From Hwanghaeella grinnelliae (GTDB lineage: Bacteria > Pseudomonadota > Alphaproteobacteria > UBA8366 > Aestuariispiraceae): a DNA stretch of 64,000 bases. The translations under genes were made by a program, and so were the position numbers. The notes under the pieces were generated by a model. That model worked only from the letters and a program-made list of their open reading frames with translations. It was not told the DNA's origin and made no database searches. The stretch spans positions 310,001 through 374,000 of the forward strand of contig NZ_SADE01000003.1 of the NCBI RefSeq assembly GCF_004005845.1, in the 5' to 3' direction. Every line of letters begins with the position of its first letter. The first letter of the stretch is position 1. This document shows, piece by piece, positions 1 through 64,000 of the stretch.

Positions 1-1039
1 CCTCCGACGCGGCCGCAACGGTATCGGCTTTCATATCGGCGTCCGCGGCAATCTGGGACATGGAGTCCGATGACGTCTTGAGTTGGGCCGCGCCGCTCGA
101 CACATTCTCAACGACATCGCTGATGACCGCATCGAACTCGGCAATCGCCTTTTCCCGTTGTTCGGCCCGCCGCGCTTTTTCCTCGGACTCGGCCAAACGT
201 TCCGCCGTCATCTGATCGGCTTCCCGCAAGCCGTCCTGAAAGGTCGAAACCGAGCGCGCCATGGAGCCAATTTCATCCTTGAGGCCGGTCCAGGTAATTT
301 TTTCCTGTCGCGAGCCCTGGCCCATGCGGTCCATGACGCCGGCAAGCCCAATGATAGGCTGGCTGATGCCGCGCCCGATAAAGACTCCCGCGCCGATCCC
401 GGCCGCACTGCCGACAACCGCGATCGCAATCATTAGCCACAGGCCTGTCTGCTCATGATCGATCGCGCGCGTATTCGCATCGTCGGTGAACTTCTCCAAT
501 TCGCTCAAGAGACCCGCCAACTCGTGGTCAAGCGCCGCTCCTTTTGCCTCAATTGTCGCGACCATGCTCCTTGCCTGTTCCATGTTGCCGGCTTCGGCGG
601 CCCGAATCAGGTCTGCCGCATAACTATCGAAATCGCTGTGTTGCTTTTGCACATCGGCGAGGACGATGGAGACCTTTTCGAACTCAGCCCGCGCGGCATC
701 GTCCACTGCGCCGCCTCCCGCCAGGACAACGAGGGCTTCGCCTTCCTGAACTTCACGGTCCACTTTGCTCGCAAGCGCCATGAATGCATCCGAGTCGCGG
801 CGGAGGTCTGTTTCCTCCGACAAGCCCGCCGAACGCAGGATCCGCTCCAACAGAATGGCTTGGTGCGCCTGGTCGACCGAGATTGCCATCACCTTTTCAA
901 GCAATGGGATGTTGTTATGCGCGATCGCGCCCATTTCTTTGCCAACCTGGCGCATCGACAAGGCGCCGGTCACGGCGACAGCGCCCGCCGTCAAAACAAT
1001 CAACGACACAATCGAATATAGACGCACGGAAATAGACAT
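1..1039 (-). CDS. Methyl-accepting chemotaxis protein, 3' end outside window
   Basis: Transmembrane chemoreceptor that would pass ligand state to CheA/CheW. The visible 346 residues start at ATG 1039-1037. They show a first membrane helix (about residues 7-27), a mostly helical periplasmic domain of about 165 residues resembling a four-helix-bundle sensor, a second membrane helix (about 199-221), a HAMP domain (about 222-275) and the first methylation helix of the signalling domain. The reading frame runs off the left edge, so the kinase-control tip and C-terminus are not seen. It is divergent from the dehydroquinase-like gene. The ligand cannot be told. Family assignment is firm from the TM-helical-TM-HAMP layout. 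Confidence 0.88.
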   Translation of the reverse strand, partial: MSISVRLYSIVSLIVLTAGAVAVTGALSMRQVGKEMGAIAHNNIPLLEKVMAISVDQAHQAILLERILRSAGLSEETDLRRDSDAFMALASKVDREVQEGEALVVLAGGGAVDDAARAEFEKVSIVLADVQKQHSDFDSYAADLIRAAEAGNMEQARSMVATIEAKGAALDHELAGLLSELEKFTDDANTRAIDHEQTGLWLMIAIAVVGSAAGIGAGVFIGRGISQPIIGLAGVMDRMGQGSRQEKITWTGLKDEIGSMARSVSTFQDGLREADQMTAERLAESEEKARRAEQREKAIAEFDAVISDVVENVSSGAAQLKTSSDSMSQIAADADMKADTVAAASE

Positions 1040-1203
1040 TGCCTGTCCCTCGAAGTCTGCCGCGACGCTGAAATGGGTTGATGCGTCGCCGGAAGCGCCC
1101 TGCCGTAGCAGGACACCGCATAGGTGTAGTGGCTACATAACTACCTACCTTATATTACTAAAGAACTTATTAATATTAATGCTAGAATACACACCAATTC
1201 ACG

Positions 1204-1226
1204 CATGCCGCGATATGCGCGGCATG
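1204..1226. other. Perfect 9-bp hairpin in divergent intergenic region
   Basis: Arms 1204-1212 and 1218-1226 are exact inverted repeats separated by 5 nt. The hairpin lies between the chemoreceptor and the dehydroquinase-like gene, next to an AT-rich stretch (about 1135-1200) that probably holds the promoters. No T-run follows it. It could be an operator or an mRNA leader structure; the function is not known. Confidence 0.4.
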
Positions 1227-1335
1227 AGCCACGGCCTTCGGTCAAAACAGTTCTTCGAAACCGTCGCTTGCGGCCGCGTTCCGCCGGGAGCATCGTTTCC
1301 GCCAACAATGGCGACAAGGACTGGGAGGTCCCAAA

Positions 1336-1818
1336 ATGCACAATCGGTTCATGATCTTGAACGGCTCGAACCTGAACCTGCTGGGCGAGCGCGAACCGGA
1401 GCACTATGGCTATACGACGCTGGCGGCCATCGAACAGAGTTGTAAGGACTACGGCAAAATTCTGGGCGTCGAGGTCGACTTCCGCCAAACAAATCATGAA
1501 GGCGTGCTGGTCGATTCCATCCACGAGGCCCGCAAGACCTGTGACGTCATCGTCATCAACCCGGCCGGCTTTTCCTTCAAGTCGATCCCGGTGCTGGATG
1601 CCCTGAAGACCTACGACAATCCGATCTTCGAGGTCCATATCTCGAACATTCACGCGCGGGACAAACATCACCAGCATTCTATCCTGTCGGAAGTGTCGAC
1701 CGGTGTGATCTGCGGTTTGGGACCCTATGGCTACATGGTCGGCATGCAGGCCGCCGCCCAGAAGCTGGGCATCCTTCCCGACAGTCTGCCGGACCCGATT
1801 CGCATCGGCCCGCAATAA
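1336..1818 (+). CDS. Type II 3-dehydroquinate dehydratase-like protein
   Basis: 160 residues, the normal size for the type II (AroQ) dehydroquinases that interconvert 3-dehydroquinate and 3-dehydroshikimate. Visible family landmarks are NGSNLNLLG near the N-terminus, REPEHYG carrying the Arg and catalytic Tyr of the lid, QTNHEG, EVHISNIHARD with the catalytic His and a substrate Arg, and GLGPYGY. Two positions are unusual. The usual NGPN is NGSN, and the substrate-binding loop that normally reads T-H-T-S reads SFKS, so the conserved His is Phe. It may be a diverged paralogue with altered activity rather than the housekeeping shikimate enzyme. GGGAGG lies just upstream of the ATG. It is convergent with the soluble chemoreceptor. 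Confidence 0.8.
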   Translation: MHNRFMILNGSNLNLLGEREPEHYGYTTLAAIEQSCKDYGKILGVEVDFRQTNHEGVLVDSIHEARKTCDVIVINPAGFSFKSIPVLDALKTYDNPIFEVHISNIHARDKHHQHSILSEVSTGVICGLGPYGYMVGMQAAAQKLGILPDSLPDPIRIGPQ

Positions 1819-1844
1819 CGGCGGTCGACCCCGCCCAACAGGGC

Positions 1845-2990
1845 CTAAGCGACGGCGCGGGCGGCGGCCAGGAATTTTTCCACGGCCGTCCGCAGGTCCG
1901 CCGATTGTTCGGATAGTTGATGCGCGGCGTCGAACACACCCGACGCCGTGCGCTCGGTCTGGTCTGAGGAGGACGCGACATCGACGATGCTGCGGCTGAC
2001 CTCCTTCGTTCCTTCCGAGGCCTGTTCGATGTTTCGCGAAATCTCGTTCGTCGCGGCGCTCTGTTGTTCGACGGCCGCGGATACCGCGGTGTTTGCCTGC
2101 GAGATCTCGGACACCTTGGTCGAAATATTGCCGATCCCCTCAACCGTCATGTTCGTGGCCGACTGTATATTGTCGACATAGCTGCCGATCTGGCTTGTCG
2201 CGTCGGCGGTCTGCTGCGCCAGGTTCTTCACCTCATTGGCGACGACCGCGAACCCCCTGCCGGCTTCTCCGGCTCGGGCAGCCTCGATCGTGGCGTTCAG
2301 CGCCAGAAGGTTGGTCTGGCTGGCGATATCGTTGATCAGTTTCACCACGGTGGTGATCTGATCGGCGGCGTCCTTCAACTGCAACACGCGTTCCGATACA
2401 TCGGTCGAAATCGTCGATGCTTCATTCGCCACCGTCGAGGCGAGGCTGACCTGTTGACTGATTTCCGTAATCGAAGAGGATAGTTGCTCCGCCGAGGACG
2501 CAACCGTCTGCAGATTGACCGAGGCTTCCTCCGCCGCGGCGGAAACCGTGGTCGCGTTCTCGCTGGTGCTGCGCGCCAGTTTACGCAAGGTCTCCGAGGA
2601 CTGCGAAAGCTCCGACGACGCAGTGCTTACGGTTCCGACCACACTGCCGACGGAATCCTCGAAATTGATCGTCAGCTCGGAAAAATCGTCCACCCGTTTC
2701 TGAATATCCGTCAAAGCGGAATTCACGGTACGGCTGGCGCTGAGGAACGCGCCAAGCATGCCTGTCTCTACAATTTTCCGGTAATATTTGTTCTCGCTAA
2801 CGTGCTGCATGGTCGCGGAAGACTCGCGGACATAGGCATCGCAGCGATCGATCATATCGTTGATGCCGTGCAGCAACTCGCCAAGGTCGCCGCCGATCTC
2901 GATATGCGTGATACGCGCCTCGAAGTCGCCTTTGCCGACGCGCTTCATCACTTCCAAAGCAGAGGCGATGGCATCGCTTTTCTTAGACAT
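1845..2990 (-). CDS. Soluble methyl-accepting chemotaxis protein
   Basis: 381 residues without any membrane helix. The N-terminal 110 residues look like a HAMP-related or short cytosolic sensor segment ([10 protein letters not shown], then a helical part). The rest is a cytoplasmic signalling domain with the invariant hairpin tip ([16 protein letters not shown]) and flanking methylation helices. It lies 45 nt downstream of the PAS gene on the same strand, so the two are very likely co-transcribed and may form a split energy or redox receptor in which the PAS protein supplies the input. No C-terminal CheR-tethering pentapeptide is visible. Confidence 0.9.
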
Positions 2991-3034
2991 GGCAGTGCTC
3001 CCAGTCCGTTTGTGCCTGCATTAGCATGACGGCC

Positions 3035-3571
3035 TTACGTTCCCAGTGAAAACATCAATTCGTTGAAACTGACCTTGTGTTCCGCCAGAAGCCTTGCGAC
3101 CGCATCATTCCCGGCGGCCAGACCGCGGGACGGTGATTCGGCCGATTTCTCGAGCTGCAACAGTGTTTTGTAGAGCGGCACGATATGGTCATCGACGGTC
3201 TTGCGGTTTGGGACTCGCCGCGTCGAATGATAGCCAACCGTTTTCCCGGCTGCGTCATAGCTAGGCGTTACATGGGCGAATACCCAGTAATGATCGCCAT
3301 TCTTTGACCGGTTGATGACATAGGCAAAGACTTCTTCGCCCGCCGACAGGTTCTTCCACAAGAAGTCAAAGACGCAGCGCGGCATATCCGGGTGACGGAT
3401 AAGGTTGTGCTGAACGCCCAAACATTCGTTTTCGGTATAGCCGGCGATTTTGAAGAAGGTGCGGTTGCCATAGGTCATCTTGCCCACGGTATCGGTCTTC
3501 GAGACGATGATATCGTCCCGATCGAAGGTCCGCTCCACGCCGGTTACATGTGTATTGCCGTACAATGCCAT
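3035..3571 (-). CDS. PAS-domain sensor protein (Aer-like)
   Basis: 178 residues dominated by one PAS domain (about residues 20-130). It resembles the Aer-type sensor: TYGNRTFFKIAGYTENE, the IRHPDMP motif, then FLWKNLSAGEEVFAYV and NGDHYWVFAHVTP. Such domains often bind FAD or haem and report redox or oxygen. There is no membrane segment and no signalling domain of its own. The C-terminal 45 residues are helical and could contact a partner. It is the first gene of a two-gene operon with a soluble chemoreceptor, so it probably feeds that receptor. The cofactor cannot be decided from sequence alone. Confidence 0.82.
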   Translation of the reverse strand: MALYGNTHVTGVERTFDRDDIIVSKTDTVGKMTYGNRTFFKIAGYTENECLGVQHNLIRHPDMPRCVFDFLWKNLSAGEEVFAYVINRSKNGDHYWVFAHVTPSYDAAGKTVGYHSTRRVPNRKTVDDHIVPLYKTLLQLEKSAESPSRGLAAGNDAVARLLAEHKVSFNELMFSLGT

Positions 3572-3625
3572 TCTCTATGGCCCCCTCCGGTATCGGTTTT
3601 CTCTGATTTCCGTGCCGTAGGGCTT

Positions 3626-3644
3626 CGTTCTTACGACAAGAACG
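3626..3644. promoter_or_regulatory. Inverted repeat upstream of PAS-chemoreceptor operon
   Basis: CGTTCTT and AAGAACG form a perfect 7-bp inverted repeat with a 5-nt spacer, 55 nt upstream of the PAS gene start. It is in the right place for an operator. No T-run is present, so it is not an obvious terminator for the upstream PanE-like gene. The regulator is unknown. Confidence 0.35.
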
Positions 3645-3765
3645 CTAACATATCGTTACTTAAACAAACGAATAATTCAGAAATTTCCCTTTGCAGCCCA
3701 GCTTGCTTCACTCGGCCGAAACCGGGGCCGCAAGACAATGAGCAGATGGAATACTGTTGCTGGGG

Positions 3766-4680
3766 TCAGGCGCTTAATACGTCCACGACACCGGCATTCG
3801 CAGGGGCCGGAACACCCAGTTCACGGGCCATCCGGACGACCGCGCCACTCAGCCAATCAAGCTCCAAACGGTTGCCGGCAATCAGGTCATGGGCCATGGA
3901 GGCGCGCATCGCATGGGGAAGTCCTTCGGCGAAGGTGACGACTTGCGCGGGCGTTTCGGGCGCCAGACCAATCGCCTTCGCCTGAGACAGGGCGTGAGTT
4001 TCCTTAACCAGCGCTTCGAAAAGGGCGCGGTCTTCCGTGTTGCTCAGAACCTCGCCGATCGGCTTGCCTGTCACGGCGGTCGCCCCGCTCAAGGCAACCA
4101 GGAAAATGAACTTCCGCCATAACTCCGCCTGGATATCCGTGCTGTGCTTTGTTTCGATCCCTGCTTGGGTAAAAGCCTCGACCAGCGCCGCCGTGCGATC
4201 CGGCTGGGCTTGGCCGAGTTCGCCGAAGACGATCCGGGCAAAGCCGCTATGTTTGGCGATGGTGCCGGGCGCGCTGATGGTGGCGGATATCTGCGCCACG
4301 CCGCCGAAGACGCGATCCTGCCCATAGCGCGCGGCAAAGGCGGGTTCCGCACCGATTCCGTTCTGCAGGGAAATCACCGTGGTTTCCGGCCCGACCATGG
4401 GGCTGATCGCTTCCACCGCCGTTTCCGTATCCCACAGCTTCACAGCGACGAGGACCACGTCGCAGGGGCCTGCTTGGGCCGGATCGTCGGTTGCCGTAAC
4501 CGGCGCTGAGAACGCGCCTTCCGCTGTTTCGACGCGAAGACCCGCTTCCTGAATCTTCGCCAGATGCGCATTACGGGCGATCATCACCACATCGGCGCCT
4601 GACTTGGCCAAGGACGCCCCGAAATATCCGCCGACGCCACCCGCGCCCATGATGCCGAACCGCAATCCTTTTCCCGACAT
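3766..4680 (-). CDS. 2-dehydropantoate 2-reductase family protein
   Basis: 304 residues from the ATG at 4680. I preferred it to a longer reading because AAGGA sits about 7 nt upstream and the NAD(P) fold then begins at once (GAGGVGGYFG, residues about 10-19). The family reduces ketopantoate to pantoate with NADPH for pantothenate synthesis. Also present are LVAVKLWDTE with the catalytic-Lys context, QNGIGAE, and the C-terminal helical domain (KFIFLVALSGATAVTGKP). Many bacteria carry several PanE-like paralogues acting on other 2-oxoacids, and no panB/panC is adjacent, so the substrate is uncertain. It follows the cysteine-synthase-like gene by about 45 nt and may be co-transcribed. Confidence 0.85.
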   Translation of the reverse strand: MSGKGLRFGIMGAGGVGGYFGASLAKSGADVVMIARNAHLAKIQEAGLRVETAEGAFSAPVTATDDPAQAGPCDVVLVAVKLWDTETAVEAISPMVGPETTVISLQNGIGAEPAFAARYGQDRVFGGVAQISATISAPGTIAKHSGFARIVFGELGQAQPDRTAALVEAFTQAGIETKHSTDIQAELWRKFIFLVALSGATAVTGKPIGEVLSNTEDRALFEALVKETHALSQAKAIGLAPETPAQVVTFAEGLPHAMRASMAHDLIAGNRLELDWLSGAVVRMARELGVPAPANAGVVDVLSA

Positions 4681-4725
4681 CTCGTTATCCTTCCCTAGAA
4701 ATATCTCAGGCCAGCTTTGCAAAGC

Positions 4726-5682
4726 TTACCGGCCATATAAGGCGGTCGAAAGGTACTTCACACCGGAATCGCACATCACGGTAACAACGGTTGCATCCGG
4801 TCCCATCTCGCGGCCAACCGCAATGGCCGCCGCCAGGTTTCCACCCGTCGAGGTCCCGGCAAAAATACCTTCCAACCGGGCCAGGTCCCGGGCCATCTGC
4901 ATCGCCGCCTCGGTGGAAACCACCTCTATACGGTCGATGACGGACGGTTCCCACAACGGCACCACGAAACCGGCGCCGACCCCTTCGATCTTATGGACCC
5001 CGCTGGGGCCGCCGGAAAGGACCGCGGATTCGGTCGGCTCCACCGCGACCGTCATGATGCGCGCATCGTGCGATTTCAGCGCCTCTGCATTTCCGCGCGC
5101 GGATGCCGCGGTCCCGGTCGATTGCACGAAAGCGTCGATCCTTCCCCCGGTCTGCGCCCAGATCTCCTCCCCCATGCGATGATACGCGATCAATTGATCC
5201 GCATTCTTCAGCTGGTCGGTCCAATAGGCCCCGGTTGCCTCGGTTATCTTGTGGGCCTCCTCGATCATGTTGCGGGTCAGCGCCTCATCCATGCCGCCAT
5301 CCTTGCTTTTCACGATGGTGAGCTTTGCGCCGAACGCGGCCATGTGGCTGCGTTTTTCCTGGCTGAAAGCGTCGGAGGTAACGATGGAGATCGGATAACC
5401 CTTCACCGCGCAGATCATGGCGAGAGAGACGCCGGTACTGCCGCCCGTATATTCGACGACCTGCCCGCCTGGCTTCAACCGCCCGTCCGCCTCCGCCGCT
5501 TCGATCATCGCCAGGGCCATCCTGTCCTTCATCGAGCCGGTCGGGTTTTCGGATTCGATTTTCATCAGGATCCGGGCGCAGCCCTCGGGCACGATCCGTT
5601 TCAGTTCGATTATCGGGGTGTTCCCGATCCGGTCCAGGATGGAGGTGCCGATGACGGAGCCGGGGCTGGGTTCGTTTGTCAT
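4726..5682 (-). CDS. PLP-dependent cysteine synthase family protein
   Basis: 318 residues from ATG 5682; an in-frame ATG at 5724 would add 14 unconserved residues. It is a fold-type II PLP enzyme. IGNTPIIEL opens the fold, PTGSMKDRMA holds the PLP-binding Lys, EYTGGSTGVSLA replaces the canonical EPTSGNTG loop that binds the substrate carboxylate, and GTSTGGN is the phosphate-binding loop. The family makes cysteine from O-acetylserine or forms cystathionine and related products. The altered asparagine loop (TGGSTG) is typical of paralogues that are not the main CysK, so substrate specificity is open. It lies immediately downstream of the RBBP9-type hydrolase and is probably in its operon. Confidence 0.85.
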   Translation of the reverse strand: MTNEPSPGSVIGTSILDRIGNTPIIELKRIVPEGCARILMKIESENPTGSMKDRMALAMIEAAEADGRLKPGGQVVEYTGGSTGVSLAMICAVKGYPISIVTSDAFSQEKRSHMAAFGAKLTIVKSKDGGMDEALTRNMIEEAHKITEATGAYWTDQLKNADQLIAYHRMGEEIWAQTGGRIDAFVQSTGTAASARGNAEALKSHDARIMTVAVEPTESAVLSGGPSGVHKIEGVGAGFVVPLWEPSVIDRIEVVSTEAAMQMARDLARLEGIFAGTSTGGNLAAAIAVGREMGPDATVVTVMCDSGVKYLSTALYGR

Positions 5683-5725
5683 AACTGCTCGTCCATTCCA
5701 AAATACTTGTTTTTCTGAGAACATA

Positions 5726-6337
5726 TCAAGCTACGGCCGCGATCAGGTCGTCCAGAATAGCGCGGCCCTGGGCCCAGGCACCGATACCGGATTGGCCGTT
5801 CAAATGGCCAAGCTTGCCGAGCGGATGATACACCGCCCCCCAAGCCCAGGCGAAAGCGGCCGCGCGGTCCTGGTCGATATACGGATCGTCGGCGGAGGCG
5901 ACGACAGCGCTCAGGCAGGGTAGCTTCTCCATCGGCATCGGCGCGAAACCGCGCACCACCTCCGGCGTATGGTCGGCGCTGTCCACATCCGCGGGCGCCA
6001 CAAGCATCATGGCGGCGGGCGGGATCTCGGCGCACAACGCCCAGCGTACGGCGAGCGCGCAACCCAGGCTGTGCGCCACCAGCACGAACCGGTCGCTACC
6101 CCGCTGGCCGCCCCGCCGGTCGCCCCGCCGGTCGCCCCGTTGGTCGCCCCGTTGGCCAACCGTGGCGGTCAGTCGCGCCTGCCAGGCGACAGGGTCGGGC
6201 CGGTCCCAGTCAAGCTGTTCGACGATCCGGACGGCCGGGTCCCGGTCCGCCCAGATCGCCTGCCAGTGGTCCCGGCCGGAACCGCCCAAACCGGGGAGGA
6301 GGAAAATATCCGGCGTTCCCGCCATGCCGCGCTCCAT
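5726..6337 (-). CDS. RBBP9/YdeN-type serine hydrolase with in-frame 12-bp repeats
   Basis: 203 residues of the small alpha/beta hydrolase family related to RBBP9 and YdeN. FLLPGLGGSGRDHWQ is the oxyanion-hole start, VAHSLGC the nucleophile elbow with the catalytic Ser, SADDPYID places the Asp, and LGKLGHLN holds the His. These hydrolases have esterase activity in vitro and mostly unknown physiological substrates. Between the first strands and the elbow lies a run of RGD/RGG-type tetrapeptides encoded by five 12-bp repeats (6099-6158), an odd low-complexity insertion. The gene is divergent from a LysR regulator 72 nt away, which may control it. Confidence 0.85.
   Translation of the reverse strand: MERGMAGTPDIFLLPGLGGSGRDHWQAIWADRDPAVRIVEQLDWDRPDPVAWQARLTATVGQRGDQRGDRRGDRRGGQRGSDRFVLVAHSLGCALAVRWALCAEIPPAAMMLVAPADVDSADHTPEVVRGFAPMPMEKLPCLSAVVASADDPYIDQDRAAAFAWAWGAVYHPLGKLGHLNGQSGIGAWAQGRAILDDLIAAVA
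6099..6158. repeat. Five tandem 12-bp repeats inside hydrolase gene
   Basis: Units of the form CCCCGyyGGyCG occur five times in a row (6099, 6111, 6123, 6135, 6147). The 12-bp period keeps the reading frame, so copy-number change would add or remove four residues (for example RGDR) in the hydrolase. Such units are prone to slippage. Confidence 0.85.
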
Positions 6338-6409
6338 TGTCTTGTTTCATACCGGGTGGGCATTGGATAAGCGGTTTATTTCTTCTCCGGAAGGAGTTAT
6401 TTTTTCGCC

Positions 6410-7342
6410 ATGCCGGATCGTTTTTCATCCACTGACTTGGTCAACAGGGCCACCTCCACGCTGAATTGGGACGACCTGCGGGTGGTGACCGCCATCCATC
6501 AGGCTGGCAGCCTGCGCGGCGCGGCGCGGTCGATGGGCGTGAATCACGCCACGGTGAACCGCCGGCTGACCCATCTGGAAGCGGCGCTCGGCGCGCGGCT
6601 GTTCGACCGGCGGCCGGAGGGCTATGTCCTGTCCCAGGCGGGGGAGGATGTTCTGGCGGTCGCGGAAAAGACGGCGGCCGAGCTGCTGGCCGTCGAACGG
6701 CGTATCGGCGGACGGGACGATGCACCCTACGGCACGGTGCGGCTGAACATTCCGCCGGCCTTGCTGACGTCGTTCCTGCCCGAAGTGCTGGCCGATTTCG
6801 CGCGCGCCCATCCCGAGATCGAACTGGATGTCGATGCGTCCCACAGTTTCACCGACCTGGCGCGGCGGGAAGCCGATGTGACCTTGCGGATGGACGCCGT
6901 GATTTCCGACGATGTCGTGGCGCGCAAGGTGATCGACTATGCCAAGGCGGTCTATGCCGCGCCCGAGCTGGCCGAGGAGATCGGCCGGAACGGCATCGAC
7001 CCCGCACGCCATTTCTGGATCGGTTGGGGAAAGGACATGCCCCATCGCGGTTTTCCCGCCGGTACGCCGTTTCCGGATATTCCCTGCCGCCACGCGCTGT
7101 TTTCCAACACATTGCAGATGCAGACCGCGAAGGTCGGGCTGGGCCTTACCCTGCTGCCCTGTTTCCTGGGCGACCCCGATCTGGGCCTCGCCCGCGTGCC
7201 CGGCACGGAATTGCAGCCGGGCAAGAGCTTGTGGCTGCTGTTCCACGGCGACCTGCGGCGCACCGCTCGCATCCGCGCTTTGGTCGATTTCCTGGTCCCC
7301 GCGATCAAATCACACCGGCGGTTGATCGAGGGCGCAGCCTAG
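6410..7342 (+). CDS. LysR-family transcriptional regulator
   Basis: 310 residues. An N-terminal winged helix-turn-helix (about residues 18-77, LRGAARSMGVNHATVNRRLTHLEAALGARLFDR) is followed by the effector-binding domain. The segment RREADVTLRMD and the late LGLTLLPCFLGD are typical of the subgroup that controls nearby metabolic genes. It is divergent from the RBBP9-type hydrolase, cysteine-synthase-like and PanE-like genes, and such an arrangement commonly means that the shared 72-bp intergenic region holds the operator. The ligand is not known. It is convergent with azlD. Confidence 0.9.
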   Translation: MPDRFSSTDLVNRATSTLNWDDLRVVTAIHQAGSLRGAARSMGVNHATVNRRLTHLEAALGARLFDRRPEGYVLSQAGEDVLAVAEKTAAELLAVERRIGGRDDAPYGTVRLNIPPALLTSFLPEVLADFARAHPEIELDVDASHSFTDLARREADVTLRMDAVISDDVVARKVIDYAKAVYAAPELAEEIGRNGIDPARHFWIGWGKDMPHRGFPAGTPFPDIPCRHALFSNTLQMQTAKVGLGLTLLPCFLGDPDLGLARVPGTELQPGKSLWLLFHGDLRRTARIRALVDFLVPAIKSHRRLIEGAA

Positions 7343-7355
7343 CGATCGACCGGCG

Positions 7356-7679
7356 TCAGCCGGGCAGGAAATGCGACCAACCGGCGGCCAGCGCGACGCC
7401 GGCGATCATCGCCCAGAAGACACTGCGGGTGGTGAGCATCACGGTGGCGGCAAGCGCGACGGCCACGGCCTCCCGCGGCCCCGCCTTGGCCAGTGCGGTC
7501 GCAACCATGGCCACGATCACGGAAATGGCCAACCCATCCAGGAACCGCGTCACGCGGGGGGAGAAGGCAGCCTTGGCCATCAGAACCGGGCCCAGCGCGC
7601 GGGTCGCGAAAACGATCCCGGCGACGAGAGGCACGATCAGCCAAATGGGCAAAGAGGACGGAAAAGAAGCGTCAGGCAT
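7356..7679 (-). CDS. azlD: AzlD-family branched-chain amino acid export subunit
   Basis: 107 residues, almost entirely hydrophobic, with three to four membrane helices. AzlD proteins are the small partner of AzlC in a two-subunit exporter of branched-chain or related amino acids. FATRALGPVLM and the FLDGLAISVIVAMVATAL segment fit the family. The start overlaps the end of azlC by 8 nt, the usual translationally coupled order azlC-azlD, and the length is normal. Confidence 0.85.
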   Translation of the reverse strand: MPDASFPSSLPIWLIVPLVAGIVFATRALGPVLMAKAAFSPRVTRFLDGLAISVIVAMVATALAKAGPREAVAVALAATVMLTTRSVFWAMIAGVALAAGWSHFLPG

Positions 7680-8415
7680 CGCGGCGCATCACCGTGGCGA
7701 CCCCACCGGCCAAGGCGGCGGCGATGATGTTCCAGCCCGACGGCAGCAGCGGCAGGGTGACGACAGCGACCAGGGCCGCGACCGCGATCGGGACAAAGGC
7801 CTTGTATCCCGTCGTCTTGGCCAGTCTTCCGGCTTCGCCGACGACCAGCGCGGTGAAGAAACAGACCATGACCACATCGAACCCATAGGCGGAGACATCG
7901 CCGATCACATTCCCGCCCAAAACACCGATCACCGTGCCGACGACCCAAAGCGACCATAGCGCCAGACCCGCGCCCAACAACGTGCCCGCATCCCGCTCGC
8001 CCGCGCGCCAGTCGGGCTGACTTTTGGCAAAATTCGGGTCGCTCATCCAGGCCAGCGTCAGGAAGCGTCGGCCGGCCGGCAAGGCGTTCATCCAAGGCGC
8101 CAGCACCGCGCCCATCACCACCATCCGCGCGCTGGCCGCCAGAACGACAAAAGCCAGCATGCCCCAGGCCACCGGCGTCTCCCAAAATTCCAGCGCCGCG
8201 AATTGAGCAACGCCGGAAAAGGTGAAGACGCTCATCAAGATCGCCTCCAGCGGCGGCACCCCGGCTTCCGTCGCCGCCGTTCCGAAAGCGATGCCGAAGG
8301 GAATGGAAAACAACGCCACCGCGAACATATCGCGGCCGCCGCGCCAAACGCCGTTCAGCGTCAGCCGGATCGTATCGTCGCTGGGACTGGTTCTTGGGGT
8401 ATCGTTTTTGACCAT
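7672..8415 (-). CDS. azlC: AzlC-family branched-chain amino acid exporter, large subunit
   Basis: 247 residues with about six to seven membrane helices. The family signature is at the N-terminus: FSIPFGIAFGTAATEAGVPP followed by MSVFTFSGVAQFAALEFW. It is the large subunit that works with the overlapping azlD product to export branched-chain amino acids or analogues. The actual substrate in this organism is unknown. The 342 bp upstream separates it from the divergent VPLPA-CTERM gene. Confidence 0.88.
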   Translation of the reverse strand: MVKNDTPRTSPSDDTIRLTLNGVWRGGRDMFAVALFSIPFGIAFGTAATEAGVPPLEAILMSVFTFSGVAQFAALEFWETPVAWGMLAFVVLAASARMVVMGAVLAPWMNALPAGRRFLTLAWMSDPNFAKSQPDWRAGERDAGTLLGAGLALWSLWVVGTVIGVLGGNVIGDVSAYGFDVVMVCFFTALVVGEAGRLAKTTGYKAFVPIAVAALVAVVTLPLLPSGWNIIAAALAGGVATVMRRDA

Positions 8416-8757
8416 CCCCCATATACGGTCGCGTCGCGGCCGCTGTCACTCAGCAGGCGTCAAAACAGTCTTTTGACCCCCGCCACCAGAATAACGGGAT
8501 AAAAATCGACGAGGACCGCACGACCGGGAAAGCCCGCTTTTACACGAGACTAAACCTTTCCGACCAACATTCCCCATCAAGTATGACCTGCCGGAATCTT
8601 CGATCCTGCCGCGGTTTTGCTCGGGTTTCGCGTTCTGCGTCCGGCGCGCCGCTATTGATATTGTCAACATACGTTCAAAACATCTGTCGCGCCATCTACA
8701 GACTTTTCCGGGAAGGTCCGGCATAAACCGCTCAATGATTAATCGATGAGGTTCATG
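8416..8757. other. Intergenic region between azlC and VPLPA-CTERM gene
   Basis: This 342-bp divergent region holds no convincing open frame. It must contain the promoters of azlC (leftward) and of the VPLPA-CTERM gene (rightward). I see no strong matches to standard -35/-10 boxes and no clear operator. Confidence 0.5.
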
Positions 8758-9444
8758 ATGTTCAAAGGTATTATCAAAGCAGCGCTTGCTGGCACCCTTC
8801 TCCTGGGCTTGGCCGGTACAGCACAATCCGCGACCATTGAATGGTTCAGCACCGGCGTCGACGACAGCAGCAATGCTTTGTCCGGCGGTGCTACCGACAC
8901 GCACTATACCGTTGCTTTCAATGGCGGGTCCGCGCAGAGCGCCGTTGTCGTCGACCCCGGCCATCCGAACTGGATTGCACCGCCGGCCAACTCCCGTTGG
9001 ATCGGTGTATCCCCGTCCAACACGACGGACTCGGTCGGTACCTACACGTTCTCGACAAGCTTCGACCTGACCGGCTTTAACCTGTCCACGGCGGAATTCA
9101 GCTTCAACTGGTCCTCGGACAACGAATCGGTCGTCAAGCTGAACGGCACCACGATCACCTCGCTCGCCCATTTTGAGAACGGGCTCAATGCCTGGGCTCA
9201 GTTGAAGAGCTACGTTTACGACTCCGATCTCGACTTGCTGGTGGATGGTGTGAACACCCTCACCTTCGAAGTTGAAAATGCTGTTTGCGGTGGAAAATGC
9301 CTCAACCCGACAGGCCTGCTGGTCTCGGGCCTGGGCGGAACCATCTCGGCTGTTCCCGTTCCCGCGGCGCTTCCGCTGCTGGCCGCGGCCCTCGGCGGTC
9401 TCGGCTTCCTGTCGGCACGCCGCCGCCGGGCCTCAGCCGCCTAA
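8758..9444 (+). CDS. VPLPA-CTERM sorting-domain exported protein
   Basis: About 228 residues. In-frame ATGs lie at 8746, 8755 and 8758. I chose 8758 because GAGG at 8748-8751 gives a 6-nt spacer. A signal peptide (FKGIIKAALAGTLLLGLAGTAQSA) is followed by a serine/threonine-rich beta-type domain with FSFNWSSDNESVVKLNG. At the C-terminus stands the tripartite VPLPA-CTERM tail: VPVPAALPLL, a hydrophobic helix, then RRRR. Such tails are recognised by exosortase-type transpeptidases that anchor or release proteins, often with exopolysaccharide. No exosortase is in the window. A strong terminator follows. The ligand-binding role of the body is unknown. Confidence 0.85.
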   Translation: MFKGIIKAALAGTLLLGLAGTAQSATIEWFSTGVDDSSNALSGGATDTHYTVAFNGGSAQSAVVVDPGHPNWIAPPANSRWIGVSPSNTTDSVGTYTFSTSFDLTGFNLSTAEFSFNWSSDNESVVKLNGTTITSLAHFENGLNAWAQLKSYVYDSDLDLLVDGVNTLTFEVENAVCGGKCLNPTGLLVSGLGGTISAVPVPAALPLLAAALGGLGFLSARRRRASAA

Positions 9445-9472
9445 CAAACACGAACCTTCGTGAACCTGTCTT

Positions 9473-9507
9473 AGAGCCCCGCTTCGTGCGGGGCTCTTGG
9501 TTTTTGG
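9473..9507 (+). terminator. Rho-independent terminator after VPLPA-CTERM gene
   Basis: The 8-bp stem AGAGCCCC (9473-9480) and GGGGCTCT (9490-9497) is followed by a T-rich run. It sits 29 nt after the stop codon of the upstream gene. Confidence 0.85.
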
Positions 9508-9660
9508 GTCCTCGATTTTGGGGCTCATCGACTCTTGGGGGTGCCGCTTGTTTTCACCTGCGGGATGATGCCGCGCCGAAGGCAATCGACGGCCCCACCC
9601 GGCGCGACACCACGGTTGTCATCCCCGAGGCGCTCCTGCCCACACCGCCGGCAGCGCCCC

Positions 9661-9831
9661 ACAGGCCAAACCGTCACGCTCTCGCCCGGCACGGTCGCCC
9701 ATCACATCAAGTCGATCTACCGCAAGCTCGGCATATCCTCCCGCGCCGAAGCCTCATGGCACGCCGCCCGGCTGGGTCTGACCCCAGGGGAAAAGGGCGG
9801 CAAAGCGGGCAAGGAAAACAAGGGCAAGTGA
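9661..9831 (+). pseudogene. LuxR-type helix-turn-helix remnant
   Basis: The frame ending at 9831 contains LSPGTVAHHIKSIYRKLGIS followed by SRAEASWHAARLGL, the last two helices of a LuxR/FixJ DNA-binding domain. Nothing upstream matches a receiver or sensor domain; the preceding 130 bp translate to low-complexity residues. The fragment is best read as the 3' end of a lost response regulator or LuxR-family gene. A basic KGGKAGKENKGK tail follows it. Confidence 0.6.
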
Positions 9832-9999
9832 GCCCTCGTCCCCGAGGGCGCCGTCTTCCAACCTCAAAAAAAGGCCTGCCGGTCACCTATGCGGTGCCGG
9901 TCTGGGATGCCTAGCGCGGGCGATTGGCCGATAAGATGGTGGCGATGCTGCGGGATGGGGCGCAAATGGCACCCAGCACGCCATTCAGAGGCCTGGCTA

Positions 10000-10027
10000 C
10001 GGCAATCGGCAATCGGCAATCGGCAAT
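10000..10027. repeat. Four tandem CGGCAAT heptamers
   Basis: CGGCAAT is repeated four times without interruption at the border between GC-rich DNA and an AT-rich patch that runs to about 10800. It may be a slippage product or a scar of an insertion. Confidence 0.8.
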
Positions 10028-10341
10028 AGATAGAAGGCAGTTTTCAACAAACAACAAAAAATACGATCAAAGGGAACCCAAACAATCTTTTCAAAGTAAT
10101 AAGATTTTTCTAGGTAAAAACCTCAAAAAGAAAATGCCCTACCGATCTAATTTCCACATGCGAAAACAGGATTATATGGGATTTTATCAAGAAAAAAATT
10201 GGAAGAAAAAAGTCAATTAGTATCAACCGTCCAATTGCGAACCGTCTTCTAACAATCTCGGATATCTTTATTTCTGATCGACGTGTTACCTGTATTCCAT
10301 CAATTTGGCAGACTTGTAACACAGGCCTAGCATTTTGCCTC
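10028..10341. other. AT-rich stretch without a convincing gene
   Basis: Base composition falls sharply compared with both flanks. A plus-strand frame here is lysine/asparagine-rich without recognisable domains and is not credible as a gene. The stretch is probably horizontally acquired together with the small membrane protein next to it. Confidence 0.5.
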
Positions 10342-10692
10342 CTAAGTACATAATCTTTTCCGCGAAAAGAGATTTTCTTCTCTGTTGGATGGAAAAAAAT
10401 TCAAATTCGAAAACATGACATGAGGCACAACCGAAAACTCAAAAAATGTCTGCTGCAGCCACACATAAACTTGCCCTATACTCAAATAAAGGAAAACGAA
10501 AGAATTCCAGAAAAGTATTACCGTAAGCGCAATCCAAATTGACCTTTCCGAAACCTTAATCCCAAACAAGCCAGCGTTGGTAGTATCAACCTCAAGATAA
10601 TGCAGCGTAAAAACTACGAATGAAAGCAATATAAGATTTCTCCCATACCTGAGAGAACGGTCGTCTAAGATTGCGTTGCTAGTATCTGCCAT
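10342..10692 (-). CDS. Small hypothetical membrane protein in AT-rich patch
   Basis: 116 residues, not matched to a known family. Two hydrophobic helices are plain (about residues 19-36, LILLSFVVFTLHYL, and about 50-73, IWIALTVILFWNSFVFLYLSIG), joined by a short polar loop, with an aromatic, polar C-terminal tail. Codon usage is AT-rich, unlike the neighbours, which points to recent transfer. The C-terminal part (FFPSNREENLFSRKRLCT) looks atypical and may be a truncated end. No partner gene is adjacent, so no role can be proposed. Confidence 0.5.
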   Translation of the reverse strand: MADTSNAILDDRSLRYGRNLILLSFVVFTLHYLEVDTTNAGLFGIKVSERSIWIALTVILFWNSFVFLYLSIGQVYVWLQQTFFEFSVVPHVMFSNLNFFPSNREENLFSRKRLCT

Positions 10693-10999
10693 TGGATCAC
10701 TACGTATATGGCATTCCTTGTTGATTGATGCGGCTACTATCAGTCCTTCAAAGCCAATTATCTATTTATGTTTCAGTTTATACGCACAACCGAGGCCCCA
10801 CACTCTTTTTCCTTGGTGAAGTAAAAACAACGACAAAGAAACGACGTTTGTAGGTGTTGCCGTCAACGACGGCATTTATGACGCCCACCTCCTAGATGCA
10901 GGGCGCGCCACTCTGAGTTTCCGCCTCGCTGAACGTGTCCCCGGGTAGGTAGGTCGTTCAGCGCGGTCGAACGGCGGGCCTATGCCGCTAGTGCGGAGG
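10693..10999. other. Intergenic, no gene seen
   Basis: 307 bp passing from AT-rich back to GC-rich DNA. No open frame, tRNA or clear repeat is visible. The composition change near 10860 probably marks the right edge of the acquired patch. Confidence 0.5.
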
Positions 11000-11557
11000 T
11001 TACTTAAACAACCAATGTCGGACCAGTTTCGTATAGTTCGGCATGATCAGGGTGACCATCAACACGACGATGACGGCGCTGACGATCAATGTATCCGTGT
11101 AGCGGTTTTCCACCATGCCTAACCCGCGCAATGCGGGGAGTATGGCGAGCGGGACGAAAAGCGCCAGCGGGTAAATCGCCGACCAGGTGACGAGGAACTG
11201 TTTCCAGCGCACCGGCACCCGGGCCTTGGTCCCGTCGGGGACGAACCAGAAATCAAGGCCGGACTGGATATAAAACTCATCGTCCTTGGCCGGCAGCGGG
11301 CGCACCTTTTCGACCAATTTCCGTCTGACAACCGACCCCATCCAGGCTTCCAGATGGTCGCGGGTATCGAAGCGGATGACCACGGTGAAGGTCCCGGTCA
11401 GGCCCGCGACCGGCCGGATGATCTGCGAACCCACGAAGCCGGGATAGCGGCTGCAACAGGGGCTGACTTCCTCAAGCCAGGTTTCGTATCCTGCCTGGTG
11501 TCCGTCTTCCACCCGGTGGGTGATGACGACAGTGGCGCCGCCTTCACCCCCCGCCAA
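11000..11557 (-). CDS. ABM-domain membrane protein
   Basis: 185 residues from a TTG start at 11557. AAGGG precedes it and an in-frame TAA lies just upstream, so no longer start is possible. An antibiotic-biosynthesis-monooxygenase-type ferredoxin-like domain occupies about residues 8-105 (VVITHRVEDGHQAGYETWLEEV, FVGSQIIRP, VIRFDTRDHLEAWM). It is followed by two or three membrane helices (about 120-180). Proteins of this layout are widespread and mostly uncharacterised; the soluble domain resembles haem-degrading and quinol-type monooxygenases. It lies 26 nt downstream of the cupin gene, so the two are probably co-transcribed. Confidence 0.75.
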   Translation of the reverse strand: MAGGEGGATVVITHRVEDGHQAGYETWLEEVSPCCSRYPGFVGSQIIRPVAGLTGTFTVVIRFDTRDHLEAWMGSVVRRKLVEKVRPLPAKDDEFYIQSGLDFWFVPDGTKARVPVRWKQFLVTWSAIYPLALFVPLAILPALRGLGMVENRYTDTLIVSAVIVVLMVTLIMPNYTKLVRHWLFK

Positions 11558-11583
11558 TCGCGACCCTTACGGCGCGGCGACGC

Positions 11584-11889
11584 TCATTTAAGGAATTCAA
11601 CTTCCACGAAGGCGCATTCGAAATCGTTGCCGTTGAGGACGTCATGTTCCACGCCGGTCTCGCGGAAATAGGGGACGCCGTTTTTCATTTCCGCCTTGGT
11701 GCGGGTGCCGTCGGGCAGGTCGATTTCCAGGAAGCCGTCGAACAGGGGGACCACCACGTAATCGTATTCATGCCGGTGCCAGCCCGTATTGTCGCCCTTC
11801 TGCTTGAACCGCCATTCGGTGACACGGGTGCGGGGATTGTCGATGAAAACGGTGGGGATGGCGGTACCGGGTTTGTTGTCGCTGCACAT
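11584..11889 (-). CDS. Small cupin-domain protein
   Basis: 101 residues forming a single cupin barrel. WHRHEYDYVVVPLFDGFLEI carries the first metal-binding motif (two His and a Glu), and VPYFRETGVEHDVLNG carries the last His. The opening residues (NPRTRVTEWRFKQKGDNTGWH) fit the compact one-domain cupins often found as regulators or small-molecule isomerases. It is first in a two-gene unit with the ABM-domain protein. The substrate is unknown. Confidence 0.78.
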   Translation of the reverse strand: MCSDNKPGTAIPTVFIDNPRTRVTEWRFKQKGDNTGWHRHEYDYVVVPLFDGFLEIDLPDGTRTKAEMKNGVPYFRETGVEHDVLNGNDFECAFVEVEFLK

Positions 11890-12149
11890 GATGGGAAAAC
11901 TCCAAAAAAGACACGGAAACTCAGGCGATACTACAGGGCGCGCGCCCGTCCCCGCATATCCAATCCGCGCCCATCCGCCCGGGCCATTTATCGGCCCACT
12001 CCCCGCCCCCCGGTCAATCGGCGCGACCGCGGTGTGAGGAAATCTCTTCCCCCTCTCCCGATAGGGACGGGTAGGTTGGTTTGGCCCCTAGGTTGCTCTA
12101 GCCGGGGGCTTTGCGGCTGGCTATCCTGCATGCTGTCTTTTCATTCAGG

Positions 12150-12165
12150 GCCCGCAGCCGCGGGC
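12150..12165 (+). promoter_or_regulatory. Leader hairpin before flavoprotein gene
   Basis: GCCCGC-AGCC-GCGGGC followed by TCTTTAAT lies 24 nt before the ATG. It may be a small attenuator or the end of an upstream transcript. The rest of 11890-12188 shows no gene. Confidence 0.3.
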
Positions 12166-12188
12166 TCTTTAATCCGGGGGTTGTTTCC

Positions 12189-14672
12189 ATGGCTGCTGCC
12201 TTGCCGTCGCAAGCGGATGTCGTCATCGTCGGCGGGGGGATCGCCGGCTGTTCCATCGCCTATCACCTGACCAAGATCGGCATCACCGACGTGGTCCTGC
12301 TGGAGCGCAAGCAATTGACCAGCGGCACCACCTGGCACGCCGCCGGACTGATGGGGCAGTTGCGCGCCAACCGGAACATGACCGAACTGGCCCGCTATAC
12401 GACGGAGCTGATGTTCGACCTCGAAAAGGAAACCGGGCAGTCGACCGGCTTCAAGCAGAACGGCTCCCTGAGCACCGCGCTGACCGAGGCGCGGTTCGAG
12501 GAGTTGAAACGCGGCGCCTCCATGGCGATGAGTTTCGGGCTGGACTGCCATGTGCTCACCCCCGACGCCTTGAAGGAAATGCACCCGCTGCTGAATACCG
12601 ACGGCGTGGTCGGCGGCGTCCACCTGCCGGGAGACGGCCAGACCAACCCGATCGACACGACCCAGGCCTTCGCCAAGGGCGCGCGAATGGGCGGCGCGAA
12701 GATTTTCGAGGAAACCAAGGTCGAGCGCATCCTGGTGGAGAACGGCCGGGCGGTCGGCGTCGTTACGGCGAAAGGCGAGATCAGGGCGTCCACCGTCGTC
12801 ATCGCCGGCGGCATGTGGTCGCGCGATTTGGGCGGCATGGTCGGCGTCAATATCCCCCTCCACGCGGCCGAACATTTCTACATCGTCACCGAACCGCTCG
12901 ACGGGTTGCCCGGCGATCTGCCGGTGCTGCGGGTGACCGACGAGCATGCCTATTACAAGGAAGACGCGGGCAAGATCCTGCTCGGCTGTTTCGAACCCGT
13001 CGCCAAGCCCTGGGGCATGGAGGGGATCGCGGAGGACCACGCTTTCGAAACCCTGCCGGAGGATTTCGACCATTTCGAGCCGATCCTGGAAATGGCGATG
13101 AACCGCCTGCCTATCCTGCAGGAAGCGGGGATCGCGCTGTTCTTCAACGGGCCGGAGAGCTTCACGCCGGATGACCGTTATATATTGGGCGAAGCCCCGG
13201 AAGTGGCGGACCTTTTCCTGGCCTGCGGGTTCAACTCCATCGGCATCCAGTCGTCCGGCGGCGTCGGCAAGGTGCTGGCGGACTGGATCCGCGACCGGCA
13301 CCCGCCGATGGACCTGATCGATGTGGATTGCCGGCGTATGATGCCGTTCCAATCCAACAGGAACTATCTGCACGACCGGACGACGGAGACGCTGGGCCTG
13401 CTCTATGCCATGCATTGGCCGAATTATCAGCCGGTCACCGCGCGCGGCGCCCGGCGCACGCCCCTGCATGACAAGATGCTGAATGCGGGCGCCGCGATGG
13501 GCGAAACGGCGGGCTGGGAAAGGCCGATGTTCTTTGCCGATACCGCCGAGGGCCGAGACTTCGGCTACAGCTACGGCCGGCCGTCCTGGTTCGATGCGGT
13601 CGGCCGCGAATGCCGGGCGATGGCCGACGGCGTCGGGCTGTTCGATCAATCCTCCTTCCCGAAATTCCTGGTAGAGGGGCGTGACGCCTGCGCCGTCCTG
13701 AACCGGATTTCAGCCAATCAGGTGGATGTGGAACCGGGCCGCACCGTCTATACCCAATGGCTCAACGAGCGCGGCGGTATCGAGGCGGACCTGACCGTCA
13801 CGCGGTTTTCGGAAACCCAATTCTGGGTCGTCACCGCCGGCGGCGCGCAGACCCGCGACTTCGCCTGGCTGAAGAAACACATCCCCGCAGATGCCCATTG
13901 CGTCGCGGTCGATATCACCAGCGGGTTGCCGATGATCGGCTTGATGGGCCCACAAAGCCGGGCCTTGCTGGAAAAGCTGACCGGCGCGGACCTGTCGAAC
14001 GACTCCTTCCCCTTCGGCGCCTCACGGGAATTGGAAATCGGCTATGCCAAAATTCGCGCCAACCGGCTGACCTATGTCGGCGAGTTGGGATGGGAAATCT
14101 ACATCCCCGCCGACTTCGCGCAGAACGTCTATGAGGCGATTTTGGAAGCGGGACCCGAATTCGGCCTGACCCATTGCGGCTATTTCGCCATGGGCGCCTG
14201 CCGGACCGAAAAAGGCTATCGCCATTGGGGCCACGATATCGGCGATGAGGACAACCCGCTGGAGGCCGGATTGGGCTTCGCGATCGCCTGGGACAAGGCG
14301 GATGGATTCATCGGCCGCGATGCGCTTTTGAAGGCGCGCGCCGACCGCGACGCCAAGGGGGCGCTCGACCGCAGACTGGTGCAAATCATGATACGGGAAA
14401 CCGGCGAATCCGCCCCGATGCTGTATCACGAAGAACCGGTGCTGCGGGACGGCAAGGTGGTCGGGTCGATCACCTCGGGCGCCTGGGGGCACCGCCTGCA
14501 TGACGGCAAGGGCGCGTCAATCGGGATGGGCTATGTGAGCGATGCCGACGGCGTCACCCTGGACTGGATTTCGACCGGCGATTGGGAAGTCGAGGTGGCC
14601 TGGAAACGCTATCCCATCGACCTGCAGTTCAAGCCCTGGTACGACCCGAAATCGGAGCGTGTAAAAGCCTGA
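12189..14672 (+). CDS. Dimethylglycine/sarcosine dehydrogenase-like flavoprotein
   Basis: 827 residues from ATG 12189, just before the FAD-binding fold. The N-terminal half is a DAO-type oxidoreductase: [17 protein letters not shown] binds FAD, and [10 protein letters not shown] has the His that carries covalent FAD in this family. The C-terminal half is a GcvT-like folate domain ([37 protein letters not shown]). Related enzymes oxidatively demethylate dimethylglycine or sarcosine and pass the C1 unit to tetrahydrofolate. Length and domain order are normal. A TAXI binding protein and TRAP permease follow on the same strand 151 nt downstream, suggesting uptake of the substrate or of a related acid. 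A paralogue lies at 58089-60515. Confidence 0.88.
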
Positions 14673-14823
14673 TCGCCGCGCCGTCCACGTCCATGCATCT
14701 TTTCTGAACAAGCCACGTTTTCACAACCGCCCGGCATTGCCACGGGGCGCGTTCTCTATAGAGTCGGCGATCCAATAACCGCGCGAAGCGCACCCAGATC
14801 ACACGCATCCGAACAAGGGGAGG

Positions 14824-15798
14824 ATGAGAATGCATTTCCGGTTCACGAAAACCATGGGGGCCGCGATCGGTCTCGCCGCCGCCATCGGCATCGCCGCGAC
14901 GGCATCCGCCGAAACCCGCGTCACCTACAAATCCGCCAAATCGACCTCCTCTTACTATCAAATGGCGGTGCAAATCGCCGAGGCGATGAAGGCCGGCACG
15001 AATGGCGAGGTGATCGTCACCGTCGAGGAAAGCCAGGGGTCCGTCCAGAACGTGATGGAAGCCAAGGCGCGTGGCGGCGATTACGTCTTCACGACCCCGC
15101 CCGTCCTGGTGAAACTGGCCAAGGCCGGCAAAGCCATGTTCGAGGGCAAGGGCGATCCGAAATTCGACGAAATCCGCGCCCTGTTCCCGATCCCCTCGCT
15201 GACCATGCATTTCGTCATGTCCGACGATAGCGGCGTCACCGATTTCGCCGGCATGGAAGGCAAGACCATCCTGCTCGGCAAGGGCTCGTTCGGGGCAAAA
15301 GAAGGCGCGAAATATCTGGGCCTCTTCGGCTTGGAAGGAAAAGTGGACTTGGCCGAGATCGAATTGTCCAACGCGGTCCCGGCGCTGAAGAACGGCCAGA
15401 TCGACGGCTTCGTCACGGCCGGTTCCTGGCCCGCGCCGAATGTCATCGAGGCGGCGGCGACCACCGGCGTCACGGTGCTGTCGCTGACCGACGATCAGAT
15501 CGCCAAGACCAAGCGCACCAAGCTCACCATCCCGGCCGGCACCTATGCGGGCCAGGACAGCGACATCACCACGACCTCGCTGCCCGTCGTCGCCTATACG
15601 ACTACCGCGATGGACGATGACACCGCCTATCAGCTGACCAAGACCTATTGGGAACAGAAGTCCAAGATGGGTGCGGCCGCGGCCTGGTGGAACGGCGTCG
15701 ACGAAGGCCTGATGGCGAATATCATCGGCAAGATCCATCCGGGCGCCGCGAAGTACTACAAGGAAGCCGGCATGGCCCTAACCGAAAGCCAAATGTGA
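14824..15798 (+). CDS. TAXI-family TRAP transporter substrate-binding protein
   Basis: 324 residues with a cleavable signal peptide (about residues 1-29, ending ATASA). The mature protein begins ETRVTYKSAKSTSSYYQMA and shows the TAXI-type repeated lobes, including DFAGMEGKTILLGKGSFGAKEG and LKNGQIDGFVTAGSWP. It binds its ligand in the periplasm and delivers it to the fused TRAP permease encoded 101 nt downstream. GGGGAGG precedes the ATG. A hairpin with T-run lies between the two genes, consistent with excess production of the binding protein. The ligand is unknown; nearness to a methylated-amine dehydrogenase is the only hint. Confidence 0.88.
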   Translation: MRMHFRFTKTMGAAIGLAAAIGIAATASAETRVTYKSAKSTSSYYQMAVQIAEAMKAGTNGEVIVTVEESQGSVQNVMEAKARGGDYVFTTPPVLVKLAKAGKAMFEGKGDPKFDEIRALFPIPSLTMHFVMSDDSGVTDFAGMEGKTILLGKGSFGAKEGAKYLGLFGLEGKVDLAEIELSNAVPALKNGQIDGFVTAGSWPAPNVIEAAATTGVTVLSLTDDQIAKTKRTKLTIPAGTYAGQDSDITTTSLPVVAYTTTAMDDDTAYQLTKTYWEQKSKMGAAAAWWNGVDEGLMANIIGKIHPGAAKYYKEAGMALTESQM

Positions 15799-15838
15799 CC
15801 GTCGCGCAGATGTAATCGACCGGCATATTCACCTTTGG

Positions 15839-15875
15839 ACCCGGGTACAGGCGCGCGCTTGGCCCGGGTTTTCTC
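15839..15875 (+). terminator. Hairpin/attenuator between binding protein and permease
   Basis: ACCCGGG (15839-15845) pairs with CCCGGGT (15863-15869), followed by TTTTCTCT. It stands in the only gap of the transporter operon and would reduce read-through into the permease gene. Confidence 0.6.
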
Positions 15876-15899
15876 TAACATTTCAGCAGTAGCCGCAGG

Positions 15900-17690
15900 A
15901 TGCAGGATCAACGCCCCCTCAACGGATTGTCCCGGATTTTCTGGCTGGGCTTTGGTATCTGCCTGGTCGTGTTTCATTTGGGGCTGATTTTCTACGGGCT
16001 TGTCCCGAATCTGATCAGCCGGCCGATCCATATGGCCTTCGCCCTGCCCTGGATACTCGTCCTGGCCGCGCGGCCGGGCTGGGAGCGGATCAGCGGCACG
16101 ATGCTGGCGGCACTCGGCGTCGCAGCCTGTCTATGGATCGCGCTGAACCGCGACATGCTGGGCAACCAATACGGTTTCCTGGAAGGGACGTTTCAGATCG
16201 GCATCGCCGCCGTCCTGATCCTGGTCGTGCTGGAAGCCGCCCGCCGCGCCATCGGCTGGCCGTTGCCGACGGTCGCGGCCGCCGCGCTTCTTTACGGATT
16301 GTTCGGCCAGCACATCCCGGGCGAGTTCGGGCATTCGGGCACCCCACTCGCCAGTTTCCTGGGCACGCTGACCATCGCGGAAGGCGGGTTGTGGGGCAGC
16401 CTGACCAGCGTTTCAGTGAATGTGGTCGCGCTCTTCGTCATCTTCGGGGCGTTTCTAAACGCGGGTGAGGCCGGCCAAGGCTTCATGAACATCGCGGCTG
16501 CCGCCGCCGGGCGGCTGAACGGCGGGGCGGCCAAGGTTTCGGTGCTTTCCTCGGCGTTGTTCGGGTCGATTTCCGGCTCGGCATCCGCCAATGTCGCGTC
16601 GACCGGCGCGATCACCCTGCCGGCCATGACCAAACTGGGCTATCCCAAGCGGCTAGCCGGGGCGGTTGAAGCGGTCGCTTCTTCCGGCGGGCAGATCATG
16701 CCGCCGCTGATGGGGGCCGGCGCTTTCGTCATGGTCGAGCTGACGGGCGTTCCCTATACCAGCGTCATGGCCGCCGCCCTGCCGCCCGCCCTGCTCTATT
16801 TCTTCGCGGTCTGGATCGGCATCAACGCCTATGCGCGCCGTTTCGAGCTGGCCCCCATCGCGGCGGAGGACAAGCCGGCCACACGTGATGTCGTGATCAC
16901 CGCCGCTTTCTTCCTGGTGCCTTTCGCGGTGCTGATGTGGGGCATGTTCGTCTCAAACGTGACCCCGCAATATGCTGCCTGTCTTGCCACCTTGGTGGGC
17001 GCGGCGATGCTGATCGTCGACGGCAGGCTTAAGATCGATCTGCGCGTCATGGCGGTGCGCCTGGAGGGTGCCTTCCTAGGCGCCGGCCGTCAGGTCGCGA
17101 TGATCGCGTCCATCATCCTTTGCGCCTCGCTGATCATCGGCGTGCTGTCGATCACCGGGCTGGGGGTGAAGATAACCTCCCTCATCCTAAGCGGTTCCGG
17201 CGGGCTGCTGTGGCCCTCACTGCTGCTGACGGCGGTTGCCTGCCTGGTCCTGGGCATGGAAGTCCCGACCACGGCGGCATATGTGATCTGCATATCCGTC
17301 GCCGGGCCGGCCTTGATCGAGCTGGGCTTGCAGCCCCTGCAGGCGCATCTTTTCGTCTTCTGGTTCGCGCTTTTGTCGACCATCACGCCGCCGGTTTGCG
17401 GTGCGGTCTTCATCGCCGCCGGGATGGTCGGAGAGAATTGGCTGAAAGTCGCGGTCACCGCCATGGCCTTGGGTGTCGGGCTGTACGTCATTCCGCTCGG
17501 TATGATCGCAAACCCCGCCGTCATTGCCTTGGAAGCCAACCCCTTAGCCAGCGTCCTGGCAAGCGTGAAGCTAGCAATCGGATTGGCGCTGCTTTCCTAC
17601 GGCCTTATCGGCACCAAAAAACTTGTGCCCAGTCTTGCTCTCATCGGGGTCGGTATCGCCGTCGTAATCCTGGATTTCAGCGCTATCTAG
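15900..17690 (+). CDS. Fused TRAP transporter permease (4TM/12TM, TAXI type)
   Basis: 596 residues with many membrane helices. The N-terminal third corresponds to the small DctQ-like membrane subunit. The rest is the DctM-type channel with the glycine/serine-rich family segments ALFGSISGSASANVASTGAI and SSGGQIMPPLMGAGAF. This fused form is typical of TAXI-TRAP systems, which import solutes driven by ion gradients using the periplasmic binding protein encoded just upstream. Length is somewhat short for the family (600-850) but all conserved parts are there. The substrate is unknown. Confidence 0.9.
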   Translation: MQDQRPLNGLSRIFWLGFGICLVVFHLGLIFYGLVPNLISRPIHMAFALPWILVLAARPGWERISGTMLAALGVAACLWIALNRDMLGNQYGFLEGTFQIGIAAVLILVVLEAARRAIGWPLPTVAAAALLYGLFGQHIPGEFGHSGTPLASFLGTLTIAEGGLWGSLTSVSVNVVALFVIFGAFLNAGEAGQGFMNIAAAAAGRLNGGAAKVSVLSSALFGSISGSASANVASTGAITLPAMTKLGYPKRLAGAVEAVASSGGQIMPPLMGAGAFVMVELTGVPYTSVMAAALPPALLYFFAVWIGINAYARRFELAPIAAEDKPATRDVVITAAFFLVPFAVLMWGMFVSNVTPQYAACLATLVGAAMLIVDGRLKIDLRVMAVRLEGAFLGAGRQVAMIASIILCASLIIGVLSITGLGVKITSLILSGSGGLLWPSLLLTAVACLVLGMEVPTTAAYVICISVAGPALIELGLQPLQAHLFVFWFALLSTITPPVCGAVFIAAGMVGENWLKVAVTAMALGVGLYVIPLGMIANPAVIALEANPLASVLASVKLAIGLALLSYGLIGTKKLVPSLALIGVGIAVVILDFSAI

Positions 17691-17860
17691 AAGCCGGAGA
17701 ACTTGTATGAAAGTGCTATTTTTAAGCAAATCCCCTAAAAAATACTAAGATTCTTTTTACCCTTTTCCCCTAGCTTGGCGGCAATTCGCAGTGGCAAGAA
17801 TATGCCAGCCCATCCGCGCCGCCGCATCAGCGACGGTCATCCATTTTCGGGGAAATTTAT

Positions 17861-19555
17861 ATGCTTCACTTTTCTAACTGGCCCGTCGGCCGGAAAATGT
17901 TTGCAGCCTCCATTATCACGACCATCGGAATAGCCGTTCTTGCCGCCATCAGCCTTCAGGCCATGCGGAGCCAAATGATGGACGACCGTCGTGCCTTGTT
18001 GAAAGAACATGTGACCGCAATCGTCAGTGCGGTAGACGCCCTGGCCGACCGCGCCAAGAAAGGCGAACTTACGAAAGATGAAGCGCAAGAGCGCGCCAAA
18101 TCCCTGATCCGAACTTCCTGGTACGCCAAGGATGGGTACTTCTTTGCCAACAGTGCAGAGGGGATAAGCCTAGTCCATGCCGCCAAGCCGAGCCTGGAGG
18201 GCAAGGATCTGAGCGGACTGGTGGACAAAAACGGTGTCGAAATCACCAAGGGTCTTGTCGCTGCGGCGAAAAACGGCGGCGGCTATACTGCTTATGGCTG
18301 GCCGCGCAGCGCCGATGAAGCCCCGTCCCCGAAGCTTGCTTATTCGGTTTGGCAAAAGGATTTCAATTGGGCCATTGGAACCGGCATCTATATCGATGAT
18401 GTCGACGCCATCTTCATGAATCAGGCTTTGGAACTCGGCGGGATCGCCATCGTAATCCTGATCCTGACCTTCGGTTTCTCGATCGTCATTTCCCGGTCCG
18501 TCACCGTTCCGCTAAAAGACGTTCAGGGCGCGATCAACAAGATCGCCGAGGGTGACCACACCGTCGAGATTAAATACACGGAACAGACCAACGAGATCGG
18601 TGAGATCAGTTCGGCGTTGAACAAGCTGAAGCAGGACGTGAAGGAGCGCGACGATTTGCGTGCCTCCGCCCTGGCGCAGGAAGAAGAGGAAAACCGCCGC
18701 CGCCAGGAAGAGCGCGTCCGGCTGGCCAATACTTTCGAACAAAGCGTCGGCGCCGTCGTCTCCGCCCTGACCGGGGCCGCGGGTGACATCCAGCAGAACG
18801 CCCAGACGGTGAACACCGCCATTCGGTCCACCAGCACCCAGGCAAGCACCATGGCGGCCAGCGCCGACCAGGCGTCGGGCAATGTGCAGACCGTTTCCGC
18901 CGCCGCCGAAGAACTCAGCGCATCGATCCGCGAGATCAGTTCCCAAGTCGCGCAAGGCAGTGCCATCAGCCGTGAAGCGGTCGAACAGGCGGACAGCACG
19001 AACAAGGAAGTGCAGCGCCTGAACGAAGCCGCCCAGCGCATCGGGGACGTCGTCTCGCTGATCCAGGACATCGCGGAACAGACCAATCTGCTGGCGCTGA
19101 ATGCGACCATCGAAGCCGCCCGCGCCGGGGAAGCCGGCAAGGGCTTCGCGGTTGTGGCCAACGAGGTGAAGAGCCTGGCCAGCCAGACCGCCAAGGCGAC
19201 GGAAGAGATCAGCGAACAGATCGCGGGCATGCAGGCCGCCACCGCAAATTCAGCGAAGGCCATCGCCGGTATCTCCGACACGATCAGCCAGATCGACTCC
19301 ATATCCGCCGCCATCGCATCGGCGGTCGAGGAACAGGGCGCGGCGACGGAAGAAATCGCCCGCAACATTCAGCAGGCATCCACCGGCACCTCGCAGGTCA
19401 CGGAGATCGTCGGCAGCGTCGCCAAGTCGGCCGAGGATTCCGGCGCGACGGTGGAAGGCATGGTTTCTTCCGTTCATACGATGGAGACACAGACCAAGAA
19501 ACTGAACCAGGAAGTGGCACAGTTTCTGGGTACGATCCGGGGAGACGCGGCATAG
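17861..19555 (+). CDS. Methyl-accepting chemotaxis protein with single Cache domain
   Basis: 564 residues. First membrane helix about 10-32, a periplasmic sCache-type sensor about 35-188 (SWYAKDGYFFANSAEG, HAAKPSLEGKDLSG, WAIGTGIYIDDVDAIF), second helix about 191-213, HAMP, then the signalling domain with tip motif [16 protein letters not shown]. Cache receptors of this kind often detect small carboxylates or amines; the ligand here is not known. From residue about 192 onward the protein is nearly identical to the next gene, while the sensor halves differ. A terminator follows, so each receptor has its own transcription unit. Confidence 0.93.
   Translation: MLHFSNWPVGRKMFAASIITTIGIAVLAAISLQAMRSQMMDDRRALLKEHVTAIVSAVDALADRAKKGELTKDEAQERAKSLIRTSWYAKDGYFFANSAEGISLVHAAKPSLEGKDLSGLVDKNGVEITKGLVAAAKNGGGYTAYGWPRSADEAPSPKLAYSVWQKDFNWAIGTGIYIDDVDAIFMNQALELGGIAIVILILTFGFSIVISRSVTVPLKDVQGAINKIAEGDHTVEIKYTEQTNEIGEISSALNKLKQDVKERDDLRASALAQEEEENRRRQEERVRLANTFEQSVGAVVSALTGAAGDIQQNAQTVNTAIRSTSTQASTMAASADQASGNVQTVSAAAEELSASIREISSQVAQGSAISREAVEQADSTNKEVQRLNEAAQRIGDVVSLIQDIAEQTNLLALNATIEAARAGEAGKGFAVVANEVKSLASQTAKATEEISEQIAGMQAATANSAKAIAGISDTISQIDSISAAIASAVEEQGAATEEIARNIQQASTGTSQVTEIVGSVAKSAEDSGATVEGMVSSVHTMETQTKKLNQEVAQFLGTIRGDAA
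18434..19541 (+). repeat. Direct repeat, copy 1 (receptor signalling half)
   Basis: About 1.1 kb, nearly identical to 20371-21478 with only scattered substitutions, covering the second membrane helix, HAMP and signalling domain. The upstream sensor-coding parts are much more diverged, so the boundary is sharp. This looks like recombination or gene conversion after a tandem duplication. Confidence 0.9.
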
Positions 19556-19582
19556 CCCAAGGATAGAATTCGGTTAGGCGGA

Positions 19583-19618
19583 AGGCGCGGCGTAGAAATT
19601 CGCCGCGCCTTTTTCTTT
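19583..19618 (+). terminator. Rho-independent terminator after first tandem chemoreceptor
   Basis: A perfect 10-bp stem (19583-19592 with 19601-19610, AGGCGCGGCG) with an 8-nt loop is followed by TTTTC, 27 nt after the stop codon. Confidence 0.9.
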
Positions 19619-19797
19619 GCCTAGCGAAATTCATTGCCCACCCCGGACCATGAGCGTTCGGGAAGCATTAGGTATGAATAACCTTTTATTTACCATTGAC
19701 TAATACCATGCCCGCAAACAGGAGCGGTATCCATGAACCGCCCCGTCCTGGTCGACGCGCCAGCACTGGTCGCGATTTCTTTTCGAGGAACTAGAAA

Positions 19798-21492
19798 ATG
19801 TTAATTTTTTCAAACTGGCCTGTCGGCAGGAAAATGATTGCCGCCTCACTCATAACCGCTATCGGCATTCTGATTTTATCGGCGATCAGCCTGCAGTCGG
19901 TGCGAGACCAGATGTTGCAGGACCGCCGGACGACCCTGAAGGAACATATCTCGGCCGTCATCAGCGCCATGGATGCCCTGGCCGAGCGCGCGAAGAAAGG
20001 CGAGATCACGCAGGAAGAGGCCATCGAGCGCTCAAAACAGGTCGCCCGCGATTCTTGGTTTGCGGCAGATGGATATTTCTTCGCCTATACGGATGACGGC
20101 ATAAACATGGTCCATGCCGCAAAGCCAAGCCTTGAAGGCAAGGATATGAGCGGTGTGAAGGACAGCAACGGCGTCCTTATCGTCCAAGACTTGATCCAAA
20201 AGGCGAAAGCCGGCGGCGGATATATCGAGTACCACTGGCCGCGTGCGAACAGCGATGTCGAAGCCCCCAAACTCAGTTACGCGGAATGGCAGAAGGATTG
20301 GGGCTGGATGGTCGGTACCGGCGTGTATATCGATGATGTCGATGCCATCTTCATGGAACAAGCGATAAAACTCGGTGGGATCGCCATCGTAATCCTGATC
20401 CTGACCTTCGGTTTCTCGATCGTCATTTCCCGGTCCGTCACCGTTCCGCTAAAAGACGTTCAGGGCGCGATCAACAAGATCGCCGAGGGTGACCACACCG
20501 TCGAGATCAAATACACGGAACAGACCAATGAGATTGGTGAGATCAGTTCGGCGTTGAGCAAACTGAAGCAGGACGTGAAAGAGCGCGACGAATTGCGTGC
20601 CTCCGCCCTGGCGCAGGAAGAAGAGGAAAGCCGCCGCCGCCAGGAAGAGCGCGTCCGGCTGGCCAATACTTTCGAACAAAGCGTCGGCGCCGTCGTCTCC
20701 GCCCTGACAGGGGCCGCGGGTGACATCCAGCAGAACGCCCAGACGGTGAACACCGCCATTCGATCCACCAGCACCCAGGCAAGCACCATGGCGGCCAGCG
20801 CCGACCAGGCGTCGGGCAATGTGCAGACCGTTTCCGCCGCGGCCGAGGAACTCAGCGCATCGATCCGCGAGATCAGTTCCCAAGTCGCGCAAGGCAGCGC
20901 CATCAGCCGTGAAGCGGTCGAACAGGCGGACAGCACGAACAAGGAAGTTCAGCGCCTGAACGAAGCCGCCCAGCGCATCGGGGACGTCGTCTCGCTGATC
21001 CAGGACATCGCGGAACAGACCAATCTGCTGGCGCTGAATGCGACCATCGAAGCCGCCCGCGCCGGGGAAGCCGGCAAGGGCTTCGCGGTTGTGGCCAACG
21101 AGGTGAAGAGCCTGGCCAGCCAGACCGCCAAGGCGACGGAAGAGATCAGTGAACAGATCGCCGGCATGCAGGCGGCCACCGCAAATTCAGCGAAGGCCAT
21201 CGCCGGTATCTCTGACACGATCAGTCAGATCGACTCCATTTCCGCCGCCATCGCATCGGCGGTCGAGGAACAGGGCGCGGCGACGGAAGAAATCGCCCGC
21301 AACATTCAGCAGGCATCCACCGGCACCTCGCAGGTCACGGAGATCGTCGGCAGCGTCGCCAAGTCGGCCGAGGATTCCGGCGCGACGGTGGAAGGCATGG
21401 TTTCTTCCGTTCATACGATGGAGACACAGACCAAGAAACTGAACCAGGAAGTCGCACAGTTCCTGGATACAATCCGGGGGAACGCCGTTTAA
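19798..21492 (+). CDS. Methyl-accepting chemotaxis protein, tandem paralogue with single Cache domain
   Basis: 564 residues, the same length as the preceding receptor. The sensor region (about residues 35-188) keeps the sCache frame (DSWFAADGYFFAYTDDG, HAAKPSLEGKDMSG, GWMVGTGVYIDDVDAIF) but has many substitutions in the pocket region, so ligand range probably differs. The HAMP and signalling halves are almost the same as in the first copy, including every methylation helix. It has its own upstream region (19619-19797) and terminator. Confidence 0.93.
   Translation: MLIFSNWPVGRKMIAASLITAIGILILSAISLQSVRDQMLQDRRTTLKEHISAVISAMDALAERAKKGEITQEEAIERSKQVARDSWFAADGYFFAYTDDGINMVHAAKPSLEGKDMSGVKDSNGVLIVQDLIQKAKAGGGYIEYHWPRANSDVEAPKLSYAEWQKDWGWMVGTGVYIDDVDAIFMEQAIKLGGIAIVILILTFGFSIVISRSVTVPLKDVQGAINKIAEGDHTVEIKYTEQTNEIGEISSALSKLKQDVKERDELRASALAQEEEESRRRQEERVRLANTFEQSVGAVVSALTGAAGDIQQNAQTVNTAIRSTSTQASTMAASADQASGNVQTVSAAAEELSASIREISSQVAQGSAISREAVEQADSTNKEVQRLNEAAQRIGDVVSLIQDIAEQTNLLALNATIEAARAGEAGKGFAVVANEVKSLASQTAKATEEISEQIAGMQAATANSAKAIAGISDTISQIDSISAAIASAVEEQGAATEEIARNIQQASTGTSQVTEIVGSVAKSAEDSGATVEGMVSSVHTMETQTKKLNQEVAQFLDTIRGNAV
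20371..21478 (+). repeat. Direct repeat, copy 2 (receptor signalling half)
   Basis: Partner of 18434-19541 at a constant offset of 1937 bp without indels. Most differences are synonymous single-base changes. Confidence 0.9.
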
Positions 21493-21517
21493 ACGGTAGT
21501 CGCTCTCGACAATGAAC

Positions 21518-21556
21518 AAGGGCGCCGGAACCGGTTGGTTCGGGCGCCCTTTTTTG
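21518..21556 (+). terminator. Rho-independent terminator after second tandem chemoreceptor
   Basis: AAGGGCGCC and GGCGCCCTT form a long, nearly perfect hairpin with an inner GAACC/GGTTC stem, followed by TTTTTG, about 25 nt after the stop codon. Confidence 0.9.
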
Positions 21557-21599
21557 TTCCCTTTGGCCCCGTGCAGCCGGGCCGAGAGAAGTCTACGCC

Positions 21600-22703
21600 T
21601 TAAAGTTCGGCGATAACCTTGTCGAATGCCTCGGTAAACAAAGCGCGGTCTTGCTTGGTCCCGACGGTCACCCGGATGCAGCGATCCAACACCGGCACCC
21701 CCGGCATGCGGATGAAGACGCCTTCCGCATCCAGCGCTTTCAGGATGGCCCGCGCCTTGTCGCCATTCCCGACATCGACGGCTACAAAATTGGTGGCGGA
21801 CGGCAGGGCAATGAAGTTGTGCCGGTCGGCAAGGGTATTGATTTCCGCCTTTCCCGCCTCGACCTCGGTCACGACGTGCCGGACAAAGTCGGGATCATGC
21901 AGAGAGGCGAGCGCCGCGACCTGTGAAAGGCGGGTGACTTCGAATTGGTTGCGGATCTTGTTCATCCCGGTGATCAGGTCTTTGTGCCCAATCGCGTAAC
22001 CGATACGCATTCCGGCCATGCCATGGGCCTTGGAGAAGGTCCGCGTGCGAATAACATTCGGGTTGCTCGTATCCAGTGGCGGGGCCGTACCTTCGGGTGC
22101 AAATTCGATATAGGCTTCATCCAACACGAGCAGCTTGCCGGGGGTCACCCCGTCGATCATGCGCTGGATCGTATCGGCGTCGTGCCAAGTTCCCATCGGG
22201 TTATCGGGATTGGCGATAAAAATCAGCGGCGCGCCTTCGTTCCGGGCGGCGGCCAGCAGAGCCTCAGGATCTTCCATGTCCCGATGATAGGGAACCGTCT
22301 TCAGGACGCCGCCATTACCGTTGACCTGATAATTGAACGTCGGATAGGCACCCAGCGAGGTGACCACCGGAACACCGGGCGAAACCACCATGCGCACGAC
22401 GACGCTGAAAATATTGTCGATGCCCGCGCAGACGCAGATCTCGTCCATGGAAACGCCGTGATGCGCGGCCAGCGCTTCGCGCAATTCATAGTTTTCCGGG
22501 TCGCCGTACCAGGAAGCCCTTTCGATTTCGGCCACGATCGCCGCTTTCGCCTTGGGCGACATGCCGAACGCGCTTTCATTCGCGCCGATGCGCGCATCGA
22601 ATTTGGCGCCTCGGATTCGTTCAAGCGCTTCCGGGCCGACAAACGGGGTCGAAGCAGGCAAAGCGCGGACAACCCCGGTGAAGGGTATATGGGTCTCGGT
22701 CAT
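21600..22703 (-). CDS. Histidinol-phosphate aminotransferase-like PLP enzyme
   Basis: 367 residues from ATG 22703, chosen because GGAGG lies 5 nt upstream. It is a fold-type I aminotransferase of the HisC-like group. NESAFGMSPKA fixes the substrate end, PDNPMGTW and DEAYIEF bind PLP, and TFSKAHGMAGMRIGYAIG carries the Schiff-base Lys and phosphate-contact Arg. HisC-like enzymes convert histidinol phosphate, or aromatic and other amino acids. No his genes are adjacent, so it may be a paralogue with another substrate. Convergent with the chemoreceptor terminator; about 70 nt downstream of the CDF transporter gene. Confidence 0.85.
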   Translation of the reverse strand: MTETHIPFTGVVRALPASTPFVGPEALERIRGAKFDARIGANESAFGMSPKAKAAIVAEIERASWYGDPENYELREALAAHHGVSMDEICVCAGIDNIFSVVVRMVVSPGVPVVTSLGAYPTFNYQVNGNGGVLKTVPYHRDMEDPEALLAAARNEGAPLIFIANPDNPMGTWHDADTIQRMIDGVTPGKLLVLDEAYIEFAPEGTAPPLDTSNPNVIRTRTFSKAHGMAGMRIGYAIGHKDLITGMNKIRNQFEVTRLSQVAALASLHDPDFVRHVVTEVEAGKAEINTLADRHNFIALPSATNFVAVDVGNGDKARAILKALDAEGVFIRMPGVPVLDRCIRVTVGTKQDRALFTEAFDKVIAEL

Positions 22704-22772
22704 GGCGTCCTCCCACAAGGATCGAAACGGATGGCCCTGCTTTTCTTGCCGTTTGCGCAGGCCGGGCGCCGT

Positions 22773-23699
22773 TTATAGAGCCCGGCGGTGCGCCTGCCAA
22801 TTCTGCGCTTCGATGAAAATGCGGGTCACGGCGGGATAGGCCTTCTTGATCTTAGATTCGATCTCGCTCACCGCGCGTTCGACCTCCGCGCTGTCGGCGG
22901 AATCCTTGAAGTCCAGACTGACGGTGATCAACACATCGGTCGGGCCGATATGGGTGGTCAAAATCTCGTTGGTCCGTATGACGGAAGGCTGCATGGCGAT
23001 GATCCGTTCCAGCGCCGAGGTGACTTCCGGATGGGCTGCTTCACCGATCAGCAGACCTTTGGTTTCCACTGCAAGGAAAATGGCGGCCAGTGCCAGTATT
23101 CCGCCGATGACGATGGACGCCACGCCGTCATAAATCGGGTTGCCCGTGACTTGGCCCAGCCAAATCCCGACAAGAGCGGCAATCAGGCCCAACATCGCCG
23201 CACTGTCTTCCAACAGAACGGTAATGATGGACGGGTCCTTGGCTTCCAACACCGTCTTGAAGATGGGACGGCCCTTGCGGGTCTTATTGAACTCCCGCGC
23301 CGCGACGATCCAGGCGCCCGCTTCGAAAAGAATGGCGCCACCCAGAACGAAATAGTTGACCATGACGTTCTCGATCGGGTGCGGATCCATCACCTTGTGG
23401 ACCCCTTCGTAGAGCGAAAACCCCGACCCTACGGCGAACAGAAGGATCGCCACCACGAAGGACCAGAAGTAAACTTCACGCCCATAGCCGAAGGGAAACT
23501 TGGCGTCCGGCGGCCGGTTCGCACGGTGCAGCCCGAACAGAAGAAGGCCTTGGTTGCCCGTGTCGACCAGGGAGTGGATTGCCTCCGAAAACATGGCCGA
23601 CGACCCGGTATAGGCGGCGGCGGAGAATTTGGTCAGCGCAATCAAGGAGTTCCCAGCCAGCGCGGCATAGATTACAAGTTTTGATCCATGGGCGGCCAT
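22773..23699 (-). CDS. Cation diffusion facilitator family transporter
   Basis: 308 residues with six predicted membrane helices followed by a cytoplasmic ferredoxin-like C-terminal domain (about 215-305). The metal-site helix reads SEAIHSLVDTGNQ. The second site helix reads LLEDSAAMLGLIAALVG, as in the ZnT9-like branch rather than the FieF/ZitB type. CDF proteins export divalent metals such as Zn, Fe, Mn or Co in exchange for protons. Metal choice cannot be decided; the variant second site suggests a non-standard substrate or mechanism. It may be co-transcribed with the aminotransferase downstream. Confidence 0.88.
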   Translation of the reverse strand: MAAHGSKLVIYAALAGNSLIALTKFSAAAYTGSSAMFSEAIHSLVDTGNQGLLLFGLHRANRPPDAKFPFGYGREVYFWSFVVAILLFAVGSGFSLYEGVHKVMDPHPIENVMVNYFVLGGAILFEAGAWIVAAREFNKTRKGRPIFKTVLEAKDPSIITVLLEDSAAMLGLIAALVGIWLGQVTGNPIYDGVASIVIGGILALAAIFLAVETKGLLIGEAAHPEVTSALERIIAMQPSVIRTNEILTTHIGPTDVLITVSLDFKDSADSAEVERAVSEIESKIKKAYPAVTRIFIEAQNWQAHRRAL

Positions 23700-23772
23700 T
23701 GGCGCGTCTCCGTTTGTATGAACTTTGCAGCGGACCCTAGCAGGGAGGTTCCGACGCGGCTAGGATATCGGT

Positions 23773-24393
23773 ATGAAATCACTCTTTCTTAATTTTACTG
23801 CGGCTTGCGCTCTGACGGCTTCCCTATCGGCTTGTTCCCTATGGGAGGATGAACCGCCCGCGCCCTTGCCGCCGCCGCCCGTGGGCGTGACGCCGGGACA
23901 GCCCGGGATTACCGGCGTGGTTACCGCACCGGCACCGCAAACGCCAGCGCAGCCCCCCGCGCAAACAGCGCCCCAGCCTTCACTGCAAACGGCCCCGGTC
24001 GGGTCGGTGACCACCGGGTCTATCCCGCAATCGACCGATCCCCGCAACTTCGCGCCGCCCTATCCGGTCCGAATGGCTTTCATCTGGTATGACCTGCCGG
24101 GACTGAACGGGCAGGATTTCTTCGAGACGCGCGTGCTGCTGCGGGCGTCCGGAAATACAACGCAGATGAGTTTCCCGCTGGCCTATCTGGGCCTGAATTG
24201 CGACGGGCTTATCCAATATGACGCCAACAGGGACCCGAATATGATCGGCGGCGATTTTAGAATCGCCTGTTCGGACGGATCCTCCATCGAGGGCGTGATC
24301 GTGCCGGTTTCCGGTCAACCGGCGATCAACGGCCAAGGGGTCGACCAATACGGCCGCAGCGTCATCTTCGCCATTCAGATGGATGAGGGCTAG
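23773..24393 (+). CDS. Hypothetical proline-rich lipoprotein
   Basis: 206 residues. The start is a lipoprotein signal peptide with lipobox LSAC (Cys about residue 21), then a Pro/Ala/Gln-rich linker of about 60 residues, then a compact C-terminal domain (about 90-206) beginning FAPPYPVRMAFIWYDLPG. Such a build, a lipid anchor with an unstructured spacer and a folded domain, suggests an envelope protein reaching into the periplasm. The folded domain is not recognised. Two cysteines late in the domain (LNCDG and IACSDG) could form a disulphide. Confidence 0.75.
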   Translation: MKSLFLNFTAACALTASLSACSLWEDEPPAPLPPPPVGVTPGQPGITGVVTAPAPQTPAQPPAQTAPQPSLQTAPVGSVTTGSIPQSTDPRNFAPPYPVRMAFIWYDLPGLNGQDFFETRVLLRASGNTTQMSFPLAYLGLNCDGLIQYDANRDPNMIGGDFRIACSDGSSIEGVIVPVSGQPAINGQGVDQYGRSVIFAIQMDEG

Positions 24394-24401
24394 GCGGTCC
24401 C

Positions 24402-25379
24402 GTGGCGGATGATATCTTCGTTGAGTCCGAATGGGCCCCGTTGAAGGAATGCGTCTATGGATCGCCCGACCATTGGGTGCTGCCGGTTTTCCATGCGGAC
24501 GCGAAACTGCGCGCCCAGGGTGAGTTCGGAAAACTCTGGGAGGAAAACCAAGGCCGCGCGGTGAAGGACGTCGCCCCCGCCCTGTTCGAGGAGTTCAGCA
24601 GCCAGATTCAGGGCGCCATCGACCTGTTGCGGTCGCTTGGCATCACCGTTCACGTCGCCGGTGAGATCAGCGCGGCCAACCGCGCCTTTCCCCGGGGCGA
24701 GGATCACGGCGTCGAGACGGGCTGGATGCGTGATCCCTTCGTTACCATCGGCAACAACGTCATCGAACTGGCCCCGCGCAGTCTGTTCCACCGCCGCCAG
24801 CGCTTCGCCATTCGCGAAATCCTGGCGGGCACGATGGCGCGCGGCGCGCGTTACTTCGCCCAACCGGACTGTGGCGCGGATGATGAGCGGGAGGGGCCCG
24901 GCTGGGGCTATCTTGAGGGCGGCGACGTCTTCGTCCTGGGAAAGAAAATCCTGGTCGGCCATTCCGGTGGCTGCAGCAATCCGGAAGGCGCGCGGTGGCT
25001 GCAGCACATGCTGGGGCCCGACTATGTGGTCGACATCGTCCCCATCGACCCGATGTTCCCGCATCTGGATTGCGTGCTGATGACGCCGCGCGAGGGGGTC
25101 GCCTTCGCCTGCCTGGATGCCCTGCCCCAGGGCTTGCCCGAATTCATGCGGGACTGGGATGTGGTGGACATTCCCAAACCCCTGGCAAAGGCCCATATGG
25201 GGTGCAACAATCTGGTCTTGAACGACCGCACGGTCATCGTCCCGTCGGAAGAGCCGCTCGACATCGTGGCGACGGAATTGAAGGACCGGCGGTTCGAGGT
25301 AATCCGGATTCCCTATCGTGTGCCCTGCATGGCCGGTGGGTCCTTCCGCTGCGCCCACCAGCCCTTAATCCGCCGATAA
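24402..25379 (+). CDS. Amidinotransferase/dimethylargininase family protein
   Basis: 325 residues from GTG 24402, with AGGCGG 7 nt upstream and only 8 nt after the lipoprotein stop. It is a guanidino-group-modifying enzyme fold. GWMRDPFVTIG holds the catalytic-site Asp, LEGGDVFVLGKKILVG follows, FPHLDCVLM supplies the catalytic His region, and CMAGGSFRCAHQP near the C-terminus has the nucleophilic Cys. The family transfers or hydrolyses amidino groups (glycine amidinotransferase, inosamine amidinotransferase, dimethylarginine hydrolase). The FRC context favours an amidinotransferase, but the substrate is not fixed by sequence alone. Confidence 0.83.
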   Translation: MADDIFVESEWAPLKECVYGSPDHWVLPVFHADAKLRAQGEFGKLWEENQGRAVKDVAPALFEEFSSQIQGAIDLLRSLGITVHVAGEISAANRAFPRGEDHGVETGWMRDPFVTIGNNVIELAPRSLFHRRQRFAIREILAGTMARGARYFAQPDCGADDEREGPGWGYLEGGDVFVLGKKILVGHSGGCSNPEGARWLQHMLGPDYVVDIVPIDPMFPHLDCVLMTPREGVAFACLDALPQGLPEFMRDWDVVDIPKPLAKAHMGCNNLVLNDRTVIVPSEEPLDIVATELKDRRFEVIRIPYRVPCMAGGSFRCAHQPLIRR

Positions 25380-25416
25380 ATAATCCTCCGTTCAAAAGAC
25401 CGGGCAGCCTTCCACC

Positions 25417-26493
25417 TCAAATCGGTTGCGGCATCGCCACGCCCAGCTCTTGGGCGATGGGTTCCAGGCTTGGCAGGATACCGGGGTAGAGCGGCACGCC
25501 CTCGGCCAAGGCCGCGCGTTTCCGCGCCAGCGCGCCGTCGCCCGGCAGGCGAACCGGCGGCTTGCCGTCCGGCACACGAGCGTTTCGGCAGGCATTCGCG
25601 GTATGGGAGACTTCACGCAGGAATGCCTCCTTGCCGCCGAAGGCGTCGGGATCGGTCACCTGCACGAAGACCGAGGCACCGGTACTGGTCGCGTTGTCGG
25701 CCCGGCCGAACCCGCCGATACCGGACGTCATCGCTTCGACCATCAAAGCCAGGCCGAACCCCTTGTGCCCGGCATCCATGCCGCCCAGCGTCAGCAAGGC
25801 GCCCGGCGGGTCGTCCTTCAGGACCGCAGGGTCGTTGCTTGGGTTGCCCTTGTTGTCGATGAACCATTCACCGGCCATCGGCTGGCCCAGGCCGATCATC
25901 CGATGGGACATGCCCAGCGTGGTGATCGATGCGCTGATATCGACCAGGATCGGATCGCCGCCCGCGTCCTCACCGGTCGGAATGCCATAGGCCATTGGGT
26001 TCGGTGTGAAGACCTGTTCCACGGCGCCATAGGGGGCGACGCCGCTGGCCGCAGGATCGGAACTGAGCAGTGAGATGACACAGCCTTCATCGGTCGCCAA
26101 GGGCAGGAAGGCCGCGAGGCAGGCGATGTGATGGGACCGCCGGATCGAGATCGCGCCCATGCCGAATTGCTTGGCGCGCGCCGTCGCTTCCTTAACCGCC
26201 TTATAGGTCAGCCAAACGCCGGACATGTAGTTGCCGTCCCAGGTCAGGCAGGGGCCCTTGTCCTGCAGAACCTGCGGCTCGCCCAGCGGCGGCATCTCAC
26301 CGCTCATGGTATGGCGCAGGTAACGGGGGGATTGCGCGAAGCCGTGCGTGTCGTGGCCCATCAGATCCGCTTCCAGCAGATATTTGGAAACGATCGCAGC
26401 CCGGTCTTCCGGCATGCCTGCCTTGGAAAACAGATCCGTTCCGAATTCCTTCAAGCCTGCGGCGTCATAGCGCGCGCGATCGTCCGTCCCCAT
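25417..26493 (-). CDS. Ldh-family (malate/L-lactate type) NAD(P)-dependent dehydrogenase
   Basis: 358 residues of the Ldh2 family, which oxidises 2-hydroxyacids such as malate, lactate, ureidoglycolate and sulpholactate, or reduces the matching oxo or imino acids. Landmarks are LMGHDTHGFAQSPRYL with the catalytic His, RRSHHIACLAAFLPLA, PMAYGIPTG for cofactor contacts, and GHKGFGLALMVEAMTSG near the C-terminus. Length is normal. It is convergent with the amidinotransferase gene. The neighbours do not fix the substrate. Confidence 0.85.
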   Translation of the reverse strand: MGTDDRARYDAAGLKEFGTDLFSKAGMPEDRAAIVSKYLLEADLMGHDTHGFAQSPRYLRHTMSGEMPPLGEPQVLQDKGPCLTWDGNYMSGVWLTYKAVKEATARAKQFGMGAISIRRSHHIACLAAFLPLATDEGCVISLLSSDPAASGVAPYGAVEQVFTPNPMAYGIPTGEDAGGDPILVDISASITTLGMSHRMIGLGQPMAGEWFIDNKGNPSNDPAVLKDDPPGALLTLGGMDAGHKGFGLALMVEAMTSGIGGFGRADNATSTGASVFVQVTDPDAFGGKEAFLREVSHTANACRNARVPDGKPPVRLPGDGALARKRAALAEGVPLYPGILPSLEPIAQELGVAMPQPI

Positions 26494-26628
26494 CCCGAAT
26501 TCTCCCAGTTGTCTGACAATTAGGGAGCCATCGTATTCACTGTGCCGGGAATGCCAATCCGCCGTTTGCCCCCAAGACCAATTTCAAGACCAATTTTAGG
26601 GCCAAAAGGGTGATGTGCCCGGCGCGAT

Positions 26629-27429
26629 TTAATCGAAACGATAGGCGTCCATGGCCAGTATGGAATGGGTATAGCTGTGATGCAGCAGCGCGCCCGGCCC
26701 GCCCGATCCCGCGCCCATGGCGGCGAAAAGCGGCATGATGTGATCTTCGGTCGGGTGATTGACCGCGGCATCGGGATGCCGGGACCGATAGGCGAGCAGA
26801 TCGTCCCATTGCCCCTGCGTCACCGCATCGGCCACCCAATCGCGGAAACCCACCACCCAGGGCTGGGGCGCAGCATCGACGGGCTGGCCGCGGAAGGCGC
26901 GCAGGTTGTGGGTCACCGCGCCCGATCCGACGATAAGGACGCCTTCCTCCCGCAGCGGGCGCAGCGCTTCGCCCAAACGATGATGATAGGCCGTGTCGCG
27001 CCCGGATCCGATGGCGAGTTGGAGGACCGGGATATCGCCGTCCGGATACATCAGTTTCAGCGGCACCCAGGCCCCGTGGTCGATGCCGCGCGCCGGGTCG
27101 ATGCTGGTTTCGATCCCGGCCCGGACCAGCGCCGCCGCGACCGCATCCGCCAGGGCAGGGTCGCCCGGCACGTCATAGCGCTCAGCATAGAGCGCGGGCG
27201 GAAAGCCGTAGAAATCGTGGATCGTCTCAAGCCGTGCCGCGCCGGAAACCGCCGCCGCAGCGTCTTCCCAATGGGCGGAAATGCAGAGCACGGCTTTGGG
27301 CCGGCCGATCTCACGCTCGATTTCCCGGCCCAGGCCGGAAAGGAAGTCCCGCGCCGGGCAATCGGTCAGGATCAGCATCGGCGAACCGTGCGAGACGAAC
27401 AGGGACGGCATGGTTGCAAACTCAGTCAT
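26629..27429 (-). CDS. DODA-type class III extradiol dioxygenase
   Basis: 266 residues from ATG 27429, with GGAAGG upstream; a longer in-frame start would lie over the divergent neighbour's promoter. It is a homologue of 4,5-DOPA dioxygenase (YgiD/DODA), which cleaves catecholic rings with a metal. The His set is all present: FVSHGSPM, CISAHWED, DHGAWVPL, GSGAVTHNL. Plant and bacterial relatives differ in substrate, and many bacterial ones remain unassigned. It is divergent from a PhyH-family oxygenase 113 nt away, so the two may be coregulated. Confidence 0.87.
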   Translation of the reverse strand: MTEFATMPSLFVSHGSPMLILTDCPARDFLSGLGREIEREIGRPKAVLCISAHWEDAAAAVSGAARLETIHDFYGFPPALYAERYDVPGDPALADAVAAALVRAGIETSIDPARGIDHGAWVPLKLMYPDGDIPVLQLAIGSGRDTAYHHRLGEALRPLREEGVLIVGSGAVTHNLRAFRGQPVDAAPQPWVVGFRDWVADAVTQGQWDDLLAYRSRHPDAAVNHPTEDHIMPLFAAMGAGSGGPGALLHHSYTHSILAMDAYRFD

Positions 27430-27542
27430 CGGGGGACCCTTCCGGATTACCGTTGTTTCAGGAAACAGATATGCGCAAGGCTTCCCTCTCACAATGTTCG
27501 GGATCCGTTGATATACTGTGCGGAAAAACACAGGAGGAAACC

Positions 27543-28391
27543 ATGCCCGACGGATCTTGGCGGGACCGGACAGATACCGGCAAAAGCGGCGCGCGCCTGA
27601 CACAGGCGGAGATCGAGCAATACAATCGCGACGGCTATGTCATTCCCGATTTCCGCATCCCCGACGATATGCTGACGGAAATGCGCAACGCGCTGGACGC
27701 CTTGATGGAGGCGAACCCGACATTGGCCGCCGACAACATGCTGTGTCCGCATCTGTTGAACGCGGGCGTGCAGGGGTTGAAGGGAGACCGGGTTTGGCTC
27801 GATTTCGCCGCCTATCCCGAAATTCTGGATATGGTCGAACAGTTGATCGGGCCGGACTTCCTGCTTTGGGGCACGACGGTTTTCGGCAAGCCCGCCTTTT
27901 CCGGCAAGGAAGTGCCCTGGCATCAGGACGGGGAATATTGGCCGATCAGGCCGCTGGCGACCTGTTCCGCCTGGGTCGCGCTGGACGACACGACGCCGGA
28001 AAACGGCTGCCTGCGCGTCATTCCCGGATCGCACAAGGATAAGCGGCTGCGCAAACACCATACCGACGATGGCGATCATCTGGCCCTGAACCAGGCGCTG
28101 GACGAGAGCGAATACCGGGAGGAGGACGCGGTCGACTTCGTGCTGAAAGCCGGCCAGGTTTCCTTCCACGATGTCTATATCGTGCACGGGTCCAAGCCCA
28201 ACCGCTCACCCAATCGGCGCGCCGGCTATGTCTGCCGCTATATGCCGACGACCAGTCATTTCGATCACGATTACGGCGCCGAATTGCAGCAGAAGTCGGG
28301 TATCGTCGATTTCAGCGGACGGCGGGTGATTTTGATGCGCGGCAAGGATGCCTGCGGCAAGAACGATTTTTCCCGCGGCGCGGATACGTGA
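27543..28391 (+). CDS. Phytanoyl-CoA dioxygenase (PhyH) family protein
   Basis: 282 residues from ATG 27543, with a strong AGGAGG ribosome site. An Fe(II)/2-oxoglutarate oxygenase fold: WHQDGEYWP gives the first His and Asp of the iron triad, the distal His lies in YIVHGSKPNRSPNRRAGY, and the Arg there is placed for 2-oxoglutarate. The substrate is likely a small molecule or lipid; bacterial PhyH proteins include ectoine hydroxylases and many unknowns, and this one lacks ectoine-operon neighbours. Convergent with smpB. Confidence 0.85.
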   Translation: MPDGSWRDRTDTGKSGARLTQAEIEQYNRDGYVIPDFRIPDDMLTEMRNALDALMEANPTLAADNMLCPHLLNAGVQGLKGDRVWLDFAAYPEILDMVEQLIGPDFLLWGTTVFGKPAFSGKEVPWHQDGEYWPIRPLATCSAWVALDDTTPENGCLRVIPGSHKDKRLRKHHTDDGDHLALNQALDESEYREEDAVDFVLKAGQVSFHDVYIVHGSKPNRSPNRRAGYVCRYMPTTSHFDHDYGAELQQKSGIVDFSGRRVILMRGKDACGKNDFSRGADT

Positions 28392-28404
28392 GGAGGATAA
28401 AGGC

Positions 28405-28896
28405 CTAGCCCGCTTCCCGCAGCAGCTGGCCTTTGCGGCGGTTCCAGTCGCGTTCCTTGATGGTTTCGCGCTTGTCGTGGGCCTTCTTACCCTTCGCAAG
28501 GCCCAGCGAAAGCTTGCAGAGGCCCCGGTGGTTGAAGAACAGGCTGACCGGCACAAGGGTCATGCCGTCACGCTTGATCGCCCCGATCAGCTTGTCGCGC
28601 TGTTTCTTGTGCACCAGCAGCTTCCGCAGCCGTTTCGGTTCGTGCTGAAAGGCCACCGGCGCGTTCGGGTATTCCGGGATATGGACGTTGAACAGGTAAA
28701 GCTCGCCATCCTTGATGCCGGCATAGGCCTCGTTCAGGCTGGCGCCGCTGATGCGCAGCGCTTTCACCTCGGTCCCCGTCAGGACGAGACCCGCCTCGAT
28801 CGTTTCCAGAATCTCATAGTCGAAGCGCGCACGGCGGTTCATCGCCACCGTGCCGCTTGAGAGAGCCCTGCCTTTGCCTTTGTTTTTACCAGCCAT
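28405..28896 (-). CDS. smpB: SsrA-binding protein SmpB
   Basis: 163 residues, normal length. SmpB binds tmRNA and carries it into stalled ribosomes for trans-translation. Family signatures are NRRARFDYEILETIEAGLVL, TGTEVKALR, YLFNVHIPEY and, at the end, the basic tail (KKAHDKRETIKERDWNRRK) that reads into the mRNA channel. It is placed 83 nt downstream of dapA on the same strand, an arrangement common in alphaproteobacteria. The tmRNA gene itself is not in the window. Confidence 0.96.
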   Translation of the reverse strand: MAGKNKGKGRALSSGTVAMNRRARFDYEILETIEAGLVLTGTEVKALRISGASLNEAYAGIKDGELYLFNVHIPEYPNAPVAFQHEPKRLRKLLVHKKQRDKLIGAIKRDGMTLVPVSLFFNHRGLCKLSLGLAKGKKAHDKRETIKERDWNRRKGQLLREAG

Positions 28897-28979
28897 GATG
28901 CATCACATATGGGGCAGAAGGGGCGCTGGTGCAAACCCGGCGCCCGCGTCCACGTGCAATTCGTGCCCGAAAAGAAGGG

Positions 28980-29867
28980 TCAGAGCAGGCCCGCGCCCTG
29001 CATCGCGGCCTTGACCCGATCCTTGCTGGACTGGGCGATTTCGACCATCGGCAGGCGCGCGAAGGCATTGGATTTGCCGAGCAGGCTGGCGCCGTATTTC
29101 ACCGGCCCCGGGCTGCTTTCACAGAACATCGACCCATGCACCGGCATCAACCGGTCGCGGACCTCAGCGAAAGCGGCATAGTCCTTTGCCCGCCAAGCAG
29201 CATGCAGCTTGGCGCAGAGCCCCGGCGCGATGTTCGAGGTGACGGAAATGCAGCCATGCCCGCCCTGTCCCAAGAAGGCGCCGATCGTGCCGTCTTCCCC
29301 CGAAAGCTGGGAGAAATCGTCGCCGATGGCCAGGCGCGTGAGCACCGGCCGGTTCAAATCGTTGGTCGCGTCCTTCACGCCCACGATGTTCGGGAAATCC
29401 TTGGCCAGCTTCGCCATGGTCTCGACCGACATATCGATGATGGAGCGGCCCGGAATGTTGTAGATGATGATCGGGATATCGACCGCCTTGGCGATGGCCG
29501 CGTAATGGCCGTAGAGTCCCGCCTGGGTCGGCTTATTATAATACGGCGTGACGACCAGGGCCGCAGAAGCGCCGGCCTGCTTGGCATGCTTGGTCAGGTG
29601 GATCGCTTCTTCGGTATTGTTCGAGCCCGAGCCCGCGATGACCGGCGCACGGCCGCCGGCGGCTTCGATGCACAGATCGACGACGCGTTCATGCTCCGCA
29701 TGGCTCAGCGTCGGCGATTCACCGGTGGTGCCGACCGGGATCAGCCCTTCGGTCCCTTCCGCCAGCTGCCATTCGACGAAGGCCTGGAACGCTTTTTCAT
29801 CGATGGCGCCTGTATCGGTCATCGGTGTGATCAAGGCCGTCATCGACCCTTGGAACATGGCAGCCAT
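28980..29867 (-). CDS. dapA: 4-hydroxy-tetrahydrodipicolinate synthase
   Basis: 295 residues, normal length. Condenses pyruvate with aspartate semialdehyde in lysine and meso-diaminopimelate synthesis. Visible are GTTGESPTLSHAEHE, PYYNKPTQAG with the active-site Tyr, and VGVKDATNDLNR with the Schiff-base Lys. No sign of the altered motifs seen in other class I aldolases of the family. The annotated start is ATG 29867; an internal ATG nine bases later is possible. Upstream of smpB. Confidence 0.95.
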   Translation of the reverse strand: MAAMFQGSMTALITPMTDTGAIDEKAFQAFVEWQLAEGTEGLIPVGTTGESPTLSHAEHERVVDLCIEAAGGRAPVIAGSGSNNTEEAIHLTKHAKQAGASAALVVTPYYNKPTQAGLYGHYAAIAKAVDIPIIIYNIPGRSIIDMSVETMAKLAKDFPNIVGVKDATNDLNRPVLTRLAIGDDFSQLSGEDGTIGAFLGQGGHGCISVTSNIAPGLCAKLHAAWRAKDYAAFAEVRDRLMPVHGSMFCESSPGPVKYGASLLGKSNAFARLPMVEIAQSSKDRVKAAMQGAGLL

Positions 29868-30037
29868 GGTAGATCCCTCCCGCTTATGCGCCCAGTTCGA
29901 TATTTGGGCGGTTCCCCACCCTATTTCGCGCGGACATTAACCGCAGGATCGGCTGAAAAACAAGATATCTGTGAGGGATAGAGCGTTGACGGGGAGGCCG
30001 GGAAAGGGACGCTAACCCGGCCGGGCCACCGGGCGCG

Positions 30038-30700
30038 TCAGCTGCCCGTCCACGCCTCGGGCGAGATATCCGATGGCGTATTCAGGCATAGAAGCAGACG
30101 CGTTTCACCGAGTTTGGAAACGGGTGGCGAGCGGTGAACCACCCCGTATCCGGTCCCAGTTTCGACCCCTTTGCCGTTTGACCCTTTGAAGATTGCGACG
30201 TCATGTCGGTCGAGCGTTTCCACCGGCCCGGAATATTCGCGTTGATCGTCAATCGCCGTTTCCGCCCATTCGGGCCGCACCCATTCCGTCCCCGGCCCCC
30301 GATAGGTGGTGAGCAGCCGGACGGAAACATTGTCGCGATGGAATTTCCAGCAGGCGTCGTGGCGGATCCGCTCCAACCGGATATCGACCAATTCTTCCTC
30401 GGTGATATCGCTGAAGAGACCGGCGATGACGTGGATGTCGTCGATCAGCAGGTCACGCATTTCACCGCTCGGCATGCCGCAGTCGTCCAACAGCTTCGCC
30501 AAGGCGGCCGGGACGTCCGCGGGGCGCACGAGAATTCTGAGCGACGGCAACAGCGAGAAAGGAACGCGGTCTATCCAGTCGGTGAAAGCAGCCGGCAAGG
30601 AACGTCGCCAAATCGCCAGCCCGGTTTCCGGATCGGCGATCCGTTCCAGCCCGCCCGGCGCATCGCAGTATGCGACCGGAATCACTTGCGCCCCGTCCAT
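30038..30700 (-). CDS. DUF1826 protein of zinc-starvation operon
   Basis: 220 residues from ATG 30700, which overlaps the TGA of the COG0523 GTPase gene (TGATG), so translation is coupled. It matches the DUF1826 family, known mainly as a neighbour of COG0523 GTPases and Zur-regulated genes. Segments such as DDIHVIAGLFSDITEEELVDIRLE and CWKFHRDNVSVRLLTTYRGPGTEW, with several His and Cys residues, could hold a metal or an iron/2-oxoglutarate-like site, but the biochemical function is unknown. I reject the longer frame since it would extend into the GTPase gene. Confidence 0.8.
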   Translation of the reverse strand: MDGAQVIPVAYCDAPGGLERIADPETGLAIWRRSLPAAFTDWIDRVPFSLLPSLRILVRPADVPAALAKLLDDCGMPSGEMRDLLIDDIHVIAGLFSDITEEELVDIRLERIRHDACWKFHRDNVSVRLLTTYRGPGTEWVRPEWAETAIDDQREYSGPVETLDRHDVAIFKGSNGKGVETGTGYGVVHRSPPVSKLGETRLLLCLNTPSDISPEAWTGS

Positions 30701-31926
30701 CAGGATTCCGCCCGTTTCCAGACAGGGAACGGGTCCTTCAACATCTTCCACGATCCTGGCCGCATCGTCTGGTCGTCCCTGTCCCCGACGAGACAGGCAT
30801 CCAGCTGCTCGCGGATCGCGGCCTCGTCCATACCGGCGCCGATGAAAACGATTTCCTGCCGCCGGTCGCCATAGACGGGATCCCACAGCCCATCCATATG
30901 TTGACGCCAATCCGGATGGTCGGGCCAGCGTTCCTTGGGGATGGCGGACCACCAAATCCCCATCGCTTCATGCCGTGTGATCGCACCGGCCTGGCTCAAC
31001 TCCCCGACCCAATCCGGGCGCGTCGCCAGCCAAAAATGGCCTTTCGTCCGGATGACCCCCGGCCAGGAGCCGTTGATGAAGTCGTAGAATTTCTCCGGAT
31101 GGAAGGGCCGGCGTTCCCGGTAGACGAAACTGCCGACGCCGTATTCCTCTGTTTCGGGCGTATGCTCCTCGTGTCCGTAGAGCTCCTTGAACCAAAGCGG
31201 GTGCGCCTGCGCCTTTTCGAAGTCGAACAATCCTGTGTCGAGAACGGCTTCAGTCGATACCTTCGACATGCTCGTCTCCAACAGCCGCGCATCCGGGTTC
31301 AGCGATCGGATTATCTTCCGCGCCGAGTCGACCTGACTTTCAGAGGCGGCGTCGACTTTGTTGAGAATGACGACATCCGCGAATTCGATCTGATCGACGA
31401 GTAGATCGACCAAGGTCCGGTTGTCTTCTTCACCCAGGGACTCGCCCCGGTCTCCGATGAAGTCCGTCGATGCGTAGTCCTTCAGAAGGTTCGCCGCATC
31501 CACCACGGTCACCATCGTGTCCAGACGGGCGATATCCGACAGGCTTTCGCCGTCTTCGTCGCGGAAATCGAAGGTCGCGGCCACGGGCAGGGGCTCGGCA
31601 ATGCCCGTCGATTCGATAAGCAGATAATCGAACCGCCCTTCCCCCGCCAGCCGCCTGACTTCCGTCAACAGGTCGTCCCGCAGCGTGCAGCAAATGCAGC
31701 CGTTGGTCATTTCCACGAGGTTTTCCTCGGTACGGCTGAAATCGGCGCCCCCCTCTCTGATCAGGTCAGCGTCGATATTCACCTCGCTCATGTCATTGAC
31801 GATCACCGCCACACGCTTTCCGTCCCGGTTGTTCAATATGTGGTTCATCAGCGTGGTCTTTCCGGCCCCTAGGAAGCCGGACAGGACGGTAACGGGGAGT
31901 TTCGGGCCTTGGGCCGAGTGAGTCAT
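30700..31926 (-). CDS. COG0523 (CobW/ZigA-type) metal-chaperone GTPase
   Basis: 408 residues from ATG 31926 (a GTG two codons earlier is possible). N-terminal G domain: [15 protein letters not shown] is the P-loop, [12 protein letters not shown] the metal-binding CxCC motif, IESTGIAEP the switch, and LNKVDA the guanine-specificity motif. A CobW C-terminal domain follows (about 260-380). Close neighbours in this family (ZigA, ZagA) insert zinc into client enzymes when zinc is scarce. The operon partners folE and DUF1826 and an upstream Zur-type box support zinc rather than cobalt as the metal. Confidence 0.9.
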
Positions 31927-32063
31927 CTGCACAACACGTGATCCCTAATTTGACTGTTGAAAGAGTTGTTCTAAGCCGCCCTTGGATGGGTTTGGCACGC
32001 GCTAGGCACGGGCCGGGCGCGCGCAAACGCCACTGCAGCGCGGCATCAGACAGGCTGAAAGGA

Positions 32064-32702
32064 TCAGGCGGAATCGAGCCGCCCTTGCCCCTGTCCAATC
32101 ATCGCCAGGTAGTCCCGCCGCATCTGCGGATCCTCCCGAAAAGCGCCCAGAAGGCGGCTCGTGACCATACTGACCCCGGGCTTTCTTACGCCGCGTGTCG
32201 TCATGCATTGATGCGCCGCCTCGATCACCACCGCGACGCCCTTGGGTTCCAGCACGGTCTGGATCGCATCGGCGATCTGGGCCGTCAGCGATTCCTGGAT
32301 CTGCATCCGCTTGGCGAAGACCTCGACGACACGGACCAACTTTGAGATCCCGACGACCCGGCCGGAGGGAAGATATCCGACATGCACCTTGCCCAGAATG
32401 GGGACGATATGATGCTCGCAATGCGTCTCCAGCCGGATGTCACGCAGGACGATCATCTCGTCGTAGGAATTTTCTTCATAGGTCGTGGCCAGCAGCTCGA
32501 CCGGATCCTCACGGTAGCCCGCGAAGAACTCCTCATACGCCCGAACAACGCGTGCCGGCGTGCCGACCAAGCCCTCCCGATCGGGATCTTCCCCCGCCCA
32601 TTCGATCAAGGTCCGAACGGCCTTTTCGGCCCGCTCACGGCTTGCGCCGCTCCGCGAAACGCCCCCCGATTGTTCCGGCGTCAATTGCCCAATCCTTGCC
32701 AT
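32064..32702 (-). CDS. folE: GTP cyclohydrolase I (type IA)
   Basis: 212 residues from ATG 32702, with AGGTGAG about 9 nt upstream; a GTG at 32714 is the alternative. Converts GTP to 7,8-dihydroneopterin triphosphate, the first step to folate. The zinc ligands of the type IA enzyme are intact: THCEHH with Cys and His, and the later Cys in [20 protein letters not shown] and [10 protein letters not shown] match the family. It heads an operon with a COG0523 GTPase behind a Zur-like box, so it may be a copy expressed under zinc starvation and fed zinc by the GTPase. Confidence 0.93.
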
Positions 32703-32780
32703 GATTGCACTCACCTATCGATTTTCTGCGGTTCCATCGCCGGACGGGTGATGCCGGCTCCGTTTGGCGAATAGATAGTC

Positions 32781-32800
32781 ATGTTATATCATAACGTTTC
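32781..32800. promoter_or_regulatory. Zur-box-like palindrome upstream of folE operon
   Basis: ATGTTATATCATAACGTTTC contains GTTAT-ATC-ATAAC, a near-perfect dyad that fits the alphaproteobacterial Zur pattern (ATGTTAT, 3 nt, ATAACAT). It lies 80 nt upstream of the folE start, in promoter position for the leftward operon. Zur would repress when zinc is plentiful. Recognised by eye only. Confidence 0.7.
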
Positions 32801-32992
32801 TTTTCAGCAATACACCAAAACGCCTTGCCGGGAAGCAGGGTTTGCCCCTGCTTCGGTCGGCGATGGTCCCGATGTTGAATAACCAAAAGGGAACAAACGA
32901 GCGCGTGTTCGGGGTTTTGACCATTGACGCGCTGCGCGGAAAATGTGGCTTACCGTCCCCCACCCCAAGATGAGCATGGCCCCTAATAGGGT

Positions 32993-34213
32993 CTAAGACC
33001 TAGCCGCCAATAACCTTTCCGTCGCGACGTCGATCCGGTTCAGATAGGCCTCGTGCCCTTCCAGAACGGGCAGGGAGAGGTCCGGCTTTCCCGTTTCACC
33101 GACAAGGGCCAGTTGGGTGCAGAACCAGTTGAGGACGGCGCCGCGCGGCAGGGTGTCGGCGGGCGGGAAGTCCTGTTCGACGGCGGGGGCCTTGTCGATT
33201 TCGCCGGAGAGCAGTTTTGCCGCGAAACGCGGGTCGGCGATGAAGGGCCGCCCCATGCCGATCAGATCGGTCTTTCCCGCCGAGATCGCCGCGTTCATCA
33301 CGCTTGCCGAGCGGAACCCGCCGGTGACCATCAAAGGAATGGTCAGAGCCGCTTTGATCGCGGCGGCGTAGTCCAGAAAATACGCTTCCCGCGCCACGGT
33401 CGATTGGCTTTTGGCACTGTGCTGATAGGCGGTCGGCGCTTCGAAGGTGCCGCCGGAGATCTCGATGAAATCGACGCCTTCCGCTTCAAGCATCACCGCC
33501 ACCTTCACCGATTCCTCAGGACCGAAACCGCCTTTCTGAAAATCGGATGAATTCAGTTTAACCGCCACGATAAAACCCGGTGAAACGGCAGCGCGCACCG
33601 AGCGCACAACGTCCAGTGCCAGCCGCGCACGGTTTTCGAGCGGACCACCCCATCGATCATCCCGCGTGTTGATCCGGGGCGACAGGGCCGAGCTGAGCAG
33701 ATAGCCATGGGCGGCGTGGATCTCCACGCCGTCGAAACCGGCGGCTTCCGCGCATTGGGCCGACTGCGTAAATTTCGCGATGACATCAGCCAACTGTTCT
33801 TCCGTCGCGGCGTCCGGCTTGCCGTAGCCCGGCAGATCCAATCTGATATCGGAAATCGAGACTGGCCGGGGGTTTACCGCTTCCGGCGCTTGCCGCCCCG
33901 CATGGGCCAATTGAGCGAGGATTTTCGCGCCGCCGCTTTGGCCCGCCGCGACAAGCGCCGATACCTTTTCCCTGTCTGTCGCCGGGTCGAGCACGAAATT
34001 GCCGGCATGTTCCAGATGCATCCGGTCCACCGGCGTGTTGCCGGTGATCAGCAGGCCGGCGCCGCCCGCGCTCCAATTCGCAAACAGGTCGATCTGCGCC
34101 TGGGTCGGGTTGTTGTTTTGATCGCCGAGCGCCTCCGACATCGCGGACTTCACGATGCGGTTCTTCAAGGTCACGCCATTAGGCAGGGTCAGGGCCTCAC
34201 CGATCATGCTCAT
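32993..34213 (-). CDS. NADH:flavin oxidoreductase (Old Yellow Enzyme family)
   Basis: 406 residues from ATG 34213, with GGAGG 8 nt upstream. The ATG overlaps the TGA of the ArsR-type regulator (ATGA), so the two are coupled. A TIM-barrel FMN enzyme: KNRIVKSAMSEALGD at the start, ILAQLAHAGRQAP, then the catalytic region EIHAAHGYLLSSALSP with RINTRDDRWGG, and VTGGFRSASVMNAAISAGKTDLIGMGRPFIADP for phosphate binding. Lacks the C-terminal NAD(P) and iron-sulphur domains of the larger 2,4-dienoyl-CoA-reductase type. Likely reduces an activated alkene or related electrophile. Confidence 0.9.
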   Translation of the reverse strand: MSMIGEALTLPNGVTLKNRIVKSAMSEALGDQNNNPTQAQIDLFANWSAGGAGLLITGNTPVDRMHLEHAGNFVLDPATDREKVSALVAAGQSGGAKILAQLAHAGRQAPEAVNPRPVSISDIRLDLPGYGKPDAATEEQLADVIAKFTQSAQCAEAAGFDGVEIHAAHGYLLSSALSPRINTRDDRWGGPLENRARLALDVVRSVRAAVSPGFIVAVKLNSSDFQKGGFGPEESVKVAVMLEAEGVDFIEISGGTFEAPTAYQHSAKSQSTVAREAYFLDYAAAIKAALTIPLMVTGGFRSASVMNAAISAGKTDLIGMGRPFIADPRFAAKLLSGEIDKAPAVEQDFPPADTLPRGAVLNWFCTQLALVGETGKPDLSLPVLEGHEAYLNRIDVATERLLAARS

Positions 34214-34512
34214 TGCAGATCCTCCGAAAGCTTCTTGAGGGTCGCGGCGATGGCCTCTTCGTTTCGGCGGTAGAATGTCCATTGTCCGTGCCGGGCCGAC
34301 AGGACCAGTCCGGCATCTTTCAGCAGGCTCATGTAGGTGGATATGGTGGACTGGGACAGGGCCGCCTTTTCCTGGATATAGGCGACGCAGACGCCGTCCA
34401 GATCCGCGTGTTCCGGCAAGGCGGGCGGGAAATTTGAACGATCCTTCAGCCAGATAAGGATCTGCCGGCGGATCGGATTGTTTAGAGCCGATATGGCTTT
34501 ATCGATATCCAT
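34210..34512 (-). CDS. ArsR/SmtB-type winged-helix regulator
   Basis: 100 residues from ATG 34512. Winged helix of the ArsR type: ALNNPIRRQILIWLKDR at the start, QEKAALSQSTISTYMSLLKDAGLVLSARHGQWTFYRRNEEAI for the recognition helix and wing. No clear metal-binding cysteine motif; one Cys in DGVCVAYI could be redox-active. It is translationally coupled to the ene-reductase it probably controls. Just upstream lie a TTGACA hexamer and a 12-bp palindrome, so the transcript may be leaderless and self-regulated. Confidence 0.85.
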   Translation of the reverse strand: MDIDKAISALNNPIRRQILIWLKDRSNFPPALPEHADLDGVCVAYIQEKAALSQSTISTYMSLLKDAGLVLSARHGQWTFYRRNEEAIAATLKKLSEDLQ

Positions 34513-34520
34513 AAATCGAG

Positions 34521-34532
34521 ATATCGCGATAT
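34521..34532. promoter_or_regulatory. Perfect 12-bp palindrome, candidate ArsR operator
   Basis: ATATCGCGATAT lies 9 nt upstream of the regulator's ATG. A TTGACA hexamer stands at 34543-34548 on the minus strand, so the palindrome covers the place expected for a -10 box. Binding there by the encoded regulator would block transcription. The divergent SDR gene starts at 34649. Confidence 0.5.
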
Positions 34533-34648
34533 ACCGCCCCAATGTCAACCCGCAGGGTGAAATTTTGTGCCGGTTGGCAGGGGCGAAAAAATGGGTTCAG
34601 GTCACCGGAATATCGATCACGCATCGAACCAAAGGGAGGAAAGACAAA

Positions 34649-35422
34649 ATGAGCGCGAATTTCGGATTGGAAGGCAGGACCGCCTTGATCATCGGTGGGT
34701 CGAGCGGCATCGGCCGCGAAATCGCACTGGGCTATCACGACGCCGGGGCGACGGTGCTGATCGCCGGACGCTCGCAGGAGAAATTGAATGCCGTCGCGGC
34801 CGAATTGGGCCAACAGGGCGACAAGACCGTCGCCTATGCGGTCGAGGCCCGCGACATCGAGCAACTTCGCACCCTGCGTGAAAACGTCGGGCAGGACCAT
34901 GGCGGCGTGGACATTCTGGTGAATTGCCAGGGCACGACCGCGATCAAGCCCGCGCTGGAGCTGACGGAAAGCGAATATGACGACATTCTGGATACCAATC
35001 TGAAAAGCCTGTTTTTCGCCTGCACCCTGTTCGGCGAGGATATGATGGCGCGCGGCGGCGATGGCGGCTGCAGCATCATCAACATCGCCTCGCTGGCCTC
35101 CCATAACGGCTGGTCCCGCGCTGCCGCTTATAGTGCCAGCAAGTGGGGCGTCGTCGGCATCACCAAAAGCTTCGCCGCCGAATGGGGCATGGCGGGCGTG
35201 CGGGTCAACGCCATCGCGCCAGGCTTTTTCATGACCGACCTGAACCGCGCTAAAATGCCGGAGGAACGCAAAGCCGAAGCTCGACGCCGTGCGGCAATGA
35301 ATCGAATGGGCGAGTTGAAGGAACTGGTCGGCGCAGCTGTCTATCTGGCTTCTTCGGCGTCCGGCTTCGTGACAGGTTCGGTCCTGAACGTCGATGGCGG
35401 TTACCTGGCGTCGGGCATTTGA
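34649..35422 (+). CDS. SDR-family oxidoreductase
   Basis: 257 residues from ATG 34649, with GGGAGGAAAG upstream. Classical short-chain dehydrogenase: IIGGSSGIGREIALG for NAD(P), NCQGTT, the Ser-Tyr-Lys triad in NIASLASHNGW, AAAYSASKWGV, and IAPGFFMTDL. The C-terminus GSVLNVDGGYLASG is typical. An Arg after the glycine motif (AGRS) favours NADP(H). It is divergent from the ArsR/ene-reductase pair, so the two may be controlled from the same 136-bp region and serve one detoxification or catabolic step. The substrate is unknown. Confidence 0.9.
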   Translation: MSANFGLEGRTALIIGGSSGIGREIALGYHDAGATVLIAGRSQEKLNAVAAELGQQGDKTVAYAVEARDIEQLRTLRENVGQDHGGVDILVNCQGTTAIKPALELTESEYDDILDTNLKSLFFACTLFGEDMMARGGDGGCSIINIASLASHNGWSRAAAYSASKWGVVGITKSFAAEWGMAGVRVNAIAPGFFMTDLNRAKMPEERKAEARRRAAMNRMGELKELVGAAVYLASSASGFVTGSVLNVDGGYLASGI

Positions 35423-35604
35423 TGCCTGACACTGCGCCTTGCAAAAATCGACGCGATGCGGACGGCTTGCCTGCCGCCCGCGGCAACTTATCTGATCGAA
35501 TACACGCCACACTCGCGATAGTGTAAAGTCGGTCCCGTGACCTGCGCCCTGAACGGCGAATCCACAATATTACCCATCCGCATTATCCATTGAAGGAGAC
35601 CCGC

Positions 35605-36171
35605 ATGCCTCTCACCCTGAAAATCGTCATCGGCTCGACCCGTCCCGGCCGCAAAGGCCCGGCGGTGGGCGCTTGGGCGACAAAGGCGGCGGCAGCGCAT
35701 GGTGGGTTCGAGACCGAACTGGTCGATCTGGCTGATTTCGACCTGCCGCTTCTGGACGAGACGGCGCATCCCGCGCAACAGAATTACGAACACGACCATA
35801 CCAAGCGCTGGAGCGCGGCGATGGCCCCGTCGGACGCCGTCGTTTTCGTGACACCGGAATACGACTATTTTCCGCCCGCCGGGCTGGTCAACGCGGTGCA
35901 GTGCCTGCACCGGGAATGGCGCTATAAACCGGCCGGCGTCGTCAGTTACGGCGGGATCACCGGCGGCATGCGGTCTTCGGGCCAGTTAAAGCTGCTGCTG
36001 GGCGGATTGGGCATGGCGGCCATCCCGCAAGGCGTTTCACTGCCCTTCTTCGGCGAGCATATCGGCGACGACGGCATCTTCGACCCGCCGGAAGGGGCCG
36101 GTAACCAGGCGACCGCGATGCTGGACGAATTGGTGAAATGGGCCGACGCCCTGAAATCCCTGCGGGCTTGA
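35605..36171 (+). CDS. NADPH-dependent FMN reductase
   Basis: 188 residues from ATG 35605, with AAGGAG 7 nt upstream. A flavodoxin-like fold: IVIGSTRPGRKGPAVGAW binds the FMN phosphate, VFVTPEYDYFPPAGLVNAV is the family motif near the isoalloxazine, and SYGGITGGMRSSGQLKLLLGG follows. Related enzymes reduce flavins, quinones, azo dyes or chromate. Second of two plus-strand genes after the SDR, with about 180 nt between them. Confidence 0.88.
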   Translation: MPLTLKIVIGSTRPGRKGPAVGAWATKAAAAHGGFETELVDLADFDLPLLDETAHPAQQNYEHDHTKRWSAAMAPSDAVVFVTPEYDYFPPAGLVNAVQCLHREWRYKPAGVVSYGGITGGMRSSGQLKLLLGGLGMAAIPQGVSLPFFGEHIGDDGIFDPPEGAGNQATAMLDELVKWADALKSLRA

Positions 36172-36267
36172 GTGCGGACGATCACTTTCACCCAACATCT
36201 CAAAATTAGATCAACTGTGACGGCCATCAGTTGTGGTCAAAGGGCAGAGTCCGCTAATATCCGCGCC

Positions 36268-38286
36268 ATGATCGCACGGATCGCCTTTATTCTTGTGCTC
36301 GCCGTGCTCTGGCCCTTGCAGGCCGGCGCGGCCGCGCCGCTTTCGGACAAGGACCGAAAGGAATACGCCGCGGCCTTCCAAGCCGCCCTGAACGGTCAAT
36401 GGAGCGCCGCCTGGCGCCATGCCGACCGAACCAGCGACCCGTTGCCGCGCAAGGCGTTGGACTGGTTGTCGTTGATGGACAGCAAAACCGGCCGCAGCTT
36501 TCAGGAAATCGTGAAATTCGCGACCGCCAATCCGCATTGGCCAAGCCTTTGGCGGCTGGAAGTCCGCGCCGAGGACGAGATGTCCGAAGCGATCCCGGCA
36601 ACCGACATCCTGGCCTGGTACGAATACCGGGACCCCAGGACCCTGAACGGTATCCGCCAGTTCGCGCGCGCGTTGACCGAAGGGGGTGAGTTCGCACGGT
36701 TGGAAGCCATGCTGCGCAAGGCCTGGGTCGAACTGGACTTCAGCGCCCGGGAAGAACACGATTTCCGCAAGGTTTTCCGGAAGTTTCTGACGGTCGAGGA
36801 CAATGTGGCCCGGCTGGACCGGTTGCTCTGGCAAGGCAAGACCAGCGCCGCGACCCGGCAGGCCCGGCGCCTGCCGGAGGATCTGCGTCACCTGGCCGAG
36901 GCACGGATCGCGCTGCGCCAATTGTCCGGCGGCGTCGATCGGGCGATCGCAAAAGTTCCCGCCAATCTGCAGGACCATCCCGGCCTGATATACGAACGCG
37001 TCCGCTGGCGCCGGCGCAAAGGCCGTGACGACGAGGCCGCCGACCTGCTGCTGCAGAACAAGATCGACCCGGGTGAATGGTCCAGCACCTGGTGGCGCGA
37101 ACGCGGCATCCTCGCCCGGAACGCCCTGGAAGAAGGCAAGATCTCCATCGCCTACAGATTGGCGGCGGGACATGGCGCAACGGAAGGCTACCCCTTTGCC
37201 GAAGGTGAATGGTTGGCCGGCTGGATCAAGCTGCGCTTCCTGCGGGAGCCGGTCGAGGCTTTCGACCATTTCCGGACGATGTACGGCAATGTCTCCTACC
37301 CCGTATCGCTCAGCCGGGCCGCCTATTGGGCCGGGCGGGCCGCCGCAGCGGCGGGCCAGCAAAAGATCGCCGCGCAATGGTATCTGACCGCCGCCCGGCA
37401 CGGTTCCTCCTTCTATGGCCAGATGGCCGCGGCCCACCTGCCCGCCGACGCCCGGCCGCCGCTGGCGACGGAACCGAAGCCGATCAAGGCTGAGCGCGAG
37501 GCGTTCGAAAACCATGATCTGGTGCGGCTGACACGCATTCTGTCGGTGATGAACGTGGACCACCTTGTCCGCCGCTTGATCCGCCATATGGCGCAGGAAA
37601 TGGACAGCCCGGTAGGCTTTTCCCTTCTGGCAAAGATGGCCCTGGATTTAGGCCGGCCGCAGGACGCCGTCTATGTTTCCCGTCAGGCGATCAAGAAGGG
37701 CGTCATACTGACCGAAACGGGATACCCGATGCTGCGCCTGGAAAAGGGGTTGGGCATCGGGCCGGATATCGTCTTCGGGCTGATCCGACAGGAAAGCGGC
37801 TTCGAACGGACGGTTGTCAGCTCTGCCGGCGCCCGCGGCTTCATGCAGTTGATGCCCGCTACCGCCAAGGCGGTCGCCGCCCGGCACAATGTGCAATACC
37901 GCAAGGAACGGCTGACCGGCGATTATCACTATAACGTCGCGCTGGGCAGTGCTTACCTGAAAGGGCTGATCGACCGGTTCGACGGGTCGTTGATCCTGTC
38001 TTTGGCAGGCTATAACGCAGGGCCCTATCGGGCGCGCCAATGGATCAAGGAATACGGCGACCCCAGGAAAGGTGTTGAAGAGGCGCTCGATTGGATCGAG
38101 ATGATCCCCTTCAACGAAACACGGAATTATGTCCAGCGTGTGTTGGAGAACATCACCGTCTACCGCACCCGCCTGACCGGGAAGCCGACCTTGCTGTCCT
38201 TCAACAGCCTTACCGCGCCGGTGGTGGCCAGCAATGTCTTCATCGGCCCGCCCCGCGCGCCCCGCCGCCCAAACCCAGAAGGCTGA
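36268..38286 (+). CDS. slt: Soluble lytic murein transglycosylase
   Basis: 672 residues from ATG 36268, followed by a signal peptide (IARIAFILVLAVLWPLQAGA). The long N-terminal part (about 30-480) is the superhelical tetratricopeptide-like U/L domain. The C-terminal SLT domain follows: LIRQESGFERTVVSSAGARG has the catalytic Glu, then FMQLMPATAKAVA, and YHYNVALGSAYLKGLIDRF with SLAGYNAGPYRARQW. It cleaves peptidoglycan to 1,6-anhydro-muropeptides in the periplasm. Length is close to that of Slt70. The gene stands alone. Confidence 0.93.
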   Translation: MIARIAFILVLAVLWPLQAGAAAPLSDKDRKEYAAAFQAALNGQWSAAWRHADRTSDPLPRKALDWLSLMDSKTGRSFQEIVKFATANPHWPSLWRLEVRAEDEMSEAIPATDILAWYEYRDPRTLNGIRQFARALTEGGEFARLEAMLRKAWVELDFSAREEHDFRKVFRKFLTVEDNVARLDRLLWQGKTSAATRQARRLPEDLRHLAEARIALRQLSGGVDRAIAKVPANLQDHPGLIYERVRWRRRKGRDDEAADLLLQNKIDPGEWSSTWWRERGILARNALEEGKISIAYRLAAGHGATEGYPFAEGEWLAGWIKLRFLREPVEAFDHFRTMYGNVSYPVSLSRAAYWAGRAAAAAGQQKIAAQWYLTAARHGSSFYGQMAAAHLPADARPPLATEPKPIKAEREAFENHDLVRLTRILSVMNVDHLVRRLIRHMAQEMDSPVGFSLLAKMALDLGRPQDAVYVSRQAIKKGVILTETGYPMLRLEKGLGIGPDIVFGLIRQESGFERTVVSSAGARGFMQLMPATAKAVAARHNVQYRKERLTGDYHYNVALGSAYLKGLIDRFDGSLILSLAGYNAGPYRARQWIKEYGDPRKGVEEALDWIEMIPFNETRNYVQRVLENITVYRTRLTGKPTLLSFNSLTAPVVASNVFIGPPRAPRRPNPEG

Positions 38287-38463
38287 AAAACCGGAACTTC
38301 CCGGAATATAAGGATCCGCTTAGTTAATGGCGGTTCGCAATGCCAACGGCCCCTGAATTCAACAACGCTCATATTGACATACCCAACGACGACTTGAGTT
38401 ACGGTGCCAGGGTAGGTGTCCGCTCATTGGGCGCGAACAGTTCGAAACCGGGGAGTTTTGGCG

Positions 38464-39228
38464 ATGCGAATTGGATTGGAAAAATTTCTGGCGCCTTTGC
38501 TGGCCGCCGGAATGATGGTTACGGGATCGACGGCATTCGCCGCCAATTGGACGCTGAACGCGACTGACATCGCAACTGGTGTGAATTCGACGAACATCAA
38601 TATTTCCGGCGGCCCCTCTGTTGAGGTTTCGGTTCAGTCCGGACGCACGATCCAGCCGAAGACCACCCCTGCAAACACGCAGACACGTGGGACCAGCGGT
38701 GGCGTTAACGGCGAAATTGACGTATCCCCCGATTTCTTCGATCTGGATTTCAGCGAGGACGTGTTCCTGTCGAAACTGACGGTTGCTTGGCTGTTCCCGG
38801 ATGGCGAATACAGCGATGTGGGCAACGAAGTCGCGGTCTTCGAGACGTATGATGCCGGCGGCAATCTGATCGCCGATTTCTTCCTGGAAGCACAATCCCC
38901 GACTGACGCACAGATCTTTACCGACGCCAGCTTATCCACCTTGGTTGCCGGCGTAACAGTCAACAATATTGAACTCGCCCAGGACTCGAACCCCAAAAGC
39001 GGCGGTGTTTGGGAATTGATCGGTGCATCAATCTTCGGCGATTTCGATACGCTGCGGTTGGTCGGTGGCGACAAGGACAAGATTGAAGGCAGCCGCGATT
39101 CCGACTTCTCCTTCGTCGGTGCCGAAGGGGCCGTCGTCGTGCCCGTTCCCGCGGCTCTGCCGTTGATGGCCGCCGGCCTGGGTCTTCTAGGATTGGCGCG
39201 CAGCCGCCGGAAACGCATCGCGGCCTAA
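38464..39228 (+). CDS. VPLPA-CTERM sorting-domain exported protein
   Basis: 254 residues from ATG 38464. Signal peptide (about 1-27, ending TAFA), a beta-rich body with acid-rich stretches (DVSPDFFDLDFSEDVF), then the sorting tail VPVPAALPLMAAGLGLLGLA and RSRRKR. Same C-terminal signal as the protein at 8758-9444, though the bodies differ, so both should be handled by the same exosortase-type machinery. No exosortase is visible nearby. A terminator follows 36 nt after the stop. The role of the body is unknown. Confidence 0.87.
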   Translation: MRIGLEKFLAPLLAAGMMVTGSTAFAANWTLNATDIATGVNSTNINISGGPSVEVSVQSGRTIQPKTTPANTQTRGTSGGVNGEIDVSPDFFDLDFSEDVFLSKLTVAWLFPDGEYSDVGNEVAVFETYDAGGNLIADFFLEAQSPTDAQIFTDASLSTLVAGVTVNNIELAQDSNPKSGGVWELIGASIFGDFDTLRLVGGDKDKIEGSRDSDFSFVGAEGAVVVPVPAALPLMAAGLGLLGLARSRRKRIAA

Positions 39229-39264
39229 CGGATCGGCACCACACCCGATCAATCGAATTTCGAG

Positions 39265-39300
39265 CGGCCGGTGGCATTGTTCCACCGGCCGTTTCATTTT
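39265..39300 (+). terminator. Rho-independent terminator after second VPLPA-CTERM gene
   Basis: Perfect 10-bp stem CGGCCGGTGG (39265-39274) with 39282-39291, 7-nt loop, then TTTCATTTT. Confidence 0.9.
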
Positions 39301-39449
39301 CGGCACTATCGGCGAGAAGGCCTGCTCGCAATTCTGTGTACGTCAAAATAGCCGTCCCGGAATGGACTTTCCCCCTTGTTCGTGAAGGAATGCCGCAAGC
39401 AGCCCCTGCGGTCCAAATGGGGCGGGTCACATCCATTAGGGGGGATTCC

Positions 39450-40133
39450 ATGACTGAAATTACCGGTATCAAAGCCTGTGTCTTCGACGCCTATGGCACG
39501 CTTTTCGACGTCAACGCGGCGGCTGCCCACCTGAAGGACGAATTGGGCGGCAAGGACGCCAAGCTGGCGGAAATCTGGCGGTTGAAGCAATTGCAGTATT
39601 CCTGGCTGCGCAGCTTGATGGGCGATTGCTATGTGGAATTCTGGCAAGTCACGCAGGATGGTTTGGATTTCGCCATGGAAGCCGTCGGCCTGAAGGACGA
39701 TGCGCTGCGCAAAAAACTGCTCGACCTGTATTGGAAACTCGACAGCTATCCGGAAGTGCCGGCCATGCTGCAGGCATTGAAGGACGGCGGCCTGGCGACG
39801 GCCATCCTGTCCAACGGCTCACCGGCCATGTTGGACGGGGCGGTTCAGTCCTCCGGTATCGGGGACCGGCTGGATGCGGTGCTATCGGTCGACGAGCACG
39901 GTTTCTACAAGCCCCGGCCCGAGATTTATGAGATGGTGACCGAGTATTTCGCCATCGCCCCGCAGGAGGTCTGCTTCATGTCTTCAAACGGATGGGATGC
40001 CGCCGCCGCCGCCCATTTCGGCTTCCAGGTCTGCTGGGTCAACCGGACCGGTCAGCCGCAGGAACGCCTGCCCGGTGAGCCGAAGAAAGTATTGAACGAC
40101 CTGAGTGAATTGCCGGCTTTGCTGGGTTTGTGA
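39450..40133 (+). CDS. HAD-superfamily type II haloacid dehalogenase
   Basis: 227 residues from ATG 39450, with AGGGGGG upstream. The HAD motifs are in order: FDAYGTLFD with the nucleophile Asp, ILSNGSPAML, KPRPEIYEMV with the Lys, and FMSSNGWDAAAAAHFGF. These mark the L-2-haloacid dehalogenase class, which removes halide from 2-haloalkanoic acids such as chloroacetate; some members act on other substrates. It is first of three closely packed plus-strand genes, 3 nt before the alpha/beta hydrolase. Confidence 0.9.
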   Translation: MTEITGIKACVFDAYGTLFDVNAAAAHLKDELGGKDAKLAEIWRLKQLQYSWLRSLMGDCYVEFWQVTQDGLDFAMEAVGLKDDALRKKLLDLYWKLDSYPEVPAMLQALKDGGLATAILSNGSPAMLDGAVQSSGIGDRLDAVLSVDEHGFYKPRPEIYEMVTEYFAIAPQEVCFMSSNGWDAAAAAHFGFQVCWVNRTGQPQERLPGEPKKVLNDLSELPALLGL

Positions 40134-40136
40134 CGC

Positions 40137-41003
40137 ATGGCTGAGGAGACCGGATTCACCGAAAGACGATTTCGCGCGCAAGACGGCTTGTCGCTTTATT
40201 ACCGTGACTATGGGCCGCGTAACGCGGCGGACCTGCCTATCCTGTGTTTGACCGGGCTTGCCCGGAATTCGAAAGATTTCGCCCCCTTTGCTGCCCGCCT
40301 GTCAGCGCAGGGACGGCGCGTTCTGTGCCTGGATTATCGCGGCCGCGGCCGGTCGGCCCATGACCCCGACCCGATGAACTATCAACCGGCCACCTATCTG
40401 AACGACATCCGCCACCTGCTGGCGGCGTTGGGCCTGCATAAGGTCATCGTGATGGGGTCCTCGCTCGGCGGTATTTTGGGGATGGGGATGGGGGCCGCGA
40501 TGCCGACCGCCATTGCCGGGTTGATGTTGAACGATGTCGGCCCGGAAATCGACACGGCCGGTTTCGCGCGGATCCAGGATTATCTGAAAACGGACCGCCC
40601 GCACCGGACATGGGACGACGCGATAGCGGATCTGAAGACCATTTTCACCAATAACAGTTTTACCGAGGAAGAATGGCGGGAGGTCGCCGAGGGCACCTTC
40701 GCGGAAGGCCCGGACGGCCTGCTTCATTTCGATTGGGACGTGAACCTGTACAAACCGATTGAGAAGTCATCGGACATTCCCGACCTTTGGCCATATTTCA
40801 ACAGTGTCCGTCACATCCCCCTGCTGGTCTTACGCGGTGAAAAGTCGGATATTCTGCATGCTGAAACGGTGGCGCGGATGGTGGAAAGCCATCCGTCGAT
40901 CCGGGCCGTCACCGTTCCGGGCGCCGGCCATATTCCGACTTTAAAAGAACCCGAAGCGATAGAGGCCGTCGATGACTTCCTTGGCAGGATCCCAACCCCC
41001 TAA
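40137..41003 (+). CDS. Alpha/beta-fold hydrolase
   Basis: 288 residues. LCLTGLARNSKDFAPFA forms the oxyanion-hole region, LCLDYRGRGRSAHDPDP follows, VMGSSLGGILGMGMG is the nucleophile elbow with the catalytic Ser, LRGEKSDILHAETVARM places the Asp, and VPGAGHIPTL holds the His. Closest in style to 3-oxoadipate-enol-lactonase and carboxylesterase-like members. The start is 3 nt after the HAD gene and the end overlaps the dehydratase gene by 32 nt, so this is an operon. The substrate is unknown. Confidence 0.88.
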   Translation: MAEETGFTERRFRAQDGLSLYYRDYGPRNAADLPILCLTGLARNSKDFAPFAARLSAQGRRVLCLDYRGRGRSAHDPDPMNYQPATYLNDIRHLLAALGLHKVIVMGSSLGGILGMGMGAAMPTAIAGLMLNDVGPEIDTAGFARIQDYLKTDRPHRTWDDAIADLKTIFTNNSFTEEEWREVAEGTFAEGPDGLLHFDWDVNLYKPIEKSSDIPDLWPYFNSVRHIPLLVLRGEKSDILHAETVARMVESHPSIRAVTVPGAGHIPTLKEPEAIEAVDDFLGRIPTP

Positions 41004-42006
41004 TCAAGATGCCGACCCGCGGCCGGACGAATTGCCGACCGTGGACGACGTCAAAAAGGCCCGGCAGCGCATTCAAGGCGCGGCGGTGCGAACGCCCCTG
41101 CTGGAGTCTATCCTGCTGAACCAGCGCTTGGGCGGGCGCCTGTTGGTCAAACCGGAATGCCTGCAGAAAACCGGCTCGTTTAAATTCCGGGGCGCCTATA
41201 ACAAGCTGTCCTCGCTGACCGACGCGGAAAAGGCCTGCGGCGTCGTTGCCTATTCATCGGGAAACCATGCCCAGGGTGTCGCAGCCGCCGCGCAGATGCT
41301 GGGAATCGACGCGACCATCGTGATGCCGGCAGACGCACCGGCAATCAAACTCGCCAATACCCGCGCCTATGGCGCCAATGTCATCACCTATGACCGCTTC
41401 ACGGAAAACCGGGAAGAAATCGGCAATGCCGTCGCCGCGGAAAAGGGCGCCGTTCTGGTGGCACCCTATGACGATCCCTATGTGATGGCCGGACAGGGTA
41501 CAATCGGGTTCGAAATCGCCGAGCAAGTGGCGGAACTGGGGGCGTCGCCGGAAGCCGTACTGGTCAATTGCGGCGGCGGCGGTTTGATCTCCGGGACCGC
41601 GTTGGCCTTGTCCGACGCGGCGCCGGGCCTGCCGGTCTATGCGGTCGAACCGGCACTGTTCGACGACACCAAACGCTCGCTGGAAAGCGGCACGCGCGAG
41701 GCCGTGCCGGCGGACGCACGATCGATCTGCGATGCGCTTCTGGCGCCGAAACCGGGCCGATTGACCTTTGCGCTGAACAAGCAGTTGTTGGCGGGCGGCT
41801 TCGGGGTGAGCGACGATGAGGTGCGCGACGCGATGCGCGTGGCCTTCACCGAATTGAAGCTGGTGGTGGAGCCCGGCGGCGCGGTATCGCTAGCGGCGAT
41901 CCTTTCCGGAAAGATCGATATCAAGGGCAAAACCCTTGTCGCCGTTGTTTCCGGCGGCAATGTGGACCCCGCGCAATTCGCGCAGATCCTTGCCGACGGC
42001 CCTTAG
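40972..42006 (+). CDS. Threonine/serine dehydratase family protein
   Basis: 344 residues. Fold-type II PLP enzyme: KTGSFKFRGAYNKL with the Schiff-base Lys, SSGNHAQGVAAAAQML for substrate carboxylate, and NCGGGGLISG for PLP phosphate. There is no C-terminal ACT regulatory domain, so it resembles the catabolic threonine dehydratase or serine racemase group rather than feedback-controlled IlvA. The start overlaps the alpha/beta hydrolase end by 32 nt; a later internal start is possible, because the first 20 residues are Pro/Asp-rich. Convergent with the bactofilin gene. Confidence 0.88.
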   Translation: MTSLAGSQPPNQDADPRPDELPTVDDVKKARQRIQGAAVRTPLLESILLNQRLGGRLLVKPECLQKTGSFKFRGAYNKLSSLTDAEKACGVVAYSSGNHAQGVAAAAQMLGIDATIVMPADAPAIKLANTRAYGANVITYDRFTENREEIGNAVAAEKGAVLVAPYDDPYVMAGQGTIGFEIAEQVAELGASPEAVLVNCGGGGLISGTALALSDAAPGLPVYAVEPALFDDTKRSLESGTREAVPADARSICDALLAPKPGRLTFALNKQLLAGGFGVSDDEVRDAMRVAFTELKLVVEPGGAVSLAAILSGKIDIKGKTLVAVVSGGNVDPAQFAQILADGP

Positions 42007-42036
42007 TTCTTCGGCGTTTCCGGGAATTCTTGGGCT

Positions 42037-42570
42037 TCAGCCTTTTTGCGCGAGCGCGGCGGGTTTAATGACATTGTCGTCCCCGTCCTTCGCGTCGTCA
42101 GCCGTGTCGCCTTCCATGGCGGCATTCTCGACACCGACGGGCTTTACGTCGGCGACTTCCTTCTTCGCGTCCTTGCCGGCCTGGGTCTTCGGCGTCAGGT
42201 CGACGCGTTTGCACAGGCCCTGGATGAAGGCGCCGGCCTCTATCGCCAAGGCCTCATGAACGATATCGCCCGTCACTTTGGCGGAGTTGTAGAGCTTGAC
42301 CAGGGAAGCCTGGATGGACCCGTTCACGGTTCCGGAGACCATCACCTCATCCGCATAGATCGCGCCGTTCACGGCCGCATCGGGGCCGATCGTCAGCTTG
42401 CTGGTTCTGATATCCCCATCCACATGACCGTCGACTTGAATGTCGCCGTCACTTTCCAGGTCGCCGGTAATCCGAAGGTTCGCGGAAACGATGGACGGGG
42501 CGAAAGTCTTTTTCTCGGCCACCGGCGCAGCGCCGGCTTTCTCTGCCTTTGATTTCGAACCACCGAACAT
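42037..42570 (-). CDS. Bactofilin-family cytoskeletal protein
   Basis: 177 residues. The central right-handed beta-helix (about 25-125) shows the bactofilin repeats: LESDGDIQVDGHVDGDIRTS, KLTIGPDAAVNGAIYADEV, and VKLYNSAKVTGDIVHEAL with IEAGAFIQG. N- and C-terminal tails are charged and disordered, as usual. Bactofilins polymerise without nucleotide at the membrane and locate cell-wall enzymes. It lies 57 nt downstream of an M23 peptidase gene on the same strand, a common pairing. Confidence 0.93.
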   Translation of the reverse strand: MFGGSKSKAEKAGAAPVAEKKTFAPSIVSANLRITGDLESDGDIQVDGHVDGDIRTSKLTIGPDAAVNGAIYADEVMVSGTVNGSIQASLVKLYNSAKVTGDIVHEALAIEAGAFIQGLCKRVDLTPKTQAGKDAKKEVADVKPVGVENAAMEGDTADDAKDGDDNVIKPAALAQKG

Positions 42571-42627
42571 TGACCGGATCCTCCACCTGTAGGGCTGCGG
42601 CGGCGCAATGCCAAACCGCTTTGGTCC

Positions 42628-44670
42628 CTAACCTTTATACGCCAACCGTCCCGCTTCGAAGAACGGGGCCGGATCAACCGGCTTGTTGTTGATCACGATT
42701 TCATAGTGGACATGCGGGCCCGTACTGCGGCCGGTGCTGCCCATTTTCGCGATCTCGAAGCGGTGCGGCACCATATCGCCCTTCTTCACCAAAATCGTGT
42801 GAAGATGCGCATAGCGCGTGGTGACGCCGCAACCGTGATCGATCACGATTGACTTGCCGTATTTGCCGTTTCGGCCGGCATAGATCACCTCGCCCGGTGC
42901 CGTTGCGTAAATCGGCGTCTTCGGCCAACCGGCCAAATCCACGCCTTCATGCACGGCCATTTTTCCGTTGATCGGGTCACGCCTTTTGCCGAAACCGCTG
43001 GTGAACTGGTAATTGTCCACCGGCGGGATGAGGGGCATGCACGCCATGACTTCCTCATAGGCTTCCCATTGTTCCGCCTTCTCCGAAAGGGTCGCGACGT
43101 TGATCTCAAGGTCCTGCGCCGATCCGCCTTCGAAATCGAGCGCGAAGAACGGTCCGCCCTGCCCTTCATTGGTCGGAATGCCCAGCGCCGCCATTTCCAC
43201 CGGCCCCAGACCGGCAAGGCCAAGGATGCGCTCAGCGCGTTTGATTTGCCGGTCGGTCTTGTCGATCAATGCGACGACGACCTGTTCCTGACTTTCATGC
43301 AATTCGCGAATTGTCGCCAACAGCTTGCGCGTCGCTTTCACGGGATCTTCCGTTGCGATCTGCTTTTTCGTATCGACGCCGGCGACCACGCCCAGTTCCG
43401 CCACCACGTCATCAAGCGTCCGCTCGGCTTCGGCCTTCGCGTCCCGGGTCTTGGCTATATCGTTCAGCACGGCGCTGACAGCGAGTTCCAACGCCGCGAC
43501 CTCGTCATGCGATTGCGTCAACTGGTCATCGCCGCGAACCTGACTGTCGGTAACGGCTTCGATTTCGGTTACCAAGGCCACCAGCCTGTTTTCGATTCCT
43601 GCTTGGCGATTGCGCGTACCCTCCAGCAACCGGCCGACCTGGGCCAGTTTGCGCGCGGTATCTTCCTTGACCAATTCGCTATTGGTCTTGGCTTCACGGG
43701 CTTCGTCCAAACGGCGTTCCAAGGCGGTAAGATTGACCGCCAGCCCATCGCCGCGGTTGCGGGCGTCCAGTAAGGATTTTTCCAGCACCGAAACGCGGGA
43801 GATCAGACCAAGGCGCTCCTGTTCGATCGTATCGCGACCGGCCATGACGGTCCGCAATTCCGTGCGCGTCTGCCGCAGATCGCGGGACAGATCACCAACG
43901 CGCGTGCGGCTTTCCAGCAACTGCGAATCCAACTCCGCCAAGCGCGCTTCCAGTTTGTTGCGCTCCGCCGCCACGGCGTGTTTCTGCTTTGAAAGCGTAT
44001 CCACCCGGGACGTCATTTGCTTGACGTTGACCGCCAGGTCGGTTTCGCGTTCGCGCGTCTCGCTCAAGGTCCGCCGCAACAGGTCTATCCGGTCATGCAA
44101 CACTTGGCGCGAGGCGATGATCCTGGCGCGTTCCGGATCGTCGGCATCGACATCCACATTGATCTGTTCGACCAGACTGCTGAGCTTGATGTTCAGATCG
44201 TCGATGGCGCCAAGCTCGTTGCGGAATTCCTGCAGATCATGCGCCGATATCGTGGTGCCGTCGCCATGCTTGCTCGCGCGGGCGGAAAGCGACTTGGTCG
44301 CGGTGGCGATCTGCTGCTGATAGGTGGTCATATCGTCGCGCAGATCTTCGATGGCCAATTTTGCTTCGCCGATCTCGCGGTGTTTGTCGTCGATGACCGT
44401 CTTCTGCCAATAGGCCGCGCCGCTGACCGCGCCGGCCCAAAGGACCACAGCCAGGCAGGCGCCCGCGACGCCCATCTGCAACCGGCTGGACAGACGCAAA
44501 TAACTGACCTGACCTTCGGATCGAAGAATCAGTTCCCGTTCCCGAAAAACCCTGCGGAAAAAGGCGCCGACGCGATTGCGCCCCGCCTCATCTTCATTGT
44601 CGAATGAAGATTGTCCGAAAGAAGAACCCAAGACTTTGCCCCTCAAAGCCGCCGTTCCGCATCGCCCCAT
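42628..44670 (-). CDS. M23 family metallopeptidase with coiled coil
   Basis: About 680 residues from ATG 44670 (TTG 44697 is an alternative). A cytoplasmic N-terminus is followed by one membrane helix (about 67-89), a long periplasmic coiled coil (about 95-480) rich in Arg/Glu/Leu, and a C-terminal LytM/M23 domain. Zinc-site motifs are present: HEGVDLAGWP with His and Asp, YAHLHTILVKKGD, and GPHVHYEIVINNKPVDPAPF. It is therefore likely an active peptidoglycan endopeptidase or its activator in division or shape control, together with the downstream bactofilin. Confidence 0.9.
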   Translation of the reverse strand: MGRCGTAALRGKVLGSSFGQSSFDNEDEAGRNRVGAFFRRVFRERELILRSEGQVSYLRLSSRLQMGVAGACLAVVLWAGAVSGAAYWQKTVIDDKHREIGEAKLAIEDLRDDMTTYQQQIATATKSLSARASKHGDGTTISAHDLQEFRNELGAIDDLNIKLSSLVEQINVDVDADDPERARIIASRQVLHDRIDLLRRTLSETRERETDLAVNVKQMTSRVDTLSKQKHAVAAERNKLEARLAELDSQLLESRTRVGDLSRDLRQTRTELRTVMAGRDTIEQERLGLISRVSVLEKSLLDARNRGDGLAVNLTALERRLDEAREAKTNSELVKEDTARKLAQVGRLLEGTRNRQAGIENRLVALVTEIEAVTDSQVRGDDQLTQSHDEVAALELAVSAVLNDIAKTRDAKAEAERTLDDVVAELGVVAGVDTKKQIATEDPVKATRKLLATIRELHESQEQVVVALIDKTDRQIKRAERILGLAGLGPVEMAALGIPTNEGQGGPFFALDFEGGSAQDLEINVATLSEKAEQWEAYEEVMACMPLIPPVDNYQFTSGFGKRRDPINGKMAVHEGVDLAGWPKTPIYATAPGEVIYAGRNGKYGKSIVIDHGCGVTTRYAHLHTILVKKGDMVPHRFEIAKMGSTGRSTGPHVHYEIVINNKPVDPAPFFEAGRLAYKG

Positions 44671-44955
44671 CCGCGCTTCGGAACCGCGTTCCCTCAAAAA
44701 CTATTTTAACACCTGCAACGATGTCTGCGTGACATCTTTTCAGCATCCGACTCAATAACAATCACCCTGGCCCCGACACATTGTCGCGGCGAGCGATCCC
44801 CATTCTGTCGAATCCGGACCTCTTTCTGGACCCGGAATAGGGTGAAACTAACGGAATTTGCGGTGGATGGCTAGTTTTTAGGCAATCCGATTCCCTGGCC
44901 CGACCGCCCGCGCCACGCTAACGATTCGTAGGGTTTCTTTGAATTTTTCGCCCCT

Positions 44956-45381
44956 CTCCCGTCTTGCCCGTCTGACAACCTCTCCCGCCGCGCTTCCGTG
45001 ACACTCGGCAACGGGACCTCCACCACCTTCGCCTATGAGGCCGATGACGACCTTGCCGCGCTTGACCATATCGACATCGCGGCCCAGCCCTTCTTGGAAT
45101 ACGGCTTCACCTACAACAATGTAGGCCAGCGCGCCTCCATGACCGTCTCCGACACCGCCAATCTCTTCCGGCCGGCCAATGACAGCGCGGCCCTCTACAC
45201 CGTCAACGCGCTCAACCAATACACCGCGGTCCCATCTGTTCCTGAGGGGGCTTCGGGGCCATCACCTATGACCGAAACGGATCCCTCACCTCGGATGGGT
45301 TCAACGCCTATACCTACGATACAGAGAACCGCCTGACTTCCGTCACCATGATCACCAGCGACCAGGTCCTCTTCGCCCCCG
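44956..45381 (+). pseudogene. RHS/YD-repeat core fragment, copy 1, two frame breaks
   Basis: The frame from about 44956 carries RHS-type sequence beginning DNLSRRASVTLGNGTST and continuing FTYNNVGQRASMTV to VNALNQYTAV. It then changes frame at a GGGGG run near 45244. The next frame holds ITYDRNGSLTSDGFNAYTYD and changes again at a CCCCC run near 45376 into the long downstream frame. Homology begins abruptly on the left, so the rest of a large RHS protein is missing. This is the displaced C-terminal tip of an RHS toxin gene. Confidence 0.75.
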
Positions 45382-46407
45382 TTGCAACTCCGGGATCCCG
45401 CCGGCAGGCGCCATGCCAAGGAAATCAACGGCACGTCGGTCATCCAATACCTTTCTGACGGGTCGGAGGAGATCGCCGAATACGGCGACGGCGTGCTGCT
45501 GCGCCGCTACGTCTATGGGCCCGGCGTGGACGAGCCCGTCGCCATGGTCGACGCCTCCACAGGCAATCGCCAATACTATCACACCGACGCCCAAGGCTCC
45601 GTCGTCGCCATGACGAACGATGCCGGAACAATCGTCGAGCAATACGCCTACGCCCCCTATGGGCAGAGCCCCGCGACGCAGGCCGCGACCGGCAACCCCT
45701 ATCGCTACACCGGCCGCAGGCTCGATCCCGAAACAGGGCTCTACTACTACCGCGCCAGGTACTATCACCCCACCCTCGGTCGCTTCCTTCAGACCGATCC
45801 CATCGGATATGGCGACGGGATGAACCTCTACGCTTACGTCGGGAATGATCCAGTCAACTTCACGGATCCGACGGGGTTGGCGAAAAATGCAGGGGGCGGA
45901 AACAACGCGCTGAATGTTTGGAGCACTCAATATTCAAATCAATCCATATGTAAGGGTAGTTGCCACGGATACGATGGAACCCCCGGACGGCCAATGACGT
46001 CCGGTGAGGCATTCGCTCTTGACGCAATCACCTTCGCTTTAACACTACCAATTGGTGGCGGTACGGTTTCGACTTTGAAGGCAGCCGGAAAAGGAACAGT
46101 GTCGTTATTTCGTGCCGTAGGCGTTCGCGAATTTGACGATATCGCGCGAACAGCGACATTCAATTTGGGGCCGAATGCCATGCCGAAACAGTTCGCAATG
46201 AACTTTGAAGAAACTATGAAACTCGCGGACAAGCTCCCAAATACCGTGGCAGTAGTGAAAGCTGAAATTCCGAGAGATGTTTTTCGACTACTAGATCGTA
46301 CTCCGGTCGACGAGGTAATACTACGTAGTGGTTCTGCAACAGTCCCTAACGAGGTTCTAGATATTTTTAACAAATCCCTCGTTGGTTCAATTAAACATGT
46401 ATATTAG
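45382..46407 (+). CDS. RHS C-terminal core with putative ADP-ribosyltransferase-like toxin tail
   Basis: 341 residues in an open frame with no clear ribosome site (first codon TTG). Residues 1-165 are the RHS core end (EINGTSVIQYLSDGSEEIAEY, RARYYHPTLGRFLQTDPIG, NDPVNFTDPTGLA), where the variable toxin normally begins. The tail of about 170 residues is AT-richer. Its end reads SLFRAVGVREFDDIARTATF, KQFAMNFEETMKLADKLP and VVKAEIPRDVF, a layout like small ADP-ribosyltransferase-type toxins in other RHS proteins. That fold assignment is inference. An immunity candidate starts 8 nt after the stop. Confidence 0.7.
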   Translation: MQLRDPAGRRHAKEINGTSVIQYLSDGSEEIAEYGDGVLLRRYVYGPGVDEPVAMVDASTGNRQYYHTDAQGSVVAMTNDAGTIVEQYAYAPYGQSPATQAATGNPYRYTGRRLDPETGLYYYRARYYHPTLGRFLQTDPIGYGDGMNLYAYVGNDPVNFTDPTGLAKNAGGGNNALNVWSTQYSNQSICKGSCHGYDGTPGRPMTSGEAFALDAITFALTLPIGGGTVSTLKAAGKGTVSLFRAVGVREFDDIARTATFNLGPNAMPKQFAMNFEETMKLADKLPNTVAVVKAEIPRDVFRLLDRTPVDEVILRSGSATVPNEVLDIFNKSLVGSIKHVY

Positions 46408-46415
46408 GTTGAAAA

Positions 46416-46739
46416 ATGATTGCGCTAAGAGCAAACGTGACTTTCTTTACTCAATCACAAGGAGGTCTGGCTCCGCAGTATGTCGAGCCTGTCACCCCAT
46501 CTATCAACTTAAAGGGAAAACTTACATCAGCAAGAATTTTTCGGGCGGGCAATGAGTCAATTTTTGAACTTGGAAAGGAATATCTGGCATTTATTGAGCT
46601 ACCTCTAGGAGAATACTATGAGGAAAGCTTAGAAGTTGGTTATGAGTTCAAGCTCCAAGCAGCTTCCCGCGTCATTGGACAAGGGAGAATCCTTGATATA
46701 ATCCGGAAAAACAACACCACATCAGAGGAATACTATTAG
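46416..46739 (+). CDS. Candidate immunity protein (beta-barrel-like)
   Basis: 107 residues, 8 nt after the RHS toxin stop, AT-rich. No close family is recalled, but the pattern VTFFTQSQGG, FELGKEYLAFIELPLGE, YEFKLQAASRVIGQGRILDI resembles the C-terminal beta-barrel of EF-Tu-like proteins (their ending has GRTVGAG). By position it should neutralise the preceding toxin tail. This is inferred from gene order, which is consistent in RHS systems. Confidence 0.6.
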   Translation: MIALRANVTFFTQSQGGLAPQYVEPVTPSINLKGKLTSARIFRAGNESIFELGKEYLAFIELPLGEYYEESLEVGYEFKLQAASRVIGQGRILDIIRKNNTTSEEYY

Positions 46740-46765
46740 ATTTTTCCAGCAATTCCGTTGACATA

Positions 46766-47093
46766 TGAGCTACTCCCCGATCATTGGACAGATTTCGTCG
46801 TAAATTAAGCTACTCTCTGCACCTGCTGATCGGGTTGGTTTTGATCGATTGCCTGCCAGTAGATCACGGCAGGCGGCTTGCCGCCAAGGGAGGTGTGTGG
46901 GCGCTTCTGATTGTAGAAGTCCATCCACTTGCGGATACCGGCCCGGGCCTGTGATCCGGTCTCCCAGGCATGCAGGTAGACGCACTCGTATTTGAGCGTG
47001 CGCCACAGGCGCTCTACGAAGATGTTGTCGAGGAACCGCCACTTGCCGTCCATCGAGATACGCACAACCATCCTCCGCAACCGGTCCGTCCAT
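46766..47093 (-). mobile_element. IS3-family insertion sequence remnant
   Basis: The frame 47080-46805 encodes the last part of an IS3-type OrfB transposase: ISMDGKWRFLDNIFVERLWR with the last acidic residue of the DDE triad, then LKYECVYLHAWETGSQARAG and DFYNQKRPHTSLGGKPP. OrfA and most of OrfB are gone. The likely transposon end lies near 46766-46790. On the other side it abuts a NucA/NucB-like toxin tail, so insertion or deletion here destroyed that toxin gene. Confidence 0.75.
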
Positions 47094-47159
47094 GCAAAGG
47101 ACGTGAACTGCGTATGCGCCCGTGAGCAAAATACTCAAGGCGGGCAACTGAGCCGTTAA
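47094..47159 (+). pseudogene. C-terminal scrap of a NucA/NucB-type RHS toxin
   Basis: The frame ending in TAA at 47157-47159 reads CVCAREQNTQGGQLSR, closely matching CAPEQNIQGGQLSQ of the intact DNase toxin at 49606-50709. Nothing more of the toxin remains; the IS3 remnant lies to its left. The immunity gene 17 nt downstream (DUF416) is therefore probably the orphaned partner of a DNase toxin. Confidence 0.7.
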
Positions 47160-47176
47160 AGTGATGAGACCCTAGA

Positions 47177-47779
47177 ATGGAAAATGAATTCGATGAAAAC
47201 GCTCTGTTTAAGCTGCTAAAAGGTCTCATCTATTGGAAGCAGCTGGCATTTCTCTTAGCGGCATGCCAGAGACTGATACCTAGTTTCCAAGCATTTTCGA
47301 AAGAAAATGGCGTAGCTGGCGAAGAAACACTACAAGAAATTCTTGCTCAAGCATGGGCAGCTCTCGAAAATAGGGAAACCAATATCGATTTTTCATACAA
47401 TGCGGAATTGGCCGAGTCTGTCGCTCCAAGTTCCGAAAAGTATGATTCTATTTTCGTTTCTTCCGCAATGGATGCAGCCATTGCAGTGAGCTTGCTCATG
47501 CGAGCGTTTGAAAGAAACCAGACAGAAACGATTGTCGAAGCGGTAACACTGGCTAGAGATTCTGTAGATATGTACGTACAAGAACTAGAATCTATTTCGC
47601 CTACGGATCCTGAGCTCGAAGAAAAAATTTTGTCGCATGAGTTAATGCAAAACGAACTTTGTCGACAACGCAAAGACCTTTCGTTCTTGTATGCTTTAAG
47701 TGATGACATACTTGAAGCTATGCCAGAAGTCCATGAACGTTGGTCCAACAACACTGATAGTTGCCTTGGTTTACGCTGA
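47177..47779 (+). CDS. DUF416-family protein, probable orphan immunity protein
   Basis: 200 residues, all-helical and acidic, of the DUF416 (YjaG-like) family: WKQLAFLLAACQRLIPSFQAF, EEIL-type middle, VSSAMDAAIAVSLLMRAFERN and TETIVEAVTLARDSVDMYVQ. The AT-rich composition matches the toxin tails. DUF416-type proteins occur as immunity proteins in polymorphic-toxin loci. Here the toxin gene has been cut down to a tail of about 20 residues, so the gene may persist as protection against related strains. Confidence 0.72.
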   Translation: MENEFDENALFKLLKGLIYWKQLAFLLAACQRLIPSFQAFSKENGVAGEETLQEILAQAWAALENRETNIDFSYNAELAESVAPSSEKYDSIFVSSAMDAAIAVSLLMRAFERNQTETIVEAVTLARDSVDMYVQELESISPTDPELEEKILSHELMQNELCRQRKDLSFLYALSDDILEAMPEVHERWSNNTDSCLGLR

Positions 47780-47811
47780 TGCGCAACTGAAGGCTTTAGT
47801 AATAGCGTGTT

Positions 47812-47897
47812 ACGGTGACAGTTTACTTATTTTCTATCCGTACACCGCGCCAGAACACAGTGCCTTCAATTGAAATAATTAAGTAAACTGTCACCGT
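47812..47897. repeat. Palindromic repeat element, type B
   Basis: Perfect 18-bp terminal inverted repeats (47812-47829 and 47880-47897, ACGGTGACAGTTTACTTA) enclose a 50-bp core. A degenerate copy with the same core is at 55119-55205. It looks like a REP/MITE-type element spread through the toxin island. Confidence 0.85.
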
Positions 47898-47905
47898 CTT
47901 CAGCG

Positions 47906-48019
47906 AAGCTGAACAGCTTCGATCCGCAGGCCTGGCTGACAGATGTGCTTGGACGCATCGCGGATCACAAGATCACCCGTATCGACGAACTCCTGCCATG
48001 GCGTTACGCTCAGACCTGA
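47906..48019 (+). mobile_element. IS66-family transposase C-terminal remnant
   Basis: The frame ending at TGA 48017-48019 reads [20 protein letters not shown] and [16 protein letters not shown], the typical last 36 residues of the IS66 large transposase. No other part of IS66 is seen. It adjoins the palindromic repeat on its left. Confidence 0.75.
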
Positions 48020-48079
48020 GCGTATCCGACCCGATCCGGCCGCGGTAGGGCGGGCTCACCGGACGGCTACTGAAAATCT

Positions 48080-48301
48080 TCAGCTCTTGAATTGTTCAAA
48101 AAGATGCCAAAAGGCCATCATTGTCCCACCCACTATGGAAATCATAACAATGTCCGAGAGTGTCAAACTCAATGAATCATAGACCAGGAGCGCCCCAAAA
48201 TACCCTACAACTGCAATCAGCAGCGCGATCACATTGTCCTTCACGAGGTGAAATAGAACATGGTGCCAATTCCTAGTCAAAAAACTCCACATCATCGACA
48301 T
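48080..48301 (-). CDS. Small two-helix membrane protein, candidate immunity protein
   Basis: 73 residues with two membrane helices (about 20-40, NVIALLIAVVGYFGALLVY, and about 48-66, IVMISIVGGTMMAFWHLF). It overlaps the end of the minus-strand toxin-tail gene by 10 nt, which points to coupled expression. By position it should be the immunity protein of that tail, acting in the membrane. No known family is recognised. Confidence 0.5.
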   Translation of the reverse strand: MSMMWSFLTRNWHHVLFHLVKDNVIALLIAVVGYFGALLVYDSLSLTLSDIVMISIVGGTMMAFWHLFEQFKS

Positions 48302-48888
48302 CCACGTTTTGCACTACACGATGAGGTTGTCCCAGTCGAATCTGGTCCTTTCAAGTCGTACAAAGACCCAGCACTAGAGAGCGCAGATGATGCTGCCGTG
48401 CCAAAGGCCGTATACGAAGGGCTAGGTGCATCACCGTAATTAATGCCAATTTGTTTGTTGTTCTTGGCAAAACTCTCCGCGAAGAGTTTCTGAGATGTCG
48501 ATAGAGAATTGTAGTCTCTACTAGCCACAGCCCTACCCGCTGCTCTAAAGCCCTCACCTGCCGCAGTCGCAACACCACCAGTCAACAATCCGATAAAAGC
48601 ACCACGGGCGACTTCGTCTTTGGTAACCTGCCCCTGATTTATATACTGTTGAACAACGGCACTTGTACCTCCAATTGCCGAACTTCCGCCGACATTCAAG
48701 GCGGAACGGGCGACTATGCCAAGACCTGCGGTGGAAAACCCCAAGCCGCCACCAAGTGCGCCTGCACCTGCGGAAGTTAGAATTCTGAGAGCTGCTTTAC
48801 CATTGAACCCATTGTCGAATGAACCGTTGCTCACTTCTACAAATGTTTGCACGGCTGCGCCAATCACCCCTCCAACAAACGCTGTCAA
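48292..48888 (-). CDS. Orphan RHS-type toxin tail, glycine-rich, truncated at the 5' end
   Basis: 198 residues in a frame opening at TTG with an in-frame stop just before it. The start VGGVIGAAVQTFVEVSNG and glycine/alanine-rich helices (GAGALGGGLGFSTAGLG, FIGLLTGGVATAAGEGFRAA) are typical of the region right after an RHS or contact-dependent core. A short serine- and cysteine-containing tail (STGTTSSCSAKRGC) follows. The core itself is absent and the piece lies on the opposite strand to the other modules, so it was probably moved by recombination. The activity is unknown. Confidence 0.55.
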   Translation of the reverse strand: MTAFVGGVIGAAVQTFVEVSNGSFDNGFNGKAALRILTSAGAGALGGGLGFSTAGLGIVARSALNVGGSSAIGGTSAVVQQYINQGQVTKDEVARGAFIGLLTGGVATAAGEGFRAAGRAVASRDYNSLSTSQKLFAESFAKNNKQIGINYGDAPSPSYTAFGTAASSALSSAGSLYDLKGPDSTGTTSSCSAKRGCR

Positions 48889-48905
48889 ACCAAATCATCG
48901 ATACT

Positions 48906-49079
48906 ACGAAGCTAAACAAATTATGCGCGGTTTGTGACAATCCAAAAACAGGCCATGTGTCTATTCAACCCAAAGATATGTCACAAATGCAGGGCTGGAT
49001 AAACAGCAGAGGGAGTGGAACTCCCCACCCTCTAACACAAGAACTCACTGATGCTATAGTCGGACAGGTAAAAAAGTAG
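48906..49079 (+). pseudogene. Orphan toxin C-terminal tail
   Basis: The frame ending at TAG 49077-49079 encodes CDNPKTGHVSIQPKDMSQMQ and GWINSRGSGTPHPLTQELTD, a plausible toxin C-terminus. It has no RHS core and directly abuts the minus-strand tail near 48890. An immunity-type gene starts 10 nt later. The toxin family is not recognised. Confidence 0.45.
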
Positions 49080-49089
49080 GTAAACACCA

Positions 49090-49491
49090 ATGGATAAGCT
49101 TGTCAGTGCCTTTAAGGCAAAATTGGAACCTGTATTGTATTCCCTCCGAGACCAGTTGTTGGAATGCCATGAAGGACTTACCGCGAGTGTCGGTTTCAGC
49201 TCGAACAGCGCGTTTCTTTTGCGTGCATATGTAAGCGTACTCAAGGACACTGACGGCGAAGAAATTGCTATTACCGCCGATGTAAGAACGGTCGGAGACA
49301 CCATTGTTATTGAATCGGACGTTGTTCATGAAGATGGTCTGATTATTGCCGACGGGCCTTCAACCATTTTGAATAAGGATATTTCCCCTCCCAAGTCACA
49401 GGAAAAAATTGACGTGTGGCTTCGAGACTTCGAGAAACTTTTCTCCGACCAAGCAACATTAATAGACAGTGCCATAAGGGATCTGAAGTAA
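49090..49491 (+). CDS. Candidate immunity protein after orphan toxin tail
   Basis: 133 residues, acidic, mixed alpha/beta, AT-rich. An opening helix (LVSAFKAKLEPVLYSLRDQLL), then strands (LTASVGFSSNSAFLLRAYVS, EIAITADVRTVGDTIVIESD) and a C-terminal helix (VWLRDFEKLFSDQATLIDSAI). It is not recognised as a known family. It starts 10 nt after the toxin tail, and the next RHS core fragment begins 7 nt after its stop, so it sits exactly where immunity genes lie in RHS arrays. Confidence 0.55.
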   Translation: MDKLVSAFKAKLEPVLYSLRDQLLECHEGLTASVGFSSNSAFLLRAYVSVLKDTDGEEIAITADVRTVGDTIVIESDVVHEDGLIIADGPSTILNKDISPPKSQEKIDVWLRDFEKLFSDQATLIDSAIRDLK

Positions 49492-49497
49492 AACGCG

Positions 49498-49605
49498 GAA
49501 ACGGGTCCCTCACCTCCGACGGGTTCAACGCCTATACCTACGATACCGAGAACCGCCTGACCTCCGTCACCACCATGACAAGCGACCAGGTCCTCTTCGC
49601 CCCCG
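49498..49605 (+). pseudogene. RHS core fragment, copy 2, upstream part
   Basis: NGSLTSDGFNAYTYDTENRL and TSVTTMTSDQVLFAPVATPG are read in one frame, which then breaks at the same CCCCC run as in copies 1 and 3 into the long downstream frame. The fragment is shorter on the left than copies 1 and 3, beginning right after the preceding immunity gene. Confidence 0.7.
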
Positions 49606-50709
49606 TTGCAACTCCGGGATCCCGCCGGCAGGCGCCATGCCAAGGAAATCAACGGCACGTCGGGCATCCAATACCTTTCTGACGGGTCGGAGGAGATCGC
49701 CGAATACGGCGACGGCGTGCTGCTGCGCCGCTACGTCTATGGGCCCGGCATCGACGAGCCCGTCGCCATGGTCGAGGCCTCAACAGGCGACCGTCAGTAC
49801 TATCACACCGACGCCCAAGGCTCCGTCGTCGCCATGACGAACGATGCCGGAACCGTCGTCGAGCAATACGCCTACGACCCCTACGGGCAGAGCCCCGCGA
49901 CGCAGGCCACGACCGGGAACCCCTATCGATATACAGGACGCAGGCTCGATCCCAAGACCGGGCTCTACTACTACCGCGCCAGGTACTACCACCCCACCCT
50001 CGGACGGTTCCTTCAGACCGATCCCATCGGATACGGCGATGGCATGAACCTCTATGCCTATGTGGGGAACGATCCGGTTAACTTCTCGGATCCGACAGGG
50101 TTGGCGAAGTCCGCTGTAGGTGGCGGGAATCGTGGGTCAAAGGTTCCTGGGTTCGGCGGATCAAATGCACTCGACGTCGTGCAGTCCGGGCTTTCCCTTG
50201 CAGGACAGATTCCTGGGCTCGGGATATTCGCCGACCTCACAAATGCTGCAATATCGTTGGGCCGAGGAAACTATGCGGATGCCGCACTAGATCTGGCAGC
50301 GGCAGTACCTATAGTAGGAAACGCTGTTGGCGCTGCTCGGTTTGCAAAAACAGGTGTGAAAATAGCGAACACCCCAGTATTTCAGGTGAGTAAATCGACG
50401 ACACCGGGAATCGCTCGCAACATAGAAAACGCCCTTTCGAAAGGGGCACCATCAACGTTAAATCGAGTAACTTCCAAGAGTCAGATACGACAAAACAGAA
50501 GAAATGCCCTGCGTGGCCAAGAAGCGCCAGGACCCAATCGGTCACTAGATGAGTACCCTTTCGCGTCAACAAAGCAAGGCGGTTCAGGGGCTTGCGTTGC
50601 CGCAGCATGCGCCCCTGAGCAAAATATTCAAGGTGGGCAACTCAGCCAATTCTATAGTAAAAATAATATCAAAGATGGAGATGCCTTTAGCGTGAGGATT
50701 GCAGACTAA
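49606..50709 (+). CDS. RHS C-terminal core with NucA/NucB-type DNase toxin
   Basis: 367 residues. The RHS core end (RARYYHPTLGRFLQTDPIG, NDPVNFSDPTGLAK) covers about residues 1-165. Then a hydrophobic linker (VVQSGLSLAGQIPGLGIFADL) and a C-terminal domain of the NucA/NucB secreted DNase type: SLDEYPFASTKQGGSGA with the acidic active-site residues, EQNIQGGQLSQFYSKNNI and DGDAFSVRIA. The first codon is TTG and lacks a clear ribosome site, since the 5' portion of the gene is gone. The SUKH-type immunity gene follows after 2 nt. Toxin activity is inferred from family membership. Confidence 0.8.
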   Translation: MQLRDPAGRRHAKEINGTSGIQYLSDGSEEIAEYGDGVLLRRYVYGPGIDEPVAMVEASTGDRQYYHTDAQGSVVAMTNDAGTVVEQYAYDPYGQSPATQATTGNPYRYTGRRLDPKTGLYYYRARYYHPTLGRFLQTDPIGYGDGMNLYAYVGNDPVNFSDPTGLAKSAVGGGNRGSKVPGFGGSNALDVVQSGLSLAGQIPGLGIFADLTNAAISLGRGNYADAALDLAAAVPIVGNAVGAARFAKTGVKIANTPVFQVSKSTTPGIARNIENALSKGAPSTLNRVTSKSQIRQNRRNALRGQEAPGPNRSLDEYPFASTKQGGSGACVAAACAPEQNIQGGQLSQFYSKNNIKDGDAFSVRIAD

Positions 50710-50711
50710 TT

Positions 50712-51293
50712 ATGCAAAAAAATATCTCTGAACATCTAAACAACATGCTGCTGCATTTACACAACTGGAATTTTCCAGTTTGCAAGTTGCTAAACGATCC
50801 AATTGATAAAGACGAAATTTCGAAAATGTTTCAGAAAATAGGGTTATCTCCACCTGAAGAACTGATTGACTTATATCAATGGAGAAATGGTACGGATGTA
50901 AAACTGGGAACAGTACTTGATAATATACATATTATACCAGGTTACTATTTTCTTAGCCTTGAAGATGCCATCACTTGCTTTCTCTCTTTCAAAGATGACG
51001 ATAGGTGGAAGCCGTATTGGTTTCCAATATTCTCCAATGGTGGTGGCGATTTCTATGCCTTGGATTTTTCCAAAGCAAATGGCAGGCACGCGCCTGTAAT
51101 CGGCTTTCTGTTGGGTGAGCCAAATCAAGATACAGAATATTTGAGCCTAGCTTCTATGTTGCAGACATTCAGTGAATGTTACGACAAGGGGATAGTGTTT
51201 ATAACCGCCGAAGGTTATCTGGAAATGGACGACGAAGCGCAAGCTGATATCGCACAGCGCTATAATCCAGGCCTCGATTTTTGGACAAGTTAA
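50712..51293 (+). CDS. SMI1/KNR4 (SUKH) family immunity protein
   Basis: 193 residues with the SUKH layout: ISKMFQKIGLSPPEELIDLY at the start, YQWRNGTD, a central WFPIFSNGGGDFYALDFSKA and HAPVIGFLLGE, and a C-terminal helix (SLASMLQTFSECYDKGI). SUKH proteins are the most common immunity class in polymorphic-toxin loci and often guard against nucleases. Placement 2 nt after the NucA/NucB-type DNase tail fits. AT-rich. Confidence 0.85.
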   Translation: MQKNISEHLNNMLLHLHNWNFPVCKLLNDPIDKDEISKMFQKIGLSPPEELIDLYQWRNGTDVKLGTVLDNIHIIPGYYFLSLEDAITCFLSFKDDDRWKPYWFPIFSNGGGDFYALDFSKANGRHAPVIGFLLGEPNQDTEYLSLASMLQTFSECYDKGIVFITAEGYLEMDDEAQADIAQRYNPGLDFWTS

Positions 51294-51300
51294 GGACGGC

Positions 51301-51361
51301 GACATATGTGGATGGCCCCATTTGGGCAAGGATTGGATGAAGGTTTGGCGGTCATTGAGTG
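51301..51361. repeat. Dispersed repeat, copy 1 (paired with 63688-63749)
   Basis: About 61 bp beginning GACATATGTGG, roughly 80 percent identical with the sequence at 63688-63749 with one gap. A 58-residue frame starts inside this copy but is not kept in the other, so coding seems unlikely. 51362-51667 otherwise holds only GGTGACAG-type repeat pieces (51544-51655) and no gene. Confidence 0.6.
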
Positions 51362-51543
51362 TAGATCTCGGCGACAGTACATTTTTCTTATTGAAGATGT
51401 CTCGCGCGCGTCCATGTGTTTTCGATCAGAAGCTCAGATCGAGCAGTATTGCTCCATACAGCCATGTCACCCAAACCCCTAACGCAAGCCCCGGCCCAAA
51501 TGGCAGTCGCACCCGGGCCCTCATCGCGCTCCAAAGAAGAAAG

Positions 51544-51655
51544 ATTGAACCGGAATTACGGTGACAGGAATTACGGTGACAGTGCACTTTATTGAGTAAC
51601 ACCACTCCCCGCTGTATGCTGGGCCATGCTAATTGCGGTGACAGTGCATTAATTA
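51544..51655. repeat. GGTGACAG repeat cluster before RHS copy 3
   Basis: ATTACGGTGACAG occurs twice in tandem (about 51556 and 51571) and GCGGTGACAGTGCATTAA again near 51634. They are variant arms of the island's palindromic elements. The third RHS core begins 12 nt after the last one. Confidence 0.65.
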
Positions 51656-51667
51656 TTTGCGCTTGAG

Positions 51668-52003
51668 CTTGACCTCGCCGCGCTCGACCATATCGACACC
51701 GCGGCCCAGCCCTTCCTGGAATACGGCTTCACCTACAACAATGTGGGCCAGCGGGCCTCCATGACCGTCTCCGACACCGCCAATCTCTTCCGGCCGGCCA
51801 ATGACAGCGCGGCGCTCTACACCGTCAACGCGCTCAACCAATACACCGCGGTCCCATCTGTTCCTGAGGGGGCTTCGGGGCTATCACATATGACCGCAAC
51901 GGTTCCCTAACCTCGGACGGGTTCAACGCCTATACCTACGATACCGAGAACCGCCTGCCTTCCGTCACCACGATCACCAGCGATCAGGTTCTCTTCGCCC
52001 CCG
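51668..52003 (+). pseudogene. RHS core fragment, copy 3, upstream part with two frame breaks
   Basis: LDLAALDHIDTAAQPFLEYG, FTYNNVGQRASMTV and VNALNQYTAV match copy 1. The frame breaks occur at the same GGGGG (near 51870) and CCCCC (near 51999) runs as in copy 1. Homology begins abruptly at 51668 next to a palindromic repeat arm. Confidence 0.75.
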
Positions 52004-53056
52004 TTGCAACTCCGGGATCCCGCCGGCAGGCGCCATGCCAAGGAAATCAACGGCACGTCGGTCATCCAATACCTTTCTGACGGGTCGGAGGAGATCGCCG
52101 AATACGACGCGACGGGGGCCGGATCCCCTGCCCTCATCCGCCGCTACGTCTATGGGCCCGGCATCGACGAGCCCGTCGCCATGGTCGACGCCTCGACAGG
52201 CAATCGCCAATACTATCACACCGACGCCCAAGGCTCCGTCGTCGCCATGACGAACGACACCGGAACCGTCGTCGAGAAATACGCATACGACCCCTACGGC
52301 CAGAGCCCGGCGACGCAGGCCGCGACCGGCAACCCCTATCGCTACACAGGACGCAGGCTCGATCCCGAGACCGGGCTCTATTATTACCGCGCACGCTACT
52401 ATCACCCCACGCTCGGTCGCTTCCTTCAGACCGATCCCATCGGATATGGCGACGGCATGAACCTCTATGCCTATGTGGGGAACGATCCAGTCAACTTCAC
52501 AGATCCGACGGGGTTGGCGAAGAACGCAGGGAGCAGCAGCAATGCGAACACTGTCATGCGGTCGAGCTCTGTCAAAGCGAGGCAAGAGCAGCGACAAAGA
52601 ATGCACGATACAGCGCCGCTTCGGGCTCCCCCCCCCGCGACACCAGCACAAAGACGGCTTTTGCTAGACTTGGCGAATGGAATGAAGCGATTGGGGCAGG
52701 CCTTCGATTCCGCAGGCGACAAAGCGTTGATCGGAGCGGGCGCTCTTGCTGTAGGAGGCGCCGTTTTAGCCGGGACTGGTATAGGACTTCCTGCTGGAAT
52801 CTCATTCGAAGCTGCTGCCGGTGGACTAGCAACGACTGGAGTCCTTAGTAAAGGCATTGGATCCACCCTTCGGTTCGCCTCCCATGTATTAGCTGCCGTA
52901 GCTACTGACGATCCAGGGTATTTAGGGCCGGCCCTTTTCGACTTCACGGCTGGAGTTGCGCCATTTAAATTAGGGCATATTGCATCCTATTTTCAGGATA
53001 AGATTGCCGGGGCTGCCTCTGAAAGCATCGGCTACGGTAGTATTCCGGAAGAATAA
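52004..53056 (+). CDS. RHS C-terminal core with glycine-rich membrane-type toxin tail (copy A)
   Basis: 350 residues. The RHS core end runs to about residue 172 (RARYYHPTLGRFLQTDPIG, NDPVNFTDPTGLA). The tail has a charged helical part (SVKARQEQRQRMHD), then glycine-rich hydrophobic helices (LIGAGALAVGGAVLAGTGIG, LATTGVLSKGIGSTLRFASH) and a conserved ending, SYFQDKIAGAASESIGYGSI. It is not matched to a known toxin class; the hydrophobic helices suggest membrane insertion. A diverged second copy of the tail lies at 54291-54628. Both are followed by homologous membrane proteins, so tail and partner evolve as a pair. The first codon TTG has no ribosome site. Confidence 0.65.
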   Translation: MQLRDPAGRRHAKEINGTSVIQYLSDGSEEIAEYDATGAGSPALIRRYVYGPGIDEPVAMVDASTGNRQYYHTDAQGSVVAMTNDTGTVVEKYAYDPYGQSPATQAATGNPYRYTGRRLDPETGLYYYRARYYHPTLGRFLQTDPIGYGDGMNLYAYVGNDPVNFTDPTGLAKNAGSSSNANTVMRSSSVKARQEQRQRMHDTAPLRAPPPATPAQRRLLLDLANGMKRLGQAFDSAGDKALIGAGALAVGGAVLAGTGIGLPAGISFEAAAGGLATTGVLSKGIGSTLRFASHVLAAVATDDPGYLGPALFDFTAGVAPFKLGHIASYFQDKIAGAASESIGYGSIPEE

Positions 53057-53069
53057 AGGAAAATCGGCC

Positions 53070-53375
53070 ATGTCTGCTGTATTTTTGAGCTACGTCCTAA
53101 TTGCAATACTTTGGGCGATAGTTTTGCTGCGAGACAAAATAATTTTTGTAGTTGGTTTTATTGTTGGGAAGCGAATCTTGCATCAGAAGTCCCGAAAAAC
53201 AGACATTGGGTTTACAGTTATATTTGGATCTGTAGCCGCCTTACTTGCAGCAGTATTGCTTGTCCCCACATTACCCTACCACTTCACAATGCTCGTCTTC
53301 CTTATTGCTCTGCTTTGTGGTGCGATTACGGCTGGAATTGGTGGAACGGAAGAATGGCGGCAAAATCGATCATAA
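53070..53375 (+). CDS. Membrane protein, candidate immunity partner (copy A)
   Basis: 101 residues from ATG 53070, with AAAGGAAAA upstream, 13 nt after the toxin tail. Three membrane helices are predicted (about 5-30, 48-66, 72-92) with a basic loop that includes KSRKTDIGFTVIF. Homologous over its whole length to the protein at 54640-54945. By position it protects against the preceding hydrophobic toxin tail, which fits a membrane-acting toxin. No known family is recalled. Confidence 0.6.
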   Translation: MSAVFLSYVLIAILWAIVLLRDKIIFVVGFIVGKRILHQKSRKTDIGFTVIFGSVAALLAAVLLVPTLPYHFTMLVFLIALLCGAITAGIGGTEEWRQNRS

Positions 53376-53755
53376 TCGAAATTACGGTGATCGGCATTAC
53401 GCCAATGACGGTGATGGTGGGGTCGAGTGCCGGAGGGGGCAGGATCCTACGCTAAGCTCTTTTCGGCCATCTGTATTCGCCGGTTAGCAGGATATGGCAT
53501 TTACGGTGACAGTTTACTTATTTTTTTATTTCTTCAAGTCCAACCAGCGAACAGTTCCACACGTCCAATTAATTAAGTAAACTGTCACCGTAACACTGTC
53601 ACGGTAACACTAAGTCCAACCAGCGAACAGTTCCAACAGTCCAACTAATTAAGTAAACTGTCACAGTAACATCCGGACCCCAAAAATGAAAAGGGGATCG
53701 TGATTGAAACTATTCGAACTATCCTTGATGTATTTGGCAATTAGGGAGGTGGTCA
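53376..53755. other. Repeat-filled gap, no gene
   Basis: 380 bp containing degenerate ATTACGGTGA motifs (53388-53420), one complete type A palindromic element (53501-53593) and a second half element (53594-53670). No supported gene. A short frame just before 53744 could be a last scrap of a toxin but is too short to judge. Confidence 0.6.
53501..53593. repeat. Palindromic repeat element, type A
   Basis: Perfect 20-bp terminal inverted repeats (53501-53520 and 53574-53593) with a 53-bp core containing CAAGTCCAACCAGCGAACAG. The arms match those of the type B element at 47812-47897, while the core differs. A partial copy with the same core follows directly (53594-53670), and another lies at 55041-55113. 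Confidence 0.88.
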
Positions 53756-54220
53756 GTGAAACTAATTAGGGATGCCTACAACGCTGTAAAAGTCGGCACT
53801 ATGGCTACAAATGCATGGGAAGCTGTATCTAGGTCAGATCTGGAGAAAGCCAACAACCTAATCAATTATCTGCCTATTCGAGACGAAAGCCTCCCTCCAA
53901 ATGTTTTGTTAATTAAAGCTTGTATAAAGCATAGAGTGAGAGCTTTTCAGGACGCCAAAACGATTTTCGAATTGTGCTGGCAAAAGATCGAATCGGATAA
54001 AAAACTAACAGACTACGACAAGATATATCTCAAATGCTATTTGTGGTTCAGTGCGGAAATGACTTTGAAAGCCCTAAAGTCTCGCAACCCAAATGAAGAG
54101 TATGAAAACGTCGTACCAATCGATTTTTCCCTGGCGGACCTTCGAAAAGTCAACCCACGATGGAAGAGAAACTTTCCACTGCGGTCACATAAAGATTGGC
54201 AGCTATGCGGAGAAACGTAA
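53756..54220 (+). CDS. Hypothetical helical protein in toxin island
   Basis: 154 residues from GTG 53756 with a strong GGGAGGT ribosome site. All-helical and AT-rich: LIRDAYNAVKVGTMATNAWE, LEKANNLINYLPIRDESLPP, and KIYLKCYLWFSAEMTLKALK. The helices suggest tetratricopeptide-like packing. No family is recognised. It stands between two toxin-immunity pairs with repeat elements on both sides, so it may be an orphan immunity protein whose toxin was lost, but this is a guess from place only. Confidence 0.55.
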   Translation: MKLIRDAYNAVKVGTMATNAWEAVSRSDLEKANNLINYLPIRDESLPPNVLLIKACIKHRVRAFQDAKTIFELCWQKIESDKKLTDYDKIYLKCYLWFSAEMTLKALKSRNPNEEYENVVPIDFSLADLRKVNPRWKRNFPLRSHKDWQLCGET

Positions 54221-54261
54221 GGTGGATTCACAAGGTCTTCACCGAAGCGCGCAGTGCGGAA

Positions 54262-54280
54262 TTACGGTGACAGTTAACTT
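54262..54280. repeat. Single arm of palindromic element
   Basis: TTACGGTGACAGTTAACTT matches the arms of the type A element. It stands immediately before the truncated toxin tail, which begins a few bases later, so an element insertion or recombination at the arm probably removed the RHS core. Confidence 0.65.
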
Positions 54281-54290
54281 ATTACTCTTT

Positions 54291-54628
54291 TAGCCGCTGG
54301 TGGTTTGGCTGTGGCAGGAGCTGTCTTGGCGGGAACTGGGGTCGGGCTGCCAGCTGGAATTACATTTGAAGCTGCAGCAGGAACTGCCGCTTTTGCCGGT
54401 GGTCTAAGCAAGGGGATCGGCGCGGGATTTACCACCGCAGCCCATCTGGCCGCGTCATATGCTACTGGTGACCCTGGTCACATCGGTCCAGCGATATTCA
54501 GTGGGGTGGCAGGTCTCGTCCCGACGGTCTTGAGAAAACCACTAAAAGGAATAGCTGCCTATTTCCAAGATAAGATTGCGGGCCATGCTTCGGAAACAGT
54601 CGGATATGGCAACATTCCAGAAAAATGA
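54291..54628 (+). pseudogene. Truncated glycine-rich toxin tail (copy B)
   Basis: The frame reads LAAGGLAVAGAVLAGTGVGL, then FAGGLSKGIGAGFTTAAHLA and ends AYFQDKIAGHASETVGYGNI. It is homologous to the tail of copy A over about 110 residues, with all glycine-rich helices and the ending preserved. The RHS core and start are missing, cut at a repeat arm. The TGA overlaps an ATG, but the immunity-type partner probably starts 12 nt later. Confidence 0.65.
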
Positions 54629-54639
54629 AGGAACTAAAA

Positions 54640-54945
54640 ATGTCTGTCTCAATATTGGGGTATGTAGCTCTACTTTTTCTCTGGCTCATATGGTTAGGTA
54701 GATACAAGATAGTTTCGTTGTTTGGTTTTCTTTTTCGGAAAAAACGTACCTATCGGAAATCACTAAAGGCTGACATTGGAATAACAGTTACACTTTCGAC
54801 TATTGCATCTATACACACGATTGCTGTCTTCGAAGTGCCGGTCTCGGCGGACATAATCGTAGGGATGACTGTAGTTGGCATAATACTTGGCTGTATCATT
54901 ACCGGCTTAGGTGTACGTGAAGAGTGGGAACTCAATGAGCCTTAA
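54640..54945 (+). CDS. Membrane protein, candidate immunity partner (copy B)
   Basis: 101 residues from ATG 54640, with AAGGA 7 nt upstream; an ATG at 54625 is also in frame. Same length and layout as the protein at 53070-53375: opening helix with LGYVALLFLWLIWLGRYKIV, basic loop with KSLKADIGITV, then two more helices and an acidic end (GVREEWELNEP, compared with GGTEEWRQNRS). The gene is still open although its toxin has lost its core, as expected for protective genes. Confidence 0.6.
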   Translation: MSVSILGYVALLFLWLIWLGRYKIVSLFGFLFRKKRTYRKSLKADIGITVTLSTIASIHTIAVFEVPVSADIIVGMTVVGIILGCIITGLGVREEWELNEP

Positions 54946-55010
54946 GAAGTAACCTTTACAGTGATGGTGTAGAGTGTCGGTGGCAGTGCATTAAATAGCA
55001 ACACCTGAGC

Positions 55011-55040
55011 TCAACCTAGACACGCTCGACCATATCGAAA
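55011..55040 (+). pseudogene. Tiny RHS core remnant, copy 4
   Basis: CTCAACCTAGACACGCTCGA with the following CCATATCGA matches the left end of RHS copy 3 (51668 onward). It is cut by the palindromic repeat that begins at 55041. CAGTGCATTAA stands just before both copies, so they share a junction. Confidence 0.55.
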
Positions 55041-55205
55041 TACGGTGACAGTTAACTTATTACTCTTTCTTCAAGTCCAACCAGCGAACAATTCCAACAG
55101 TCCAACTAATTAGTAATTACAGCGACAGTTTACTTATTTTTCTATCCGCACATCGCGCCAGACAACGGTAGCTTCAGTCGAAATAGTTAAGTAAACCGCC
55201 ACCGG
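55041..55205. repeat. Two adjacent palindromic elements (types A and B, degenerate)
   Basis: 55041-55113 has the type A arm and core (CAAGTCCAACCAGCGAACAA). 55119-55205 has the type B arm and core (CTATCCGCACATCGCGCCAG) and ends with a degraded right arm. These mark the right end of the toxin island; base composition becomes GC-rich after this point. Confidence 0.75.
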
Positions 55206-55325
55206 AATACTCACCGGAATACTGCGGAATAATCCACCGGCCCGCGCCACCGCGATGATTCCGGCGGAATCCTTGGATTTTCGATCCCGAGGGACCCCGG
55301 CTTCCGGGTCAGAAGCCTTGCCGCG

Positions 55326-56234
55326 TCACGCGACTTTGGCGGGCGCGGTGCCGGCGGCCTCACGAAGCCAGTTTCGGAAAGCGCGGACGGCGGGGCGGTC
55401 CAGGCGTTCGGGACGGCAGACCAGCAGCCAGGAATCGGGGCGTTCGGCGACAATGCCAAAGGGCGCCACCAGCCGGCGTTCCACCTTCAAATCCGGCATG
55501 GCGAAGGGGCGCAAGCCCATGGCGACCCCCTGCCCTTCCATCGCCGCCTCATACGCCAGGATATAGCTGTCGACCGTGATCGCTTCGCTTTCCACCGCCG
55601 CTTCCACCCCGGCCTTCTTGAACCAGGTCGGCCAGTCCTGCGGCGAGGTATAGATTTTCAGCAGCGGGAAACGGTGCAGATCCTCCGGCCGGCTGATGCC
55701 GTTCTTGCCGCCCAGCAGTTTCGGACTGCATAGCGGCGTGACCGCGGCACGGGCGAGCACTTCCCGGTGGACGCTGGGGTCACTTGGGGTTTGCAGGACG
55801 ATGCCGAGATCGGCATGTTCCGCATCGAAATCCCAGGAAACGCGCGAGGTTTCCAACCGCACCTTGATATCCGGGAAACGTTGCTGGAAATCGTAGAGCC
55901 GCGGGATCAGCCAGTTCACCGCCATGGTGATATAGACCTGGACGGTCAGTTCCTTGGGGCTTTCCATCGCCCGGACCAGTTCCGTCCCTTCCGCGATCCG
56001 GTCCAGCGCGTCCCGCAGGACGGGGAAATAGAGCCGGCCGGCTTCGGTCAACGAAACCGATTGCGGACCGCGCTTGAACAGCAGAACGCCCAATTGAGCC
56101 TCAAGCGATTTCACCTGATGGCTGATGGCCGAATGGGTGACGGAGAGCTCCTCCGCCGCAGCGCGGAAACTCAAAAGCCGGGCGGCCGCCTCGAAGGCTT
56201 TCGCAGCGCTGAGCGATGGCAGTTTGCGGGGCAT
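55326..56234 (-). CDS. LysR-family regulator (GcvA-like)
   Basis: 302 residues. N-terminal winged helix (LPSLSAAKAFEAAARLLSFR, AAEELSVTHSAISHQVKSLE, LGVLLFKRGPQSVSLTEAG) of the GcvA/AmpR branch and a substrate-binding-like effector domain. It is divergent from the MttB-family operon with 190 bp between starts, so it is the likely regulator of those methylated-amine genes. The effector may be a methylated amine or glycine derivative, which is inference from context. Confidence 0.9.
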   Translation of the reverse strand: MPRKLPSLSAAKAFEAAARLLSFRAAAEELSVTHSAISHQVKSLEAQLGVLLFKRGPQSVSLTEAGRLYFPVLRDALDRIAEGTELVRAMESPKELTVQVYITMAVNWLIPRLYDFQQRFPDIKVRLETSRVSWDFDAEHADLGIVLQTPSDPSVHREVLARAAVTPLCSPKLLGGKNGISRPEDLHRFPLLKIYTSPQDWPTWFKKAGVEAAVESEAITVDSYILAYEAAMEGQGVAMGLRPFAMPDLKVERRLVAPFGIVAERPDSWLLVCRPERLDRPAVRAFRNWLREAAGTAPAKVA

Positions 56235-56424
56235 GGGCCGTTAGCTCCCCTCACATTAGATGTCCATGAAACACCCGGAAATGCCTGCAAATGCTGCGAC
56301 GCAACATTCCACACATTCGGATAAGGTTAGTTGAATTCAAGTCGAAGTGAGAATCAATCGTTTGCTGAAAAATCGCGATCGGGAGGACGTTTCGGGAAAT
56401 AAAAATATAGGGTGGGATGTTCAA

Positions 56425-58044
56425 ATGGCCGACCTGTTGATGCCTGACGATGCCGATTCTTCCGCTGATTCTTCCGCCGATTCCAGCGCTGGAAAAAGGC
56501 CGGCGAGACGGTTGGGCGGCCGCGCCGCCCGCAAGGCGATCCGATCCGCGCCGCTGGCGGCGGATAAACGCGCGATCCGGCCCGGCCTGGAAGGCGGCCG
56601 CTATCAACCGTTGACCGGTCATGACATCGAAAAAATTCACCATGCTGCCCTGGACGTCCTTGAACAGATCGGGCTCGCCGATGCGATTCCCAGTTGCCGC
56701 GATCTTGTTCTCGCCGCCGGCGGTTCTCTATCCCCACAGGGACGCCTTCTGTTCCCCAGGGCCCTGGTCGAAGACACGATCGCCAGCGCCGCGCGAAATT
56801 TCCCGCTTTACGCCCGCGACCCGCGCCACGACATGGAACCGTGGGGCGACAAGGTCTATTTCGGCACGGCGGGCGCGGCGGTTCATATGATCGACGCCAG
56901 GACAGGCGCCTATCGGGAATCGACCAGCGCCGATCTCTATGATCTGGCCCGCATGGCCGACGCGTTGGACAACATTCATTTCTTCCAGCGCATGGTCGTC
57001 TGCCGCGACCTGCCCGACCCGTTGGAGATGGATTTCAACACCTGTTACGCCGCGGTCAGCGGGACGTCAAAACATGTGGGCGCAAGCTGGGTGCATCCGG
57101 ACCATCTGGCGGTCAGCATGGAAATGCTGCACGCCATCGCGGGCGGGGAGAAGCAATGGCGCGACCGGCCCTTCGTCAGCATGTCCTGCTGTTTCGTGGT
57201 GCCGCCGCTGAAATTCGCGGAAGACGCCTGCAGTACGATGGAACTGGGCGTGCGCGAGGGCATGCCGATCCTGCTGCTGGCGGCGGGCCAGGCGGGCGCG
57301 ACCAGCCCGGCGGCGCTGGCCGGCGCGGTGGTTCAGGAAGTGGCGGAGGTCCTGGCCGGCCTGGTCTATGTCAATCTGATCAAACCCAGCCATCCCTGCA
57401 TCTTCGGCACCTGGCCCTTCGTCAGCGACCTGCGGACCGGCGCCATGTCGGGCGGCAGCGGGGAACAGGCGTTGTTGATGTCGGCCTGCGCCCAGATGGC
57501 CCGGTTCTATGACCTGACCGGCGGCGTCTGTGCCGGGATGAGCGACGCCAAGATGCCCGACGCCCAGGCGGGATACGAGAAAGGCTACAACCACGCGCTG
57601 GTCGGCAATTCCGGCGCCAACCTTGTTTACGAATCCGCCGGGATGCATGCCAGCCTGCTAGGCGCCTGCCTGGAAAGCATGGTGATCGACAATGACAGTA
57701 TCGGCGGGGCGTTGCGCACGGTGGCGGGAATCCGGGTCGACGATGAGAGCATTTCGGTCGAGGCGATGCGCGATGTCTGCACCACGGGGCCGGGCCATTA
57801 CCTGGGTCACGCCCAGACCCTGGACCTGATGCAATCGGAATACGCCTATCCGGTGATCGGCTGCCGGGCCAGCCCGAAGGAATGGGTCGAACAGGGATCG
57901 CCCACCATCATCGACCGGGCGGAAAAGAAAGTGGCGGAAATTCTCACCACGCATTTCCCCCGGCATATTTCCGATGAGTTGGACGCGGACCTGCGCGACC
58001 GCTTCCCGGTCCGCCTTGACCGTGCCAGGATGATGCCGACCTAA
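56425..58044 (+). CDS. MttB-family (trimethylamine/glycine betaine) methyltransferase, non-pyrrolysine
   Basis: 539 residues from ATG 56425. A low-complexity ADSS repeat follows the start (three 12-bp units, 56452-56487), then the MttB TIM-barrel: LTGHDIEKIHHAALDVLEQI, LYARDPRHDMEPWGDKVYFG and GGSGEQALLMSACAQMARFY. The whole frame is open without an internal TAG, so no pyrrolysine is used. Non-pyrrolysine members transfer methyl from glycine betaine or other quaternary amines to a corrinoid protein. No corrinoid protein gene is adjacent. A dehydrogenase for methylated glycines follows 44 nt downstream, fitting betaine or dimethylglycine use. Confidence 0.88.
   Translation: MADLLMPDDADSSADSSADSSAGKRPARRLGGRAARKAIRSAPLAADKRAIRPGLEGGRYQPLTGHDIEKIHHAALDVLEQIGLADAIPSCRDLVLAAGGSLSPQGRLLFPRALVEDTIASAARNFPLYARDPRHDMEPWGDKVYFGTAGAAVHMIDARTGAYRESTSADLYDLARMADALDNIHFFQRMVVCRDLPDPLEMDFNTCYAAVSGTSKHVGASWVHPDHLAVSMEMLHAIAGGEKQWRDRPFVSMSCCFVVPPLKFAEDACSTMELGVREGMPILLLAAGQAGATSPAALAGAVVQEVAEVLAGLVYVNLIKPSHPCIFGTWPFVSDLRTGAMSGGSGEQALLMSACAQMARFYDLTGGVCAGMSDAKMPDAQAGYEKGYNHALVGNSGANLVYESAGMHASLLGACLESMVIDNDSIGGALRTVAGIRVDDESISVEAMRDVCTTGPGHYLGHAQTLDLMQSEYAYPVIGCRASPKEWVEQGSPTIIDRAEKKVAEILTTHFPRHISDELDADLRDRFPVRLDRARMMPT
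56452..56487. repeat. Three 12-bp tandem units encoding ADSS
   Basis: GCCGATTCTTCC and two close variants in a row keep frame and lengthen an acidic/serine N-terminal tail of the methyltransferase. Confidence 0.75.
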
Positions 58045-58088
58045 CACCAATTTTCAGAGTGCGATTGCGTAAGCAGGGGGAGAATTTC

Positions 58089-60515
58089 ATGCGGGATCAT
58101 GCGCGGGTCGTCATCGTCGGCGGGGGCATCATGGGCTGCGGCCTGCTCTATCACCTGGCGGAGGAAGGCTGGACCGACTCCCTGCTGATCGAGAAGGGCG
58201 AACTGACCTCAGGCTCCACCTGGCACGCGGCGGGTCAGTGCCCCAACTTCGTCGCCGATTATTCCATGGCGATGATCCACCATTACAGCAACACGCTTTA
58301 TCCCACGCTTGAGGAAAAGACCGGGCAATACGTTTCCTGGCACGGCTGCGGCGGCATCCGCTTCGCGACGAACGAGGCCGAACTGGACTGGTTCAAACAT
58401 GTGGAAGGCGTCAGCAAGATGATCGGCTTCCGCATGCAGATCGTCGGGCCGGACGAGATCAATCGCATCAACCCCTTCGTCGACACGACCGGCGTGCTGG
58501 CCGGGGCCTGGACCCTGGATGACGGCCATGTGGACCCGGCCGGCTGCTGCAACGCGCTGGCCAAGGGCGCGCGCGACATGGGCGCGGAAATCATCCGCAA
58601 CAACCGGGTGCTGGAGATCAACCAGTTGCCGAGCGGCGAATGGCAAGTGGTGACCGAACAGGGCACCGTCACTTGCGAGCATGTGGTGAACGCCGCCGGC
58701 TGCTATGCCCGCAAGGTGGCGGAGATGGCGGGCGTGGATGTGCCGATCACCAATATGACGCACCATTACATCGTCACCGACCCGATCCAGGAATTCCTCG
58801 ACCGCGATGAGGAAATGGTGGTGATGCGCGACCCCTATCCCTCCTCCTATTACCGGCAGGAACAGAAGGCCGGCCTGATCGGGATTTACGAGACTGAAAA
58901 CGCCAAGGAAGCCTGGGCCGAACGCGGCGGCTTCCCGGAATGGGAGTCGGAAAACGAGCTGTTCACCGAGGAGCTGGACCGCATCATGCCCTGGATCGAG
59001 CGCGTCATGGAACGCATGCCGATCTTCGCCAATGCGGGCATCAAGCGCATCGTCAACGGCGCCATCCCGCATACGCCGGACGCCAACCCGCTGCTGGGCC
59101 CGGCGGGCGGCTTGAAGAATTACTGGATGTGCAACGGGGCCTCCATCGGCATCGCCCAGGGGGCCGGTTGCGGCAAGTATCTGGCGCAATGGATGGTGCA
59201 TGGGGAGGCGGATATCAACATGGCCGGCCTCGACCCGCGCCGCTTCGGCCCCTATGCGAACGAGGTCCATGTGCGGGAGCGGTCTTTCGAGGACTACACC
59301 CATATGTACGCCCTGCACCTGCCCGGTGAGGAACGGCCCGCCGGGCGCGGCGCGCGCACCTCCAGCCTCTACACCATCCTCAAGCAAAAAGGCGCGCTCT
59401 ATGCCCCCACCTTCGGCTGGGAACGCCCGAAATATTTCTCCCCCGACGGGCGGGAGGAGGAAATCACCTTCAAGCACAACAACGGTTTCGACGCGGTGGC
59501 GGCGGAATGCAAGGGCGTGATGGACGCGGCCGGGGTCTGCGACCTCTCAGGCTTCGCGAAATTCGATGTAACCGGGGCAGGCGCGGAAGCGTTTCTCGAC
59601 CGGCTCGTCGCCAACAAAATCCCGAAACGCAAAGGCGGGATCGGCCTCTGCCATTTTCTGAACGAGCATGGGCGGATCGAAGGCGAATGCACCATCACGC
59701 GACTTGCCGACGACCGGTTCTATCTGCTGTCCGGCGCCGCGGCGGAAATCCGCGATTTCGATTGGCTGACCCAGCATGTCCTCCCCCGTGAGGACGTGAC
59801 GATCGCCAACATCACCGACGATTGGGGCAACCTCGTCCTCGCCGGGCCGAAGGCGCGCGACATCCTGGCGAGCCTTACCGACGCGGACCTGTCCAACGAA
59901 AGCTTCAAATGGCTGACCGGGCAGGAGGTCGTGATAGCGGGCGTCGCCTTGCGCGCGCTGCGCGTCAACTATGTCGGCGAATTGGGGTGGGAGCTTCACG
60001 CGCCCATGGCCGACCTGCCGAAACTCTATATGGCGATCGAGGAAGCGGGCCGCCCCTTGGGCCTCGTTGATTTCGGCACCTATGCGGTCAACGCCATGCG
60101 GATCGAAAAAGCCTATAAGGGCTACGCGGCGGAAATGACGAACGAGATAACCATGATCGAAGCCGACATGCTCCGCTTCTGCCGTTTCGACAAGGAAGAC
60201 TTCATCGGCAAAGCCGCCACCCAACAGCGCAAGCAGGATGGTGTGGCCCAACAACTTGTCTATTGCGAATTGGAACCGGGCGACAGCGACGCACGCGGCG
60301 GCGAAGCCGTCATGGCGGGCGACCAAAACATCGGCATCACCACCTCAGGCGGTTTCGGCCACCGGACAGGCAAGAGCCTCGTCTTCGCCTATGTGAAACC
60401 GGACTTCGTTGCGCCGGGAACGACATTCGATGTGCTGGTGCTGGGGCAGGCGCGCAAGGCGACCGTGTTGGCGGAACCGGTTTATGATAAGGGGAATCAG
60501 CGGTTGAAACAGTAG
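58089..60515 (+). CDS. Dimethylglycine/sarcosine dehydrogenase-like flavoprotein (second copy)
   Basis: 808 residues from ATG 58089, with GGGGGAGA upstream. Same build as the protein at 12189-14672: FAD fold ([20 protein letters not shown]), covalent-flavin His context (TSGSTWHAAGQCPNF), middle DAO domain, and C-terminal GcvT-like folate domain ([34 protein letters not shown]). The active-site surroundings differ (QCPNFVADYS instead of [10 protein letters not shown]), so the substrates may differ. Placed 44 nt after the MttB-family gene, it may act on the demethylated product. Confidence 0.88.
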   Translation: MRDHARVVIVGGGIMGCGLLYHLAEEGWTDSLLIEKGELTSGSTWHAAGQCPNFVADYSMAMIHHYSNTLYPTLEEKTGQYVSWHGCGGIRFATNEAELDWFKHVEGVSKMIGFRMQIVGPDEINRINPFVDTTGVLAGAWTLDDGHVDPAGCCNALAKGARDMGAEIIRNNRVLEINQLPSGEWQVVTEQGTVTCEHVVNAAGCYARKVAEMAGVDVPITNMTHHYIVTDPIQEFLDRDEEMVVMRDPYPSSYYRQEQKAGLIGIYETENAKEAWAERGGFPEWESENELFTEELDRIMPWIERVMERMPIFANAGIKRIVNGAIPHTPDANPLLGPAGGLKNYWMCNGASIGIAQGAGCGKYLAQWMVHGEADINMAGLDPRRFGPYANEVHVRERSFEDYTHMYALHLPGEERPAGRGARTSSLYTILKQKGALYAPTFGWERPKYFSPDGREEEITFKHNNGFDAVAAECKGVMDAAGVCDLSGFAKFDVTGAGAEAFLDRLVANKIPKRKGGIGLCHFLNEHGRIEGECTITRLADDRFYLLSGAAAEIRDFDWLTQHVLPREDVTIANITDDWGNLVLAGPKARDILASLTDADLSNESFKWLTGQEVVIAGVALRALRVNYVGELGWELHAPMADLPKLYMAIEEAGRPLGLVDFGTYAVNAMRIEKAYKGYAAEMTNEITMIEADMLRFCRFDKEDFIGKAATQQRKQDGVAQQLVYCELEPGDSDARGGEAVMAGDQNIGITTSGGFGHRTGKSLVFAYVKPDFVAPGTTFDVLVLGQARKATVLAEPVYDKGNQRLKQ

Positions 60516-60590
60516 CTTTCGCTATCGACAAGAAAACAACTTTTGCTCCATCTCCGGCTACAAGGGCAAGGGCCAAGACGATAGGTCTTC

Positions 60591-63575
60591 TTACTCCGCT
60601 TTGGGACCCAACCATTCATGATACGCAGCAAAAAAATCATCCCATAGCGCCAAGGCTTTTCTTCCTCTTTCCGCTTCGGTGTGCCAAAAGTCCGGATACT
60701 CCAGATGGTCTGGAATCTCCGTTCTCCCTGCACCTTCTTTTACGCCAAACATATGATTCAACTGCTTTTGCGTCATAGATGTGCAACCGGTAAAATCAGT
60801 TAGACGTGCAGCCACACCTGCAAAACTAGCACCTTCCAAATTAACATCTCTAAAATCGGAGCGATTTAGATTTGCGTTTTCAAAATTTGCCATCCGTACA
60901 TCGGCAGAGCTGAAATTGCAGCCAACAAAACTTGATTCTTGAAACTCACCAAAATTGATTGCTGCGCTTGAGAAATCGGATTCGCCCGCCATAGTCTCAC
61001 GGAAATTGGCTCGCACTAGTATTGCATGAGACAAATTTGCTCCTGACAGCTTTGCATCACCAAAGTTAGAATACGGCATTATCGAATTAACCAAGTTTAC
61101 GTGTTCAAGTTCCTCCGAACTTATATCAAGTGCAGCCAATGCTCTTTTTGCGGGATGGCCTACTGTTACCCCTATGCGGTGGAACATCACAGCCGCCTCG
61201 CCCATACTCCAATCAACTTTCACACGCCGACTTTGGAGGTAATCTTCATTTATATCTCCTTGGTGCAACGTGATCAGGGTTTCCGAGAGTATACTAGTTA
61301 GTGCAAAAAGAGACGCCTCTGCGCAGCGCTGTCTTGTTTCAAGGTGTCGAAAAGTTTCACGTGTTTCAGGCACTAGGGAAACACCGTTCGTGTGAATCCA
61401 ATTCACTAACTTCTCGAGACACTCCTTTAATTTTTCTGCTGCGGCATGGGAATTTTGACAAAGCAATCGAATTTGATCTCTCAAGAAACGAATTAACTCT
61501 CTAGACAGTTCAGCGTCATTGATGACTTGAGCCCACATTGACGCCACTCTTTCCTCATCAAACGGGTCCTCGTCTCTCGTCATTCGCGTCGCAGCCAACT
61601 CGGCCTGTGTGAGCATGCCTCGCGCCGCCAAATACTCACCAAAGCTCTTGTGAATAAATTCGAAACCCCTCATGGAGCCTTCGATTTGCCGCGTATGAGT
61701 TAACAACAAAACACTTTCTAGATCTGTTGCTGCGACCTTTTCCAGAGATTTTGCATGTAGGCGTCGGATCTCGTTGTAAGTTTCTTCGTCTCCTGCCCTG
61801 ACATTTCCTCTCCAGGCACTTAGTCCCAGGCATTCCATTAGCAGAAAGAAGTCAGACTCCCTCGGAGTAGCGGCCCCCAATGCTTTAAGTTCATTTCGCT
61901 GCCGCACCTTTCGTAATATATCCTCATAAACTAGATTTCTGTTGTCCGCGGCTTCCTGCCAACGATCACCGCAATAATCTGAAAGTATTAGAAGATGCAG
62001 TAAAAGCGGTTCTACATTCAAATCTGATAGGTCTTCATGCGTGATCGCCTCTGGCTGAACATTTGGGTCCATGCCCTGAGATATCGCCCAACGTCTCCAA
62101 TAATCCGGCCTTTGATCTTTGGTCAGTTCTTTCGACAAATCGGGATAAATAACCTCAAGATGATGCCAATTGTCGGCCCGCATATGTGGACGCAAGTCAT
62201 CGTTACTTAAGTCGCGAATTGGCGCTACATTTAGAAGCGTAACTAGTGACAGCCCTGCTTCCTTCATACCTTCTTGCGCGGCAAGATTTCGGCCAAGTAT
62301 GAGACCTCTGATTTTATCTCCACCTTGATTTTGCATAACGAGCAGCTGTAACGCACTGGCAATAAACTTTCGCGCTAAATCACCTGCCTTCTCTGCATCA
62401 TGAGTTAACTCGTCGAGACCATCAAAAATTATTAGTGTAGGTTTAGTGTCGTCCTTTAAACGATCAAGTGGATTAGCTGCAAAGCCGGGCGATCCCTCAT
62501 CACCGGTCAAACGGTTGCTGCGTGACAGGTACGAACCAATATCCAAATGGAGATCGCCTGAAAAGCTGAGGTGCTGAAGCTCTATGAAGAGTACTCTTGC
62601 TATGCCACGATCGAGCAACTCGGACGCAAATGCTTTCGCAAATGAGGATTTCCCTGACCCTGGCCCACCAGCTACAATCCGGATGACATCTCTTCCTTTT
62701 GTTTTTCGACCAAGCCACTCCTCTACCGTACGGTGCAAATCTCCTAAGTTTGCCTCACATTTTATTACTGTTTTCTTGGATTTTTCATTTGGGAATTCTT
62801 GATCTGTTTCATGCCAATAACATCGCAACCTTAAATATATTTCGGATAGGGGCGTTAATACAGATTCGTCGGGAGAGAAAACTGGAGCGGCGCGAAAACG
62901 TTGATGTATCCATTCACCATGCCTAGCCCACGCAATTTCCCAAGCTGCAGCCTCTGAAAACGTACTGGTTGCAATTTTGATAAGCGGTTCGAAAATAGAG
63001 AAATGGGCTGACAGGACGTAACTCGCAGTATTTGCCAAGCACGTATCAAAAACATGCTGCCAACGTTCCAGATCAATATCTATCCATGGGGTAACATCAA
63101 CAATGAACTGTGGTATCGCTTGTCGGGCTGGTGAAAAGGCGGCATGGGCACTTGGAAACTGAAGTATCGAAGCGTCAAAGTTTGCATCTGATGGTACAGA
63201 TAGAGCTTTCTCTAAGAATTTTTTTAGACCGATCTCCCGTTCCGCTACTGTACGACCCGTGCGAATAGGGAGTTGAGAATTAAAATTCGCTTCCCGATTA
63301 AGCTGTTTTAGGAATTCTTCGGTAGCTCCAGACACTGTCATTGTAAACCAAACCCAAGCAAGGTTTTCGGGGCTTGAGGTGTCTCTACCTTTAAGGTCCT
63401 CAACTATTGACTTGATCTTACCAATAGAACCAGCAGCAAACCGGCCATATGCAATTGGATTCCCAGTTGCGTAGGATAGAATTCCACTCAGAAAAAGAGA
63501 AATCGACGTTACGGACGCGTTTAGTACCTCACGATGCCTTGTTGGCTTCTCAAATGCGATCTCCATCACCCCCAC
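60591..63575 (-). CDS. NACHT-type NTPase with pentapeptide repeats, probable defence protein
   Basis: 994 residues, AT-richer than its flanks. Residues 1-280 form an unrecognised N-terminal domain with one hydrophobic stretch (about 20-37). The NTPase follows with Walker A GGPGSGKSS (about 303-311) and Walker B LIIFDGLDEL (about 381-390), the DGLDE form typical of NACHT proteins. A helical region with FIHKSFGEYLAARGML is the usual NACHT-associated winged/superhelical segment. The C-terminal part (about 823-932) is a pentapeptide-repeat array (SNFGDAKLSGANLSHAIL, ANFENANLNRSDFRDVNL). Bacterial NACHT proteins with such sensors protect against phages. It stands alone between a metabolic operon and a repeat. 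Confidence 0.82.
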   Translation of the reverse strand: MGVMEIAFEKPTRHREVLNASVTSISLFLSGILSYATGNPIAYGRFAAGSIGKIKSIVEDLKGRDTSSPENLAWVWFTMTVSGATEEFLKQLNREANFNSQLPIRTGRTVAEREIGLKKFLEKALSVPSDANFDASILQFPSAHAAFSPARQAIPQFIVDVTPWIDIDLERWQHVFDTCLANTASYVLSAHFSIFEPLIKIATSTFSEAAAWEIAWARHGEWIHQRFRAAPVFSPDESVLTPLSEIYLRLRCYWHETDQEFPNEKSKKTVIKCEANLGDLHRTVEEWLGRKTKGRDVIRIVAGGPGSGKSSFAKAFASELLDRGIARVLFIELQHLSFSGDLHLDIGSYLSRSNRLTGDEGSPGFAANPLDRLKDDTKPTLIIFDGLDELTHDAEKAGDLARKFIASALQLLVMQNQGGDKIRGLILGRNLAAQEGMKEAGLSLVTLLNVAPIRDLSNDDLRPHMRADNWHHLEVIYPDLSKELTKDQRPDYWRRWAISQGMDPNVQPEAITHEDLSDLNVEPLLLHLLILSDYCGDRWQEAADNRNLVYEDILRKVRQRNELKALGAATPRESDFFLLMECLGLSAWRGNVRAGDEETYNEIRRLHAKSLEKVAATDLESVLLLTHTRQIEGSMRGFEFIHKSFGEYLAARGMLTQAELAATRMTRDEDPFDEERVASMWAQVINDAELSRELIRFLRDQIRLLCQNSHAAAEKLKECLEKLVNWIHTNGVSLVPETRETFRHLETRQRCAEASLFALTSILSETLITLHQGDINEDYLQSRRVKVDWSMGEAAVMFHRIGVTVGHPAKRALAALDISSEELEHVNLVNSIMPYSNFGDAKLSGANLSHAILVRANFRETMAGESDFSSAAINFGEFQESSFVGCNFSSADVRMANFENANLNRSDFRDVNLEGASFAGVAARLTDFTGCTSMTQKQLNHMFGVKEGAGRTEIPDHLEYPDFWHTEAERGRKALALWDDFFAAYHEWLGPKAE

Positions 63576-63882
63576 CTTTATGATTATGGCGTTGGTTGAT
63601 ACAGTAGATCATAAAGCACTTTTTAGTCGATAATAATGCCGGTGGGAGTTCCTAGTTTTTTTGTGAAAATATGTCAGTCATTCCGGTGACATATGTGGAC
63701 GGCCCCCTCTTGGGCAAGGGCTTGATGAAGGTATAGCCGTCGTTGCGTGCAGTCATATGTCCGGGTTACAGTGACAGTTTACTAAATAATTCAAAAGTCG
63801 ATTGTTACGTTCCAAGAGAACATCCCTTGCGGTACAACCTCCGTGGATCCAGCCTAGCTATGGAACGTGGTCGCGTGCATCG
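63576..63882. other. Intergenic with repeat pieces, no gene
   Basis: 307 bp upstream of the NACHT gene. It contains the second copy of the dispersed repeat (63688-63749) and a single palindromic-element arm near 63774. The NACHT promoter should lie in the AT-rich 63580-63660. Confidence 0.55.
63688..63749. repeat. Dispersed repeat, copy 2 (paired with 51301-51361)
   Basis: Begins GACATATGTGGACGGCCCC and runs for about 62 bp with roughly 80 percent identity to copy 1. A GGTGACAG-type arm (CAGTGACAGTTTACTAAAT) follows 25 nt later. Confidence 0.6.
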
Positions 63883-64000
63883 TCACGATGCCGCTAAGCG
63901 CGACGCGCGGAAGGTGGTGAATTCTTCTAAAAGGTCTTCGTATTCGTCTCGCTGGAAGGATTCCTTTAGTTCGAAACTCCAAAGCCCGATCATCAGATCA
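63883..64000 (-). CDS. 3' end of unidentified minus-strand gene
   Basis: An open frame enters from the right edge and ends at TGA 63885-63883. The visible 39 residues read DLMIGLWSFELKESFQRDEY, EDLLEEFTTFRASRLAAS. GC-rich third positions suggest a real gene, and the composition returns to that of the core genome. The family cannot be told from this piece. Confidence 0.45.
   Translation of the reverse strand, partial: DLMIGLWSFELKESFQRDEYEDLLEEFTTFRASRLAAS

Follow-up and report, generated by a model that had tools for sequence, protein, structure and literature searches.

A folE-zigA-DUF1826 operon with a Zur-type box in Hwanghaeella grinnelliae as a probable zinc-starvation unit with a second type IA FolE

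A locus in the genome of Hwanghaeella grinnelliae bears on which enzymes receive zinc first when it becomes scarce, and on how the COG0523 GTPases choose their clients. In the stretch of DNA analyzed in this study, a window of 64,000 nucleotides, a candidate client is paired with such a GTPase in one operon. The candidate client, FolE, belongs to a clade that is set apart from the other FolE copies, and a zinc-free fallback was not found in the 21 genomes searched. The two FolE copies of the genome would also give a direct handle on client choice.

Gene calls and profile matches placed three genes in a single run on the minus strand, which agreed with the original prediction. They were folE, encoding a type IA GTP cyclohydrolase I and being the second copy of the genome (32064..32702; PF01227, 244.5 bits), zigA, encoding a COG0523 GTPase (30700..31932; NF038288, 637.8 bits with a cut-off of 600; cobW, 189.8 bits), and a gene for a DUF1826 protein, a predicted Fe(II)/2-oxoglutarate oxygenase (30038..30700; PF08856, 164.5 bits). 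The intergenic gap between folE and zigA was about 130 nt, and the stop codon of zigA overlapped the ATG of the DUF1826 gene by one base (TGATG). The start codon of zigA was GTG, with an in-frame ATG two codons later. The next minus-strand gene after the DUF1826 gene was dapA (28980-29867), and no terminator-like site was found after the DUF1826 gene. A Zur-box-like palindrome with its flanks, which was not assigned to either strand, was located at 32777..32801 and was the top matrix site in the window. Its core, GTTATATCATAAC at 32783-32795, lay 80 nt before folE as predicted, provided that the ATG at 32702, from which the folE coordinates were counted, is the true start; an alternative GTG start is possible at 32714. 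No sigma-70-like promoter was found at the box on the minus strand. Two were found on the plus strand, where a promoter-like site overlapped the box.

In the window, the pattern GTTATNNNATAAC had a single match at up to one mismatch, the exact one before folE, and shuffled sequences gave 0.57 such matches on average. In the whole genome, the exact core was found only at the folE box and 25 further sites had one mismatch. These 26 forward matches compared with 52 matches for the reversed control pattern; since the control was commoner, the one-mismatch sites were background by count. Moreover, about 1.6 occurrences of the bare 10-base core were expected in 5.32 Mb at the base composition of the window, so by itself the core proves little. 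This expectation, together with the presence of Fur and Irr in the genome, is what could be said for the palindrome being the site of another Fur-family regulator or a product of chance. As a check of the box, a Zur matrix scan had been proposed. A 25-bp matrix was built from 51 sites in the DUF1826 loci of other genomes; the sites were picked by the core, so that the matrix is circular for the core and independent for the flanks. The folE box scored 31.8 bits, the zinT promoter 31.4 bits and the znuA/znuCB-zur promoter 17.5 bits, against a maximum of 12.0 bits in shuffled sequences (40 shuffles of the 64-kb window, 2.56 Mb). The score of the folE box was thus not at background level. When shifted copies of the folE box were set aside, the next independent site in the window reached 4.0 bits. 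A degenerate 17-mer matched the 5.3-Mb genome without mismatches only twice, at the folE box and at zinT. The znu site differed from the 17-mer at two positions and was one of six such places; as allowing up to two mismatches gave 7 matches for the 17-mer and 9 for the reversed control pattern, these matches were background by count and the assignment of the znu site rests on its matrix score. Because a matrix learned from other genomes also picked zinT and znu, a chance origin of the box was rejected, and, with the same box being common to the zinc loci of relatives, a site for another Fur-family regulator is very improbable too.

The folE operon thus shares, by the matrix, a Zur-type operator with the zinc genes zinT and znu. 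A zur gene was present at the end of znuC-znuB-zur. Its product is a member of the FUR family, for which the best NCBIfam model was Zur with 101.7 bits, a score under the cut-off of 167. The identity of ZinT was confirmed by PF09223 (281.4 bits), and ZnuA was likewise checked by profile. The zinT gene (L012:770-1435) has its box at 1501-1513, about 65 nt before an ATG, and is likely, judged by this site, to be a third member of the regulon. ZnuA (L004:263-1471) contains a long repeat rich in His and Asp.

The same box was also found in relatives, for which the best 80 of 99 DUF1826 loci in other genomes were compared, some of them from close kin. For 70 of these loci, 1.5 kb or more of sequence was available upstream of DUF1826, and up to 3.2 kb of it was inspected. 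Among the 70, 50 carried a box with no more than one mismatch (1.5 in dinucleotide shuffles) and 27 carried an exact one (0.05). Downstream of DUF1826, the box was present in 4 of 68 loci. A box together with zigA-DUF1826 was present, for example, in Azospirillum sp. B4 (L172). Near folE, a box at the same tolerance (one mismatch at most) was found in only 7 of the 16 named folE clusters, among which that of L118 is cut off at this place. Thirteen further loci were also inspected, several of which are not independent of the 80 (L256 to L259 are). An identical core preceded zigA-DUF1826 in the same gene orientation in three other genomes from this family (L256, L257 and L259), with zigA of L259 being matched only in part, and a genome of the same genus (L254) had separate boxes for zigA and for DUF1826. 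Zur control of folE-zigA-DUF1826 is strongly supported by these computations and, as far as sequence evidence goes, almost certain, and the matrix and the loci of relatives lend the same support to the predicted reading of the three genes and the box as one operon.

A search for a second folE, which the original prediction had also suggested, identified another type IA copy at C4:711116-711646 that was 61% identical to the copy in the operon. At least two FolE matches were found in all 17 genomes compared, namely the 16 that have a folE cluster and this one. A tree of 35 FolE copies placed 17 of them in a clade with 99/99 support that was separated from the 18 others; the labels of cluster and other copies were set from the gene neighbors after a first tree had been seen. 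The clade consisted of the window copy, 15 cluster copies and the copy of L206, which was counted with the clusters and has only hisI downstream; L118, which is cut off, was excluded. Among the other copies, those of L188 and L195 also have a downstream hisI, of the Cys type (L280 and L278). The FolE sequences of L114, L186 and L205 were taken by tblastn extraction. The Cys-His-Cys zinc ligands were conserved in all 35 copies, including the 17 clade members, and the expectation that the zinc ligands of the operon FolE are intact was borne out (Cys-His-Cys, PF01227). By strict count, only four positions were specific to the clade. Type IB FolE (FolE2, PF02649), which spares zinc, was found in none of 21 genomes, this one included, while the controls were positive in 5 of 14.

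In the clusters of relatives, folE is accompanied by other genes. The hisI gene was part of the cluster in 20 of the 80 loci. All nine HisI copies read from beside this FolE in relatives (L284-L292; e.g., L101:5737-6330 and L122:4743-5246) possessed Asp-Asp-Asp; one of them adjoins L206 and eight belong to DUF1826 clusters. Nine further HisI copies were found, including L276, L277, L279 and L281; the five others, which were read, possessed Asp-Cys-Asp. The conserved Cys is presumably a zinc ligand, and the Asp-type HisI may, from its sequence, have lost it. Only one HisI match was found in the genome of the window, with no second copy.

These observations bear on whether the second FolE is made for zinc. 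It could instead be metal-promiscuous and accept Fe(II), Mn(II) or Co(II) despite its Cys-His-Cys ligands, in which case it would spare zinc and ZigA would serve other clients. The Asp in HisI, where zinc sparing may occur, and four genomes in which this FolE was found without a detected ZigA are consistent with such a role, which we nevertheless regard as doubtful, given that the three ligands are kept in 17 of 17 clade members with so few clade-specific positions. As HisI is altered and the FolE ligands are kept in the same clusters, the contrast favors an operon FolE that is intended to work with zinc. The second copy might also serve only to increase enzyme levels when zinc is short, without any special hand-over from ZigA, as was raised for paralogues with intact ligands (Haas et al., 2009; PMC2770081). 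The absence of zigA from the cluster in 7 of the 16 named loci, some of which are cut by contig ends, would fit this possibility. Against it, ZigA was found in 13 of the 17 genomes with this FolE, scoring over the cut-off in 11, and a link between ZagA and FolE is known in Bacillus subtilis (PMC13339975). Hence, we consider a mere effect of enzyme amount rather improbable, slightly more so than metal promiscuity, and retain a dedicated, zinc-dependent FolE with ZigA as its candidate feeder as the preferred reading.

Two further groups of genes were noticed in these loci. A small protein of 84-119 residues, with a stretch around TELMPRLVEAYG, was encoded between hisI/folE and zigA/DUF1826 or just before DUF1826 (L114:6369-6647, L112:2798-3076, L118:946-1224, L125:6344-6625, L101:6348-6704 and L166:7711-7962). 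Three of its copies (L112, L114 and L166) had no match in Pfam. In addition, an iron-type alcohol dehydrogenase was encoded beside DUF1826 in L116 (5707-7752) and L122 (6824-7948), both of which were checked, and in L111 and L099 by eye; in L116 it was accompanied by an S-formylglutathione hydrolase. A zinc-free formaldehyde route under zinc shortage is possible from this gene content.

The GTPase of the operon was of the ZigA type, exceeding the curated cut-off of the NCBIfam model, and its Walker A, CxCC and NKxD motifs were all present. The Cys before the Asp of the G-motif, which may be a hallmark of the ZTPase ZagA (PMC11340326), was absent, the motif reading NKVD. The original prediction had drawn a parallel with ZagA and FolE, which interact in B. 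subtilis (PMC13339975). The parallel held in that FolE and a COG0523 GTPase share an operon; it did not extend to the ZagA-type Cys, nor to G291, G295, G300 and G301, four possibly incomplete genomes among the 17 with this FolE, in which ZigA was not found at E ≤ 1e-60. Near DUF1826, zigA was found in 44 and folE in 16 of the 80 loci, and these loci had been found via DUF1826, which by itself accounts for part of the association with DUF1826. Given the known ZagA-FolE interaction, a hand-over to the operon FolE is the leading idea, and ZigA as its zinc feeder is plausible by this analogy.

The third protein had been predicted to be a consistent member of the operon with unknown function. Its presence in the operon was confirmed, and for its function there is now a prediction. 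Of 289 genomes sampled across the class, 38 had a DUF1826 protein, this one included. For Pseudomonas and Francisella, such proteins have been tied to zinc shortage or to Zur regulons (PMC2770081, PMC5786701, PMC9431628, PMC11761036). In a structure alignment of 77 sequences (A3; the window and 76 of the 80 loci, L137, L146, L161 and L174 being short or cut and excluded), 21 residues were invariant, including Cys117, His121, Asp123, Arg128, His189, Arg190, Pro192 and Arg201. In a wider alignment of 38 sequences, four had Ser in place of R201. Another alignment (A1) contained the window sequence and 31 of 37 matches, with L084, L085, L088, L089, L094 and L097 excluded. The predicted model was confident (pLDDT 93.4, pTM 0.91), and the double-stranded beta-helix fold was recognized in this predicted model. 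Foldseek yielded 83 PDB matches at E ≤ 0.001, with AtDAO1 as the best (E 5e-6), and the matches were modest (TM by query, 0.31-0.51; rmsd, 6.6-10.6). Going by their titles or by what these proteins are known as, the 50 matches listed are Fe(II)/2-oxoglutarate oxygenases or close kin of such enzymes, including ACC oxidase. VIA-align gave Z scores of 10.0 for PolD (rmsd 4.1 over 173 residues), 9.9 for PHD2 and 9.9 for the prolyl hydroxylase of Pseudomonas putida. According to the note on the method, models for which Foldseek has no clear match typically reach a best Z of 7 to 8, and a Z of about 10 therefore lends middling support. The HxD...H triad and a distal Arg were all present (H121, D123, H189 and R201). 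In this oxygenase superfamily, 2-oxoglutarate is bound at an Arg located 12 residues downstream of the last His. We take the HxD of DUF1826, its later strand His and the Arg 12 residues on to fit the iron and 2-oxoglutarate sites of the superfamily. A stretch of an oxygenase from the same genome, HRVTPVTKGTR, resembles HRSPPVSKLGETR of DUF1826, which is a hint only.

Sequence comparisons did not confirm this prediction. Pfam searches with 32 DUF1826 members identified no 2-oxoglutarate family up to E 10; a PDB profile search with DUF1826 gave no oxygenase, only seven weak matches to other folds (E 0.03 to 1.4); and hhalign against four small oxygenase sets from related genomes gave nothing significant, the best E being 0.026 at 1.9% probability. 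These failures either count against an oxygenase or were too weak to decide. A constant partner of DUF1826 was not seen by eye in the 22 loci without a closely adjoining zigA. PF08856 was not found by its identifier in the literature searched, and a 2-oxoglutarate role for DUF1826 was not met in the available portions of PMC2770081, PMC5786701 and PMC9431628. DUF1826 could also be a protein that binds or uses zinc through Cys117-His121-Asp123-His189, such as a buffer, a chaperone or a hydrolase, with no oxygenase activity. The invariant Cys117, which precedes His121 of the HxD by four residues, is consistent with this. Moreover, a Zn-sparing paralogue or Zn-chaperone has been suggested for PA5534, the DUF1826 protein of Pseudomonas aeruginosa (PMC11761036), which was higher in zinc-depleted cells by two proteomic methods (3.5, p 0.42, and 4.3, p 0.056, values that appear to be log2), and the domain has been noted in predicted succinylglutamate desuccinylases that may be zinc dependent (PMC5786701). 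A non-oxygenase of this kind nevertheless seems the less probable alternative to us, as the fold matches listed are oxygenases and the position of the Arg relative to the last His suits the binding of 2-oxoglutarate. DUF1826 is thus predicted to be an Fe(II)/2-oxoglutarate oxygenase from modest fold matches that sequence profiles do not confirm. DUF1826 recurs in Zur-linked loci, and the prediction opens it to a concrete assay.

Taken together, the locus is probably a Zur-repressed zinc-starvation operon that provides a dedicated second type IA FolE, zinc delivery by ZigA and a DUF1826 oxygenase. The box, the shared regulon, the gene families, the FolE clade and the negative search for type IB FolE support this reading at the level of sequence, whereas the repression itself, the hand-over of zinc and the catalysis and target of DUF1826 are inferred. 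At ample zinc, Zur:Zn on the box would block the operon together with zinT and znuA/znuCB-zur. As zinc falls, the dedicated type IA FolE, with its zinc site kept, would be made; ZigA would most likely pass scarce zinc to clients, with FolE as the prime candidate; and DUF1826 would most likely act as an Fe(II)/2-oxoglutarate-dependent hydroxylase of some target. More speculatively, some alphaproteobacteria may respond to a lack of zinc with a separate clade of Zur-controlled zinc-dependent FolE that receives privileged zinc via ZigA, in place of a zinc-free FolE, and with a DUF1826 hydroxylase whose substrate would be a protein involved in translation or in the allocation of zinc; we propose this extension only tentatively.

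A Zur regulon with a COG0523 GTPase is of a known kind. What would be new is a clade of Zur-controlled, zinc-dependent FolE in genomes that gave no type IB match, and the reading of DUF1826 as an oxygenase. Similar to the P4H/PHD-type Fe(II)/2-oxoglutarate oxygenases, DUF1826 has the HxD...H...R pattern and, by prediction, their fold; different from them, it has the invariant extra Cys117, and homology in sequence was not detected. In P. aeruginosa, zigA also adjoins DUF1826 in PA5536-PA5534 (dksA2-zigA-DUF1826), a transcription unit named in PMC10393844, and both zigA and DUF1826 were reported to be higher under N-acetylcysteine (PMC9431628) and zinc depletion (PMC11761036). There, however, FolE2 is in a neighboring Zur unit, FolE1 (PA3438) is elsewhere, and the available accounts assign no function to DUF1826. 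Op0317f_1 of Cupriavidus metallidurans (cobW1, folE_IB2) is likewise Zur-repressed and combines a COG0523 GTPase with FolE, and binding between CobW1 and FolE_IB2 was reported (PMC10882993). Its FolE is, however, of type IB and metal-promiscuous, and DUF1826 is not named in the accessible part of that source. Similar to ZigA as proposed here, ZagA of the B. subtilis Zur regulon is a COG0523 GTPase that is produced under zinc shortage and interacts with FolE (PMC13339975), and the Zur-controlled FolE of B. subtilis is folE2 of type IB (PMC6103462). Thus, the Zur-controlled FolE named for Bacillus, Pseudomonas and Cupriavidus is FolE2/type IB (PMC2770081, PMC6103462, PMC10882993, PMC11761036), and a Zur-controlled type IA folE was not met in the sections available of PMC2770081, PMC6103462 and PMC10882993. 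Different from B. subtilis, the FolE that is putatively under Zur control in H. grinnelliae is of type IA, in a genome where type IB was not found, and is encoded in the same operon as the GTPase.
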